From a virus: 43,103 nt of DNA. Below are positions 1 through 43,103 of this stretch, one piece after another. Under the pieces are notes generated by a model. The model did no database searches and had not been told where the DNA came from. It saw only the letters and a list, made by a program, of their open reading frames with translations. Position numbers and translations under genes: made by a program. The stretch's first letter is position 1. The number at the start of each line of letters is the position of its first letter. The stretch is taken from IMG/VR virus record IMGVR_UViG_3300048839_001270, positions 1 through 43,103 of that record; one strand, 5' to 3'.

Positions 1-330
1 CACAAAATCTTTTCCCACGACTTTCCATGCAACCAAAACCATTGTAAACTTGCCGACATTTGTTTCACTGAATTTATCTGCAACATCAACAACAGCAGTC
101 AAACCTTCTTTAATTGCATTTCCCACTTCTCCACCAACACCTACCCAATTTCCATAGGTTTCGAGTTTCTTTTCGAGTTCAGCAACTTTGATGTCACTGT
201 AATACTTTGCCAGTTGGTCTGCAGTCATATAAGACGTAGGGTCGCCAACCTGTTTGGGGGTCTGTGCCTGTGTAGGTACTACAACCAACATCAAGGCAAA
301 AATCGAGAGTAATCCAATAATTCTTTTCAT
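1..330 (-). CDS. Secreted protein with N-terminal signal peptide, partial (C-terminus off window)
   Basis: The frame opens with MKRIIGLLSIFALMLVVVP and then TQAQ, a clear Sec signal peptide with a likely cleavage site after TQA. About 110 residues are visible before the window edge cuts it. The mature part has a charged helix (ADQLAKYYSDIKVAELEKKLE) and then a Gly/Val-rich stretch. No family was recognised. It lies directly downstream of the phage-type promoter at 362-392, giving a leader of roughly 25 nt. Confidence 0.8.
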   Translation of the reverse strand, partial: MKRIIGLLSIFALMLVVVPTQAQTPKQVGDPTSYMTADQLAKYYSDIKVAELEKKLETYGNWVGVGGEVGNAIKEGLTAVVDVADKFSETNVGKFTMVLVAWKVVGKDFV

Positions 331-361
331 TTTTTTGTTTTTAGTTACACATATTTTGTCG

Positions 362-392
362 ATTATACGTAATATATTTTAAAATGTTACAA
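362..392 (-). promoter_or_regulatory. Phage-type promoter copy 1
   Basis: On the minus strand it reads TTGTAACATTTT then, 19 nt after TTGTAA, TATAAT preceded by ACG. It has the same layout as eleven other copies in the window and points into the signal-peptide gene starting at 330. Confidence 0.8.
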
Positions 393-398
393 AAAATA

Positions 399-956
399 TT
401 AAGTATTTTCGTATTTTAGACAGCACTGTTTATATTTTTTACCTGAATCACAGGGACATAAGTCATTTCTTCCAATTTTAGAGTGTGCTAAATTATAGTT
501 AATATCTACAATTATTTCGGGAACTCCATTGAGATGATTAATTTCATGTTGCCAAATTTGTCCTGAGAATCCACCATATACTTCATCGCTATGTAGATTT
601 CCTTCAATATCGTAATATTTAACCTTAACTGCACGATATCTATCTGCAAGAACTACCCTGCCAAACCACGTCAAACAACCCTCTAATTTCTTCTCATTTA
701 TCCCGATGTATTCTGTTATTACCGGGTCAATAATAAGTCGCCACGTGCCTTCCTTTACGTTTCTGAGAGCAAATATTCGATGATTAAACCTCTTGCCATT
801 CAAATTACATTGGTTTGCAGCTAAACCCACAGCATTATACTGTTTTTCTGCAAACTCAAGGAATTCCCGATACAAGTCACCGTGTTCTTTAATTGAAGGT
901 TCTTCAATTACCAATGGAGTCTGTTCATCTGGAATTATTTCAAACTGATTTTTCAT
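399..956 (-). CDS. Peptide deformylase-like protein with C-terminal SEC-C zinc motif
   Basis: All three deformylase motifs are present: AVGLAANQ (GxGxAAxQ, about residue 42), LEGCLTW (EGCxS-like, about 91) and WQHEINH (HExxH, about 136). These supply the Cys and two His metal ligands, so removal of N-formyl groups from nascent peptides is likely. The last 25 residues, [19 protein letters not shown], form a SEC-C zinc motif, known from SecA where it binds SecB and ribosomes. A fusion of the two is unusual. Motif 2 has Thr where Ser is usual (GCLT). It overlaps the next gene upstream in transcription order by 4 nt (953-956). Confidence 0.85.
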
Positions 957-1522
957 ATTTCAACGCCTTTGATGCAAACGCCTCTTATTGCTTGGAAACC
1001 CCCCATCGGGTCATAAATCTGTGGAGTTAGCATGATTGAATACACATATACTCTTTCTCTTTTCCTGTTTCTAACGCCCATACAGATTTCAGCAAAAATT
1101 TTTTCACGATATTCTTCCAATGTTTTAGGACTGTAATACGTTGAAGTACCACCGCTAAAACTTTGCATATGAACTTCATGAACGCCATTTAACTCCCAAA
1201 ATGTTTGAAAATTTGCAACTTTATGTGCTCTACATTCGTACAGACGACCAACTTTTGTTTCAAATATCGGAGAATAGACTCTCTCCCACTTAAAGCCAAC
1301 GTTGTTGTTTTTCAAGTATTTAAAAAATGCTTCCGTCCATTCCTTTTGTTCGGCATCCAGCATATCCAATGAGCCACTGAGTGACTTAACTGTGGTTTTT
1401 TCGTCAATTTTTAACGTACTCTCAGTACCACTCGACCTATCAAGTGCTTTGAGGATGCTTGGTGACATCAATGAAACTGCAAATAATCCACCAAGATTTC
1501 TTAAAAAATTTCTTCTTTCCAT
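953..1522 (-). CDS. Protein with twin-arginine (Tat) type signal, function unknown
   Basis: The 189-residue product begins [19 protein letters not shown], which matches the Tat signal pattern (RRxFLR, hydrophobic core, then SPSILKA as a possible cleavage region). The mature domain has no recognised family. It has a central Gly/Ser stretch ([12 protein letters not shown]) and a hydrophobic C-terminus. The start is supported by the run of typical Tat features immediately after the ATG. It overlaps the deformylase gene by 4 nt, so the two are probably co-translated. Confidence 0.7.
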
Positions 1523-1523
1523 T

Positions 1524-1946
1524 TTATACTATTTTAACTTCCTGCCAATCAATACCTTTGCTTGTAATAATGGTCATATTACCTGCCATAACGCTATCAT
1601 AACCATCATACAGTCTCTTTAAATATGTTTCAGATTTTGGTTTAAACTTAAAACTACCATATTTTTCAATTTCTGAATATTTTTTTGTTTCAGCATACCA
1701 ACTGATACTTTCTGTAGTTATAAGCAATTCCTCATTGATTTCATTGCAGACTTCTTGTAATTTTTTATAATCAAGTGTGATATCTAAATCACCCCACCAG
1801 ATAAGATGTTTTTTTGGTGTAAAAATTCTGGCGTTAAAAATTACTTCATTCTCAGGATGTCTATGACGGTATCCAGATTTTGAACCGCTTATCATTCTTC
1901 CGGTATTAAAGCGATGCTTTATAAATATTTCTTCAATCTTATTCAT
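1524..1946 (-). CDS. Hypothetical protein, 140 aa
   Basis: It starts MNKIEEIFIKHRFNTGRMI and is a mixed alpha/beta soluble protein with no signal or membrane segment. The sequence KKHLIWWGDLDITLDYKKL resembles small phage proteins of unknown role, but no family is claimed. It is one base from the neighbouring frames on both sides, within the same leftward operon. Confidence 0.65.
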   Translation of the reverse strand: MNKIEEIFIKHRFNTGRMISGSKSGYRHRHPENEVIFNARIFTPKKHLIWWGDLDITLDYKKLQEVCNEINEELLITTESISWYAETKKYSEIEKYGSFKFKPKSETYLKRLYDGYDSVMAGNMTIITSKGIDWQEVKIV

Positions 1947-1947
1947 A

Positions 1948-2133
1948 TTACCATGTATTATAATCTGTTATGTCTTTTTCCTTATCACCAACTTTTATTT
2001 TTACGCCAACACCGATTCCGTTTCCAAACGAAAAAATCATTTGTTTTGGCATACTACGGTATTTTTTTGGAAGACCCTTTACGAATTTTTCATAGGCTTC
2101 CACTTCTTTTGGAGATAGTTCAAATTTCGTCAT
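1948..2133 (-). CDS. Hypothetical small protein, about 61 aa
   Basis: The frame is open from 2145, but the methionine at 2133 (MTKFELSPKEVEAYEKF) reduces the overlap with the upstream gene and is preferred. It is an acidic helix followed by a Gly-rich beta segment (FSFGNGIGVGVKIKVG). Function is unknown. Confidence 0.55.
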   Translation of the reverse strand: MTKFELSPKEVEAYEKFVKGLPKKYRSMPKQMIFSFGNGIGVGVKIKVGDKEKDITDYNTW

Positions 2134-2332
2134 TTCGTTCGTCACGTTTAATATGCATGAACAATTCTTCTTCCGTAGAAGGAAAAAATTCCGGTTCTTC
2201 GTTTATATGAACTACTTTTAATTCCGGTTGATTTGTAGGAATTTTAAAATCCGGGTTGGCTTCTTCAATCAAAGCCTTAATTGCATTAAACAATCGGCTT
2301 TCCCTTTTTATTTTCTTACTAAACAAGTTCAT
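2120..2332 (-). CDS. Hypothetical small protein, 70 aa
   Basis: It begins MNLFSKKIKRESRLFNAIK and is charged and soluble, with an acidic second half. It overlaps the 3' end of the HNH-RNA ligase gene by 14 nt and the start of the next gene by 14 nt, so translational coupling is likely. No family was recognised. Confidence 0.55.
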   Translation of the reverse strand: MNLFSKKIKRESRLFNAIKALIEEANPDFKIPTNQPELKVVHINEEPEFFPSTEEELFMHIKRDERNDEI

Positions 2333-3359
2333 TTTTTATTATTTTTTGTGTACTCCAGTGTCCGTGATTATTCTGTACGTGATTCTTGCGTACATATTTT
2401 CCACAAACATTTCTAAATTCGCTATAATGATATTCTCTTGTAAGTCTAACAACATAACCCTCAACAATATTTGGACTTCCTTCCATTCTTTTATTAAGTT
2501 CTTCAATAACACTCATATCCCAAATACCTTTATAAAAAACAGGTACAAGTGTAAGTCCGAGAAGTTCTGCCCATTCTTCAGTTTCGTCCCAAGATAAGCA
2601 AAAATTCTTTTCGTTCCAAATACTAAACATATAAAAATACGTTTGTAGTGCATTTTTATTTTCTTTGGTATAATGAATTGCATGCTTGGCATACATATTT
2701 TCGCCACAAACACGCCAACCTTCGGGAATTTCGTAACCATGTTGTGCCCAGAGGTTCTTAACCCAAGTACGGCTGGGATGACTATCACTATCTAAAGACC
2801 TTGCATGCATATAATCCCGATACCATGTGGTGTTTTCGCCATCAAGTTTCTCACAAATCATGACTTGTTGACCCTCAAATATTGATACGTCAGTCATTTG
2901 TCTATCATCCCTATTCATTCCGGGAGACCAAGGTAGATGAAAAGTTCGGGGATATTTAACCCTGTCAGCAAAAAGATTTAAAACATTTCCTTGTTTTAAT
3001 ATTTTTTGTACTGACGGGTCATCAAATAAATCGCCTTTGATTCTTGTGCCATTTCGAAGAATTTCATTCCCCCATTTATCATATTCAACGTCCGAATAGA
3101 AGTGTTCGGGGAGAACGACTGTTTCGATTTTTGCTGCTTTTCTGATTTCATCACAAGTAAGTGTTGTTTGTTCTGCAAGAATATGGTGCTTTTCACAGAG
3201 ACTTGCACCATTATTAATAAAGTAACCACCATTAGAAAAGAGTCTGCGTTCTATTATGTGGTGAGCGTCTTTCGCAGGTTCACCACAGATAACGCAAAGA
3301 TGCCCGTCTCTTTCGAAGACGGACTCACGGAAAGTGTCTCTATCTAATAGTGTTTCCAT
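2319..3359 (-). CDS. HNH nuclease-RNA ligase fusion protein
   Basis: Residues about 10-65 form an HNH domain: CVICG, then AHHIIERRLF, an Asn-rich turn and CEKHH. Residues about 130-330 carry the nucleotidyltransferase motifs of RNA ligases: motif I EKLDGEN (the Lys would carry AMP), GENMYAKHAIHY as motif III, YFYMFSIW (IIIa), VEGYVVRL (IV) and GKYVRK (V). The family joins RNA ends through an adenylated intermediate. The ligase part resembles the T4 Rnl2/DRB0094-type group. The combined 346-residue chain is one continuous frame. The HNH part might cut nucleic acid or serve as a zinc-bound RNA-binding module. Confidence 0.85.
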   Translation of the reverse strand: METLLDRDTFRESVFERDGHLCVICGEPAKDAHHIIERRLFSNGGYFINNGASLCEKHHILAEQTTLTCDEIRKAAKIETVVLPEHFYSDVEYDKWGNEILRNGTRIKGDLFDDPSVQKILKQGNVLNLFADRVKYPRTFHLPWSPGMNRDDRQMTDVSIFEGQQVMICEKLDGENTTWYRDYMHARSLDSDSHPSRTWVKNLWAQHGYEIPEGWRVCGENMYAKHAIHYTKENKNALQTYFYMFSIWNEKNFCLSWDETEEWAELLGLTLVPVFYKGIWDMSVIEELNKRMEGSPNIVEGYVVRLTREYHYSEFRNVCGKYVRKNHVQNNHGHWSTQKIIKNELV

Positions 3360-3378
3360 TTATAAAATCAAAATGTTA

Positions 3379-3666
3379 TTATTTTTTCAGCCAAATTATG
3401 AAATAATTTAATTGTTTCTTAATCCAGAGGATAAAAAGGCTTAATGTTTTCTTAAACCAAGGAACAACAATTTTTCTATTTAGAACTCCGACAATAATAA
3501 ATGTTATTGTAAGTCCAATTAATTGTGGAGTCCACCACGATGCATCGGCTTTAAATTTTTCCAAAAATAATGGAAATAATATTAATTGAATTAACATTCC
3601 AAACATCCAACCAATCGGGAATCCAATTCCTCTTAAATTTTCAAATATCCAAATGAGTGTATTCAT
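3379..3666 (-). CDS. Small membrane protein, 95 aa
   Basis: Three hydrophobic segments are visible: residues about 12-32 (PIGWMFGMLIQLILFPLF), about 48-64 (LIGLTITFIIVGVL) and about 75-92. This indicates an integral membrane protein of the phage-holin size class. There is no lysis gene nearby to support a holin call. Function is unknown. Confidence 0.6.
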   Translation of the reverse strand: MNTLIWIFENLRGIGFPIGWMFGMLIQLILFPLFLEKFKADASWWTPQLIGLTITFIIVGVLNRKIVVPWFKKTLSLFILWIKKQLNYFIIWLKK

Positions 3667-3669
3667 AAT

Positions 3670-3993
3670 TTAATTTTTTTCGTAGGTTTCTTTATCAATT
3701 TTGACCATGTTCAAAATGAACACTTCACCACCAAAAGCAGCTTTGGCTTCACTCTGTGAAAAATATCTATGTTCTTGTTTAATGAATGCATTTAATTTAC
3801 CCTCGCCATTTTTCCTTTCAACAACAACAAACCAATACGATACATTTTCGCTGGTTGTTTCTTGGGTTGTGGGAGTATCATGATGTTCGTAAACTTTAAG
3901 AAAATCATCCTTTTCTTTAACCACAGGTTTTTCGTTTGTTGTACATGATAATACAAGAAAGAAAATTGATAATAACACTAATAACTTTTTCAT
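3670..3993 (-). CDS. Lipoprotein, 107 aa
   Basis: The N-terminus MKKLLVLLSIFFLVLSC contains a lipobox (LVLSC) with Cys at position 17, followed by a Thr/Glu-rich linker. The C-terminal part (about 50-107) is a compact domain rich in aromatic and charged residues, including SQSEAKAAFGGEVFIL. Export and lipidation are expected in the host. Its start overlaps the end of the sigma-like gene by 4 nt. Confidence 0.75.
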   Translation of the reverse strand: MKKLLVLLSIFFLVLSCTTNEKPVVKEKDDFLKVYEHHDTPTTQETTSENVSYWFVVVERKNGEGKLNAFIKQEHRYFSQSEAKAAFGGEVFILNMVKIDKETYEKN

Positions 3994-4295
3994 GATTTTT
4001 TCAATTTAATTATTGTTCCAGCAATTGAACTTCTTATTATTATATTGACGTAACTATACGCATCATTGGATTTTTCTGGATTGAATTTGATTGCATGTTT
4101 TGTGCATGCTTCATAAGCATTTAAAACACAATCATATTTCCGGTCATCGTTAAGAAATTTATATCTATCGGATTCAACAGTTCTTCTACATATCACATAA
4201 AATAAAGATTTGAGCGCATCACTCAGCACATTACTTTGCTTGGCTTCCGGTAATTCTACCAATAATAATTCATTAATTTCTTCCCTGCTCATCAC
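3990..4295 (-). CDS. Mini sigma factor of the T4 gp55 type (candidate)
   Basis: This 101-residue protein resembles region 2 of late phage sigma factors: an N-terminal helical part, then YDCVLNAYEACTKHAIKFN, PEKSNDAYSYVNIIIRSS and a basic end (TIIKLKKS). The pattern acidic/Cys helix, F(D/N)PEKS, aromatic-Tyr-(V/F) and a basic tail matches what is known of T4 gp55, which directs core RNA polymerase to late promoters. No region 4 is visible, as in gp55. The gene sits directly behind its own copy of the phage-type promoter (4321-4351), so it could be self-activated. The start may be the first or second Met. The similarity is by eye only. Confidence 0.55.
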   Translation of the reverse strand: MMSREEINELLLVELPEAKQSNVLSDALKSLFYVICRRTVESDRYKFLNDDRKYDCVLNAYEACTKHAIKFNPEKSNDAYSYVNIIIRSSIAGTIIKLKKS

Positions 4296-4320
4296 AAATA
4301 TCGCATGCTTTCATAAAAAA

Positions 4321-4351
4321 ATTATACAGAAATAAATTGAAAATGTTACAA
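4321..4351 (-). promoter_or_regulatory. Phage-type promoter copy 2
   Basis: TTGTAACATTTTC on the minus strand is followed by TATAAT at the fixed 19-nt spacing. It points into the sigma-like gene at 4295. The T-rich 3' end of the candidate RNA at 4360-4660 abuts it. Confidence 0.8.
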
Positions 4352-4359
4352 AATATAAT

Positions 4360-4660
4360 AAAAAAAGTCGCTTAGTGATAGGTTTATATAGTCGAGGTCA
4401 AAACCAACGTCAAGAGCAAAGACCTTCTCCAGCTACAAGGTCAAAGGCAAAATCCATGTCTTGTTTTGTGGACTAATTATCTACCCGAAGGTGTGTGTAA
4501 CTTATTCCACGTCTTGGTCTTCTTATGTAGGAAGCCAAAAAGACTATTGGGTTTGCTGGAGAAGCGGTTTACCAAGGAGTCGTCATACCCCGAAGGATAC
4601 AACAACGAATGTTAGTTTATATAACTTTCATATATATGTAAAAGAACCTATCACTAAGCG
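4360..4660 (-). ncRNA. Candidate structured RNA closed by a 16-bp stem
   Basis: The ends CGCTTAGTGATAGGTT (minus strand, 4660-4645) and AACCTATCACTAAGCG (4384-4369) pair perfectly over 16 bp and enclose about 260 nt. On the minus strand the 3' arm is followed by GAC and seven T, so it can act as an intrinsic terminator. Inside are two CC(UUCG)GG hairpins (near 4594 and 4484) and a 6-bp GACCTT/AAGGTC hairpin, which are stable only when read on the minus strand. No convincing coding frame lies inside. No promoter is visible between it and the terminator at 4662-4700, so it may arise by read-through. Confidence 0.55.
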
Positions 4661-4661
4661 T

Positions 4662-4700
4662 AAAAAGGGACAGACTCGGCTTGTGCTCTATCTGTCCCTT
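4662..4700 (-). terminator. Intrinsic terminator after the coiled-coil gene
   Basis: AAGGGACAGA and TCTGTCCCTT form a perfect 10-bp stem with a 16-nt loop. On the minus strand it is followed by five T. It lies 10 nt past the stop of the gene at 4711. Confidence 0.8.
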
Positions 4701-4710
4701 ACCTTAGTTT

Positions 4711-5649
4711 TTATTCCTGACTGTCAGGGAGTTTTGTTAGAAACTCATCAATGGTTGCCTGAAAGCGTGGGTCAATTGAGATACGCATTGCTGCGATTTC
4801 TGCGATTTTCGCCTGACGAGTTTTTTCAAACTCAGCACGAATATCGTTGACCTGCTCATTAGCCTTCTTCGTTTGGGTTTCGTATGTAACCTGCAAATCA
4901 TTGTTGGTTTTTGCAGCAGCATTCTGAATGTCAGCATTATGCTTTGCAATACGTGCATTCTCGGCAGTGGTAAGGTTTTTCACCTTTGCTTTGAAGTAGT
5001 TCACACGCTGCTCATACTCACGGTGAGCCTGTGCAAGTTCATTGTGAATCTCAAGCAGTTTGATTGATTCATGATGCACTGTGATGTCAACAGGAGTCTT
5101 CACACCATCCTTAATCACCATCCACTCAATGGCAGGGATGTTAGGAAGTTCGTTCCTCAATCCAGTCAGAATACCATCCTTGTGAATGAACTGACCAATG
5201 TGAGCAGCAAATGCTTCGGCTTCCATGAACTCATTGAGTTCAGCAGCACTAAGTTGCTCCCAACCCCAATTCTCGTCAACATCTGCCAGAGAACCTACAA
5301 CCGGGTCAACGAATTTAGGTCTTTCAGGATATATAATGGCTGATACATCGGCACTTTCAGTACGTGCCTTTTTCAGCATAGCATCCTTTGCTTTAATGTT
5401 TTCCATCAGGAATGCCTGACAAGCATGAAGACCTGCCTTTTTCTTTAACAGAACAACCACGTCAGCAGGGAGTGGTTTAGGGGTAACAAGTACCTTATCC
5501 TCGCCTTCAACCTTTACGGTTTTCTTGAGGTTGTTTACAACAATAAGTTGAGCAGCAATCTCAAGTGCACTCTGGTGACAGAGGTTAGAAATTGACTGTG
5601 CTTGTGAAAGGCTAAGACCTTTATTCGGGGTTAAAGAATTCTTCTTCAT
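4711..5649 (-). CDS. Coiled-coil protein, about 312 aa, function unknown
   Basis: An N-terminal helical region (to about residue 110) is followed by an Asp/Trp segment (DENWGWEQLS) and then a long charged coiled coil rich in Ala, Lys, Glu and Gln (about 215-300). The frame is open from 5673, but the Met at 5649 (MKKNSLTPNKG) lies behind an AT-rich leader and about 39 nt from the host-type promoter at 5688-5718, so it is preferred. The gene has its own promoter and terminator. Its composition is more GC-rich than its neighbours, suggesting strong expression. No family was recognised. Confidence 0.75.
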   Translation of the reverse strand: MKKNSLTPNKGLSLSQAQSISNLCHQSALEIAAQLIVVNNLKKTVKVEGEDKVLVTPKPLPADVVVLLKKKAGLHACQAFLMENIKAKDAMLKKARTESADVSAIIYPERPKFVDPVVGSLADVDENWGWEQLSAAELNEFMEAEAFAAHIGQFIHKDGILTGLRNELPNIPAIEWMVIKDGVKTPVDITVHHESIKLLEIHNELAQAHREYEQRVNYFKAKVKNLTTAENARIAKHNADIQNAAAKTNNDLQVTYETQTKKANEQVNDIRAEFEKTRQAKIAEIAAMRISIDPRFQATIDEFLTKLPDSQE

Positions 5650-5687
5650 AACTACAGGTTTTAAGTTAAACAATTAATTAGAGACTG

Positions 5688-5718
5688 CAAATATAATTCA
5701 ATTTATTTAATATACAAA
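5688..5718 (-). promoter_or_regulatory. Host-type (Bacteroidota) promoter
   Basis: On the minus strand TTTG, 19 nt, then TATATTTG: an exact match to the Bacteroidota -33/-7 consensus TTTG/TAnnTTTG. It drives the coiled-coil gene. Confidence 0.75.
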
Positions 5719-5726
5719 TATTTTTA

Positions 5727-6056
5727 TTATTTTTTTACTTTAAATGTAAAAGTAGAAGGATAATTTTCATTAAACCCCGGTTTGTCATATTTAACATTCC
5801 AGCCTTCTTTTTCGAAAATAGGTTCGAAATTTAAGAAACGATTCTCAAAAAGTATTTCACGATTACTTTGAGAATTTGGTTTATCTATTATCACAAAATA
5901 TCGTTCAATAAGTTCATCCTGTTTAAATGTTGCCTCATGACCATCCCAATGTTTAACAATCATTTCATTAACAGCCTGAATCATTTCATTGGGAATCGCT
6001 GCCAATTTTTTTTCTACAACCTCTGAAGGTTTTATTGGATTAATTTCTCCTATCAT
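5727..6056 (-). CDS. Hypothetical protein, 109 aa
   Basis: It starts MIGEINPIKPSEVVEKKLA and contains MIVKHWDGHEATFKQDELI and a C-terminal WNVKYDKPGFNENYPSTFTF. This layout is common in small phage proteins thought to be helical with a beta C-terminus. It has no signal or membrane segment, and no function can be assigned. Confidence 0.65.
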   Translation of the reverse strand: MIGEINPIKPSEVVEKKLAAIPNEMIQAVNEMIVKHWDGHEATFKQDELIERYFVIIDKPNSQSNREILFENRFLNFEPIFEKEGWNVKYDKPGFNENYPSTFTFKVKK

Positions 6057-6058
6057 AA

Positions 6059-6355
6059 TTATTTGTTTTTATAGGTAATTTTAGTACCACCACTATATGC
6101 ACCAACACCCAAAAGAAAACCGAAGTAATACCAACCACCACTTCCTTTGAGATTGGTGGCAAATACAGCGATGTCATGATTAAACAAGTGTCCGATAAAC
6201 GTGAACGGTGCAATTATGCCGTGCCAGAGTCCGTTCCAAAACCCATATTCTTTTGTGCCTTCAACGCAAGTGCTGACATCAACAACATGCGCACAGCTTG
6301 AAATTAATAACACAATGATTGCAAATACTGCGAATAATAAAAAATTACGTTTCAT
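6059..6355 (-). CDS. Small lipoprotein/membrane protein, 98 aa
   Basis: The Met at 6355 gives MKRNFLLFAVFAIIVLLISSC, a lipoprotein signal with Cys at 21. The in-frame extension to 6445 lacks such features and is rejected. The body has FWNGLWHGIIAPFTFIGHLF and a Gly-rich end (YYFGFLLGVGAYSGG). The author recalls this pattern from small bacterial lipoproteins of unknown function, so acquisition from a host is possible. Confidence 0.7.
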   Translation of the reverse strand: MKRNFLLFAVFAIIVLLISSCAHVVDVSTCVEGTKEYGFWNGLWHGIIAPFTFIGHLFNHDIAVFATNLKGSGGWYYFGFLLGVGAYSGGTKITYKNK

Positions 6356-6365
6356 AGTTTTAAAT

Positions 6366-6491
6366 TTATTTACTTTTCTTTCTTGCCAAACCACTTTTAG
6401 GTCTTTTGACAAAACTTGTTTGTACTTTAACACTTTTCTTTGCACCAGATTTACTGGTGGTTGTACGCCAGTGAGATTTTCTAATAGTCAT
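6366..6491 (-). CDS. Basic small protein, 41 aa
   Basis: The translated product starts MTIRKSHWRTTTSKSGAKK and is dominated by Lys, Arg, Ser and Thr. Its start overlaps the stop of the upstream gene by 11 nt. A nucleic-acid-binding role is plausible only from charge. Confidence 0.5.
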   Translation of the reverse strand: MTIRKSHWRTTTSKSGAKKSVKVQTSFVKRPKSGLARKKSK

Positions 6492-6804
6492 TATCTAATG
6501 GATTTATTAATTTAAAGCCTTCAAATAGTTTCTTAATAGTATCTTTATTCCTCTCACGTGTGAGTCTAACCAATTCCATTGGTGATTCGGTTAGGAGTTC
6601 TTCAAGACTAAAACGTGGTGCATCCTTATTTGCTTCATCATATTCCAATTGGTTCTTAGAAACCCACATTGGTGAATATGGTTTATCAACATCTCCAAGT
6701 TCTTTATCCATATTATTTATAACCTTTTCACCATATTGAATATGCTCCGCATTTAATTTAATCCAGAGTTCCCTCTCACTATCCGTTTTAAAAAAATTTC
6801 CCAT
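6481..6804 (-). CDS. Hypothetical protein, 107 aa
   Basis: It begins MGNFFKTDSERELWIKLNA and is highly charged, helical and soluble. It is one base downstream of the GNAT-like gene in the operon. No family was recognised. Confidence 0.6.
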   Translation of the reverse strand: MGNFFKTDSERELWIKLNAEHIQYGEKVINNMDKELGDVDKPYSPMWVSKNQLEYDEANKDAPRFSLEELLTESPMELVRLTRERNKDTIKKLFEGFKLINPLDNDY

Positions 6805-6805
6805 G

Positions 6806-7147
6806 TTAGTTTCTAATTAAAATCATGTCATCGGTTCTATATTCAATAAATCCAAATTTTTCTAAAAATGGTTTTAATCTTGGATTAAGTATTGATTCAA
6901 CAAAAATGTTTGTTTTGGGATAGTCAGATAATATTTTCGTCAATATTTTTGTAAAAATTCCAGTTCCCTGTACTTCAGCTTCCATTGAAGCGATATCGAG
7001 ACAGTCAACGAATTTATTGTCGTAAAATCTTTTGGATTTCCTCACATACATTTTGAAACCATCAACAACAATCCACTCATTTCTTAATTTTCCTTTCATA
7101 AAAAGATTAAGTCTGTCAAAAAATTGTATGATGGTTTCGTTTTGCAT
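6806..7147 (-). CDS. GNAT-like acetyltransferase (candidate)
   Basis: The 113-residue protein has the order of a GNAT core: beta strands (WIVVDGFKMYVRKS, DCLDIASMEA), then VQGTGIFTKILTKIL in the place of the acetyl-CoA loop and helix, FVESILNPRLKPFLEKFGF and a final strand. The acetyl-CoA loop (GTGIF) is shorter than the classic Q/RxxGxG/A. It could be a degenerate member. It overlaps the upstream gene by one base. Confidence 0.5.
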   Translation of the reverse strand: MQNETIIQFFDRLNLFMKGKLRNEWIVVDGFKMYVRKSKRFYDNKFVDCLDIASMEAEVQGTGIFTKILTKILSDYPKTNIFVESILNPRLKPFLEKFGFIEYRTDDMILIRN

Positions 7148-7632
7148 TAATTTTTACTCCAATTAAAGAAATTAGAAAATGTGCTACCCATTGCTTTTGC
7201 TGCTTCATCACTAAATTTTTCACCAACCTTAAAATTTTCACAATCAACCTCATATGCAATTAATTCTTCGCTTTCAGGTGTGCTGAATATCATAACAATA
7301 ATATCAATTTTGTCTTTAAGTTCAGATATTTTAACGCTGCCGTTTAAAACGAGTTTTGTCATTTCACTATCTGCATCCATTCTTGCACCATTGGCTTCAA
7401 TAATAAGACCTGCAGCAAGAACATTTGGTTGGGCACAAAAACTCTTAATCATTTGAGCAAGCATTGCTTTTCCTTCAGGTGTTGATATATATTCAGGAGG
7501 TACTACACTCATAATTGGTCTATCGTCTTTAAAAAAGAAGACAATAGGGGCAACATATCCGTCTTTTTCAAAATTTGCAATCATTCCGTTCCTCAGAACT
7601 TCTTTAAAATCATTTAATTTTTCGCTTTTCAT
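7147..7632 (-). CDS. Hypothetical protein, 161 aa
   Basis: Starts MKSEKLNDFKEVLRNGMIA; a soluble alpha/beta protein. The pattern VAPIVFFFKDDRPIMSVVPP, a helix with AQMIKSFCAQ, then IDIIVMIFSTPESEELIAYE suggests an alternating beta-sheet fold. It is the first gene after phage-type promoter copy 3. No family was recognised. Confidence 0.65.
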   Translation of the reverse strand: MKSEKLNDFKEVLRNGMIANFEKDGYVAPIVFFFKDDRPIMSVVPPEYISTPEGKAMLAQMIKSFCAQPNVLAAGLIIEANGARMDADSEMTKLVLNGSVKISELKDKIDIIVMIFSTPESEELIAYEVDCENFKVGEKFSDEAAKAMGSTFSNFFNWSKN

Positions 7633-7648
7633 TGTTTATCGTTTTTTT

Positions 7649-7679
7649 ATTATACGGAAACTAAATAAAAATGTTACAA
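7649..7679 (-). promoter_or_regulatory. Phage-type promoter copy 3
   Basis: TTGTAACATTTTT, 19-nt spacing from TTGTAA, then TATAAT preceded by CCG. It lies 17 nt from the start codon at 7632. Confidence 0.8.
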
Positions 7680-7695
7680 ATTTTTATAGATATTT

Positions 7696-7818
7696 TCATG
7701 CAAACCATTGAATATATTCGCCATCAATACCCATAACAACCTCACCACACAAGTTCATCTCACCACCAATCATGTTGGGGTCGTCATAGTATATATACCT
7801 TCCGATTCTAATATACAT
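7696..7818 (-). CDS. Small overlapping protein, 40 aa
   Basis: A 40-codon frame (MYIRIGRYIYYDDPNMIGGE and on to QWFA) starts inside the 3' end of the DenV-like gene in another frame and runs past it. The end (EYIQWFA) looks protein-like. A shorter product from the internal Met at 7773 is possible. No homology is claimed. Confidence 0.4.
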   Translation of the reverse strand: MYIRIGRYIYYDDPNMIGGEMNLCGEVVMGIDGEYIQWFA

Positions 7819-8195
7819 ATCATTTCTTTTAAAGTTTCCTTACCAGTTTCAGCGATAACATCCGATATTCTTTTACTACATTCGGGGCAACGATTTATTA
7901 AATCGGCAATTGAAAGATAAATATCGATTTCCGCATATCTCTCATCATGTGATAAATGAGAAAGGTCGGGTTGTTCATACGGAGAATTGTGATTATATCC
8001 ACGTGCAAGCATTTCTTCAACAAGTGCATCATGTCTTGCCATCATATTTTCTGGTTCAATTTGAACAACAGGAGCGATACGTTTGGCAATGCTATGATGC
8101 TTTACGAAATTATGCCTGTGTTTGTGAATTTCATTGTGTTCACCAAGCAAGTGTTGCCGACAAAGTAACTTAGGATTTATCCCCCACATTCTCAT
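7770..8195 (-). CDS. Pyrimidine dimer DNA glycosylase/endonuclease V-like protein
   Basis: The start MRMWGINPKLLCRQHLLGEH and then NEIHKHRHNFVKHHSI match the phage family related to T4 DenV, which cuts the N-glycosyl bond at UV pyrimidine dimers. The second half has ARHDALVEEMLARGYNHNSP and a DLINRCPECSKRI segment. The conserved His/Glu of the N-terminal helix (QHLLGEHNE) corresponds to the DenV region near its catalytic site. The 141-residue length fits. It would repair UV damage of phage DNA. Promoter copy 4 lies just upstream. Confidence 0.75.
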   Translation of the reverse strand: MRMWGINPKLLCRQHLLGEHNEIHKHRHNFVKHHSIAKRIAPVVQIEPENMMARHDALVEEMLARGYNHNSPYEQPDLSHLSHDERYAEIDIYLSIADLINRCPECSKRISDVIAETGKETLKEMICILESEGIYTMTTPT

Positions 8196-8213
8196 TTGTT
8201 TCTGTTTTTCTAC

Positions 8214-8244
8214 ATTATACGATACAAATAGAAATATGTTACAA
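8214..8244 (-). promoter_or_regulatory. Phage-type promoter copy 4
   Basis: TTGTAACATATTTC with TATAAT at the same 19-nt spacing, pointing into the DenV-like gene (start 8195). It overlaps the stop codon of the 54-residue gene at 8239. Confidence 0.8.
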
Positions 8245-8403
8245 ATTTATAGACTTTTTTATTATTTTCTTTGCTTGTTGTCTTGCAGATTTCTTACTCT
8301 TAACCGTATGCCATTCAGCTTCCCACCAGTTAATCCAACCTTTCTTTGGATGATTATCCGGTAAATTAATCCTTAGTTTGCTGCGAAGTCCGTAGGCTTT
8401 CAT
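8239..8403 (-). CDS. Small basic protein, 54 aa
   Basis: Begins MKAYGLRSKLRINLPDN and carries a Trp-rich centre (GWINWWEAEWHTV), then KSKKSARQQAKK. The Lys/Arg-rich C-terminus suggests nucleic-acid contact. It overlaps the end of the upstream gene by 38 nt, which is long, so the start is uncertain. Confidence 0.5.
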   Translation of the reverse strand: MKAYGLRSKLRINLPDNHPKKGWINWWEAEWHTVKSKKSARQQAKKIIKKSINL

Positions 8404-8578
8404 TTGCTAAAATGTCAATTATGTCTGCAATCGCTTCTTGTGTTCTTTGCTGTTCTTCCTCATTTTCATCACCAATTTCACAAACCGGAAACCGATACTT
8501 ATCCCTCACTGCTTTAATGTTTGGGAAGTTACAATCTCCCATGAAACCTTCCCATCTACATTTACCACTGTAACACAT
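8366..8578 (-). CDS. Hypothetical small protein, 70 aa
   Basis: Starts MCYSGKCRWEGFMGDCNFP with three Cys in the first 16 residues (CYSGKC...GDC), possibly a small zinc site, followed by an acidic helix (GDENEEEQQRTQEAI). Function is unknown. Confidence 0.55.
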   Translation of the reverse strand: MCYSGKCRWEGFMGDCNFPNIKAVRDKYRFPVCEIGDENEEEQQRTQEAIADIIDILANESLRTSQQTKD

Positions 8579-8580
8579 GA

Positions 8581-8781
8581 TTATTTAATTTTTTTAACGC
8601 CATTAACCATGACAGGTTTTAAACCCTCAAACTTAATGGTATATTCAAACATCGTGGCATATTTTTTATCAACACGGGATAGTTCTTCTTCATGATATGC
8701 TTGTTTCCAAATTGGTGAATCATTGAGGTTTTTACGAATTTCTTTGTCTTCGATAGGTGAGAATACTTTTACTGCTTCCAT
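8581..8781 (-). CDS. Hypothetical small protein, 66 aa
   Basis: The Met at 8781 (MEAVKVFSPIEDKEIRKNL) is preferred over the frame opening at 8829 because the latter would lie across the host-type promoter at 8800-8830. The 66-residue product is charged and soluble. Confidence 0.6.
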   Translation of the reverse strand: MEAVKVFSPIEDKEIRKNLNDSPIWKQAYHEEELSRVDKKYATMFEYTIKFEGLKPVMVNGVKKIK

Positions 8782-8799
8782 AATTATAAATTTAGATAA

Positions 8800-8830
8800 C
8801 AAATATAATATTTTTAAATTTAAATACAAA
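8800..8830 (-). promoter_or_regulatory. Host-type (Bacteroidota) promoter
   Basis: TTTG, 19 nt, TATATTTG on the minus strand; exact consensus. It lies 19 nt upstream of the ATG at 8781 and directly after a terminator. Confidence 0.75.
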
Positions 8831-8836
8831 TACTTA

Positions 8837-8865
8837 TAAAAAAAAACCCGAATTTCTTCGGGTTT
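8837..8865 (-). terminator. Intrinsic terminator
   Basis: AAACCCGAA and TTCGGGTTT pair over 9 bp around a 4-nt loop, followed on the minus strand by a run of T. It closes the transcript of the small Lys-rich gene. Confidence 0.85.
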
Positions 8866-8869
8866 AATT

Positions 8870-9019
8870 TTATGTCCTTAACCAAATCTGAAATTTTCTC
8901 CAGAGACTTGCTGTGAACGATTCTTGTTTTACAATTGGTTCACACATAACACCGGAGTGTTTCTTCTTGTCTTTCGACTTCTTTTTTTTCTTGTTTTTAG
9001 ATTTTTTCTTATCTTTCAT
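8870..9019 (-). CDS. Lysine-rich mini-protein, 49 aa
   Basis: Starts MKDKKKSKNKKKKKSKDKK and then HSGVMCEPIVKQESFTASLW. The first 20 residues are almost all Lys, Ser, Asp or Asn and the rest is amphipathic. It sits alone between two intrinsic terminators. A nucleic-acid or membrane-surface binding role is possible from charge alone. Confidence 0.55.
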   Translation of the reverse strand: MKDKKKSKNKKKKKSKDKKKHSGVMCEPIVKQESFTASLWRKFQIWLRT

Positions 9020-9031
9020 AATGATAAGTTT

Positions 9032-9060
9032 AAAAAAGGGGGAATAAATTTTCCCCCTTT
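9032..9060 (-). terminator. Intrinsic terminator after the SPFH operon
   Basis: AAAGGGGGAA and TTTTCCCCCTTT form a strong stem with a short loop. The A-run on the plus strand gives a T-tract on the minus strand. It follows the 59-residue membrane protein gene. Confidence 0.8.
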
Positions 9061-9062
9061 AA

Positions 9063-9242
9063 TTATTTGAGTGGTTGTCCTGCAAAGGCTAACACTATTT
9101 CGGTTATCATTGTGAATAACTTACTGGAAACAATGGTTATCATTCCTATTGTGAACAAACCCATAATACCTATTGCAACTAATGCTTCAATTGGTTCAAC
9201 CAATCTGAGTTTTTCCATTAGGATACTCCAGAGTTCTTTCAT
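9063..9242 (-). CDS. Small single-pass membrane protein, 59 aa
   Basis: The product starts MKELWSILMEKLRLVEPIE and has a hydrophobic stretch from about residue 20 to 38 (LVAIGIMGLFTIGMITIV), then a second weakly hydrophobic segment. It follows the SPFH gene in the same transcript with a 2-nt gap, suggesting it acts with it at the membrane. Confidence 0.6.
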   Translation of the reverse strand: MKELWSILMEKLRLVEPIEALVAIGIMGLFTIGMITIVSSKLFTMITEIVLAFAGQPLK

Positions 9243-9244
9243 GA

Positions 9245-10384
9245 CTATTTCTTTTTAGTCTCAAGTTGATTCACAACATCGAGCATCATTTTTAAACCAA
9301 CAGCTTCCATTGCATTATTGTTTGCGCCAGAACCACTACCACCAATCATTATTTGTGGTACAAATGCGTTTGGCTGTGCTTTTGCCATTTCTGCTGCAAC
9401 ACCAACGGTTGTTTTATAATGCCATTCGGCAGCTTCCTGTGGAGAAAGACCTGCTGCAACCTTTAAACGGTTTGCTTCGGCTTCTGCCTGACCTTTGAAG
9501 ATTGTGGCTTTCTTATTTTCTTCTTCTTTCTTAGCAGCGAGTGCAGCTACTTCATATTCTTTCTGAGCGATAGTCACAGCTTCAACCTTAACAACTTCTT
9601 GTTTGTATTTAGCGGTTGCTACGTTTGCCAAACCCTGCTGTTCTGCGGTAAGAGCATCCTGTTTTGCACGGATTGCTGACTGCTTGGCAAGTTCGGTTTT
9701 CATGGCTTCATCTTTGCGGAGTGAAATCATTTCTTCAACCTTAGAATCAAATTGTGGGACATCAATAACACATTCAAGTACTTCACAACCCAACTGTTGA
9801 AGTCTATTTGGTGTTCTCAGTGGTTGACCGTCATCACCGTAAACAAGTACAGTTACACGCTGTTCTTCAGTATCACCAGTGGATGTGGTTTTTTCTACTT
9901 TATCGGACTTCGTTACATATATACCATGTTTTAATTGGTCTTCAACTGCCTGTTGGAAAAGAGCCAGTGTGGTATATGCATCCTGTGCACTACGTAGGTT
10001 CGCTGAGAGTTTAATGGCATTGTTTACAATAGGTACGACACCAGATTGAATAAAATGTTCAAAACCCTGAGAATATTCGTTTTTCAAATTAAGAGCACCT
10101 TCAACGCTATATGGTAATTTTATTCGAATAAGTCCTGAAATCTTGGCTTTAGAACCATCATTAAAAATTACATCAACAGCTTCAATATCAGCAGTACCTT
10201 CACCAATGTGATGTTCACCGATACCAACAGTTGCTACGTTTTTATAGTCGCTGATTGTGCCGAAATTCTGGAAATAAGTACCGGGATTGAACCTTACACT
10301 CATCTTACCAGTAATAGCAGCCTGTTTAATCTGGAAATAACCTGCTCTGTTTGTTTCCAAAATACTACCCATCATGATTAACAT
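9245..10384 (-). CDS. SPFH/band 7 (stomatin/prohibitin-type) protein
   Basis: After the start come ETNRAGYFQIKQAAITGKM, beta-rich segments (FNPGTYFQNFG, EAVDVIFNDGSKAKISGLIRIKLP) typical of the SPFH domain (about 10-200), and then a long Ala/Lys/Glu coiled coil (about 220-330) ending in a Gly/Asn-rich tail. Family members form oligomeric membrane rings; HflK/HflC in bacteria control the FtsH protease. The first ATG (10384) leaves out a membrane anchor: the same frame is open upstream to 10435 and encodes IKNKKIFAIAFGVLAII, but only ATA or ATT could start it. It belongs to the operon from the promoter at 10674. Confidence 0.85.
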   Translation of the reverse strand: MLIMMGSILETNRAGYFQIKQAAITGKMSVRFNPGTYFQNFGTISDYKNVATVGIGEHHIGEGTADIEAVDVIFNDGSKAKISGLIRIKLPYSVEGALNLKNEYSQGFEHFIQSGVVPIVNNAIKLSANLRSAQDAYTTLALFQQAVEDQLKHGIYVTKSDKVEKTTSTGDTEEQRVTVLVYGDDGQPLRTPNRLQQLGCEVLECVIDVPQFDSKVEEMISLRKDEAMKTELAKQSAIRAKQDALTAEQQGLANVATAKYKQEVVKVEAVTIAQKEYEVAALAAKKEEENKKATIFKGQAEAEANRLKVAAGLSPQEAAEWHYKTTVGVAAEMAKAQPNAFVPQIMIGGSGSGANNNAMEAVGLKMMLDVVNQLETKKK

Positions 10385-10478
10385 GATAATGGCGAGAACA
10401 CCAAATGCAATTGCAAAAATTTTCTTGTTTTTTATAAAAATTTGTTTTTAATTGTTAATAAAATTGTTTGTTAATAAA

Positions 10479-10646
10479 TTACTTAATTACTTCCTTTTTA
10501 AACCAATAGTAAAAGGGAATGAGAGCACGACCTATTGAAATGTCTGCGGATTGAAAAACCTGCGTTCCCAATAGGTGAATAGCAACAGTCACATAGTAAA
10601 TGAATACTAAGAAGACCAAAAGATAAAAAACGATTTGAATAATCAT
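10479..10646 (-). CDS. Small membrane protein, 55 aa
   Basis: Begins MIIQIVFYLLVFLVFIYYV, one hydrophobic segment at the extreme N-terminus, then a charged end (FYYWFKKEVIK). It is first in the SPFH operon, directly behind the host-type promoter. Function is unknown. Confidence 0.55.
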   Translation of the reverse strand: MIIQIVFYLLVFLVFIYYVTVAIHLLGTQVFQSADISIGRALIPFYYWFKKEVIK

Positions 10647-10673
10647 ATTATTTAATTTAAATTAATATTCGTG

Positions 10674-10704
10674 CAAATGTAGTCAATTGTTTATTAATTC
10701 CAAA
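10674..10704 (-). promoter_or_regulatory. Host-type (Bacteroidota) promoter of the SPFH operon
   Basis: TTTG, 19 nt, TACATTTG on the minus strand; matches TTTG/TAnnTTTG exactly. It overlaps the end of the next gene upstream. Confidence 0.7.
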
Positions 10705-11237
10705 TCTTTTTCAAAAAAATCCACAACTTCTCCAACATCATTAAATCCGTTGGATTTTGTGATTCTGACATTATAGCGACTTCCCCACAATAAATCAAGA
10801 TATTCAACAACCTCACCTTCTTCATTAAATGGGAGATTTACTTTATCTCTGGGTTTAAATTTTTCGTGTTTTATTTTTAGTTCTTGTGCTAATTTTAACG
10901 CAATTTCTGCTGACCATGTTTGATGTTTCAATATCTTTACCTGTTTTTCCTTGCGTTTAATAAAACTCTCAAGTGCCTCTTCCTTGGTTGGATAGGCGTA
11001 TCGTTTTCTACCAGTTTTACTAACCCATCTTGCATTAGCACGTAAATTATCAGGACAATGAAACCCATGCCCAATCCAATATCCTTTTGGAGTTTCTTTA
11101 TGTAGATTAAAAGTCATAAGACTTACCTTTGGGTCTGGTACAATTTTATGTATTGGGTCTCCAAATTCATCAGTCCCAGCACTATATTCACGTGCTTCGT
11201 AACGATAGAATTGTATTTCGGTTCTCGGTATTTTCAT
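10683..11237 (-). CDS. Hypothetical protein, 184 aa
   Basis: Starts MKIPRTEIQFYRYEAREYS. A motif YWIGHGFHCPDNLRANARW is followed by a Lys-rich helix (AYPTKEEALESFIKRKEKQ) and a beta-rich C-terminus. It is soluble. The aromatic N-terminal half plus basic helix could bind nucleic acid, but no family was recognised. It overlaps the next gene upstream by 4 nt. Confidence 0.65.
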   Translation of the reverse strand: MKIPRTEIQFYRYEAREYSAGTDEFGDPIHKIVPDPKVSLMTFNLHKETPKGYWIGHGFHCPDNLRANARWVSKTGRKRYAYPTKEEALESFIKRKEKQVKILKHQTWSAEIALKLAQELKIKHEKFKPRDKVNLPFNEEGEVVEYLDLLWGSRYNVRITKSNGFNDVGEVVDFFEKDLELINN

Positions 11238-12043
11238 TCTTCCCTTGGTTTTAGTAGTTCTTGAACAATTTCTTTTGGTGAAAGGTCTTTACTGATTTCA
11301 TTACACCTGCTCCATTTATCAAATTCTTCAAAGTAATCGAACAACACGCTATCACAACCACAAGAATATCCCATGAAATTATTTCTTCCTGAACTGAAAC
11401 CAATCTTCATTCCGTGACCATAAGCAATGGCAGTCTGTCCTTCTTCCTCACTGGCTTCAATAAATTTTCCGGTGTATGCAGCAGCAGTACTTATCATGTT
11501 GGATAAAAAGTTTGTATTGCCCTGACTCACACCAACAATAAATCCGTTCGCACGAAGTTCTTCCGTAAGTTCCTGCGCCCATTGGTCATTGTCAAAATTC
11601 CTTGTATATTTTATGAGATTAATTTCATATTTAGGGTCGAAATTATTTTCTTTTCTTATTTTAAATCGATAACTCATATCAATTTTTTTGCCAGCAAAAT
11701 ACCAGTCATGAGTGAAATCCACAATAGTTCCAACCGGAATGTTTCTACATTTCAGTGTTCTACGAATGCAAGATTTTAAACTAATATCTTTATTCCATCT
11801 TGAACGTGTCCAATAGAGATAACAGTCTTTATAGTAGTTGTGTTTACTATCTAAATATCTTCCATCAGTATAGTAACATGCTTCCCCATTATAGAGTTTA
11901 CGTTCTTCTTCAACACAATTATAAACAAAGTTATGACTTTGACAATAATGATAGTCACCTCTAATCACAATATAGTTAAAATAACGATTATATCTCCAAC
12001 GTTTTGGTGCTTGATGTCCCAATTTATTGTTTTCTTTTCTCAT
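11234..12043 (-). CDS. Hypothetical protein, 269 aa
   Basis: The N-terminal half is rich in Tyr, Trp, Cys and His (YHYCQSHNFVYNCVEEE, DCYLYWTRSRW) and the C-terminal half carries SQGNTNFLSNMISTAAAYTG and SCGCDS. The clustering of Cys/His may mean metal binding. No signal peptide was found and no function is assigned. Confidence 0.65.
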   Translation of the reverse strand: MRKENNKLGHQAPKRWRYNRYFNYIVIRGDYHYCQSHNFVYNCVEEERKLYNGEACYYTDGRYLDSKHNYYKDCYLYWTRSRWNKDISLKSCIRRTLKCRNIPVGTIVDFTHDWYFAGKKIDMSYRFKIRKENNFDPKYEINLIKYTRNFDNDQWAQELTEELRANGFIVGVSQGNTNFLSNMISTAAAYTGKFIEASEEEGQTAIAYGHGMKIGFSSGRNNFMGYSCGCDSVLFDYFEEFDKWSRCNEISKDLSPKEIVQELLKPREE

Positions 12044-12044
12044 T

Positions 12045-12395
12045 TTATTCTGTTATAAAATAATAATGAAAATCTCCTTTAAATCCAAACTTTTCTTCTA
12101 CTGAGGATTCAACTTCCTTCTGTTCAACCTCATTTAATTCAGGAACACGTACTGGACTATTATAACTATTTAATTTGATTTTCTTGCCAATGATGAGAAA
12201 TTTTTCATCCCGACTACGAAATGAACAAAAGATATCACCATATATACCAACAGGAAATTTTCTACCAGTCCCTTCTTCCCATTCTTTATATCTATTAAAT
12301 GGAACTAATATTCCGTACATGAAATATGTATCACGTTTCGGTTCATTTCCGGGATAAAAATCCCCTTCGTCAAAACTGCTGAAAAAAAATGGCAT
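12045..12395 (-). CDS. Hypothetical protein, 116 aa
   Basis: Starts MPFFFSSFDEGDFYPGNEP. A beta-rich soluble protein with VPFNRYKEWEEGTGRKFP and an acidic end. Nothing recognisable. It is one base from the gene at 12043. Confidence 0.6.
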   Translation of the reverse strand: MPFFFSSFDEGDFYPGNEPKRDTYFMYGILVPFNRYKEWEEGTGRKFPVGIYGDIFCSFRSRDEKFLIIGKKIKLNSYNSPVRVPELNEVEQKEVESSVEEKFGFKGDFHYYFITE

Positions 12396-12406
12396 ATCTT
12401 TATTTT

Positions 12407-12856
12407 TTAATAAATTAAATTATATGAAACATACATTAAAACCAGATGAAGTGTATTATCTGTCACTGTATAAACAATTGAAGTAAATCCACCCTCAAGC
12501 ATATCGTAACGATTAAGCACGTGCTTTGGTAGTTTAGGTGGATATAATAATCCCTGAGTTTCTATATCTCGAAGGTCTTTCAAAACATAGTCTTTCATTC
12601 CCTTACCTTTAATGAAATGCATATACTTTTCAGCCAGACTGAATTTGTCAATTGGAAAGTGTGATAAAAATACAACCGCAATCCAAATAAAGTCAAAGTT
12701 CTGTATGAATAAACATACAGCTAAAGTATATAATACACAATGAATTAATGCTGATAGCCAACCAATCCAAGTGTTTTTGGATTTATTCATTGCCATCCAT
12801 TCATTTTGGAGAAGATAGTCTCCAACAAGGTGTCCGAGTAGTAGTTCAAACATCAT
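12407..12856 (-). CDS. DUF3307-like integral membrane protein
   Basis: The start at 12856 (MMFELLLGHLVGDYLLQNEW) forms an ATGA overlap with the gene at 12853 and is preferred to 12907. It carries LLGHLVGDYLLQ at the first helix, ALIHCVLYTLAVCLF, and FLSHFPIDKF, all typical of DUF3307 proteins, whose role is unknown. Four hydrophobic segments are visible. Length about 149 aa. Confidence 0.75.
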   Translation of the reverse strand: MMFELLLGHLVGDYLLQNEWMAMNKSKNTWIGWLSALIHCVLYTLAVCLFIQNFDFIWIAVVFLSHFPIDKFSLAEKYMHFIKGKGMKDYVLKDLRDIETQGLLYPPKLPKHVLNRYDMLEGGFTSIVYTVTDNTLHLVLMYVSYNLIY

Positions 12857-13068
12857 AATTGATTTACAAAATAAAATGCAGTCCAAATAACCAACACACA
12901 AATCCATAAAAAGCCGTCAAATGTTGAAAGTATTCCTGTCGTATATAATACATCGAGTTCATCGGCATCTTTTTTATTATGCAGTATGATTTTCTCAATC
13001 ACATCTTCAATAAATGCAAACGTTAACCACATTGCGAGAAAAAATATTATTACTTTTATTGCTATCAT
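12853..13068 (-). CDS. Small membrane protein, 71 aa
   Basis: Starts MIAIKVIIFFLAMWLTFAF. Two hydrophobic segments (about 1-20 and 47-67) flank a charged middle (EDVIEKIILHNKKDADELD). It sits between a soluble protein gene and the DUF3307-like gene with 4-nt overlaps on both sides, so the two membrane proteins may act together. Confidence 0.65.
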   Translation of the reverse strand: MIAIKVIIFFLAMWLTFAFIEDVIEKIILHNKKDADELDVLYTTGILSTFDGFLWICVLVIWTAFYFVNQL

Positions 13069-13430
13069 TTACACATTTCTTTAAGTTCTACCCAAGTTGG
13101 TTTTGTACCAGCAGGTACATATAGTTTAATACCCATGTCTTCAAAATTACCGTAACATAATTCAGAAACACCTGCTTCATCTGTTACAATATATGCTTCA
13201 TCATAGTCAGCACCATCCATAAAGAAATGGTCAACACTTGATGAACCTGTGAAATGAAATTCGGTTTCACTGAGTTCGGTTATAATAAACTTTATAAGGT
13301 CAAACCAATCTTTAATAAAGTTTCCTGAATTGAAAATCTTTTTCTGATTTTCACCGTAGGAAACTTGAACCGACTCGTAACCCAAGTCTTTCTTATTTCC
13401 TTCATCATAATTTATTCCGTAGACTGCCAT
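13065..13430 (-). CDS. Hypothetical protein, 121 aa
   Basis: Begins MAVYGINYDEGNKKDLGYE. Acidic soluble protein with VQVSYGENQKKIFN and a Gly/Ser/Asp segment (FTGSSSVDHFFMDGADYDE). No family recognised. Confidence 0.6.
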   Translation of the reverse strand: MAVYGINYDEGNKKDLGYESVQVSYGENQKKIFNSGNFIKDWFDLIKFIITELSETEFHFTGSSSVDHFFMDGADYDEAYIVTDEAGVSELCYGNFEDMGIKLYVPAGTKPTWVELKEMCK

Positions 13431-13433
13431 GAC

Positions 13434-13589
13434 TTATTTTTTTATATTTTTTCTCAGTTCTTTTAAAAACTCTAAAACTTCCTCGTGTCTTTTTTCAATT
13501 TTTTCTTGTTCTTCCTTAGAACGAACCTCTTTAGAAGTCTCAGATTCTTTCAGTTCCTCAAAAGTAGAATATTTTTTCAGTTTTCCCAT
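13434..13589 (-). CDS. Small coiled-coil protein, 51 aa
   Basis: MGKLKKYSTFEELKESETS followed by a continuous Lys/Glu/Arg helix (VRSKEEQEKIEKRHEEVLEF). It is predicted to be a single amphipathic coiled coil. The coordinates fit the neighbours with 0-3 nt gaps. Confidence 0.55.
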   Translation of the reverse strand: MGKLKKYSTFEELKESETSKEVRSKEEQEKIEKRHEEVLEFLKELRKNIKK

Positions 13590-13862
13590 TTATATTTCAT
13601 CTTTTATGTGCATGATTTCAAACTGTTCAAATTGTGGACTACCACCCACACCAACAGCAACTGCATCAAAAGGTTTTAACCACTTCACAATATCATCCTG
13701 TTCCCCTTCAATTACCACGTTATCACCAGTTAGAATCATTGGATTTTCTTTGGGGTCAAGTGCGGAGAACCTCACATCTATTCTTCCAAAATCAACTAAA
13801 ATAACTACTGATTGTGGTAGTGTTGCCCTTATTTCCGGTGTAAGTAGTATATTGAGTCTCAT
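13590..13862 (-). CDS. Hypothetical small protein, 90 aa
   Basis: Starts MRLNILLTPEIRATLPQSV. Beta-rich with VVILVDFGRIDVRFS and VVIEGEQDDIVKWLKPF, then AVAVGVGGSPQFEQF. Soluble, unknown. Overlaps the next upstream gene by 4 nt. Confidence 0.6.
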   Translation of the reverse strand: MRLNILLTPEIRATLPQSVVILVDFGRIDVRFSALDPKENPMILTGDNVVIEGEQDDIVKWLKPFDAVAVGVGGSPQFEQFEIMHIKDEI

Positions 13863-14365
13863 AGCTTCCAGAGTTCAGCGTAATCAATTAAATTATCGTA
13901 TGCACCAACGCATGTGCAATCATCCAGACCATCTTCCGGTCTAACCTTCTGCTCGTCCCAAATCTCTTTGAGTTGTTTATCTGAAAAGAATCCAAAAGGA
14001 AACAATTTCATTGATATCACATTGATATCCACCAATGTGTTTGCAGGGAGTTTATGATGTAAATAAAACACATGCATTACCGCAGAACCAGCAGAATTCA
14101 AATGTTGTGCAATCATTATAAATGCACCCAATGTAATTCTAAGACTGGTCATATGTTTGAGTCTTGAAAGAAAGACCTGCATTTGAAATGCTTCAATAAG
14201 TGGTTTGAAGTGCTTGTAAAGTTCTGTGGTTTTATCAAGTTCTTCGATTGGGGTTTGAAATTCCTGTTCTTTTGATAACATGAGATTCATTGCAATCCTT
14301 GTTTCTTCCTCACTCATTTGAGTGCCGGGATTGTGTTTCTTGAAAATTTCAACCAGTCTGTTCAT
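13859..14365 (-). CDS. Hypothetical protein, 168 aa
   Basis: The frame is open from 14446, but phage-type promoter copy 5 (14384-14414) lies inside that extension, so the Met at 14365 (MNRLVEIFKKHNPGTQMSE) is taken. Helical, with a Leu-rich core (LSRLKHMTSLRITLGAFIM) and DDCTCVGAYDNLIDYAEL at the end. No family recognised. Confidence 0.65.
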   Translation of the reverse strand: MNRLVEIFKKHNPGTQMSEEETRIAMNLMLSKEQEFQTPIEELDKTTELYKHFKPLIEAFQMQVFLSRLKHMTSLRITLGAFIMIAQHLNSAGSAVMHVFYLHHKLPANTLVDINVISMKLFPFGFFSDKQLKEIWDEQKVRPEDGLDDCTCVGAYDNLIDYAELWKL

Positions 14366-14383
14366 AATTATTATTATTTTTTG

Positions 14384-14414
14384 ATTATACGAAAAGTGTT
14401 TAAAAATGTTACAA
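14384..14414 (-). promoter_or_regulatory. Phage-type promoter copy 5
   Basis: TTGTAACATTTTT and TATAAT at 19-nt spacing with the CG before it. It corrects the start of the downstream gene to 14365, 18 nt past the -10-like box. Confidence 0.8.
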
Positions 14415-14417
14415 AAA

Positions 14418-14720
14418 TTATGACTTATTTTTTTCCTCAAATTCAATTAAAACTTCTTCGAAATTTTCTTTCTCACTAAAGAAAACCCCCATCCTTTCAA
14501 CACTTGGTTGTTTGAATGCTTCATCGAAATCTTTTTGTGTGACCTTGCCGAAATCAATACTCTTGCCAAAGAAAAAAATAACGTTGCGTTCCCTGTCTAC
14601 GTGCCATCTGCCACCACCAACTGTTTTGCTTTTATCCCTTCCTTTACACACTAAATCTTCATGAAATTCAACATCACCAAGGATAAGGTAGCCATCATTT
14701 ATTATAAATTTATGTGCCAT
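14418..14720 (-). CDS. Hypothetical protein, 100 aa
   Basis: Starts MAHKFIINDGYLILGDVEF. Beta-rich N-terminal half with VCKGRDKSKTVGGGRWHVD and a helical acidic end. It is found repeatedly in phages as an unknown protein in the author's recollection. No function claimed. Confidence 0.6.
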   Translation of the reverse strand: MAHKFIINDGYLILGDVEFHEDLVCKGRDKSKTVGGGRWHVDRERNVIFFFGKSIDFGKVTQKDFDEAFKQPSVERMGVFFSEKENFEEVLIEFEEKNKS

Positions 14721-15433
14721 TATTTTTTCCTTTTAATTGTTTTCCAATTCTTTATATAATATTTCAAATATCCCAACATTGCAATTCTTTTTTCTTTATT
14801 CTTTAATTCTTCCTGCACTCCATCACGATATCTAAAACTAAAATCGGGAAATAGTTGGAAAAATAATGGAAGTCTTTCAACTATAATTTTATGACCAAAT
14901 TTATTTGCATCTTCTTCGGTATGTTTTCCCATGTTTTTAATGGCAAAATGATGACCTATTTCATGAAAATATGTGCTATAATAGCTATTCAATCCGAATT
15001 TCATTAGTTTTTCTTTACACAACAGAATTTTTGGAAGTGCAAAATCTTCCGCACTATGGGTAGTTTCTATACCTTGAAGTTTACAAATTTCCTTATATGG
15101 AATGCCGTGTTTATGCTCCAAATCTTTTACCTCAAGATATGTTTGTTTTAGTTTAATTCTGTGGTCTTCATCCAACGTATAGACATACATACCCAATGCT
15201 TTTTCCCTATCATCCTCAATATTCACATTAATTTCTTCGTAAGTTTTATGTAAAACAGTAATATCTTCTTCCTTACATATGTTTGTCAGAACATCATCAA
15301 CCATTGCTTTTAAGACCGGATGTCTTTCAATGTTAAGTGTCATGAAATACAAATCAAGAGATATTGGTGTTATCATTGTTATAATGAATGACAAGATAAG
15401 CACTGTTACTGATATTGCAATTATTGTTTCCAT
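14720..15433 (-). CDS. Membrane-anchored HExxH metallopeptidase-like protein
   Basis: An N-terminal hydrophobic segment (about 4-26, ISVTVLILSFIITMITPIS) anchors a soluble part. At about residue 165 the sequence YFHEIGHHFAIKN supplies a gluzincin-type zinc site (HEIGH), followed by HTEEDANKFGHKI, where Glu can be the third ligand, as in IrrE/ImmA-like peptidases. The 237-residue length fits. Substrate unknown. It overlaps the gene at 14720 by one base. Confidence 0.65.
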   Translation of the reverse strand: METIIAISVTVLILSFIITMITPISLDLYFMTLNIERHPVLKAMVDDVLTNICKEEDITVLHKTYEEINVNIEDDREKALGMYVYTLDEDHRIKLKQTYLEVKDLEHKHGIPYKEICKLQGIETTHSAEDFALPKILLCKEKLMKFGLNSYYSTYFHEIGHHFAIKNMGKHTEEDANKFGHKIIVERLPLFFQLFPDFSFRYRDGVQEELKNKEKRIAMLGYLKYYIKNWKTIKRKK

Positions 15434-15435
15434 AA

Positions 15436-15918
15436 TTATGTTTCGTATTCAAAAATTTGTTTCTGAAAATAGTAGTCTGCTGCATCATCGAGATTGGTAA
15501 ACCACATAACATCTTCAACATCTTCATTGCAAGCAAGAATAACAATCCCTCTCTTGCTTTTTTTAACATATTGCTTGAGCAATTCTACGTTATTGAAAGT
15601 TCTGTTTTCACCAAGGTATATGGTCATTAGGTTTTGTGGCTTATTTATTTCAATTACTGGAGCGTTTTTTCTTTTCTTTTTTGGTTGCAAGGTTTGATAC
15701 TCTGGATTAATCAGATTATTATCTACATCATATGTAAATGAAGTATCAAAAACAAATCTAATCTTATTTAAATTGATTTGATTTTCAGCAAAGATTTTCT
15801 TATACGACTTAACCATGTTAATTTGTTCTTCGGTCATGTTATTGACTGCGAAACTAACGGCTTCGTATTCAATCGGCTTCTTTTTAAAATATGATAATAT
15901 TTTCTTAATCATTTCCAT
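15436..15918 (-). CDS. Hypothetical protein, about 160 aa
   Basis: The frame is open from 15978, which would overlap the HD gene by 74 nt; the Met at 15918 or 15912 (MEMIKKILSYFKKKP) is preferred. The middle is basic (LQPKKKRKNAPVIEINKP) and the last third resembles a small alpha/beta fold. No function assigned. Confidence 0.55.
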   Translation of the reverse strand: MEMIKKILSYFKKKPIEYEAVSFAVNNMTEEQINMVKSYKKIFAENQINLNKIRFVFDTSFTYDVDNNLINPEYQTLQPKKKRKNAPVIEINKPQNLMTIYLGENRTFNNVELLKQYVKKSKRGIVILACNEDVEDVMWFTNLDDAADYYFQKQIFEYET

Positions 15919-16462
15919 TGACGAGTTCAATAAACCATTCATAATTTTCTTGTTCTTTATCACCAGTTGCATTATCACAACGATAGAACTTCAAATACAA
16001 ATCCAGACAACCTTCTATAAGTAACCCACGAATAAGAGTATCGGCACGCATTTTCGCCTTATACCAATCACCATGTCGTCCACCCTTTTGCCATGCATTA
16101 TATGCTTCATCGTGAAGTTCAATTATTTGAAGAACATCGGGATTACTTATGTATTTTTCAGCAAATCTCCGGGCAATCATACCATGATGGTTTTCACCAA
16201 CTTTTGGTTTTGTCTTATCAACCTTATGCTTGAATGTGTCATGAATTATCGCAATTAAACGAAGATTATCATAATCTTCATCATCACCATACCATTTATC
16301 AACGTTTTCCAGCACTTCTTTTATGTGATAAATCACCTGACCTTCGGGATGTCCCGACCTTGGCTTCCCATATGAAGCACCTGCAATAAAATCGGCATCG
16401 TTAACTATTGCAGTTTCGATGCCGTTTATTGGATTTACGATTTTTTTAATAATATCTCTCAT
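15905..16462 (-). CDS. HD-domain phosphohydrolase
   Basis: The HD metal ligands are visible in order: SGHPEGQVIYHIKEVL, then IIHDTFKHKVD (the HD pair, about residue 73), then NHHGMIARRF and LHDEAYNAW. The family cleaves nucleotides, phosphodiesters or cyclic nucleotides. It overlaps the P-loop kinase gene by 4 nt, which recalls the kinase plus phosphohydrolase pairing of RNA repair systems. The exact substrate cannot be read from sequence. Confidence 0.75.
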   Translation of the reverse strand: MRDIIKKIVNPINGIETAIVNDADFIAGASYGKPRSGHPEGQVIYHIKEVLENVDKWYGDDEDYDNLRLIAIIHDTFKHKVDKTKPKVGENHHGMIARRFAEKYISNPDVLQIIELHDEAYNAWQKGGRHGDWYKAKMRADTLIRGLLIEGCLDLYLKFYRCDNATGDKEQENYEWFIELVNGND

Positions 16463-16848
16463 ATCAATTTAATTGAAAATCTATCTTCCATGTTTTTCAA
16501 ATTTTCTTCTGGCACATTATGAATATTGGTGCTTCCGTGTCTATTTTCAACTATAACGGTAAACACAGTGTATCCAAAATCTTCTGCCATATCAAAATAT
16601 GGACGCATTGCTCTTTCGGTTATTGAAGTATTGGCTACAATAATCCTATCAACACCTTTTTTCATGAACCTTCTACACTTACGCATGCACCAATTATGTG
16701 CATCGTTAAGTAAATGACCATGCCATTCATATTTACCATTACGCATAAACCAATCGTCAGCAGTGCAAATTGCTCTGCCAAGAAGTTTAGCAAATGTTGA
16801 TTTGCCCGACCCCGGTAATCCACGTACTATAATTAATACTTTTTCCAT
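16459..16848 (-). CDS. P-loop kinase of the polynucleotide kinase type
   Basis: Walker A is GLPGSGKSTFAK (about residues 10-21). TADDWFMRNGKYEWHG follows, as in the T4 Pnk/AAA_33 group, where the Asp binds the substrate 5' end. NTSITERAMRPYFDMAED carries the lid region. At 129 residues it is a minimal kinase with no phosphatase domain. It may phosphorylate 5'-OH ends for the RNA ligases of this genome. The first gene behind promoter copy 6. Confidence 0.75.
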   Translation of the reverse strand: MEKVLIIVRGLPGSGKSTFAKLLGRAICTADDWFMRNGKYEWHGHLLNDAHNWCMRKCRRFMKKGVDRIIVANTSITERAMRPYFDMAEDFGYTVFTVIVENRHGSTNIHNVPEENLKNMEDRFSIKLI

Positions 16849-16854
16849 AATGCA

Positions 16855-16885
16855 ATTATACGAAGAAAATTTTAAAATGTTACAA
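16855..16885 (-). promoter_or_regulatory. Phage-type promoter copy 6
   Basis: TTGTAACATTTTA, TATAAT at 19-nt spacing. The TATAAT ends 6 nt before the ATG at 16848, so the transcript may be nearly leaderless. Confidence 0.8.
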
Positions 16886-16900
16886 AATGAAAGAAAATTT

Positions 16901-17161
16901 TTACATTACTCTTGGATTAGTTATGTATAACAGGTTTCCTTTGTGGTACATAGCATCGATATAAACCTTATTATCATATCTGTCTGTTTTAGATATAACC
17001 GTATTTTCGAGAATTTCAAATAGTTTTGTACCTTCGACAGTTTTTAATCTATGTCTGTTGTTTTTATTTTCTGCAATATAGGAACAATACGTTTCTGGTG
17101 TTCTACCATGACCTGCACGCCTTATAATTTTCCAGACAACACATAGTGTTTCACGTTTCAT
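16901..17161 (-). CDS. Hypothetical small protein, 86 aa
   Basis: Starts MKRETLCVVWKIIRRAGHG and includes TPETYCSYIAENKNNRHRL. Basic N-terminal half, beta-rich end. It may contact nucleic acid but no family is recognised. Confidence 0.55.
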   Translation of the reverse strand: MKRETLCVVWKIIRRAGHGRTPETYCSYIAENKNNRHRLKTVEGTKLFEILENTVISKTDRYDNKVYIDAMYHKGNLLYITNPRVM

Positions 17162-17175
17162 ATCTTTGAATTTAA

Positions 17176-17658
17176 TTAATCTTCCTTACCAATTGGGATA
17201 TTGTTTTCATAGCACCAGTTTTCAATCTGTGCTATTGCTTCAATCACTGTTATCGTACCATTTGAATCGAGATTAAATTTAGGAACTACATTTCTACCAT
17301 TTGGTGCTCTCCATTCGGGAAACACACTACTATAAACTTCGGTAACATATTGGTCTGCGATAATCACATCTTCTTCCGGTCTTGTATTGTGTTCAAAAAT
17401 CAAAACCCATGCAAAGTGCTTCGATAATGATTTGGGTTCTGTGTCGTGTTCATAATATGATTCGCAGATGTGTTCGAATGCACGTTTTTGACCAATATCC
17501 ATTGATTTGTTAATCAACTTACCTTCCAAATAAATAAACAATTTTCCACAATATTCTTGAAACCCATCGATATCTGTTGGTCTCAGTCCCCACCTTCTTC
17601 TCATGTTCTCAAAGGACATGATTTGTCTGGCACGGTCTCTATGTTCAATTTCATTCAT
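17176..17658 (-). CDS. Hypothetical protein, 160 aa
   Basis: The Met at 17658 (MNEIEHRDRARQIMSFENM) avoids overlap with the helicase gene. The sequence is helical and charged with YYEHDTEPKSLSKHFAWVL and a beta C-terminus. No known family. Confidence 0.6.
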   Translation of the reverse strand: MNEIEHRDRARQIMSFENMRRRWGLRPTDIDGFQEYCGKLFIYLEGKLINKSMDIGQKRAFEHICESYYEHDTEPKSLSKHFAWVLIFEHNTRPEEDVIIADQYVTEVYSSVFPEWRAPNGRNVVPKFNLDSNGTITVIEAIAQIENWCYENNIPIGKED

Positions 17659-17659
17659 A

Positions 17660-19174
17660 TTACACGTCAATTTTGGTGGTTAATACCGTTGCAGTATGAA
17701 CCGGACGAGTAAGTGCTACGTATTTAATTTGATTTCTTTCCTTCATTACCCAATTTAAATTTATGTCGTTCTCCATAACGAAAACATGTGAATACGTGCT
17801 ACCTTGTGATTTATGTCCAGTAATCGCATAACCATAATCCAAATCTTTAACAATAATGTCAGGTTTTTCTCTGGGTTGTCCGTTTATGTATTCATCTATA
17901 GTTTTCATTAACATATTATTGCGCCTAAAACTATAGTATTTATTCCACATTCTCTTATTTGACCTTCCCATGTCCCGGAAGAAATCATGCATTTGACCAT
18001 AAAGATGTAAATTATTGTGATTATTTGCATCAATGATAAAGACATCTTGAAATCTGAAATGCTTTTGTGGTAGGTCTTCTTTTAATTTAACACGGAAACC
18101 TTTGATGCCATATGCATTTTCTTCTAACCCGGATTTTTCAACAACACGATAGTCTGCAGAGTTTTCAATTATATTATACCTTTGTTTTTCATCACTAATA
18201 CTACGATATCCCATGAGTAGGTCACCGACTTCAATGATATCAGTATTTTTACCCAGAAGTTGTTCTCTTATTATAGAATTACTTAGCATTACTGTATCAT
18301 TCTTCCAAGCAATTACTTTGCAGAAATCAGTATCCTTTTTAAATTCCTCAGATAAATATTTTTCGAGAATTGCTTTACGGAAACTCATTTTATTCACAGT
18401 AAAAATAACACCTTCGCCTAATTCATTTACATTAGACTTCCTTAGAAATCCACCATCAAGGGTGTCCAAGTTATTTCGTAGTGCATCATATATAAATGCA
18501 AGTGGATTTGTATCATTTTGCCTTTCGATTTTAGTGAGTTGATGGAATTCTTTGGTCTGGTCTTGCATGAAAACAACACTGGCTTTTTCTCCGACAGGTG
18601 GTATTTGAGCAGGGTCGCCCATGAAAAGAACCTTAGTACGGGTGTCCTTAGTCTTTTCAATAATTAAATCGTAAAGTTCTTGATTAATCATTGATGCTTC
18701 ATCAATAATTACAAAATTATAATCAGCAATTTTGGGAACAGCAATTGGATTAAATTTGGGGTCATTAGGATTGAAATTATCCAAATCGACATCAGGTCTG
18801 AGTCCAAGAAGTCCATGTAGTGTTTGTCCCTCCTTACCTGTTGTACTCATTATGACCTTCTTTGCCTTATGTGTTGGTGCTGAAACAACGACACCATATC
18901 GATAGGCTTCCAGTACCTTTTTAATGATGGTAGTCTTACCCGTCCCCGCATACCCAGCTAAAGTGAAAAAGGTGTTACCTGTTTTTAACCACTGTTTAAT
19001 TCTTTTAATCCCTTCAAATTGCTCGTCATTGAAAGTAATGATTTTACCGGAAGGTAATAACATTTGATTTTCATTTAACTTTTCATTGGGTGTTGGTTCT
19101 TCAAACGGCAAACGCATATCATCATCAAGACCGAGACCATTGAAAAGATTATTTATATCTATGTTCTTATCCAT
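17660..19174 (-). CDS. Dda/RecD-like SF1B DNA helicase
   Basis: 504 residues with the SF1 motifs in order: Walker A GYAGTGKTTIIKK (about 73), motif Ia VVVSAPTHKAKKV, motif Ic/TLHGLLG, Walker B VIIDEASMI (about 156), motif III LFMGDPAQIPPVGE, motif IV-V ITGHKSQGSTYSHVFV and motif VI KYVALTRPVH. Family members move 5' to 3' on single-stranded DNA; T4 Dda helps initiate replication. The N-terminal 40 residues are acidic and may bind a partner. It is the strongest replication gene here. Confidence 0.93.
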   Translation of the reverse strand: MDKNIDINNLFNGLGLDDDMRLPFEEPTPNEKLNENQMLLPSGKIITFNDEQFEGIKRIKQWLKTGNTFFTLAGYAGTGKTTIIKKVLEAYRYGVVVSAPTHKAKKVIMSTTGKEGQTLHGLLGLRPDVDLDNFNPNDPKFNPIAVPKIADYNFVIIDEASMINQELYDLIIEKTKDTRTKVLFMGDPAQIPPVGEKASVVFMQDQTKEFHQLTKIERQNDTNPLAFIYDALRNNLDTLDGGFLRKSNVNELGEGVIFTVNKMSFRKAILEKYLSEEFKKDTDFCKVIAWKNDTVMLSNSIIREQLLGKNTDIIEVGDLLMGYRSISDEKQRYNIIENSADYRVVEKSGLEENAYGIKGFRVKLKEDLPQKHFRFQDVFIIDANNHNNLHLYGQMHDFFRDMGRSNKRMWNKYYSFRRNNMLMKTIDEYINGQPREKPDIIVKDLDYGYAITGHKSQGSTYSHVFVMENDINLNWVMKERNQIKYVALTRPVHTATVLTTKIDV

Positions 19175-19442
19175 TAGTTTTAATTCCTCTTTTTATTATT
19201 GCTACCAATTCTTTCAAATCATTTAAATCTTTAATTTCGATGTCAAGATAATCAAAAAATTCGACAATATAATTATCATCTACACATTCGTCATTTGAAT
19301 TAGTAATTAATAAGCAAGGACTGTCTTCATTAATCTGATAAGTATAATAATAAAAACCTTTTTCAGTTCCGCTTTCTTCCGGTGTTGAATATTCTTCGGT
19401 AAATCCTAAATTTAATAGGTCTTGTTTTTTTATTGCTTTCAT
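19167..19442 (-). CDS. Hypothetical acidic protein, 91 aa
   Basis: Begins MKAIKKQDLLNLGFTEEYS. Beta-rich, acidic, with LLITNSNDECVDDNYIVEF. It lies between the Nudix and helicase genes with 4- and 8-nt overlaps. Unknown role. Confidence 0.6.
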   Translation of the reverse strand: MKAIKKQDLLNLGFTEEYSTPEESGTEKGFYYYTYQINEDSPCLLITNSNDECVDDNYIVEFFDYLDIEIKDLNDLKELVAIIKRGIKTNG

Positions 19443-20032
19443 ATTCCTTTGTTATAAAATTTTAATGCGTCCTTGATAGTCTCATTATGATTGAATGCCC
19501 AAGAATATTCTGTATCATATTTCTGATAAAATTCCAGTAATGACATCCACATTACTTCTGCAGTTTCCTTGTCCTTGTAACTTTCAATTTCAGTTGGAAC
19601 ATTACTGACATTTTTATTGAAGTCATAAACAGATAAAAAGATATGTGAAACATTCTGCCTATTATCTGTCGGCTTATCATGAACGGTGAATGATTTTTTG
19701 TTGTTGTTTGTGACTAAGAACTCTTCATAGTTTGGAAGATATAAAGATGTTTCTTCATATACTTCACGAACCATCGCATCATAAAGAGTTTCATTCCAAT
19801 CGAGATAACCACATGGAACACCATATTTTCCAGCTTCATCACGCATTTTTTCAGACCTTTTGGTGACAAGGACACGCATGTTATCACCAACAATACTGAT
19901 GAATACTACACCTACAACAGCAACTGCTCTACTTATAAAATAGTCCTGTCTTACCGATATCCCGGAATGTGGTGAATGAAAACCAAATGTTACATGGTCA
20001 TTCGGTATGTTCTTAAATTTTGGCTTCTCCAT
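19439..20032 (-). CDS. Nudix hydrolase
   Basis: A complete Nudix box is visible at about residues 74-96: G, five residues, E, seven residues, REVYEE, TSLYL (GYLDWNETLYDAMVREVYEE). The residues before it (VLVTKRSEKMRDEAGKYGVP) form the usual beta strand and loop. The protein probably cleaves a nucleoside diphosphate derivative such as an oxidised dNTP or a cap-like/ADP-ribose substrate. Start MEKPKFKNIPNDHVTFGFH; overlaps neighbours by 4 and 20 nt. Confidence 0.9.
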   Translation of the reverse strand: MEKPKFKNIPNDHVTFGFHSPHSGISVRQDYFISRAVAVVGVVFISIVGDNMRVLVTKRSEKMRDEAGKYGVPCGYLDWNETLYDAMVREVYEETSLYLPNYEEFLVTNNNKKSFTVHDKPTDNRQNVSHIFLSVYDFNKNVSNVPTEIESYKDKETAEVMWMSLLEFYQKYDTEYSWAFNHNETIKDALKFYNKGI

Positions 20033-20546
20033 TTTTTATTATTTTTTCTTTAAGTGTCCAGATTCTCATAGTTCCAAGTCTTGCTACTTTCAGTTGTTCT
20101 TCTTCGGTTAGAGTTCTTGCACCTTTAATTCTTTTTGGTCTTCGTTTTATCTGCGCATATGTTCTTACCTTTTCGTCCCAAGTATTGTAATTTTTGTAAC
20201 AAACGATAATTCCAGCATTTTCGGGAATCAATGCTTCTGATGTTTCATATAGTCTTTCAGTTAAAGCATAATAAAATTCTGTTATTCTATTATACCTATC
20301 TTTATGGTCATGCCCCTTTTTAAAATCTGCAAGCAAATCAGACTTACTTCGTTTAATCTCAACCTCTACCGCAACGCCAGACTTTTTAATTAAAAACAAA
20401 TCACATTCATGCATTCCTGTCAATCCCCATGATAAATTTGGTACGATTATATGTTCCCTAATACCAAACATTTTGGCTATTGCCACTTCCATTTCAATCG
20501 TTGTTATTGGTTTGGTTTTGGGTTTGGGGTTTCTCTTTACTGCCAT
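20013..20546 (-). CDS. MmcB-like/restriction-nuclease-fold protein
   Basis: Starts MAVKRNPKPKTKPITTIEM. The core (HECDLFLIKKSGVAVEVEIK) fits the PD-(D/E)XK pattern: D54, then E, x, K at about 65-67 (VEVEIKRS). Phage and alphaproteobacterial MmcB-like proteins show the same layout and act in DNA repair. A cutting function is inferred from the motif only. Confidence 0.55.
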   Translation of the reverse strand: MAVKRNPKPKTKPITTIEMEVAIAKMFGIREHIIVPNLSWGLTGMHECDLFLIKKSGVAVEVEIKRSKSDLLADFKKGHDHKDRYNRITEFYYALTERLYETSEALIPENAGIIVCYKNYNTWDEKVRTYAQIKRRPKRIKGARTLTEEEQLKVARLGTMRIWTLKEKIIKNGEAKI

Positions 20547-20799
20547 AGGGTTTTCTCGCCATCTGTACTGTCTTTAAAGTTATTTTTGTGTTTTTCATTA
20601 ACGCTTCTTCCTTTTTACTGAAATTTTCACCGACAAGTTGTCTGAAACGAGATTCACTCCCGTAATCCAGTCCTTCTAATGTTAAATCAAGTACAACATT
20701 AAAACCGTTAGCTATCAACATTCGTTCAAGGAAGAACAACATAGATGACTTACCTGATGCTGCTTGCCCTGTGATAATAATTTGTAATTCTTTATCCAT
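20494..20799 (-). CDS. P-loop NTPase, small
   Basis: Walker A ITGQAASGKSSMLFFLE lies near the N-terminus, followed by VVLDLTLEGLDYGSE. The Met at 20799 (MDKELQIIITGQAASGKS) is preferred over 20829 since the latter overlaps the DHFR gene more deeply. Length about 101 residues, so it is a single lobe with no visible Walker B beyond LDLTLEG. It could be a kinase or ATPase subunit. Confidence 0.65.
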   Translation of the reverse strand: MDKELQIIITGQAASGKSSMLFFLERMLIANGFNVVLDLTLEGLDYGSESRFRQLVGENFSKKEEALMKNTKITLKTVQMARKPYGSKEKPQTQNQTNNND

Positions 20800-21313
20800 T
20801 TCGCTTATAATTAATGATTTTATATTCAAATCCGGTTTTACTTGTCATCCAATCTGAATTATCCGTGGCAGTAAAGTTAGTAAATAATTTGTTAATTGGA
20901 AACTTTTTATTTCCATTTGGGTAAGTTTTATTTACCCAAGTTATAATTGCTTCATCGCAACGCTCTATTAATGTTTCATATACCATAGCACCGCCAGCGA
21001 CAAAAGCCTTATCTTTTTTTGTTTTTTCGTCTTCAAGCAAAAAGAAAATACTATCCATGTCTTTAAACTGATAAGCATTCTGATGTAGACGTTCAGGTTC
21101 ATTTTCACCAATCACCACCATATAATCTCTACCCTCAAGTGCCTTATCCGGTAACGTGAGATAAGTGTTACGACCAACAATAAGTATGTTTCCCATTGTG
21201 GTTTCCCTGAAATGTTTAAAGTCTTCGGGAATTCTCCAAGGAATCTCAGCATCAATACCTATTACACCATCTATACTAACAGCAGCTATAATTATCAGTT
21301 TAATTTTTTTCAT
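20792..21313 (-). CDS. folA: Dihydrofolate reductase
   Basis: Starts MKKIKLIIIAAVSIDGVIG; the catalytic-loop residues (IGIDAEIPWRIPEDFKHF) include the conserved PW and acidic Asp/Glu of substrate binding. NILIVGRNTYLTLP and FVAGGAMVYETLI (cofactor loop GGxxVYE) follow. It makes tetrahydrofolate for dTMP synthesis. The 173-residue length fits. Phages encode it to sustain thymidylate; no thymidylate synthase is visible in this window. Confidence 0.92.
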   Translation of the reverse strand: MKKIKLIIIAAVSIDGVIGIDAEIPWRIPEDFKHFRETTMGNILIVGRNTYLTLPDKALEGRDYMVVIGENEPERLHQNAYQFKDMDSIFFLLEDEKTKKDKAFVAGGAMVYETLIERCDEAIITWVNKTYPNGNKKFPINKLFTNFTATDNSDWMTSKTGFEYKIINYKRNG

Positions 21314-21320
21314 CTTATTT

Positions 21321-21455
21321 TTAAAATGAGAAATTAATACCGTTCTGACCGATTTGAATCAAACCAAAACCAACACAAATTGCAAAAGCAGCGACTAAGA
21401 GCACTACTCCTGTAATAACATATGTTGCTCTATCAATATAACCTATTTTTTTCAT
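21321..21455 (-). CDS. Single-pass membrane peptide, 44 aa
   Basis: MKKIGYIDRATYVITGVVL then VAAFAICVGFGLIQIGQ. A membrane helix spans about residues 12-35. Unknown role, between the DHFR and zinc-protein genes. Confidence 0.5.
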   Translation of the reverse strand: MKKIGYIDRATYVITGVVLLVAAFAICVGFGLIQIGQNGINFSF

Positions 21456-21477
21456 ATCTAATTATTTTAAATTTTTT

Positions 21478-22065
21478 CTAATTTTTTGCTTTACAATCAT
21501 AAATTGATTTATAGTAACGTCTTAGTTTCGAAATACTTAATGAAGAAACAGTTGTTTGACGTAAATAATCTTTTTGTTTCAACGCATGAGCGTATATTGT
21601 TTCAGCATAACAACCTTCAAAAACTTCAATAGCTTCCAGTTTCCAAGAATTCTTTTTTTCGTTGGGGTCATTAATTATCTCTGCAAGATAATTCAAACAA
21701 ACTCTCAATATATCGGTTTCAGAAATTGATTTTGTTTTGAATTTCTCCCACTCATTTCCGCACTTATTACAATGATTAACAACAACGGTATTAATAATCG
21801 TTGAAACATTAAAATAGCCAAAACCAAAACGAAATCTGCCTTTAATATTTCCAACACCATGAACACTTATAATTCTATTTACAACATCCGGTTTTTTTGC
21901 TTTACAAACAGGACACGTACCATCACGCATTTCTTGATTTTCTCTAAGTTCTTTGCGTTCATTACTGGCAATAGCATCACAATTCTTCAAGATGTAATTA
22001 GAATCCATTCGCAATAATTCTAATTGCTTTTGGTCTGGAAAATTAAAAGTCTTACGTAAATCCAT
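21478..22065 (-). CDS. Zinc-ribbon protein, 195 aa
   Basis: Two CxxC pairs are separated by about 50 residues: CPVCKAKKP (about 52) and CNKCGNEWEKF (about 100), plus a Gly-rich insertion (GRFRFGFGYFN). The rest is helical. The pairs probably hold one zinc ion; the protein may bind nucleic acid. No family name is given. Confidence 0.65.
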   Translation of the reverse strand: MDLRKTFNFPDQKQLELLRMDSNYILKNCDAIASNERKELRENQEMRDGTCPVCKAKKPDVVNRIISVHGVGNIKGRFRFGFGYFNVSTIINTVVVNHCNKCGNEWEKFKTKSISETDILRVCLNYLAEIINDPNEKKNSWKLEAIEVFEGCYAETIYAHALKQKDYLRQTTVSSLSISKLRRYYKSIYDCKAKN

Positions 22066-22643
22066 TATGCCAATTTTTTATCTTCAATTAAGTTCCTGAG
22101 AAAAACGTTTTTCAACCCACCTAAGAAACGCACCCATTCCTTATAGTACTCTGGAAACATCTCTTGTTGCATTTCAGGATAAAGTCTAAGTTTAACCCAT
22201 AACTCAGGATTGTTTTTCTTTGCTTCTTCTTTTGCGCTTTCATACATTTTTACATCAAGAAGCCAATTAACGAAATCCGGGTAGTCTTTCCTGTTAAATA
22301 CTCTTTCATCACAAATGAAACATAATGCGGTAAGTGCATCATTCAAGTCCGGTTCATGAAACCATGCAACATCAATCTGATTATCCAATAACTGGTCACC
22401 AATTTGATTAAGAGTTCCTTGTGATATGCCTTCGAAATCTCTATTAGCATTTGTTGTACCACCATTGAGTATTATCCAAGTTTTATGATGAACGACAAAA
22501 TTTTTAAATACTTCAGTATCACCATACTTGTGAGCATATTCCAAAGCAGCATGACCTGCCTGAATTGCCTGTTGAATGGGACTTATGTTGTAGGGTACAA
22601 AGAAGTACATCCTGAGTTCTAATTGTTTTTCTAATCCTTCCAT
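22065..22643 (-). CDS. PTH2-like protein (peptidyl-tRNA hydrolase fold), tentative
   Basis: Residues about 10-60 (MYFFVPYNISPIQQAIQAGH then HHKTWIILNGGTTN) and about 95-120 (AWFHEPDLNDALTALCFIC) follow the PTH2 pattern of an N-terminal strand, GHA helix, and the EPDLNxAxTA segment. Similar phage proteins are often listed only as hypothetical. PTH2 frees stalled tRNA from peptides. The C-terminal 70 residues are an extra helical tail. A one-base overlap joins it to the zinc-ribbon gene. Confidence 0.5.
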   Translation of the reverse strand: MEGLEKQLELRMYFFVPYNISPIQQAIQAGHAALEYAHKYGDTEVFKNFVVHHKTWIILNGGTTNANRDFEGISQGTLNQIGDQLLDNQIDVAWFHEPDLNDALTALCFICDERVFNRKDYPDFVNWLLDVKMYESAKEEAKKNNPELWVKLRLYPEMQQEMFPEYYKEWVRFLGGLKNVFLRNLIEDKKLA

Positions 22644-23017
22644 GTTGTTTTAGGTAAATATTTTTCGTATGATTCTTTTTTACTGATTAACAAATTCACG
22701 GCATTCCAATCTTCATCAGATAACCCTTTCTTCCAATCATCCCAGAAAGTATACCATTTCCAATAATCACCATTCTCACGGTCTTTAGCAGACTCAGGGT
22801 CAATACCAAATCTCAGGAGATTATCAACCGCAAAGACCTGAATCTCTCTGACAGCATTGATATCTTCCTGAACGGCAGCGTGTGATTCTTGTGGTATTCT
22901 TCCATGTGCCATTTCGTGACTCATTCTCCACATAAAAGCACCACATTCGTCAATAAGGAAGTATGTATCTACCTCGCCCATTTTAAGAATCATTTCTTTT
23001 TTATTGTCTTCAATCAT
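22631..23017 (-). CDS. Hypothetical protein, 128 aa
   Basis: Helical and charged; starts MIEDNKKEMILKMGEVDTY. Trp/Met-rich parts (FMWRMSHEMAHGRIP, DYWKWYTFWDDWKKG). The HEMAH segment resembles HExxH but lacks other peptidase features, so no enzyme call is made. Overlaps both neighbours. Confidence 0.55.
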   Translation of the reverse strand: MIEDNKKEMILKMGEVDTYFLIDECGAFMWRMSHEMAHGRIPQESHAAVQEDINAVREIQVFAVDNLLRFGIDPESAKDRENGDYWKWYTFWDDWKKGLSDEDWNAVNLLISKKESYEKYLPKTTWKD

Positions 23018-23307
23018 AACATTTCTTTTATTAATTTAATTTTATCTGTTTTGGTTCGATAAGAATTTTGATACAAAACATTTCCAATTCTGCATTCAAA
23101 TATTCTGGCTCGACCATATCGTTTTTCAAAATATCGTTTCAATGCACGTGCAGCACTAAGTTTCTCACAACACCAGATTCCACCTGTATCTTGTTTTCCG
23201 CTTGCAGGAACGGGTTCTTGAAACCACTCTCCCATTCTGAACCACATGATGTTAGGATTTTTTCTTAACCCCAAGGATTCCATTTTTTCTGTAACGACTT
23301 TATACAC
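23014..23307 (-). CDS. Hypothetical protein, 97 aa, GTG start
   Basis: The start codon at 23307 is GTG (frame MYKVVTEKMESLGLRKNPN after initiation). A Lys/Arg-rich sequence follows with GGIWCCEKLSAARALKRYF and RARIFECRIGNVLYQN. It may be a small basic RNA- or DNA-binding protein. No family recognised. Confidence 0.55.
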   Translation of the reverse strand: MYKVVTEKMESLGLRKNPNIMWFRMGEWFQEPVPASGKQDTGGIWCCEKLSAARALKRYFEKRYGRARIFECRIGNVLYQNSYRTKTDKIKLIKEML

Positions 23308-24225
23308 TTATCTTGCTTTTCTGATTTCAGTTAATTTTTTCTTACCTGTAAGCCACTCACGGATTTCTTCAACAGTATACCAACCATAATTGTTGTCATC
23401 ATCACTGTAATTTATCCAGTACATGATGTCGTATTTGGTATTGTATTTCTTTTTCTGTTCTTCAAGAGTACCCTCTGTATTATTATAATCAATCCATTTG
23501 GGACTGCAAGCCATGAAATAATGAAGACCACCATAACTTCCTTTGTTATTCTGAATGATTTTCTTCATTCCGATTTTTTCTTCATAGTCTTCACGGTCGA
23601 AGTATGTCTTATCTCCCAAATACATGGCATCGAGAGTTTCCTGTGGAATTCTGTCGGTAATCATAAGACATAACGATGAACCTGCAAATGGATTCTTTGC
23701 TCTGAGATTTGCTACAGCAATGGTAAGTCTTTTTTCTTCAATAGCTGTTTTAAGTTCTTTAAGCCATTCAACTTCTTTTTCACCCATGACTGCAACACCA
23801 AAACTACCACTATCCCATGCCGTGATGATGTTATCTTTCTCGCCTCTGGTACTTGGATGTTCCGCATTCCATTTGGCATTCCAATTGAGGTCTTCTATCC
23901 AGTTTTTCAAGTCATGTGAAATATATTCTTCATTTTCTTCCTTACTACGCCACTGCATTCCGGTATAAAGAACAGCATATTTTCCCTTTTTTATTTTAGT
24001 TGTGTCTCTTTTCACAATTTCTTCCTTGAAAATAAGGAGCGGAACTTTCGTTATGGTGCGACTTTTAACTCCCATAGTCTTTTTCGAACTATCAGGAATT
24101 CCACATATTTGTTTAAGTTCTTTGATTCCCCATTCATGTTCTGCGCAATAGTCATAACCAAGTGCAATTCCTATGAATTTACCTTCATCTACGATGAGTC
24201 CGTTGTCTTGTGATGCTTTTCTCAT
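23308..24225 (-). CDS. Hypothetical protein, 305 aa
   Basis: Starts MRKASQDNGLIVDEGKFIG. Alpha/beta protein with no signal; segments include LGYDYCAEHEWGIKELKQI and YSDDDNNYGWYTVEEIREW. It may fold as two domains joined near residue 160. It is the first gene behind promoter copy 7. No recognised family. Confidence 0.65.
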   Translation of the reverse strand: MRKASQDNGLIVDEGKFIGIALGYDYCAEHEWGIKELKQICGIPDSSKKTMGVKSRTITKVPLLIFKEEIVKRDTTKIKKGKYAVLYTGMQWRSKEENEEYISHDLKNWIEDLNWNAKWNAEHPSTRGEKDNIITAWDSGSFGVAVMGEKEVEWLKELKTAIEEKRLTIAVANLRAKNPFAGSSLCLMITDRIPQETLDAMYLGDKTYFDREDYEEKIGMKKIIQNNKGSYGGLHYFMACSPKWIDYNNTEGTLEEQKKKYNTKYDIMYWINYSDDDNNYGWYTVEEIREWLTGKKKLTEIRKAR

Positions 24226-24242
24226 AATTTTTGTTTTTTTTT

Positions 24243-24273
24243 CTTATACGGAAAATATAATAAAATGTTACAA
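24243..24273 (-). promoter_or_regulatory. Phage-type promoter copy 7
   Basis: TTGTAACATTTTA with TATAAG at 19 nt; one mismatch in the -10-like box. It points into the gene at 24225. Confidence 0.75.
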
Positions 24274-24531
24274 TTATATCGTTTCTTTTCTTGAAAAGAT
24301 TGGGTTTTTCTTTCTTAACTTTAATTCACGCTTAAATTCCTTGCGATAAAATTTGCTAATTTGAAATTGAGTGTCCAGTATTGCCTGAATATGTTCGTCA
24401 GACATATTTTTTAATAAAACAAATTTTAATGGGTCATTACCACTTTTTCCATATGTCCCCCATGTCATCCAGTCTCTAACTGATTTGTTGTGAAATAAAA
24501 TATTCACATACTTTTTTAGTGTGTATTTCAT
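24274..24531 (-). CDS. Hypothetical small protein, 85 aa
   Basis: Starts MKYTLKKYVNILFHNKSVR. Basic and helical with FYRKEFKRELKLRKKN at the end. It ends at the first base beyond promoter copy 7. Possible nucleic-acid binding by charge only. Confidence 0.55.
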   Translation of the reverse strand: MKYTLKKYVNILFHNKSVRDWMTWGTYGKSGNDPLKFVLLKNMSDEHIQAILDTQFQISKFYRKEFKRELKLRKKNPIFSRKETI

Positions 24532-24535
24532 ACCG

Positions 24536-26464
24536 TTATTGATTTAAAAAGTTCTGAATTTTCTCATCATACGAATATATTATCTTGTCGTTAACTCCTT
24601 TTTCAATAAGGGTTAACCCAAACCTATTACAGATTTCCACAAATAAATCAATGGGTATCATATTCTTATTAATTGTATTCCTAATAAGTTCCTTGTACAA
24701 ACCCATGTGTTTATTTAGTAAATCTTTAGAACGTTTCTTTTCTTCAGATAGAATTATTTCGATGGTTTCATTTGTTTTATCAATATCGTAATTCATATCA
24801 TGTGGCATTTGCACATTTTCTTTTGATATTCTTGAAACATATTCACTCATACCATACCATCTGACATATTTACCCGCAATATCTGTTGCAATCAATATGT
24901 CGTGTGACGAACCATTAGATTTAAATTCCTCACCAAATACAAGTTCTTCCGCAACAATACCTGACAATAGTATTGCAATTTGATTCCGAATGAATGTTTT
25001 ATTGTCAATCGAACTATGATTAATAACAAAACCATTCTCAAGTCCGGCACTGTTAATATTGATTTGTTTTGGTGGTGTTTTAAATAAAAGCGCATAAATC
25101 AATGCATGACCGAGTTCGTGAACTATAACCAACATTTTCTCATCAAGAGATTTACCATCACGAATATCATCAATATCCAAAACTAAATCTTTTTGAATTG
25201 TTTTACCGTTGATGTCTGTAATTAATTTTTTATTCTCACATCTCAAGTTAAATTTATTGACATCATTAAGCATCGCATGATACATGAAGAAGGGAAGATT
25301 AGTGCCGAGAATATTATAAACTGTTGATATTGCAGGTCTAACCCCCTGAGTTGGGAATACACCATTACGATATATTACATCATAAACGGAAGAATCTAAC
25401 TCAACCTCAATATCATGCTGTGATTTAATTTTATCGAGAACCTGTTTAGCGTTTTTCTTTATGATTATCTGATAACTTTTTTTATCCAAACATGGGTAAA
25501 TTATATGATTATTTCCGAATCTCGCAATTTGCTCCGGTTTGAATTTATATGCCAGTGCATTTTTTATGTGAATAATATTAATTCTTTTCGAGAGTTCATG
25601 AAACACATCAGCATCTCTTTCAACTTCTTCAACTTCTTCAGACATTCTAAATGCCTCATCGAGATTCCCGGAAATAAATATAAGAAGTTTTTCATAAGAT
25701 TTGCCTTCATTAACATTTCCGGCTTTAAGGTTTTCTTCCATTATTTCCAGTCGCTGTTCGAGGTTCATCTCCATTATTTCCTCTGTTGAAATCTTGAGAT
25801 TCAACATTTTTTTAAACTTGCTGGCAGTCCAATATGATGTTTGAAATCTTCTTTTCTTTGGGTTTTTAATCTTTTTTTGTTTTTTATCATCATCAGCATT
25901 TGATGGTGTATCGGAATCAATTTCTTCCTCAGTATTTTCACGATAGTCCAACCAATACAATTCATCCATAAGCATTTCAACAATTTCGGCTCTACGTTGT
26001 GAATTGTTTTGAAACTTGCCGTCAGATAGTAACATCCAGATGTCATTGAAGTACTTATTCTCTATCATACGACCAGTTTCATCAATCGCTCTGTATCGTT
26101 GAATTTCATCCAATAATAATATTGCGGGTTCATTCGAATCAATTCCACTGTTATCTAAATAATTTTCAATATTTTTAGCATAATCGTTTTTTAAATCCAT
26201 TTGAATTTCAATGAACTTATCAGTATAGTTTAATTCTTTGACAAGTGTACGAACTAAATCAGTCTTTCCCACACCAGTAATTCCCCATAGTGAGATGATT
26301 AATGGTCTGAATTGAAGTTCAGGTGTTTGATACCATAGTGATATATTATCAATTATCTTATCAATAACACTATCAATACCAATAAACTTTTCCTTCAACA
26401 CTATTTTTACTTCTTCAAGTTTTTCACGTCTGGTTTTAATTTGCTCAAGAAATTCTTTATTCAT
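24536..26464 (-). CDS. AAA+ ATPase fused to an M41 (FtsH-type) peptidase
   Basis: Residues about 55-390 are an AAA+ module: Walker A GITGVGKTDLVRTL, Walker B AILLLDEIQRY, sensor 1 LIFISGN, an arginine-finger segment PEQIARFGN, and sensor 2 GVRPAIS. The order and the GVRP motif look like Clp/HSP100 proteins. Residues about 420-560 carry the M41 signature: HELGHALIYAL as zinc site, IAILLSGIVAEELVFG, and GSSHDILIATDIAGKYVRW where the Asp is the third ligand and GMSE follows. Known FtsH has a classic AAA module and two membrane segments; neither is seen here. It probably unfolds and cleaves proteins. Domains are linked in one 642-residue frame. Confidence 0.85.
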   Translation of the reverse strand: MNKEFLEQIKTRREKLEEVKIVLKEKFIGIDSVIDKIIDNISLWYQTPELQFRPLIISLWGITGVGKTDLVRTLVKELNYTDKFIEIQMDLKNDYAKNIENYLDNSGIDSNEPAILLLDEIQRYRAIDETGRMIENKYFNDIWMLLSDGKFQNNSQRRAEIVEMLMDELYWLDYRENTEEEIDSDTPSNADDDKKQKKIKNPKKRRFQTSYWTASKFKKMLNLKISTEEIMEMNLEQRLEIMEENLKAGNVNEGKSYEKLLIFISGNLDEAFRMSEEVEEVERDADVFHELSKRINIIHIKNALAYKFKPEQIARFGNNHIIYPCLDKKSYQIIIKKNAKQVLDKIKSQHDIEVELDSSVYDVIYRNGVFPTQGVRPAISTVYNILGTNLPFFMYHAMLNDVNKFNLRCENKKLITDINGKTIQKDLVLDIDDIRDGKSLDEKMLVIVHELGHALIYALLFKTPPKQININSAGLENGFVINHSSIDNKTFIRNQIAILLSGIVAEELVFGEEFKSNGSSHDILIATDIAGKYVRWYGMSEYVSRISKENVQMPHDMNYDIDKTNETIEIILSEEKKRSKDLLNKHMGLYKELIRNTINKNMIPIDLFVEICNRFGLTLIEKGVNDKIIYSYDEKIQNFLNQ

Positions 26465-26476
26465 GGTAAGTTTTAT

Positions 26477-27907
26477 TTAATATTTATAATGTTTTCTTTT
26501 ATATTTATCACTATATTCAGAATCACCGTATATTTCATTCGTTATAACCCAAAAATTTACACCAACCGATACAATAAAGGCAAAGATGAATATAAAAATT
26601 ACTGCACCCTTTGATGGTTCAACAGTTAAGTAACTAAATTCCTCAAATGACCTTCTTTCAAATTTATGGAGATTTGCATTAAGGTAATTATAGTAATCAT
26701 TCCAAGTTTGTTCTGTAAGCATAGGTGTCTTAGACCTGACCTTAACAACACTATCGGCAACCATAGGGTTTTTAATCGGCAATACTTCCGGCAATTTATT
26801 GCCGATTCCACCAAGCACTTTTTCCTGTATATCTTTTGTGACAGGAATAACCGGATTTTTTCTAACAACAAGGCTATCTCGATACGTATAAAGATTAAGA
26901 ACTTCATTCTGAACTGCTGCCGTTAATTCAGCAGAATGTGCCCAACTGAATGCATGTGACCACTGAATTTCATTACCCTTCTTACCTATACAAACAACTA
27001 ATTCATTCTTATTACCTTTAACCCAATAGTTTTCCTGAAACTGTGCAATGGACATAGGTTTATTTTCGAACACCAGAATCCAGAGTCTAAGTTCATTACT
27101 AACACCGAACTTACCATTGAGTTTTCTGAATTTTTCTTGTGTTTCTTTACTGATATTATCACCAAGAATTGTTGGATATGTCAAACCATTTGTTTTATTA
27201 AACCAAGTACTTTTCTTATGTTCAGGATATCTAAACAAACCCAGACTATCGACCTCTACTTCTTTAACCATTTTAATATTAAAAATCGTTAGGTCAGATG
27301 CTTTGACTCTATTTTCATAAGTATGTTGGCTTGTATATGCTTTACGAGTTTCATCGCTACCATTCCAAGATGTTTGATAAACATGTGAAGTCTGACCAAC
27401 ACGAGTGCCTTCAAATTTAGTTCCTTTACTACCAACAGCACGGTCACGTGGTGCATAATTTTGACGTGTTTTGATTATTGTTTTCTTAGTTCTAAATTGT
27501 ATTACGAGTTCATCGTGTTGTTTTTCACTTATACTAAATCTCTCATTAAGATTAGTAATTGCCCACCACGAAGGACTTACATCTTCCTGATGCGAACAAT
27601 CGTAGTATTCAGTGCAATATTCTGTATTGCCCTCACTGTCAGTACCACATGGAACTTGACGACTACAGGTTTCAGTCTTCCAATAATTATATGGTTCTTC
27701 TTCAAATACTGCTGTCACTGTAGACCCCCAATATTCGGTAAATTGAACACTTGTATGGTCAATAATTGCTTTGCTTATTACAACAGCAATTAGTACAGAA
27801 GCAATAGGTATAAAAAATTCCCACCAAGTAAACTGGTGTTTTTTAAATAAATAAAAAACCAATGTTACTATGATAGGAATTAATAATGCAAGATATACTG
27901 TCGGCAT
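26477..27907 (-). CDS. Membrane protein with large extracytoplasmic domain, 476 aa
   Basis: Two N-terminal membrane segments (about 3-20 and 31-49) and one near the C-terminus (about 448-468) enclose a domain of roughly 390 residues. A Cys-rich stretch (SRQVPCGTDSEGNTEYC, then DCSHQ) suggests disulphide bonds outside the cytoplasm. Many Asn/Thr/Tyr residues are in the body. It is next to the AAA-M41 protease gene by 12 nt. No family recognised. Confidence 0.65.
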   Translation of the reverse strand: MPTVYLALLIPIIVTLVFYLFKKHQFTWWEFFIPIASVLIAVVISKAIIDHTSVQFTEYWGSTVTAVFEEEPYNYWKTETCSRQVPCGTDSEGNTEYCTEYYDCSHQEDVSPSWWAITNLNERFSISEKQHDELVIQFRTKKTIIKTRQNYAPRDRAVGSKGTKFEGTRVGQTSHVYQTSWNGSDETRKAYTSQHTYENRVKASDLTIFNIKMVKEVEVDSLGLFRYPEHKKSTWFNKTNGLTYPTILGDNISKETQEKFRKLNGKFGVSNELRLWILVFENKPMSIAQFQENYWVKGNKNELVVCIGKKGNEIQWSHAFSWAHSAELTAAVQNEVLNLYTYRDSLVVRKNPVIPVTKDIQEKVLGGIGNKLPEVLPIKNPMVADSVVKVRSKTPMLTEQTWNDYYNYLNANLHKFERRSFEEFSYLTVEPSKGAVIFIFIFAFIVSVGVNFWVITNEIYGDSEYSDKYKRKHYKY

Positions 27908-27908
27908 C

Positions 27909-28745
27909 TTAGACGTTTTTTGGTATGTAATTTAACAAAAATTCTCTGTCCTGAGTAAAAGTGGGGCATTCATCAGCAACCCAACGACTACGTACCACTG
28001 TTTGAAAACTATCTACTGGTGGCATTCCCTCCGGTAATTTAATATCAGGAACTACCTCATAATTTTGTTTAAAAATAAACCTACCACGCTTGTACTTCGG
28101 AGCATAATCATTCCAATTAATACCTTTCTGGAATATCAACTCCTGCTGTTCGCTCATGTTCTTACCTGCGAGTTCTTTGTGACTATAAAGACTCTGGGCA
28201 ACGCTTGAAATACTGTTGCGAACAGTGTCTTGCTGTCTCCAGATGAAATAATTTTCAACTTCATAATCACTTGGAATAGTGAATACTCTGGCATCAAACT
28301 CAGCAAGTTTAAGTCCGGCAGCTTGCATAAACCACAACCACTCAACTTTATCTGTGCTGTTGTTATATTTTTCAGTTACAAATCTTATCCATCTCAACTG
28401 ATTGAATTTAGCAGCAGCCATACTTGCAGCAATACTTGCCATTTTCTGTATGTTGCCATCAAACCATGCATCAGTACCAATCTTATCGAAGTCGGTAAGT
28501 AATATGCTGATTTCATCACTCTGAACAAAACCAAACTTAGCACCCTGTATATTCTTACAGAGGTAGCAAGCAGTTTCATCCATGTCATTAATAAGACCAT
28601 CATCGAAAGGTCTATTCAAACCTTTGGTGAAGGTGTGAAATGCCTTACCATCAATCCTAATGATTGTGTATGTTCTACGTGGAAGTGTAATACGAGTTCT
28701 ATCCTCGTAATACTTTTTCATTCTGTCGCCTAATTCGTCTCTCAT
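27909..28745 (-). CDS. tRNA-His guanylyltransferase-like protein (Thg1/TLP)
   Basis: The first 110 residues match the Thg1 core: PRRTYTIIRIDGKAFHTFTK (metal-binding first Asp in IRIDGKAFH), PFDDGLINDMDETA, and FVQSDEISILLTDF (second metal site SDEIS). The family adds nucleotides in the 3' to 5' direction, either G-1 to tRNA-His or, as TLPs, repairing damaged tRNA 5' ends. The 278-residue length fits. Alongside the RNA ligase at 29088 it suggests tRNA repair during infection. It overlaps the upstream gene by 47 nt. Confidence 0.9.
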   Translation of the reverse strand: MRDELGDRMKKYYEDRTRITLPRRTYTIIRIDGKAFHTFTKGLNRPFDDGLINDMDETACYLCKNIQGAKFGFVQSDEISILLTDFDKIGTDAWFDGNIQKMASIAASMAAAKFNQLRWIRFVTEKYNNSTDKVEWLWFMQAAGLKLAEFDARVFTIPSDYEVENYFIWRQQDTVRNSISSVAQSLYSHKELAGKNMSEQQELIFQKGINWNDYAPKYKRGRFIFKQNYEVVPDIKLPEGMPPVDSFQTVVRSRWVADECPTFTQDREFLLNYIPKNV

Positions 28746-28911
28746 TTTTTATTTGTTTATATCGTTTAACATCCGTTTTATCTGTTTTTATGGTAATTAT
28801 TCTCACGCCCCTTAAATAGAGTTCATATGCTTCATCAACATTTGGATTAGATTGATAACTCTTTGCAAAGTTAGCGAATTCAATCATATCTTTTCGTGAA
28901 TACCGTCCCAT
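28699..28911 (-). CDS. Basic small protein, 70 aa
   Basis: MGRYSRKDMIEFANFAKSY then a C-terminal tail KQIKNERRIRRQNEK. The basic tail overlaps the start of Thg1 in another frame. Possibly RNA-binding by charge; no family. Confidence 0.5.
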   Translation of the reverse strand: MGRYSRKDMIEFANFAKSYQSNPNVDEAYELYLRGVRIITIKTDKTDVKRYKQIKNERRIRRQNEKVLRG

Positions 28912-28913
28912 AA

Positions 28914-29081
28914 CTAAAATTCATTCATTGAACCATCAGGATAAACCCAAGTTCCATCTGCCACATATACACCACCCTCACAATTTAATGCTTCGGGACA
29001 AAGATAATAAGCTAAAAACACTTCATCACATTCTTCTTTAGAATATGACTTACCATTATAATACACAGGAAACATTTTCAT
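28914..29081 (-). CDS. Small protein, 55 aa
   Basis: MKMFPVYYNGKSYSKEECD then ALNCEGGVYVADGTWVYP. Soluble and acidic with 3 Cys; looks like a compact beta protein. Spacing of 2-6 nt to its neighbours supports it. Confidence 0.5.
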   Translation of the reverse strand: MKMFPVYYNGKSYSKEECDEVFLAYYLCPEALNCEGGVYVADGTWVYPDGSMNEF

Positions 29082-29087
29082 ATTTTT

Positions 29088-29948
29088 TTATTTTGATTTA
29101 CTTTGAAGTTTCTGTTTAAAAAGTTTCACAGTCATGCCACCAATGGCTTTACCAACTTCTTTACTCTCCACGATTTCATCCTTACCTTCCCGGTAAACAT
29201 CTTCAATCATGGCTTTGATAACATCACCCATTGCTTCCATGTTGACATCAGCAGGGAATTTCTGCAATACATGTTCGAGTCTTTTATTTGTCACCCATTC
29301 TTCTGCGATTTCTTTTGCATCACTAAGAATTTTAAGTTGTTCAGGACTTACCTCACGTTTGGTTTTGGTTTCCATTTCTTCATCAGGCTTGTACTTGCAA
29401 ATAACCCTATCACCATTATTGGTACGCATTTCAACAAGTGGACGGCAAACAATACCTTCACGTTTATGGTCGTATCCCATACCATTACGAACTGCTTGCA
29501 TTGAATACATATCCCTCAGTGCTGTAAGATTTTCTAATGTGACATCAATCTTATTATAGTGTACGAACTCAATATTGAATTGATTGCAGACATCTTCTGC
29601 ATTCGGCACGTTAAGCCAGATTTCACCAACCTTAACATCAAACCCAATAAACTTAGATTCTTTACCATAAGTGTGTGACATGCCTTGACATTTGCCACCA
29701 TAGTGTTCACCAAAGATAACAACATTTTGGTCTGGAAATATTTCTTCGAACTTTTTAATTAAAAACTCTTCATTAAAAAGTGAAACGAAAAGTGGATGAT
29801 TTTCACCTGTGAAGAAACCGACCCTTTTTTGTTCGAATTTCCAACTAATATGTGCAGACGTGCCATGAATTTTTTCCATAGCGTAGCACTCCTTAAATAA
29901 AAGGATGTTCTGGTCTTTGTAGAGGTTTGAGATGTGAAGATAACCCAT
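29088..29948 (-). CDS. RNA ligase (Rnl2-like)
   Basis: Nucleotidyltransferase motifs are visible: motif I MEKIHGTSA (KxxG Lys at about 27), motif III VIFGEHYGGKCQG, IIIa KFIGFDVKV, IV REGIVCRPL and V ICKYKPD. The C-terminal 90 residues are helical. The family reseals broken RNA, in T4 as part of tRNA repair. It is the second RNA ligase here and lacks an HNH domain. The start MGYLHISNLYKDQN is typical of this group. Confidence 0.88.
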   Translation of the reverse strand: MGYLHISNLYKDQNILLFKECYAMEKIHGTSAHISWKFEQKRVGFFTGENHPLFVSLFNEEFLIKKFEEIFPDQNVVIFGEHYGGKCQGMSHTYGKESKFIGFDVKVGEIWLNVPNAEDVCNQFNIEFVHYNKIDVTLENLTALRDMYSMQAVRNGMGYDHKREGIVCRPLVEMRTNNGDRVICKYKPDEEMETKTKREVSPEQLKILSDAKEIAEEWVTNKRLEHVLQKFPADVNMEAMGDVIKAMIEDVYREGKDEIVESKEVGKAIGGMTVKLFKQKLQSKSK

Positions 29949-29950
29949 AA

Positions 29951-30214
29951 CTAATTGATTTTAAATGTGTTATAAATTTGATTTTTATGTTTTTGTCTTT
30001 CTTTTTCTTTTAATTCTTTGCCATTCCTACCGAGATGCCATTTTTTACAAACTTTACACCGATACGGAACAACCTTATGTATCACATGGTCTTGAGAGTT
30101 GACAAACTTAGCGACTTCAATTGCATCATCCTGAGTATCGAACACCCGTTTGGGTTTATACACTGGATTACCTTGTTCATCATATCTTTCAAGCGTCATG
30201 CACTCCATAATCAA
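29951..30214 (-). CDS. Small zinc-finger-like protein, 87 aa
   Basis: MTLERYDEQGNPVYKPKRV is followed by RCKVCKKWHLGRNGKEL, a CxxC plus His typical of small phage zinc proteins, and then a Lys-rich tail. It may bind nucleic acid. Overlaps the upstream gene by 4 nt. Confidence 0.6.
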   Translation of the reverse strand: MIMECMTLERYDEQGNPVYKPKRVFDTQDDAIEVAKFVNSQDHVIHKVVPYRCKVCKKWHLGRNGKELKEKERQKHKNQIYNTFKIN

Positions 30215-30498
30215 ATTGCATTATTCTTTATACACTCTTCCATTCTTTCTTTAGTCCAAAGATGTTTAACAGGAAAATCTTTTTGAATCGAAACCGATAT
30301 TCCAATAAAAGGTCGATGATATTTCTTAATACATGATTTAAGAAATTCAATAATTTTCTTTTCATCTTCATCGGGCGATACACCAAAATCGTATCCAAGA
30401 ACGGCAGAACCACCACAGCGAATGTCAATAGGGTCATTCCGTTCACATGAAATTGAATACAGTTTGGCATCACATACTTCAATTGTTTTTGTTTTCAT
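30211..30498 (-). CDS. Hypothetical protein, 95 aa
   Basis: MKTKTIEVCDAKLYSISCE and later GGSAVLGYDFGVSPDEDEK; a soluble alpha/beta protein. No recognised family. A second overlapping frame (30228-30482) is rejected as a shadow. Confidence 0.55.
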   Translation of the reverse strand: MKTKTIEVCDAKLYSISCERNDPIDIRCGGSAVLGYDFGVSPDEDEKKIIEFLKSCIKKYHRPFIGISVSIQKDFPVKHLWTKERMEECIKNNAI

Positions 30499-30499
30499 A

Positions 30500-30646
30500 T
30501 CATCTTAATTTTAGTAAAAATAAACAATCTGACTTGTGAATACCGTCATAACAACCACAGTGTTCGCATTTCTTACCTAATGATTCTTTTGCTTCTGCAA
30601 TTGCTTTTCTCAGTGATTCAAACGCATCTTTTTTTTCCTTTTCCAT
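30500..30646 (-). CDS. Small zinc-binding-like protein, 48 aa
   Basis: MEKEKKDAFESLRKAIAEA then CEHCGCYDGIHKSDC. Cys/His spacing CxxCxC plus H and C suggests a single zinc. Helical first half. Its stop is adjacent to the start of the gene at 30498. Confidence 0.5.
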   Translation of the reverse strand: MEKEKKDAFESLRKAIAEAKESLGKKCEHCGCYDGIHKSDCLFLLKLR

Positions 30647-30670
30647 CACATTAAAAATCTATTTTTAATT

Positions 30671-30724
30671 AAAAAAAGGGACTCCCTCACGCAGAGTTGA
30701 ATGCCTACTTCACTTGGGAGTCCC
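30671..30724 (-). terminator. Intrinsic terminator of the large RNA
   Basis: GGGACTCCC and GGGAGTCCC (minus strand) pair over 9 bp around a 29-nt loop and are followed by seven T. The loop holds GGCATTCAA, which is complementary to TTGAATGC. Confidence 0.88.
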
Positions 30725-30878
30725 CGCATTCAGTTTGGTTTTATCTTCATTAAACCAACAAACTTAGGTTTGCGAAACCTTTCCTGCCTGCTGCACCTTC
30801 TTTTTATCTGGCATTCAGACCTACATTCGTAGGCACGTTACACAGCATTCAACACGTAGCCACCGTGTTAGGCTTCGA

Positions 30879-30983
30879 GCGCAGGGTGGGATTCGAACCC
30901 ACATGTCCAGTGATTGGTGCACCGTTTCGTTCTGTCAACCACACCTTCTCAGATGTGTGCCCTCACCATTAAGCGACCTACGC
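30879..30983 (-). tRNA. tRNA-like domain with long variable region
   Basis: The acceptor stem GCGTAGG/CCTGCGC (7 bp), a D-arm-like loop AATGGTGA with GG, and a perfect T-arm GTGGG(TTCGAAT)CCCAC are present. The anticodon-like hairpin CACATC(TGAGAA)GGTGTG has a 6-nt loop rather than 7. About 37 nt lie between it and the T-arm, containing a 7-bp stem (GTGGTTG/CAATCAC). No CCA is encoded. It may not be a functional tRNA. Confidence 0.4.
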
Positions 30984-31206
30984 ATAAAAAATCTTTCTAC
31001 CCGTTTCCACACGGAACACCAGAGTTGCCCTCTATTACATACTTCGGTCTGCCCTTACCAGACTGCTTCACTTGGCGAAGGGTGTTTTATGGCAAACAAC
31101 GTCCTTTGGAATAGGACTGTAACTATGGTTGCCCAAACCCAACCACTCCGTGAGTTTCCTCAATTACTGTTTGCTTTCAGCAGAAAGACTATTTCAAAGA
31201 ACAATT

Positions 31207-31237
31207 AATATACATAAAGTATATAAAAATGTTACAA
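31207..31237 (-). promoter_or_regulatory. Phage-type promoter copy 8, driving the large RNA
   Basis: TTGTAACATTTTT and TATATT at 19 nt. The -10-like box lacks the usual CG before it and has two base changes. It directly precedes the RNA domain at 31174. Confidence 0.7.
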
Positions 31238-31242
31238 TTTTA

Positions 31243-31800
31243 TTATTTTTTCTCTTTTGGAAACAGGTCAACATCATTTTCCTCACCAGTGCTGAATGCT
31301 TCTTTAGTTTTTCCACTGGTAACTAATTTGATTTCCAAATCCGGTTTATTGCCAAGAACTAAACTATTGGGGAATGTAACCTTCATTGTTTTAAGTTCCC
31401 TGTCGATGTCAATGAGTTTCTTTTGTTCCATAGTGAACTCATTACGACTACCTTCAATGGTATTCATTAGGGTCTTGTAAAGACTTGCATCGAATTCTGG
31501 ATTGGCTTCTGTTACCCATTTCATAAGAGTTTGCTGACCAGCACCTGCATCATTCTGGTATCTTGCATCCATGATTTCAACAAAAACTTCCCTGAAACCT
31601 TCTTTGTACTCTACAGTGACATTCGCTTGCAGTTGAATTTTCTTCCAAGTGTTGTCGAATACAACTTCACTGTTTTGCTGGAATGCTTTACCTGTTTGAT
31701 ACTTTTTATTATAGGTGTTCGACAGACCTATTGCCCAAAAGACAATGCTGAGTACAATAACACCAAAAATTCCTAATCCAATAATACTACCTGTTTTCAT
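31243..31800 (-). CDS. LemA family protein
   Basis: An N-terminal membrane anchor (about 6-26, IGLGIFGVIVLSIVFWAIG) is followed by NTYNKKYQTG and a helical body with VFDNTWKKIQLQ and YKEGFREVFVE, as in LemA (two long helices exposed outside). LemA genes in bacteria often stand near membrane-protease genes, though their role is not clear. It has its own host-type promoter and no terminator is visible before promoter copy 8. Confidence 0.7.
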   Translation of the reverse strand: MKTGSIIGLGIFGVIVLSIVFWAIGLSNTYNKKYQTGKAFQQNSEVVFDNTWKKIQLQANVTVEYKEGFREVFVEIMDARYQNDAGAGQQTLMKWVTEANPEFDASLYKTLMNTIEGSRNEFTMEQKKLIDIDRELKTMKVTFPNSLVLGNKPDLEIKLVTSGKTKEAFSTGEENDVDLFPKEKK

Positions 31801-31836
31801 TTTTTTGCTTTTAAATTAAAATTAATTTCTAAACCA

Positions 31837-31868
31837 CAAATATATGTAAAATTATAATAAATTCGCAA
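31837..31868 (-). promoter_or_regulatory. Host-type (Bacteroidota) promoter of the LemA gene
   Basis: TTG, 21 nt, TATATTTG on the minus strand. The -7 box is exact, the -33 box partial. It overlaps the end of the gene at 31852. Confidence 0.55.
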
Positions 31869-32271
31869 TATATTTTATACTTTCTTTACTTTTTTCCATT
31901 TCAACCTTAATCAGTCTGGCTAAGTTTGCTCTTTCTTCTGTTGCGTGTGCAACATTATCCTTAAAATATAATTTAAGAAGTGCTATAAGATTAAGACTTG
32001 GAGTGAGTTTATTTCTGATATCAGCACCCACCTCACCACTTTCAGTTAGTTCGAATTCTACCATTTCAACGGTGTCCCAATCCAATTCCAGACCCTCGAA
32101 ATAATCATTTTCTTCAACATGTTCTATCAAACTTTCCAGAGTTGCTGATTCAGGATATAATTTAGGGGTTGCTGAAGTAAATACCTCAACACCTGAACCA
32201 ATATCTTCAAGAATAACGAATTCCTGAAAAGGATTATGTTCTTTTTTATAGCGCAATGCTTTTACTTTCAT
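31852..32271 (-). CDS. Hypothetical protein, 139 aa
   Basis: MKVKALRYKKEHNPFQEFV is followed by an acidic domain (ESATLESLIEHVEENDYFE, then GLELDWDTVEMVEFEL). Helical end. No family recognised. Confidence 0.6.
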   Translation of the reverse strand: MKVKALRYKKEHNPFQEFVILEDIGSGVEVFTSATPKLYPESATLESLIEHVEENDYFEGLELDWDTVEMVEFELTESGEVGADIRNKLTPSLNLIALLKLYFKDNVAHATEERANLARLIKVEMEKSKESIKYIANLL

Positions 32272-32273
32272 AA

Positions 32274-32537
32274 TTAAAATTTTACATTATTAAATTCTTC
32301 TTGTGTAAGAAAACCAGTAAGTTTGATTTCTCTATCTGGATTTATTCTATCTGCTCTGTCGTAAGCAATAACATATCTTTCTTCAAGATTAATTTCTTTG
32401 ATTTCGGCTCTAAAATAATCCAAATCAAGACCAGCAGGTGAACAGGTATAAACAGAATCACCCACCTTGAGTGCTTTCCAACGCTTGTCTTCTTCAACAA
32501 ACGCAATCATAATTTCGTTAAATTCTCTTGGTTTCAT
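32274..32537 (-). CDS. Hypothetical protein, 87 aa
   Basis: MKPREFNEIMIAFVEEDKR. The mid part WKALKVGDSVYTCSPAGLD resembles a small beta barrel, followed by an acidic segment. The start overlaps the upstream gene by 20 nt. No function. Confidence 0.55.
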   Translation of the reverse strand: MKPREFNEIMIAFVEEDKRWKALKVGDSVYTCSPAGLDLDYFRAEIKEINLEERYVIAYDRADRINPDREIKLTGFLTQEEFNNVKF

Positions 32538-32820
32538 TTTTCTCTTTCTTTAATTTAAAAACCTTACCTTCTTTTTTTGCTCTGATTTTCCATGACTCAA
32601 TAATTTCTAACCCAATTGTCTCTGCCATGTACTCTGCATTTACACAGTATGGTAAACTCTTGTGTTTAATTTCCTTTCCATTAGCAATTGCCACACCATA
32701 CCAAACATTTTGTCCGGGTTTCATCATGCCCTCAATTTGTTTTAATTCGACCTCAACAACCAATTCTTTGGCTTCTTTGTCGATAGTATAGGCTTGCTTA
32801 TATGTTCCCTTGAGTTTCAT
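32518..32820 (-). CDS. Hypothetical protein, 100 aa
   Basis: MKLKGTYKQAYTIDKEAKE, beta-rich with VWYGVAIANGKEIKHKSLP, basic end. No recognised family. Overlaps the 58-residue gene by 4 nt. Confidence 0.6.
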   Translation of the reverse strand: MKLKGTYKQAYTIDKEAKELVVEVELKQIEGMMKPGQNVWYGVAIANGKEIKHKSLPYCVNAEYMAETIGLEIIESWKIRAKKEGKVFKLKKEKNETKRI

Positions 32821-32993
32821 TCTATGTTGTCAATTGTTATCGTTATAAACTCTTTACCGTCCTCATATTTTCCTGCCTTAACTGCATATAATACAGTATC
32901 TGGCATGTTTATAAGTTTGAGTATTTGTTCTTTTTCAGCAACAACACCCTTGACATAAGTTTCCTGATACGTTATTCTTTTTTTCTTTGCCAT
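32817..32993 (-). CDS. Small protein, 58 aa
   Basis: MAKKKRITYQETYVKGVVA then ILKLINMPDTVLYAVKAGK. Compact alpha/beta; no family. It starts 3 nt after the DNA ligase stop region. Confidence 0.5.
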   Translation of the reverse strand: MAKKKRITYQETYVKGVVAEKEQILKLINMPDTVLYAVKAGKYEDGKEFITITIDNIE

Positions 32994-32995
32994 GA

Positions 32996-34147
32996 TTATA
33001 TATCTTCTCTGAAACGCATACCAACCGGGAATCTCGGCTGACCATATTTAGTCATGCCTTGATATTTAACCGTCAGAATTTTACCTATTACCAATGAAGG
33101 GTCATTAGCATACTTAGTGAGTTCATCCATGTTGCCCTTTAACTTACAATCAAAGGTAGTGTCACCATTCTGGCAAGTAAAAACTGCCTTACCCGCCATT
33201 GAACCTTTTGTTCCAACCTTCACACCAACGATTTTGAATTCCGAATCATCGAACTCTTTGATTTTCTGCAAGTCATATGAACGCTTGTTTACATATAATC
33301 CGTCCATATTCCTGACCATACAACCTTCATAGCCTTCAGCAAGAAAGTGTTCGAAAGCCGTCATGAGTTCATCTTCATCATTAACAACAATTGTTTCTAC
33401 AATATGAACAGGAGTGCCTTCAAAGTTCTTTGAATATGATTGAAGTATAGTATTACGTTCTCTGTTGGTAAGAGTTGGATGTGGAAAATCATAGACGTGA
33501 TATTGAATGATTTCACAACCTTCCATTGGTTCTTCTTGACGAATTTTTGAACTTAGTTCTTCGAAATTATTATGATAATCATGATTGTAAAGTTCACCAT
33601 CGAATCTATCAATGAGTTCATCCAAACCAGTAAGTGCTTCAATGATATGCGGTACACTTGTTATTGGTTTTCTTGTTCTACTCCATAAAGTAATAACACC
33701 ATTAACACTTTGTGACGTACACCTGTGTCCATCGAGTTTTGGTTGTGCCAGTGCGGGGTACTTAATTTTATGTCCCTGCTCACTGAACTTATGTGCCAGT
33801 ATTGGGAAGATACCACCCTCAATAATGTCATCTATTTTACCTGCCTGTGCATCTTCAATGCTTTCGACATATCCTTTCTTCTTCTGTTTTTCCCACCGGG
33901 ATTTGGCTTGTGCCAATGCTTGGTCAAGTGATGTTGTTTCGTTCGCCTTGCCAATGTTTTTACCCTCAAGAACTTTTTCAATGCTTTCTTGAATTTTACC
34001 ATCAACCTGACCATAATTATTTACAATTATCGGGTCATCGTTGATTGTCATAACACTAACACACCATTCCTGAATTGCACCAGTACTGGTTTTTTTATAG
34101 AGTTTAGGGAACTCTTTTACTAATTTTTCAAAGTCGTTTGTTATCAT
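32996..34147 (-). CDS. ATP-dependent DNA ligase (T7/phage type)
   Basis: Motif I is ALAQPKLDGHRC (KxDG, Lys about 142, after a 130-residue N-terminal domain), motif III RFDGELYNH, motif IV EGCMVRN, motif V YDLQKIKEF, and an OB-fold end with VGMRFREDI. The protein seals nicks in DNA via AMP-lysine. 383 residues is near the length of phage ligases. It overlaps the ATP-grasp gene by 4 nt. Confidence 0.92.
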   Translation of the reverse strand: MITNDFEKLVKEFPKLYKKTSTGAIQEWCVSVMTINDDPIIVNNYGQVDGKIQESIEKVLEGKNIGKANETTSLDQALAQAKSRWEKQKKKGYVESIEDAQAGKIDDIIEGGIFPILAHKFSEQGHKIKYPALAQPKLDGHRCTSQSVNGVITLWSRTRKPITSVPHIIEALTGLDELIDRFDGELYNHDYHNNFEELSSKIRQEEPMEGCEIIQYHVYDFPHPTLTNRERNTILQSYSKNFEGTPVHIVETIVVNDEDELMTAFEHFLAEGYEGCMVRNMDGLYVNKRSYDLQKIKEFDDSEFKIVGVKVGTKGSMAGKAVFTCQNGDTTFDCKLKGNMDELTKYANDPSLVIGKILTVKYQGMTKYGQPRFPVGMRFREDI

Positions 34148-34974
34148 TTTTTATTTATTTGATTTTTACTTTCTTCCATTAAGGAATATTTGTGAAAAAA
34201 TACATATTCATGAAATGCTCGATTCAACATGTTTGGATATATGGAATGGTCAGCGAATCCATATAATCCACAGGAGAAGAAGTTATGCACCTCTATTATG
34301 ACCGTAGCATGGTCACATACAGCTACGTCAAGAGTATATGCCATAGGTGCTGACTTGTATGCATATATCATACTCTTTATTGTTGCCACATCAGGAAATC
34401 TGGTGAAATCACCGGAATAGTTTTGTAAACCAACCAATTTACCTTGATAAACAAATGCACGCCATTCGCTTTCAATACCAAAGAGATATTCAGAAATTTG
34501 ATAATTTCCTGCGGGTATTGAAACTGAAAATACTGTTCCCTGATTACCAGTTTTCTTGCACTCAACTACTTCTGTAAAACCTTTTATTTTGCTGTTGCTT
34601 TTAACAAAATACCGACCAGTACAGTCCTCCAAATCCATGTGATTACCATTAAATATACGCCTCTGCGTAAAGCAAGGGTCGAACAATTCTTCCGGTACGT
34701 TAATAGGCTTTGGAAATGTGTTGTGAAAATACATTAAAAAATCTGTAACAAACTCCACACTGCCAACAGGAATATAGTTTTTGTGTTGTGGCTTAAAAGG
34801 ATTTGGATAAATCATGTCTGGGTCTGTAATTTCAAATGTATTGGCATATTTAACGACAATTTTATCCTTTTTATTATTACTTGTTAACCAGTTCTTAAAT
34901 CTAATGGATTCCAGTAATGTAAAACTGAAATCGTGTCTGATTTGACCGTTTATTTTCTGAATTAAAAATTTCAT
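34144..34974 (-). CDS. R2K-type ATP-grasp protein (candidate)
   Basis: Residues about 95-260 contain GRYFVKSNSKIKGFTE (ATP-binding Lys region), NYQISEYLFGIESEWRAFV (EYLxGxExRxF-like), VGLQNYSGDF, and VAVCD with VIIEVHNFFSCGLYGF, in the order of ATP-grasp R2K clade proteins. These are predicted to form amide bonds or modify proteins in phages. The first 90 residues form an unrelated part. The family name is by eye. Confidence 0.6.
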   Translation of the reverse strand: MKFLIQKINGQIRHDFSFTLLESIRFKNWLTSNNKKDKIVVKYANTFEITDPDMIYPNPFKPQHKNYIPVGSVEFVTDFLMYFHNTFPKPINVPEELFDPCFTQRRIFNGNHMDLEDCTGRYFVKSNSKIKGFTEVVECKKTGNQGTVFSVSIPAGNYQISEYLFGIESEWRAFVYQGKLVGLQNYSGDFTRFPDVATIKSMIYAYKSAPMAYTLDVAVCDHATVIIEVHNFFSCGLYGFADHSIYPNMLNRAFHEYVFFHKYSLMEESKNQINKK

Positions 34975-35297
34975 TGTTTTTCTTTTGGTGCAAAGTTTTT
35001 ATCGAGCCAATATATAGTAGGAGCATCTTCTTCATTACCCCCGTAAATATCTTTAACATATTGTTGACGAGTATCTTCCCAATCACCAAACCCATACCAC
35101 CAACCTTCTGGTTTAAAAATTTCCCATGCCCTTTTTGCCTCATCGCTTCCTTTAAAAATAAAGGTTTCCTCACACATTAATACTGTGATACCGATAGGTT
35201 TAAATCCTGCTTCACGGATTTTTTTCAACAATACACTATTAGGTGTACCATAGTTGTCACTGATTTCATACAGTTCTTCGTCAGAGTATGTTGTCAT
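34971..35297 (-). CDS. Hypothetical protein, 108 aa
   Basis: MTTYSDEELYEISDNYGTP, with KRAWEIFKPEGWWYGFGDW; acidic and aromatic. It is first behind a host-type promoter and overlaps the ATP-grasp gene by 4 nt. No family. Confidence 0.6.
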   Translation of the reverse strand: MTTYSDEELYEISDNYGTPNSVLLKKIREAGFKPIGITVLMCEETFIFKGSDEAKRAWEIFKPEGWWYGFGDWEDTRQQYVKDIYGGNEEDAPTIYWLDKNFAPKEKQ

Positions 35298-35313
35298 AAT
35301 ATTTTATTTTGAA

Positions 35314-35344
35314 CAAATATAAAAACAATTATTTTATTAATCAA
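35314..35344 (-). promoter_or_regulatory. Host-type (Bacteroidota) promoter
   Basis: TTG, 20 nt, TATATTTG on the minus strand. It lies 16 nt from the ATG at 35297 and overlaps the stop of the PurA-like gene, so it starts the ATP-grasp/ligase transcript. Confidence 0.65.
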
Positions 35345-36486
35345 CAGTTCTCTATAGTAAATTTATATCCTGTGTCAGAATAACAAGGATATTTAAAACT
35401 AATACCACAATACTTACCGATTTCATTAAATTTAACAGTACATAAATTACCCCCTATTGTTACTGGTATATTTTCCGGTACTTGGTCGAGACATGTAATA
35501 ACAATTCCTTTTCTTGATACAGGATTATGGTATTTATCACATTCAAATGCATATTTTAAAAGGTCTAAATCCAAAACAGTTTTTCTGAATTCACCTTGAA
35601 AACCTTCGACATTGGTTTCCTTCGGATTTTCTTTAATGTAACTGGTATCCATGCCTATGTTCGTCATGTAACCATTACCATGTCTGGTTTGATATGCACG
35701 TGTAATATAAAATGTTTGAATATCTTCACCGGGCAAATTATATTTCCTCATGAGTTCGAACACGTTTTTCGATGTGGTGTTGCTTCGTGTTACATGAGGG
35801 AAAAAACCGTAATCAGTATCCAACATAATTCCCTGACTGCCTTCGAAAATAAATTCGTGGTCGAGTAACCCTACGAAATTATTAACAATTTGATATCTAC
35901 TTACAAGGTCATCACATGCCAAAAGAAAATCATTATAGAGTCTTTTTGTGGTAGCGTGTTGATGTTCTTCCTTTGGGTTGAAATTCAATTTGTAGTATGT
36001 GTTGATGATAAGCCAAAGTTTTTCATCTCTGATTTTTGGATACAAAAGGTCTCTGGCGTACAGGTGAAAATGGTCTTCGTTTCTTTGAATTGTAGTACCG
36101 AAACCAACACCAACACTACCATGATTGTTTTTTTCTTCGAGTCTGTGGTTCTGGAGAATATCGAATGGTGTTGTAACCATTGCATTTGCATTAATGAATA
36201 GTTTCGGAGTAATACCCATTTCTCTCAGAGCATTACCTTCTTTGAGAATTCCGGTAGGACTCAGTGTACAGAATTCCGACCAATATGTTGGCACACCAAT
36301 TAAAGTGCCTGAACCAAAGTTAGAGAATACATGTCGCTTATCATCAACGACAACCGTGTGACCAACCTGATGACCACCACTAAATCTCACAACTAAAGGA
36401 TTTTTCGCTTTCGAACAAAGATAATTGACGAAAGAACCTTTACCTTCGTCCCCAAATCCCAAACCTAAAACAATCGATACTTTCAT
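35341..36486 (-). CDS. Adenylosuccinate synthetase paralogue (PurA-like)
   Basis: The Met at 36486 (MKVSIVLGLGFGDEGKGSF) opens with the PurA GDEGKG P-loop, including the catalytic Asp; the frame up to 36519 lacks similarity. RFSGGHQVGHTVV replaces the usual GGHNAGHT, and HGSVGVGFGTT stands where E. coli PurA has GTTGRGIGP, so IMP-binding residues are changed. EGSQGIMLDTDYGFFPHVT is conserved. It probably joins aspartate to a purine-like or other substrate with GTP. It is shorter (381 aa) than E. coli PurA (432). Confidence 0.82.
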   Translation of the reverse strand: MKVSIVLGLGFGDEGKGSFVNYLCSKAKNPLVVRFSGGHQVGHTVVVDDKRHVFSNFGSGTLIGVPTYWSEFCTLSPTGILKEGNALREMGITPKLFINANAMVTTPFDILQNHRLEEKNNHGSVGVGFGTTIQRNEDHFHLYARDLLYPKIRDEKLWLIINTYYKLNFNPKEEHQHATTKRLYNDFLLACDDLVSRYQIVNNFVGLLDHEFIFEGSQGIMLDTDYGFFPHVTRSNTTSKNVFELMRKYNLPGEDIQTFYITRAYQTRHGNGYMTNIGMDTSYIKENPKETNVEGFQGEFRKTVLDLDLLKYAFECDKYHNPVSRKGIVITCLDQVPENIPVTIGGNLCTVKFNEIGKYCGISFKYPCYSDTGYKFTIENC

Positions 36487-36496
36487 ATTATTTCGT

Positions 36497-36670
36497 TTAA
36501 TTAACACTTGGATTTTCAATTACAATATAACCCCAATCACGCAAGATTTCACGCACAACATACCACTCACCATTGAAATCTAATGCATCTATGATTCGCT
36601 GTGGTGCATTGCTACGAAATTTAATAGTTACTTCGTTTATACAATCATAATATGTGCGTTCTTCTGTCAT
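36497..36670 (-). CDS. Small protein, 57 aa, possibly leaderless
   Basis: MTEERTYYDCINEVTIKFR then GEWYVVREILRDWGYIVIE. A compact beta/alpha sequence. The ATG lies only 6-7 nt after the -10-like box of promoter copy 9. Confidence 0.55.
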   Translation of the reverse strand: MTEERTYYDCINEVTIKFRSNAPQRIIDALDFNGEWYVVREILRDWGYIVIENPSVN

Positions 36671-36676
36671 AATACA

Positions 36677-36707
36677 ATTATACGTAAAATAAAATTAAAT
36701 GTTACAA
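36677..36707 (-). promoter_or_regulatory. Phage-type promoter copy 9
   Basis: TTGTAACATTTAA, TATAAT at 19 nt after ACG. It overlaps the T-tract of the terminator at 36706-36738. Confidence 0.8.
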
Positions 36708-36738
36708 AAAAAGGGACATATTTTCACATGCCCCTTTT
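36706..36738 (-). terminator. Intrinsic terminator after the vWA gene
   Basis: AAAAGGG(A)CAT pairs with ATG(C)CCCTTTT, with one A-C mismatch, followed by T on the minus strand. It lies 20 nt past the vWA stop. Confidence 0.7.
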
Positions 36739-36757
36739 GCTTCATTACTGCCCGATT

Positions 36758-37678
36758 TTAGAGTTTAATTACTCCGTCATCATTTGCAGATACGATTGTA
36801 CCCTGAACAACTGTTGCCAGTGCTGTGGTAACCAGACCTGCGGTCTTTGCATCGAATTTGCTTGTAACTGCAGCCATATCAACACCATGCTGAACAGCAA
36901 TTAAAGTTGAAATGGTTTCGCAAACAGCATTGTAATCATCGAGAACAATGAGTCTTTCGCCAAGCATTTTTCTCCAATAACCCAAAACCTGTGGGTCATC
37001 ACGATAACTGGCTTCATTAATGTGAATGTGATAGACATTATAAAGTCTCTGTGCTTCTTCAAGCAACTGGACATCAGTCACGTCTTCACCCTGCGCATAT
37101 CCCAAAAGGTCTCTAAGGGTACGAGTATCAAGTCCATCCCAACTCATTTCATCACCAATTGTAATCAAAAAACCCTTTTCATTACGTTTTTCAAAACAAT
37201 CAATGCTTGTGTGACGACCTGCAACAAGCCATGCAAGGAGATAACTTTCCTTATTTTGACCACCACCACCACGTTCAATATAAACACTGGTTAACCATTT
37301 GTCAAGTTCTTCTGTTCCAGCCTCAAACTGACCAAGTTGAAGTGGAGACCTGTCACAATGATGGTCACCGATTCCCCCAAAGAGAATCTGTGGGTGTTCA
37401 ATACCGTTATCAATAAGAGTATTCATCAAAGCAGGAAGTTTTTCTTTGACGATGGCTTCCGGGATTCTACCCATACTACCTGTTACATCAAGCCATACCA
37501 TTACAGCCAATGATGTGGGATGAGCATCACTGTCACGTGATTCTCTGATTCCAAGGTTAACGGGTGTCATGTCGCTGCTCATACTTTTTGAGAAGATGGC
37601 ATCGGCACTTTTACTTGCATATCCCTTACTCGAAGTAAGGTTAGTGTATGCATCACTTGACCATGAACTGTAACCCAT
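36758..37678 (-). CDS. vWA domain protein
   Basis: The MIDAS motif DVTGSMG is at about residue 64, preceded by a strand AVMVWLD; the second site lies at IGDHHCDRS and the third at TIGDEMSWDG. The N-terminal 50 residues are Ser-rich (YSSWSSDAYTNLTSSKG). vWA domains bind a metal and a partner protein. Length 306. The adjacent J-domain protein may be the partner. Ends in an intrinsic terminator. Confidence 0.85.
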   Translation of the reverse strand: MGYSSWSSDAYTNLTSSKGYASKSADAIFSKSMSSDMTPVNLGIRESRDSDAHPTSLAVMVWLDVTGSMGRIPEAIVKEKLPALMNTLIDNGIEHPQILFGGIGDHHCDRSPLQLGQFEAGTEELDKWLTSVYIERGGGGQNKESYLLAWLVAGRHTSIDCFEKRNEKGFLITIGDEMSWDGLDTRTLRDLLGYAQGEDVTDVQLLEEAQRLYNVYHIHINEASYRDDPQVLGYWRKMLGERLIVLDDYNAVCETISTLIAVQHGVDMAAVTSKFDAKTAGLVTTALATVVQGTIVSANDDGVIKL

Positions 37679-37680
37679 AA

Positions 37681-37845
37681 TTATTCAGGATTTTCTTCAC
37701 CTTCAGTAACAGGAGTTTCTTCGGGTTCGGTTACTGTACCCTCGTCTGTTGTCACAGGCTCGGTAGTTTCGGGAGCGGTTTCTTTTACTTCCATTTCTTC
37801 TGCCATTTCCTCAAAAGAGGTTGCATCATTTTTGTTAATTCCCAT
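37681..37845 (-). CDS. Acidic Pro/Thr/Glu-rich small protein, 54 aa
   Basis: MGINKNDATSFEEMAEEME followed by a disordered Glu/Thr/Pro tail. No hydrophobic core, so it is predicted to be unfolded, possibly a linker or partner to the vWA protein. It is behind promoter copy 10. Confidence 0.55.
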   Translation of the reverse strand: MGINKNDATSFEEMAEEMEVKETAPETTEPVTTDEGTVTEPEETPVTEGEENPE

Positions 37846-37890
37846 AATTTTAAAATTTAATTGTTAATACTAATTTATATTCAGAGTTCA

Positions 37891-37921
37891 AATATACGTA
37901 AAAATTTTTAATTTGTTACAA
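37891..37921 (-). promoter_or_regulatory. Phage-type promoter copy 10
   Basis: TTGTAACAAATT with TATATT at 19 nt, preceded by ACG. The spacer departs from the ATTT seen in most copies. It drives the acidic gene and vWA gene. Confidence 0.7.
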
Positions 37922-38656
37922 ATTTAACGCATAAAATTTCTTCTCAAAGTTTTTTGCAAGTATTTCTCTATATTTTGTATAGTCCTCAACTTCGTTTTGA
38001 TGTTTGGTTAAAAGAAACGTAAGCACTTCTTGATTAACATCTTTATCTCTTTTGAGTTTTGTACCTGCTGCACTTCTATCACCTAACAAATATAGTGCAA
38101 TTTTCTTGCAAAGTTCCAAATCAATATCCTGAGTAGCAATCTTTTTCACAAAAAGGTTGGTTGGATACCACATTTTGTACCTTGCACTGATTGTATTGAC
38201 CTTCTTACCCAAAGCCGTCATATGATAGAAGGAAGTGATGATAATGCCGTGAGTTTCAGGCACTACGAAGACTGTCGTGGGATTCATTCCAACGTGAGCA
38301 TAACCAATATTCCTAAACCACAATGAAATCTCAAACATCCTACTAAAGAGCCAATTAACGTGTATTTGCGGAAGTTTTTGTCCGGTTAGGGGAACAGAAC
38401 GGTCTTTGAGATTAATTGTTAAAGTATCTTTTTCCATTACCATGCTTTCTGGCAGATATCTGTGAAAACCAACTGACGCTTTGTCAGTCTTTGACATAAG
38501 TAGTTTATAATAATTGTGTGATGTAGTAAGTAGCATTCTGTTTTCATCAGTTACAGGATACACAATTTTCTTTTCAAAAACCCGGAAATCACCAGTTTCA
38601 TCCCTGTACTGAACACCGTTTTCCAAAATGTCTTTGTAATAGTTCATTTTCGCCAT
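37916..38656 (-). CDS. J-domain/pseudokinase protein, C-terminal open part
   Basis: The 246-residue frame from the Met at 38656 is the body of a known family with a J-domain followed by a kinase-like fold. WLFSRMFEISLWFRNIGYAH followed by VGMNPTTVFVV is where a kinase has HxDxxxxN, so Asp is missing. ISARYKMWYP and LYLLGDRSA follow, as in the family. Upstream in frame comes SRLIHPDACS (HPD), in the part listed at 38657-38800. The true start is not clear; the Met at 38656 would drop the HPD. Confidence 0.75.
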   Translation of the reverse strand: MAKMNYYKDILENGVQYRDETGDFRVFEKKIVYPVTDENRMLLTTSHNYYKLLMSKTDKASVGFHRYLPESMVMEKDTLTINLKDRSVPLTGQKLPQIHVNWLFSRMFEISLWFRNIGYAHVGMNPTTVFVVPETHGIIITSFYHMTALGKKVNTISARYKMWYPTNLFVKKIATQDIDLELCKKIALYLLGDRSAAGTKLKRDKDVNQEVLTFLLTKHQNEVEDYTKYREILAKNFEKKFYALNL

Positions 38657-38800
38657 AGCATTACTTGCATTGGGTTGACTACAAGCATCTGGATGAATAA
38701 GTCTACTATATGACTTATAGATTGGTTTCCAATCATCAATAAAAATATCTGATGGTTTTTAAGACTTTAAAATCTTGTCAATTAATTCGATATCAGTCAT
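38657..38800 (-). pseudogene. N-terminal J-domain coding region broken by an in-frame TAA
   Basis: From ATG at 38800 the frame reads MTDIELIDKILKS, then TAA at 38761-38759, then KPSDIFIDDWKPIYKSYSRL and IHPDACSQPNASNA, joining the Met of the frame at 38656. The 8-nt overlap with the upstream gene's stop at 38793 supports this ATG. The HPD motif lies between the TAA and 38656. No ATG, GTG or TTG start exists in frame between them. Confidence 0.6.
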
Positions 38801-39431
38801 TATGGTGAAATGTTTTATGTGTAAAATATCTTTTGATTCTATAACAAGTACTTGGTGTTAAACCACAATAAAAATCAGTCTTGAAAAAATGGTCTGCCTG
38901 ATTTAAAAGCATGTCACTATCATCATCAATAATTGCATAACGATAGAAGTCATAATATTTTACATCAAACCATTTCTCGGTGTGTTGGTGCATCCATTCA
39001 TTTATTTCAACTCCCCTTACTCTACACCTGCAGCTACCTGTCTTATCTATAATAGTAAAGGTAGCACCACAATAATGAAAGATTTTATTAAGTTCATAAA
39101 CAGTTCCTATATTTCGCCAAGTAGAACTCAGAACAACGGCAGAATTTGTTTCATCACACAAGTTATTAATCCATGCCATGCGAATGGGACATATTTGCGA
39201 CTTATAATAGTCCTTTCGTGACATTTCATTTCCCTTAACCAATTTACGCAAATACTTCTTAACTGTCTTATAAAAAGGTATATTATCGAATCTGGTTATG
39301 TGTTTATATCTTTCCTCGTAAAACAATTGGTGATTTAACACACCATCAATATCCAAAAAAATGATATTCTTCCAAAAATGAACTATTGGAAATTCATATG
39401 TTCGGATTTCGCTTGAACCAGATACAGCCAT
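38793..39431 (-). CDS. HAD-family phosphatase of the RNA-repair (SAK) type
   Basis: FLDIDGVLNHQLF (motif I, DxD at about 30) is followed by SAVVLSSTWRN (motif II) and YAIIDDDSDML (motif IV). The layout matches HAD domains found in phage RNA-repair proteins, which remove 3' phosphate from RNA ends. 212 residues. It would work with the kinase and RNA ligases elsewhere in the genome. Confidence 0.75.
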   Translation of the reverse strand: MAVSGSSEIRTYEFPIVHFWKNIIFLDIDGVLNHQLFYEERYKHITRFDNIPFYKTVKKYLRKLVKGNEMSRKDYYKSQICPIRMAWINNLCDETNSAVVLSSTWRNIGTVYELNKIFHYCGATFTIIDKTGSCRCRVRGVEINEWMHQHTEKWFDVKYYDFYRYAIIDDDSDMLLNQADHFFKTDFYCGLTPSTCYRIKRYFTHKTFHHND

Positions 39432-40213
39432 TATTTTAATCCTATGTTAAGTTCTTTTTGAATAATACTTAGATTCTTTTTGGCAATTCTCAAACGATAT
39501 TCTTCATTACGAATCTCATTTTCAAGACGTTCTGCTTCTGTTAAGAGGATTTGTTTATACCTATTTTCGGTAGATTTAATTACTTCGGTATCACTGCTAC
39601 CATCTACAGGTATCCAATTTGGGAGTTCGTGATGTATTGCAGTGCCAACATCGCTGGAATAACTTGCAGTAGAATTTGCTTGTTTATATAAATTGAGACT
39701 TGATTCTTTATCTCTAAGCAAATACCTTACAGGATATTGCCGGAAATATTCAAGTTCATCGTTCTTAATCATTTTCTGATGTTCTTCAAATGTTATAACA
39801 TTTGTTACTTCACCACAGTAAAACTCAAAAAGGCTTTTAATTTCTCCACGAAATATTTCAAGTTCTTCCAGATTATCAAAATAAAAATCATTCTTGAGTT
39901 CCCATGTTGATGGATTGATTCCAACTGATGGGTCACCGGGTGCGGTTATATAAAAACCTTTAACTGTTATAATATTTTGCACGTTAATAAGTATTTTCTG
40001 CATTTCTTCTTTTTCGGTCATGGCTAACTTTTTTAGGTTATACGGGGAAACATATAAAATGTTACAATTATTTGTATGTATTTTTTGTGCTTTTAATATA
40101 AAATTCGCTCCGGCAACGAAACATTCGATTGGTACATCTTGGTCTAACGGCTCACCCTCAACATTTTCTTTATAATAAAGATTGGCTACGTACCGAATAA
40201 AATTTTTGTCCAT
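39431..40213 (-). CDS. Protein with two nested promoters, 260 aa
   Basis: The full frame starts MDKNFIRYVANLYYKENVE with CFVAGANFILKAQK, and a host-type promoter (40234-40263) lies upstream. The phage-type promoter copy 11 lies inside at 40037-40067, and Met 65 at 40021 (MTEKEEMQKILINVQNII) opens a shorter 196-residue form. The C-terminal part ends in a charged coiled coil (ERLENEIRNEEYRLRIAKK). Function unknown. Confidence 0.7.
   Translation of the reverse strand: MDKNFIRYVANLYYKENVEGEPLDQDVPIECFVAGANFILKAQKIHTNNCNILYVSPYNLKKLAMTEKEEMQKILINVQNIITVKGFYITAPGDPSVGINPSTWELKNDFYFDNLEELEIFRGEIKSLFEFYCGEVTNVITFEEHQKMIKNDELEYFRQYPVRYLLRDKESSLNLYKQANSTASYSSDVGTAIHHELPNWIPVDGSSDTEVIKSTENRYKQILLTEAERLENEIRNEEYRLRIAKKNLSIIQKELNIGLK
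40037..40067 (-). promoter_or_regulatory. Phage-type promoter copy 11, inside a gene
   Basis: TTGTAACATTTTA and TATAAC at 19 nt, preceded by CCG. It lies within the gene at 39431-40213 and leads to Met 40021 with a 16-nt leader. Confidence 0.75.
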
Positions 40214-40233
40214 GTAATTAGGTATTGATTGTG

Positions 40234-40263
40234 CAAATATACAAAAAGAATTTAATCTTACAA
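40234..40263 (-). promoter_or_regulatory. Host-type (Bacteroidota) promoter, leftward
   Basis: TTG, 19 nt, TATATTTG on the minus strand, 21 nt ahead of the ATG at 40213. Confidence 0.65.
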
Positions 40264-40289
40264 GAATTACTCAAAAAAATCCCAAAAAG

Positions 40290-40321
40290 TTTGTTTGTTA
40301 AATTTATTATCGTTATACTTG
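40290..40321 (+). promoter_or_regulatory. Host-type (Bacteroidota) promoter, rightward
   Basis: TTTG at 40290-40293, 20 nt, then TATACTTG at 40314-40321 (one mismatch to TAnnTTTG). It lies 26 nt from the ATG at 40348 and starts the rightward operon. Confidence 0.5.
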
Positions 40322-40347
40322 CGAATAATTTAATTAAACTTTTTGTT

Positions 40348-40464
40348 ATGAACGATGGAGCATACATATTAATTGGTTTGGCTGTTTTCGTAATTGGAAC
40401 ATTTGTTTTTCACACATTGAGATTAAATGGTTTTTTTGACAGATTTAAGAGAAATAAAAAATGA
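40348..40464 (+). CDS. Small membrane protein, 38 aa
   Basis: MNDGAYILIGLAVFVIGTF then a basic tail (FFDRFKRNKK); one membrane helix. The same frame is open from about 40225 with a TTG start, but that would place the promoter region inside the gene. It overlaps the HD gene by 4 nt. Confidence 0.55.
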   Translation: MNDGAYILIGLAVFVIGTFVFHTLRLNGFFDRFKRNKK

Positions 40465-41021
40465 TAGACGTAGAAATAGTTAAAGGGTACTCACAGAAGT
40501 GTTATGATGATGCAAACTGCCGATATGGTGATGGAAATTATTTCACACATATATTAATGGTAGTTGGTTTTGTTGAGAAGTATAGCGGTGTTTTCGTTTA
40601 TGAATCTGATAGAATCTTCACAATACACTCGGCATATACCCATGATTTAATTGAGGATGCGAAACAGACCTATAGTGATATAATGACTATTTGTGGGAAA
40701 GACGTTGCAGACATAACCCTTGCGGTTACTGATGTGCATGCCGAAAACAGATTAATGAGGCATTTGTTAACCATGCATAAAACAGTGAAAGACCATAGGG
40801 CAATTATTCTTAAACTCTGCGATATACTTGCAAATGCCACATATAGTAGAGAAAATGGAAGTTCAATGTATCCTAAATACGTTGAAGAATATCCGTATCG
40901 CAAAGCAATTTTTCAAAAAGCACTGGCTTGGTACGGAAACTCTCTATATAGGAATGAATTGAAACTGTTGTGGGAAGAATTAGATAGTATACACTACAAT
41001 GAAAAATCAATCCATGTTTAA
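40461..41021 (+). CDS. HD-domain hydrolase, SpoT/MESH1-like
   Basis: Metal ligands: YFTHILMVVGFVEK (H about 31), AYTHDLIEDAKQTY (HD about 59-60, ED following), and KTVKDHRAIILKLCDILANA (Asp of LxD). The HDxxED and LKLxDxxxN patterns are those of (p)ppGpp hydrolases. A 186-residue single-domain protein fits small alarmone hydrolases. It may lower the host stress signal or hydrolyse a related nucleotide. Confidence 0.65.
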   Translation: MIDVEIVKGYSQKCYDDANCRYGDGNYFTHILMVVGFVEKYSGVFVYESDRIFTIHSAYTHDLIEDAKQTYSDIMTICGKDVADITLAVTDVHAENRLMRHLLTMHKTVKDHRAIILKLCDILANATYSRENGSSMYPKYVEEYPYRKAIFQKALAWYGNSLYRNELKLLWEELDSIHYNEKSIHV

Positions 41022-41385
41022 CATAAAACCTAAGACTATGATTACTAATTACGAAAACATTACAGAAGGTCTTACTCAAGAAGAAACCAAAATTATTCTT
41101 CCAAAAGTAGTTGAACTTGTTCGTTGGAGAAGGGGTAAGGAAAACGCAGTCACTAACAGGAAACTGGTTAATCTTCTTACTGCTATGGGTCATGATGTGT
41201 GTGAACCAAGAATCAGAAAAATGATTAATCAAATCCGGTTAAATGGTATTGTTAAGAATCTTTTAGCGACATCTAAAGGATACTACATTACCACAGACCA
41301 TGAAGAAATTAAGAACTATGTTAAATCATTACGTGAACGAGCGTCTGCAATCAATGCAATAGCCGACACGTTTCAAACAAATTAA
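40999..41385 (+). CDS. Winged-helix-like DNA-binding protein (candidate)
   Basis: A helix-turn-helix-like core at about residues 50-90 (VTNRKLVNLLTAMGHDVCE, PRIRKMINQIRLNGIVKNLL), then KGYYITTDHEE as a possible wing, then a C-terminal helix. The layout is that of a small wHTH regulator. It could begin at Met 40999 or 41038 (MITNYENITEG), the latter reducing the overlap with the HD gene. Confidence 0.5.
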   Translation: MKNQSMFNIKPKTMITNYENITEGLTQEETKIILPKVVELVRWRRGKENAVTNRKLVNLLTAMGHDVCEPRIRKMINQIRLNGIVKNLLATSKGYYITTDHEEIKNYVKSLRERASAINAIADTFQTN

Positions 41386-41388
41386 AAT

Positions 41389-41937
41389 ATGGCAAAAAAT
41401 TTGGGTCATCTCATGCTCGACCTCGAAACAATGGGGAGTCAAAGCAAAGCAGCAATTATTTCAATCGGTGCAGTGGAGTTCGATATAGAAACCGGAGAAA
41501 CCGGAAGAGAATTTTATGAAAGAATAAATTTACAATCCAGTATTAATAAAGGTTTAATTATTAACGGTGGCACTGTAATGTGGTGGTTACAACAAAGCGA
41601 TGCAGCCAGAAAAGAAATTTGTAAACCCGGTGATAACCTCATAAACGTACTGGAAAAACTACGTTCATTCATGGGATGTCTTGAAAACTTTCAAATTTGG
41701 GGTAATGGTGTGAGATTTGATATTGGAATTCTGGAAGACTCTTATGTTGCATGTGGCTACGAAACAATACCTTGGAATTTCAGGAACGAAAGAGATGTTA
41801 GAACATTAGTTTCTTTCTCACCGTCAATTAAAGAACACTATCCTTTTACTGGTGTTGAGCATAATCCTATTGACGACTGTAAACATCAAATACAGTATTG
41901 TAGTGAAATCTGGAAAAAACTTAGATACAAATGGTAA
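41389..41937 (+). CDS. DEDD 3'-5' exonuclease (DexA-like)
   Basis: Exo I LMLDLETMG (D and E), IISIGAVEFD, Exo II IWGNGVRFDIGIL (D), and Exo III HNPIDDCKHQIQY (H and D) are in order. T4 DexA-type enzymes degrade single-stranded DNA. 182 residues, complete. Overlaps the next gene by 7 nt. Confidence 0.85.
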   Translation: MAKNLGHLMLDLETMGSQSKAAIISIGAVEFDIETGETGREFYERINLQSSINKGLIINGGTVMWWLQQSDAARKEICKPGDNLINVLEKLRSFMGCLENFQIWGNGVRFDIGILEDSYVACGYETIPWNFRNERDVRTLVSFSPSIKEHYPFTGVEHNPIDDCKHQIQYCSEIWKKLRYKW

Positions 41938-42305
41938 ATTGGGAAAATGAACTCAAGAAATATATCGCAAGAAAAGTTCACGATATAATGGGGGTTGAAA
42001 TTCCGGTGGAGAATATTTTAACCTTTGAATTAAACTTAGACCTCGATTTACCAACACTTACAATTGAAGAATTGGGGTATATCTATGCCTTCGCCATAAT
42101 GAAGGAAAATTTTGAACAAGCCAAAGCAATATCAGAAGAACTTGCAAATAGAAACTGCGAAATTAAACTGGATATTGACGAAAAATCAAAAACAGGTGTT
42201 ATTAACCTATACGTTAAACCCGAAGTCGCAATTGCTTATATTGACATACAGATGAAGGTTTTACCGGATGGTTTGATGATTGACTTTGAAAAGGAAAATT
42301 TTTAA
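41931..42305 (+). CDS. Hypothetical protein, 124 aa
   Basis: MVNWENELKKYIARKVHDI then LTIEELGYIYAFAIMKENF. Helical, acidic, soluble. No recognised family. Confidence 0.6.
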   Translation: MVNWENELKKYIARKVHDIMGVEIPVENILTFELNLDLDLPTLTIEELGYIYAFAIMKENFEQAKAISEELANRNCEIKLDIDEKSKTGVINLYVKPEVAIAYIDIQMKVLPDGLMIDFEKENF

Positions 42306-42321
42306 CAAATAAATTATAATC

Positions 42322-42678
42322 ATGGAAAATTTAACAGCAGAAACATTTAAAGAAAAAGTGTTTGACTACACACAGAATCAAGAATGGTCATTTAAGGGTG
42401 AAAAACCTGCAATTATCGATTTTTATGCCGATTGGTGCAATCCCTGTAAAATGGTTGCTCCCATCCTCGAAGAACTTTCAGTAGAGTTTGAAGGCAAAAT
42501 CGATGTATATAAAGTGAACACAGAAGAAGAACAAGAACTTGCAATGACCTTCCAAATAAGAAGCATACCTGCAATTCTTTTCATCCCGGTTGGTGGTGAA
42601 CAACCACAAATGGCTTTAGGTGCTATGCCCAAGGAAGCATTTAAACAAGCAATCAAAGAAATTTTGGGAATTGAGTAA
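42322..42678 (+). CDS. trxA: Thioredoxin
   Basis: The active site WCNPCK lies in FYADWCNPCKMVAPILEEL at about residue 40, with a cis-Pro at SIPAILF (about 85) and a C-terminal helix. The start MENLTAETFKEKVFD suits a cytoplasmic enzyme. It reduces disulphides, for example in ribonucleotide reductase. Its Asn replaces Gly in the usual WCGPC. Confidence 0.93.
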   Translation: MENLTAETFKEKVFDYTQNQEWSFKGEKPAIIDFYADWCNPCKMVAPILEELSVEFEGKIDVYKVNTEEEQELAMTFQIRSIPAILFIPVGGEQPQMALGAMPKEAFKQAIKEILGIE

Positions 42679-42682
42679 AAAT

Positions 42683-42713
42683 TTGTAACATTTCTATTTG
42701 ATTTTCGTATAAG
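42683..42713 (+). promoter_or_regulatory. Phage-type promoter copy 12 (rightward)
   Basis: TTGTAACATTTCT and TATAAG at 19 nt, preceded by CG. It is the only copy on the plus strand, and drives the partial gene at 42729. Confidence 0.8.
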
Positions 42714-42728
42714 CGGAAAAAGAATGTT

Positions 42729-43103
42729 ATGGCAAAGAAAAAACAAATCACTCCCGAAGAAAATCGTAAAAAACTTTACGAATCTGCTATTCGTGACATG
42801 AAAATCAAAATAACTGATGGGATATTACCATTAAATCCTACTCGTAAATTTAGTATTGATGAGCGCATTATATTTGGTGCACATAAGGAAACATATATCC
42901 GTGAAATTCATGAAGATGGTTTGTATTATACTGTTGAAGCCATGAACGTTCAACGTGAGCGAAATGCTGCACCTGTCAACGAGTTACATGTTATGGAATG
43001 GCATAGAATTTTTCCAATCAATAATAAGGGAACAAAATTTCGCAAGGAAGAAACTTATAGGCTTCGAATGTATAATTCCTCAATTGATTCACTATTAAGC
43101 ATG
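42729..43103 (+). CDS. Hypothetical protein, partial (3' end off window)
   Basis: MAKKKQITPEENRKKLYES and then IRDMKIKITDGILPLNPTR; at least 125 residues, still open at the window edge. Basic N-terminus, beta-rich middle (IREIHEDGLYYTVEAM). No family recognised. Confidence 0.65.
   Translation, partial: MAKKKQITPEENRKKLYESAIRDMKIKITDGILPLNPTRKFSIDERIIFGAHKETYIREIHEDGLYYTVEAMNVQRERNAAPVNELHVMEWHRIFPINNKGTKFRKEETYRLRMYNSSIDSLLSM

Follow-up and report, generated by a model that had tools for sequence, protein, structure and literature searches.

A conserved structured RNA of phages that contains a tRNA body unable to read codons

The minus strand of a 43,103-base IMG/VR virus record (analysed whole, and called the window in what follows) encodes at 31202-30671 a new, evolutionarily conserved structured noncoding RNA. 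It consists of a leader, a 5' domain, a tRNA-like unit, a pseudoknotted 3' domain and a terminator, and it constitutes a new family alongside the phage RNAs that are kept near tRNA genes. (All features of the RNA given below lie on the minus strand.) As part of this conserved multi-domain structure the RNA contains a tRNA body that is unable to read codons. Its architecture is conserved in about 22 distinct copies, every one of them from metagenomic contigs and all on phage-type contigs, which makes it close to certain that the locus is a real structured RNA family. No description of this RNA was found in the papers searched.

A preliminary description of the same DNA had proposed a large structured RNA of about 530 nt that encodes no protein, and both halves of that proposal hold. 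On the coding strand there is no ORF of at least 60 aa between 31243 and 30498. A protein-coding reading by way of a 101-aa antisense ORF (30903-31208, plus strand) was rejected because that ORF is not conserved; its frame is broken up in relatives, and L011 and L108 have stops in it. Folding of the 536-nt strand yields -167.2 kcal/mol, compared with -152.8 +/- 6.0 kcal/mol for shuffles (z -2.4; 1/100). This excess is modest by itself, and is backed by covariation that was looked for across the relatives and is strong. Strand swaps, used to test several helices that had been assigned by hand, favour hand-picked helices; the tests of the 3' domain and the tests at fixed positions are less prone to that bias, even if the CM alignment is still fitted to its own structure.

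The tRNA-like unit (30878-30983) is the single match of the whole window to Rfam 15 at gathering thresholds (tRNA, RF00005; 30983-30878; 39.5 bits, with a 34-nt insert); ARAGORN calls none anywhere in that sequence. The acceptor stem, D-arm and T-arm elbow that mark a tRNA are all present: the acceptor stem has 7 bp (30983-30977/30885-30879) and the T-arm, GUGGGUUCGAAUCCCAC (30902-30886), is canonical, just as had been described for a third domain at 30983-30879. Between them are the D-arm, a short non-decoding hairpin at the anticodon position and a long variable arm. The discriminator is U73 (at 30878), and it is followed by CGA; there is no CCA. In 23 units from 18 loci, 158 of 161 acceptor cells and 114 of 115 T-stem cells are paired, both values exceeding every shuffle, and the two helices stay paired while their sequence changes among units. 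The decoding end is another matter. Nine Gly-like units were read, and in these a flush 7-nt anticodon loop is never seen (the loops are of 4, 5, 6 or 8 nt), no anticodon is conserved, the sequence of the anticodon-position hairpin changes, and a long arm makes up the variable region. (Because MAFFT did not register the variable arms when the inserts of the tRNA-like units were aligned, the helices of these arms were assigned by hand.) The C-R-A that follows the discriminator was considered as a special mark of a mimic, and this was dropped because ordinary tRNA genes of a 206-kb relative, G020, also end in CAA or CGA.

The loop of the variable arm holds an 8-nt palindrome, GGUGCACC (30916-30923), which is a candidate self-kissing site. 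Homologous octamers change yet remain self-complementary (GGUGCACC, AGUGCACU, CGUGCACG, CAUGCAUG and, with G-U pairing, CGUGCAUG), and GUGCAC or an AUGCAU variant recurs in the insert of most Gly-like units and of several others, usually inside an 8-nt palindrome. Units with any 8-nt palindrome number 15, against 5.2 expected when related sequences are counted as independent. The pattern is suggestive of kissing between two molecules. It is also what speaks for the RNA being a self-assembling scaffold, which would form homodimers or larger assemblies by way of the palindromic variable-arm loops in the manner of GOLLD and ROOL, phage RNAs that occur near tRNA islands and assemble into cages by kissing loops (PMC12286853). 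Such a scaffold is nevertheless doubtful: four copies (L006, L007, L074 and L068) are without the palindrome, palindromes of 6 nt show no excess (17, against 14.9 expected from shuffles), the palindrome bases of the window copy can pair internally as well in its MFE structure, and some copies are without a 5' domain.

The 5' domain (30990-31190) is closed by a 10-bp helix (31190-31181/30999-30990), and its MFE and comparative structures agree. In L089 the closing helix is swapped for an unrelated complementary pair, GAGAAGUG/CACUUCUU (hand-read), and in the L107 copy it is likewise replaced by complementary sequence (by eye). Of the two arms inside, P2 (31092-31174; GCAAACA/UGUUUGC) encloses variable hairpins together with P3, a hairpin with a CCAA(G) loop (31117-31101). 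Every cell is paired in 11 copies (77/77 for P2, 51/51 for P3); P3 covaries and P2 shows hardly any variation. The strongest covariation of the 5' domain is that of the other arm, P4 (31015-31086; AACACC 31086-31081/GGUGUU 31020-31015), in which 72 of 73 cells are paired, against 49% with strands swapped between copies; in the fixed-position test the figure is 70 of 72 against a mean of 60.7 (0/5000). This arrangement bears on an earlier proposal of three domains following one another without gaps. The first of these (31174-31092, closed by GCAAACA/UGUUUGC) exists as claimed, as does the third, the tRNA-like unit, but the second (31091-30984) is no end-closed separate module, and the second internal stem is instead 31086-31081/31020-31015. 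Both the first and the second of these domains are nested within the 10-bp helix, which makes them two arms of a single domain. The 5' domain is missing from a minority of copies (L002, L005, L007, L014, L084 and L087).

The 3' domain (30764-30877; CM R1, 22 copies) is the best-conserved part of the RNA. It is made up of hairpin A, with the loop GUGGCUA (30869-30851), stem X (30847-30842/30794-30789), a loop-to-strand pseudoknot GGC/GCC, and the terminal motif AGGAAAG..AAACCUAA. Its covariation score over 22 copies is 0.500, against 0.166 +/- 0.022 for shuffled alignments (0/500) and no more than 0.121 for slid ones; for hairpin A and stem X in the same copies 93.5% of cells are paired, with both-sided changes in 11 of 12 pairs. 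Covariation extends to the pseudoknot, which reads GGGUAA/UUACCC or AGGCAA/UUGCCU in the beta copies and AGC/GCU in place of GGC/GCC in L085 (all hand-read). CM R1, made from the alpha copies (one 3'-domain variant) only, recovers all five beta copies at E values of 1e-5 to 1e-8. An RNase P or intron reading of this domain was without Rfam support. The hairpin array envisaged at this end of the RNA turns out to be a compact domain of conserved fold (30877-30764) plus terminator hairpins. The first of the latter, UUGGUUU..AAACCAA (30735-30758; from sequence and fold), follows the 3' domain and is terminator-like in relatives, whose equivalent reads CCAGUUU..AAACUGG-Un. The second is a strong intrinsic terminator, as had been claimed: GGGGACUCCC...GGGAGUCCC-U7 at 30671-30725, with similar ones in L068 and L079. 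At the junction of tRNA-like unit and 3' domain, two relatives carry insertions of HNH-endonuclease type (L085:8625-9507 and L086 near 7366-7480; gene type by eye), as if the junction were a homing site.

The strength of 3'-domain conservation lends weight to a possible, tentatively entertained alternative, in which the tRNA-like units would serve only as sites of cleavage by RNase P and RNase Z, freeing the 5' and 3' domains as the working RNAs. Copies carry one or two tRNA-like units, which stand in tandem with next to no spacer between them and the other domains, and retain the features that these enzymes read (acceptor, T-arm, discriminator); T4 RNAC and RNAD likewise lie directly in a tRNA array. 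On the other hand, a bare processing handle would need neither long covarying inserts where the anticodon arm should be nor a recurring palindrome.

Just 5' of the RNA in most copies is a boxA-like antitermination element (GUUCUUUGAAA, 31192-31202 in the window), which probably functions as a boxA. Its equivalent in L089, GTTCTTTAAAA, is the same as the published boxA of L. pneumophila Lens (PMC7862264). A related sequence, GTTCTTTGACATATTG, is located between spacer tRNA and 23S rRNA in the Bacteroidota genomes L118, L119 and L121, and before a CRISPR array in another, L117 (all these features by eye). In the last of these genomes, at L117:1500, GTTCTTTGACATATTGG stands directly 5' of the apparent CRISPR array; its placement would fit a role of boxA in the antitermination of Bacteroidota CRISPR arrays. 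The Bacteroidota-type promoter motif TAnnTTTG begins 12-20 nt 5' of the boxA-like element in 7 of the 14 relevant copies (expectation, 0.034 per site), and L085 has the motif too. The RNA had been credited with a promoter of its own; these copies lend it support, but the window itself has only a degenerate match. The forms of promoter and boxA, together with one copy binned into a Bacteroidota genome, point to Bacteroidota as the hosts.

The search for relatives started from the neighbouring phrog_1383 gene (31243-31800), which led to L002, with the same tail after that gene; a DNA pattern of this tail next led to L005. The RNA ligase gene family provided 68 loci, among which carriers were marked by a nucleotide profile of the tail; L074, L079 and L084-L090 came from patterns of the 5' and 3' domains, and L097/L107 and L094 from the pattern of a hairpin. 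A DNA-level search of 50,697 annotated phage records gave no match. Among 296 Bacteroidota genomes the RNA is present in one, and occurrence in bacterial chromosomes was discounted because this sole carrier contig bears the same phage gene set. Records that were searched whole hold exactly one copy apiece, over divergent phages. This single conserved copy per record, and the compensatory changes in every domain, make it exceedingly improbable that the locus consists of functionless, decaying tRNA genes and spacers, as could be suggested by the absence of an ARAGORN call in the window and by the placement of the RNA inside a tRNA array in one relative.

Most copies occupy the same syntenic position, next to a gene for an RNA ligase. 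The gene order is vWA protein, adenylosuccinate synthetase, R2K ATP-grasp, DNA ligase, three small genes, phrog_1383 protein, the RNA, RNA ligase, a small gene, a Thg1-like gene and p26477 (the vWA and Thg1-like, that is tRNA-His guanylyltransferase, assignments being by eye, without a family search). In the window the ligase gene (PF09414; 29088-29948, minus strand) is the downstream syntenic neighbour. The RNA is immediately 5' of the ligase in L002, L005, L011, L010, L014 and others, which would suit a cis-regulatory leader of the ligase gene that senses the state of tRNA. In the window, however, the strong terminator and small ORFs intervene, and a ligase was not found in five records that all keep the RNA (G008, G015, G016, G017 and G018; two of them are 299 and 365 kb long), so the RNA is independent of the ligase. 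A role as leader is accordingly very unlikely, and an obligate partnership of RNA and RNA ligase was rejected on the same five records. Three other genes deserve mention here. In L068/L075 an in-frame, intein-like insertion interrupts the RNA ligase gene after 'EKIHG'. At 2319-3359 of the window (minus strand), a 346-aa protein matches phrog_24030 'RNA ligase' (E 4.6e-133) and has N-terminal HNH-endonuclease matches; it is possibly a second ligase-related gene or a homing endonuclease. At 24536-26464 (minus strand) is a 642-aa, FtsH-like phage protein with AAA and M41-peptidase domains.

The number of tRNA matches per RNA-bearing record varies from 0 to 53. The highest number is that of G016, which has both tRNAs and the RNA; the notion that the RNA replaces tRNA arrays was dropped on this account. 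Since G016 has the RNA along with 53 tRNA matches and is without the ligase, neither tRNA scarcity nor ligase is required. In G020 the RNA is located within a tRNA array, with ten ARAGORN calls, one of which is the tRNA-like unit itself, and the stretch that was examined has no similarity to the usual neighbourhood of the RNA. A context like that of ROOL and GOLLD had been suggested for the window; there is no tRNA array in the window itself, and the G020 copy does have that setting. The array of the G020 phage (L107:1565-4832, minus strand) has long, apparently structured spacers, and contains more tRNA-like units with inserts as well as boxA-like motifs. It includes, at L107:4605-4465 (minus strand), a circularly permuted tRNA-Asn-like element enclosed by a long stem, with the order anticodon arm CUGUUAA, T-arm, 3' acceptor, linker, 5' acceptor, D-arm. 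This element matches YrlA weakly (32.7 bits, the gathering score being 69) in a record with no TROVE gene, and may represent either a tRNA gene in permuted form or a module akin to Y RNA.

What might the RNA do? Mimicry of tRNA is the likeliest reading, with the processing handle and the scaffold as close rivals and with parts of all three compatible; that a mimic directed at a tRNA-acting protein is the main mechanism has somewhat less than an even chance of being right. RNase P, RNase Z and the proteins that act on tRNA read the elbow and the acceptor stem. The RNA would be transcribed as one unit, with the boxA-type element protecting it from early termination, and the transcript would fold into the 5' domain, one or two non-decoding tRNA-like units and the pseudoknotted 3' domain. 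The elbow (D-loop and T-loop) and acceptor stem of the unit would then be recognised by proteins acting on tRNA, and host RNase P and RNase Z may trim it. Mimicry would be exerted in trans: the mature mimic, having no anticodon loop, would occupy a tRNA-acting factor of the host or of its defence, an anticodon nuclease for example, as a competitor that cannot be cleaved, and the 5' and 3' domains would stabilise, position or present it.

In favour of mimicry, T-arm and acceptor are kept and the decoding loop is absent. The genomic surroundings also argue for it, in that neighbouring genes are predicted to act on RNA (the RNA ligase and, by eye, the Thg1-like protein) and one copy is located in the tRNA array of G020. 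The proposal made for YrlA may serve as a precedent (PMC7790460). Against mimicry alone, the conserved pieces outside the unit, and the palindrome within it, are left unexplained; also counted against it are L086, in which only the 3' domain is seen, behind the insertion, and G016, with its many tRNA matches and no ligase found. A wider proposal, that the RNA founds a broad class of anticodon-less phage tRNA mimics that shield translation from tRNA-cutting defences, with dimers formed through palindromic loops and with T4 RNAC and RNAD as distant or convergent members, is improbable.

Comparison with known RNAs sets the family apart. Rfam 15 searched for ROOL, GOLLD, tmRNA and RNase P gives no match in the window at gathering thresholds, in the window region at E up to 5, or in the loci of nine relatives at E up to 1. 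Membership of a known Rfam family was rejected, only tRNA having been matched and nothing credible having been added at E up to 5; the suggestion that this may be a new class thus gains support. With canonical tRNA (RF00005) the unit shares acceptor, D-arm and T-arm, and its score exceeds the gathering score, but it has a long insert, is without a 7-nt anticodon loop and is missed by ARAGORN in the window. In tmRNA, too, the anticodon part of a tRNA-like domain is replaced by a large insert, which contains pseudoknots. The units of the present family also have inserts in place of the anticodon part; they differ in having U73 or A73 followed by CRA, not CCA, and neither ARAGORN nor Rfam finds a tmRNA in the window.

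The YrlA Y RNA is another noncoding RNA with a tRNA-like module. It is linked to RNA repair genes, is not cut by anticodon nuclease, and has been proposed as a competitive inhibitor of that nuclease (PMC7790460). The YrlA model has no match in the window region and weak ones in L107 only, to other elements; two checks for a Ro60/TROVE gene, over nine and two records (ten RNA-bearing phage records in all, which may be fragments), found none. A Y RNA reading, being without TROVE gene and without model match, was put aside.

T4 RNAC and RNAD (species 1 and 2 RNA; L109:1409-1547 and L109:1554-1672) are stable phage RNAs of the tRNA array whose roles are unknown (PMC3014915, PMC9697503). By eye, the 3' half of RNAC is also tRNA-like, with an acceptor CGGAACG/CGUUUCG, a T-arm and no anticodon loop, an 8-10-bp arm replacing the anticodon arm, and the first hairpin loop of RNAD, GUCGCUA, resembles the GUGGCUA of the window RNA. 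This last likeness was promising by eye, and homology with RNAD was not supported by CM R1, which scores it at 4.8 bits and finds nothing significant in eight T4-like loci (T4 and seven others) with filters off.

GOLLD and ROOL are likewise large noncoding RNAs of phages and prophages, often near tRNA islands, and the likeness in size and context that had been noted for the window RNA is supported, with phage contigs throughout and the tRNA array of G020. They differ in sequence and fold, and it is the window RNA that has an integral non-decoding tRNA-like unit; GOLLD and ROOL form cages, and the window RNA has a candidate self-kissing palindrome. GOLLD, ROOL and T4 RNAC/RNAD are the closest in kind (homology to the T4 RNAs was tested and not found), and the RNA is filed as a new family in a loosely defined kind, the structured RNAs that phages have at tRNA loci. 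The comparative model of its structure can now be entered in Rfam and used for chemical probing. GOLLD, ROOL and T4 RNAC/RNAD exemplify how phages with widely different hosts maintain structured RNAs of unknown function by their tRNA genes. To these the new family adds a Bacteroidota-phage example that has a tRNA body minus its decoding end as a fixed part, and this makes possible a concrete guess that can be tested, namely that such RNAs imitate tRNA to protein factors.
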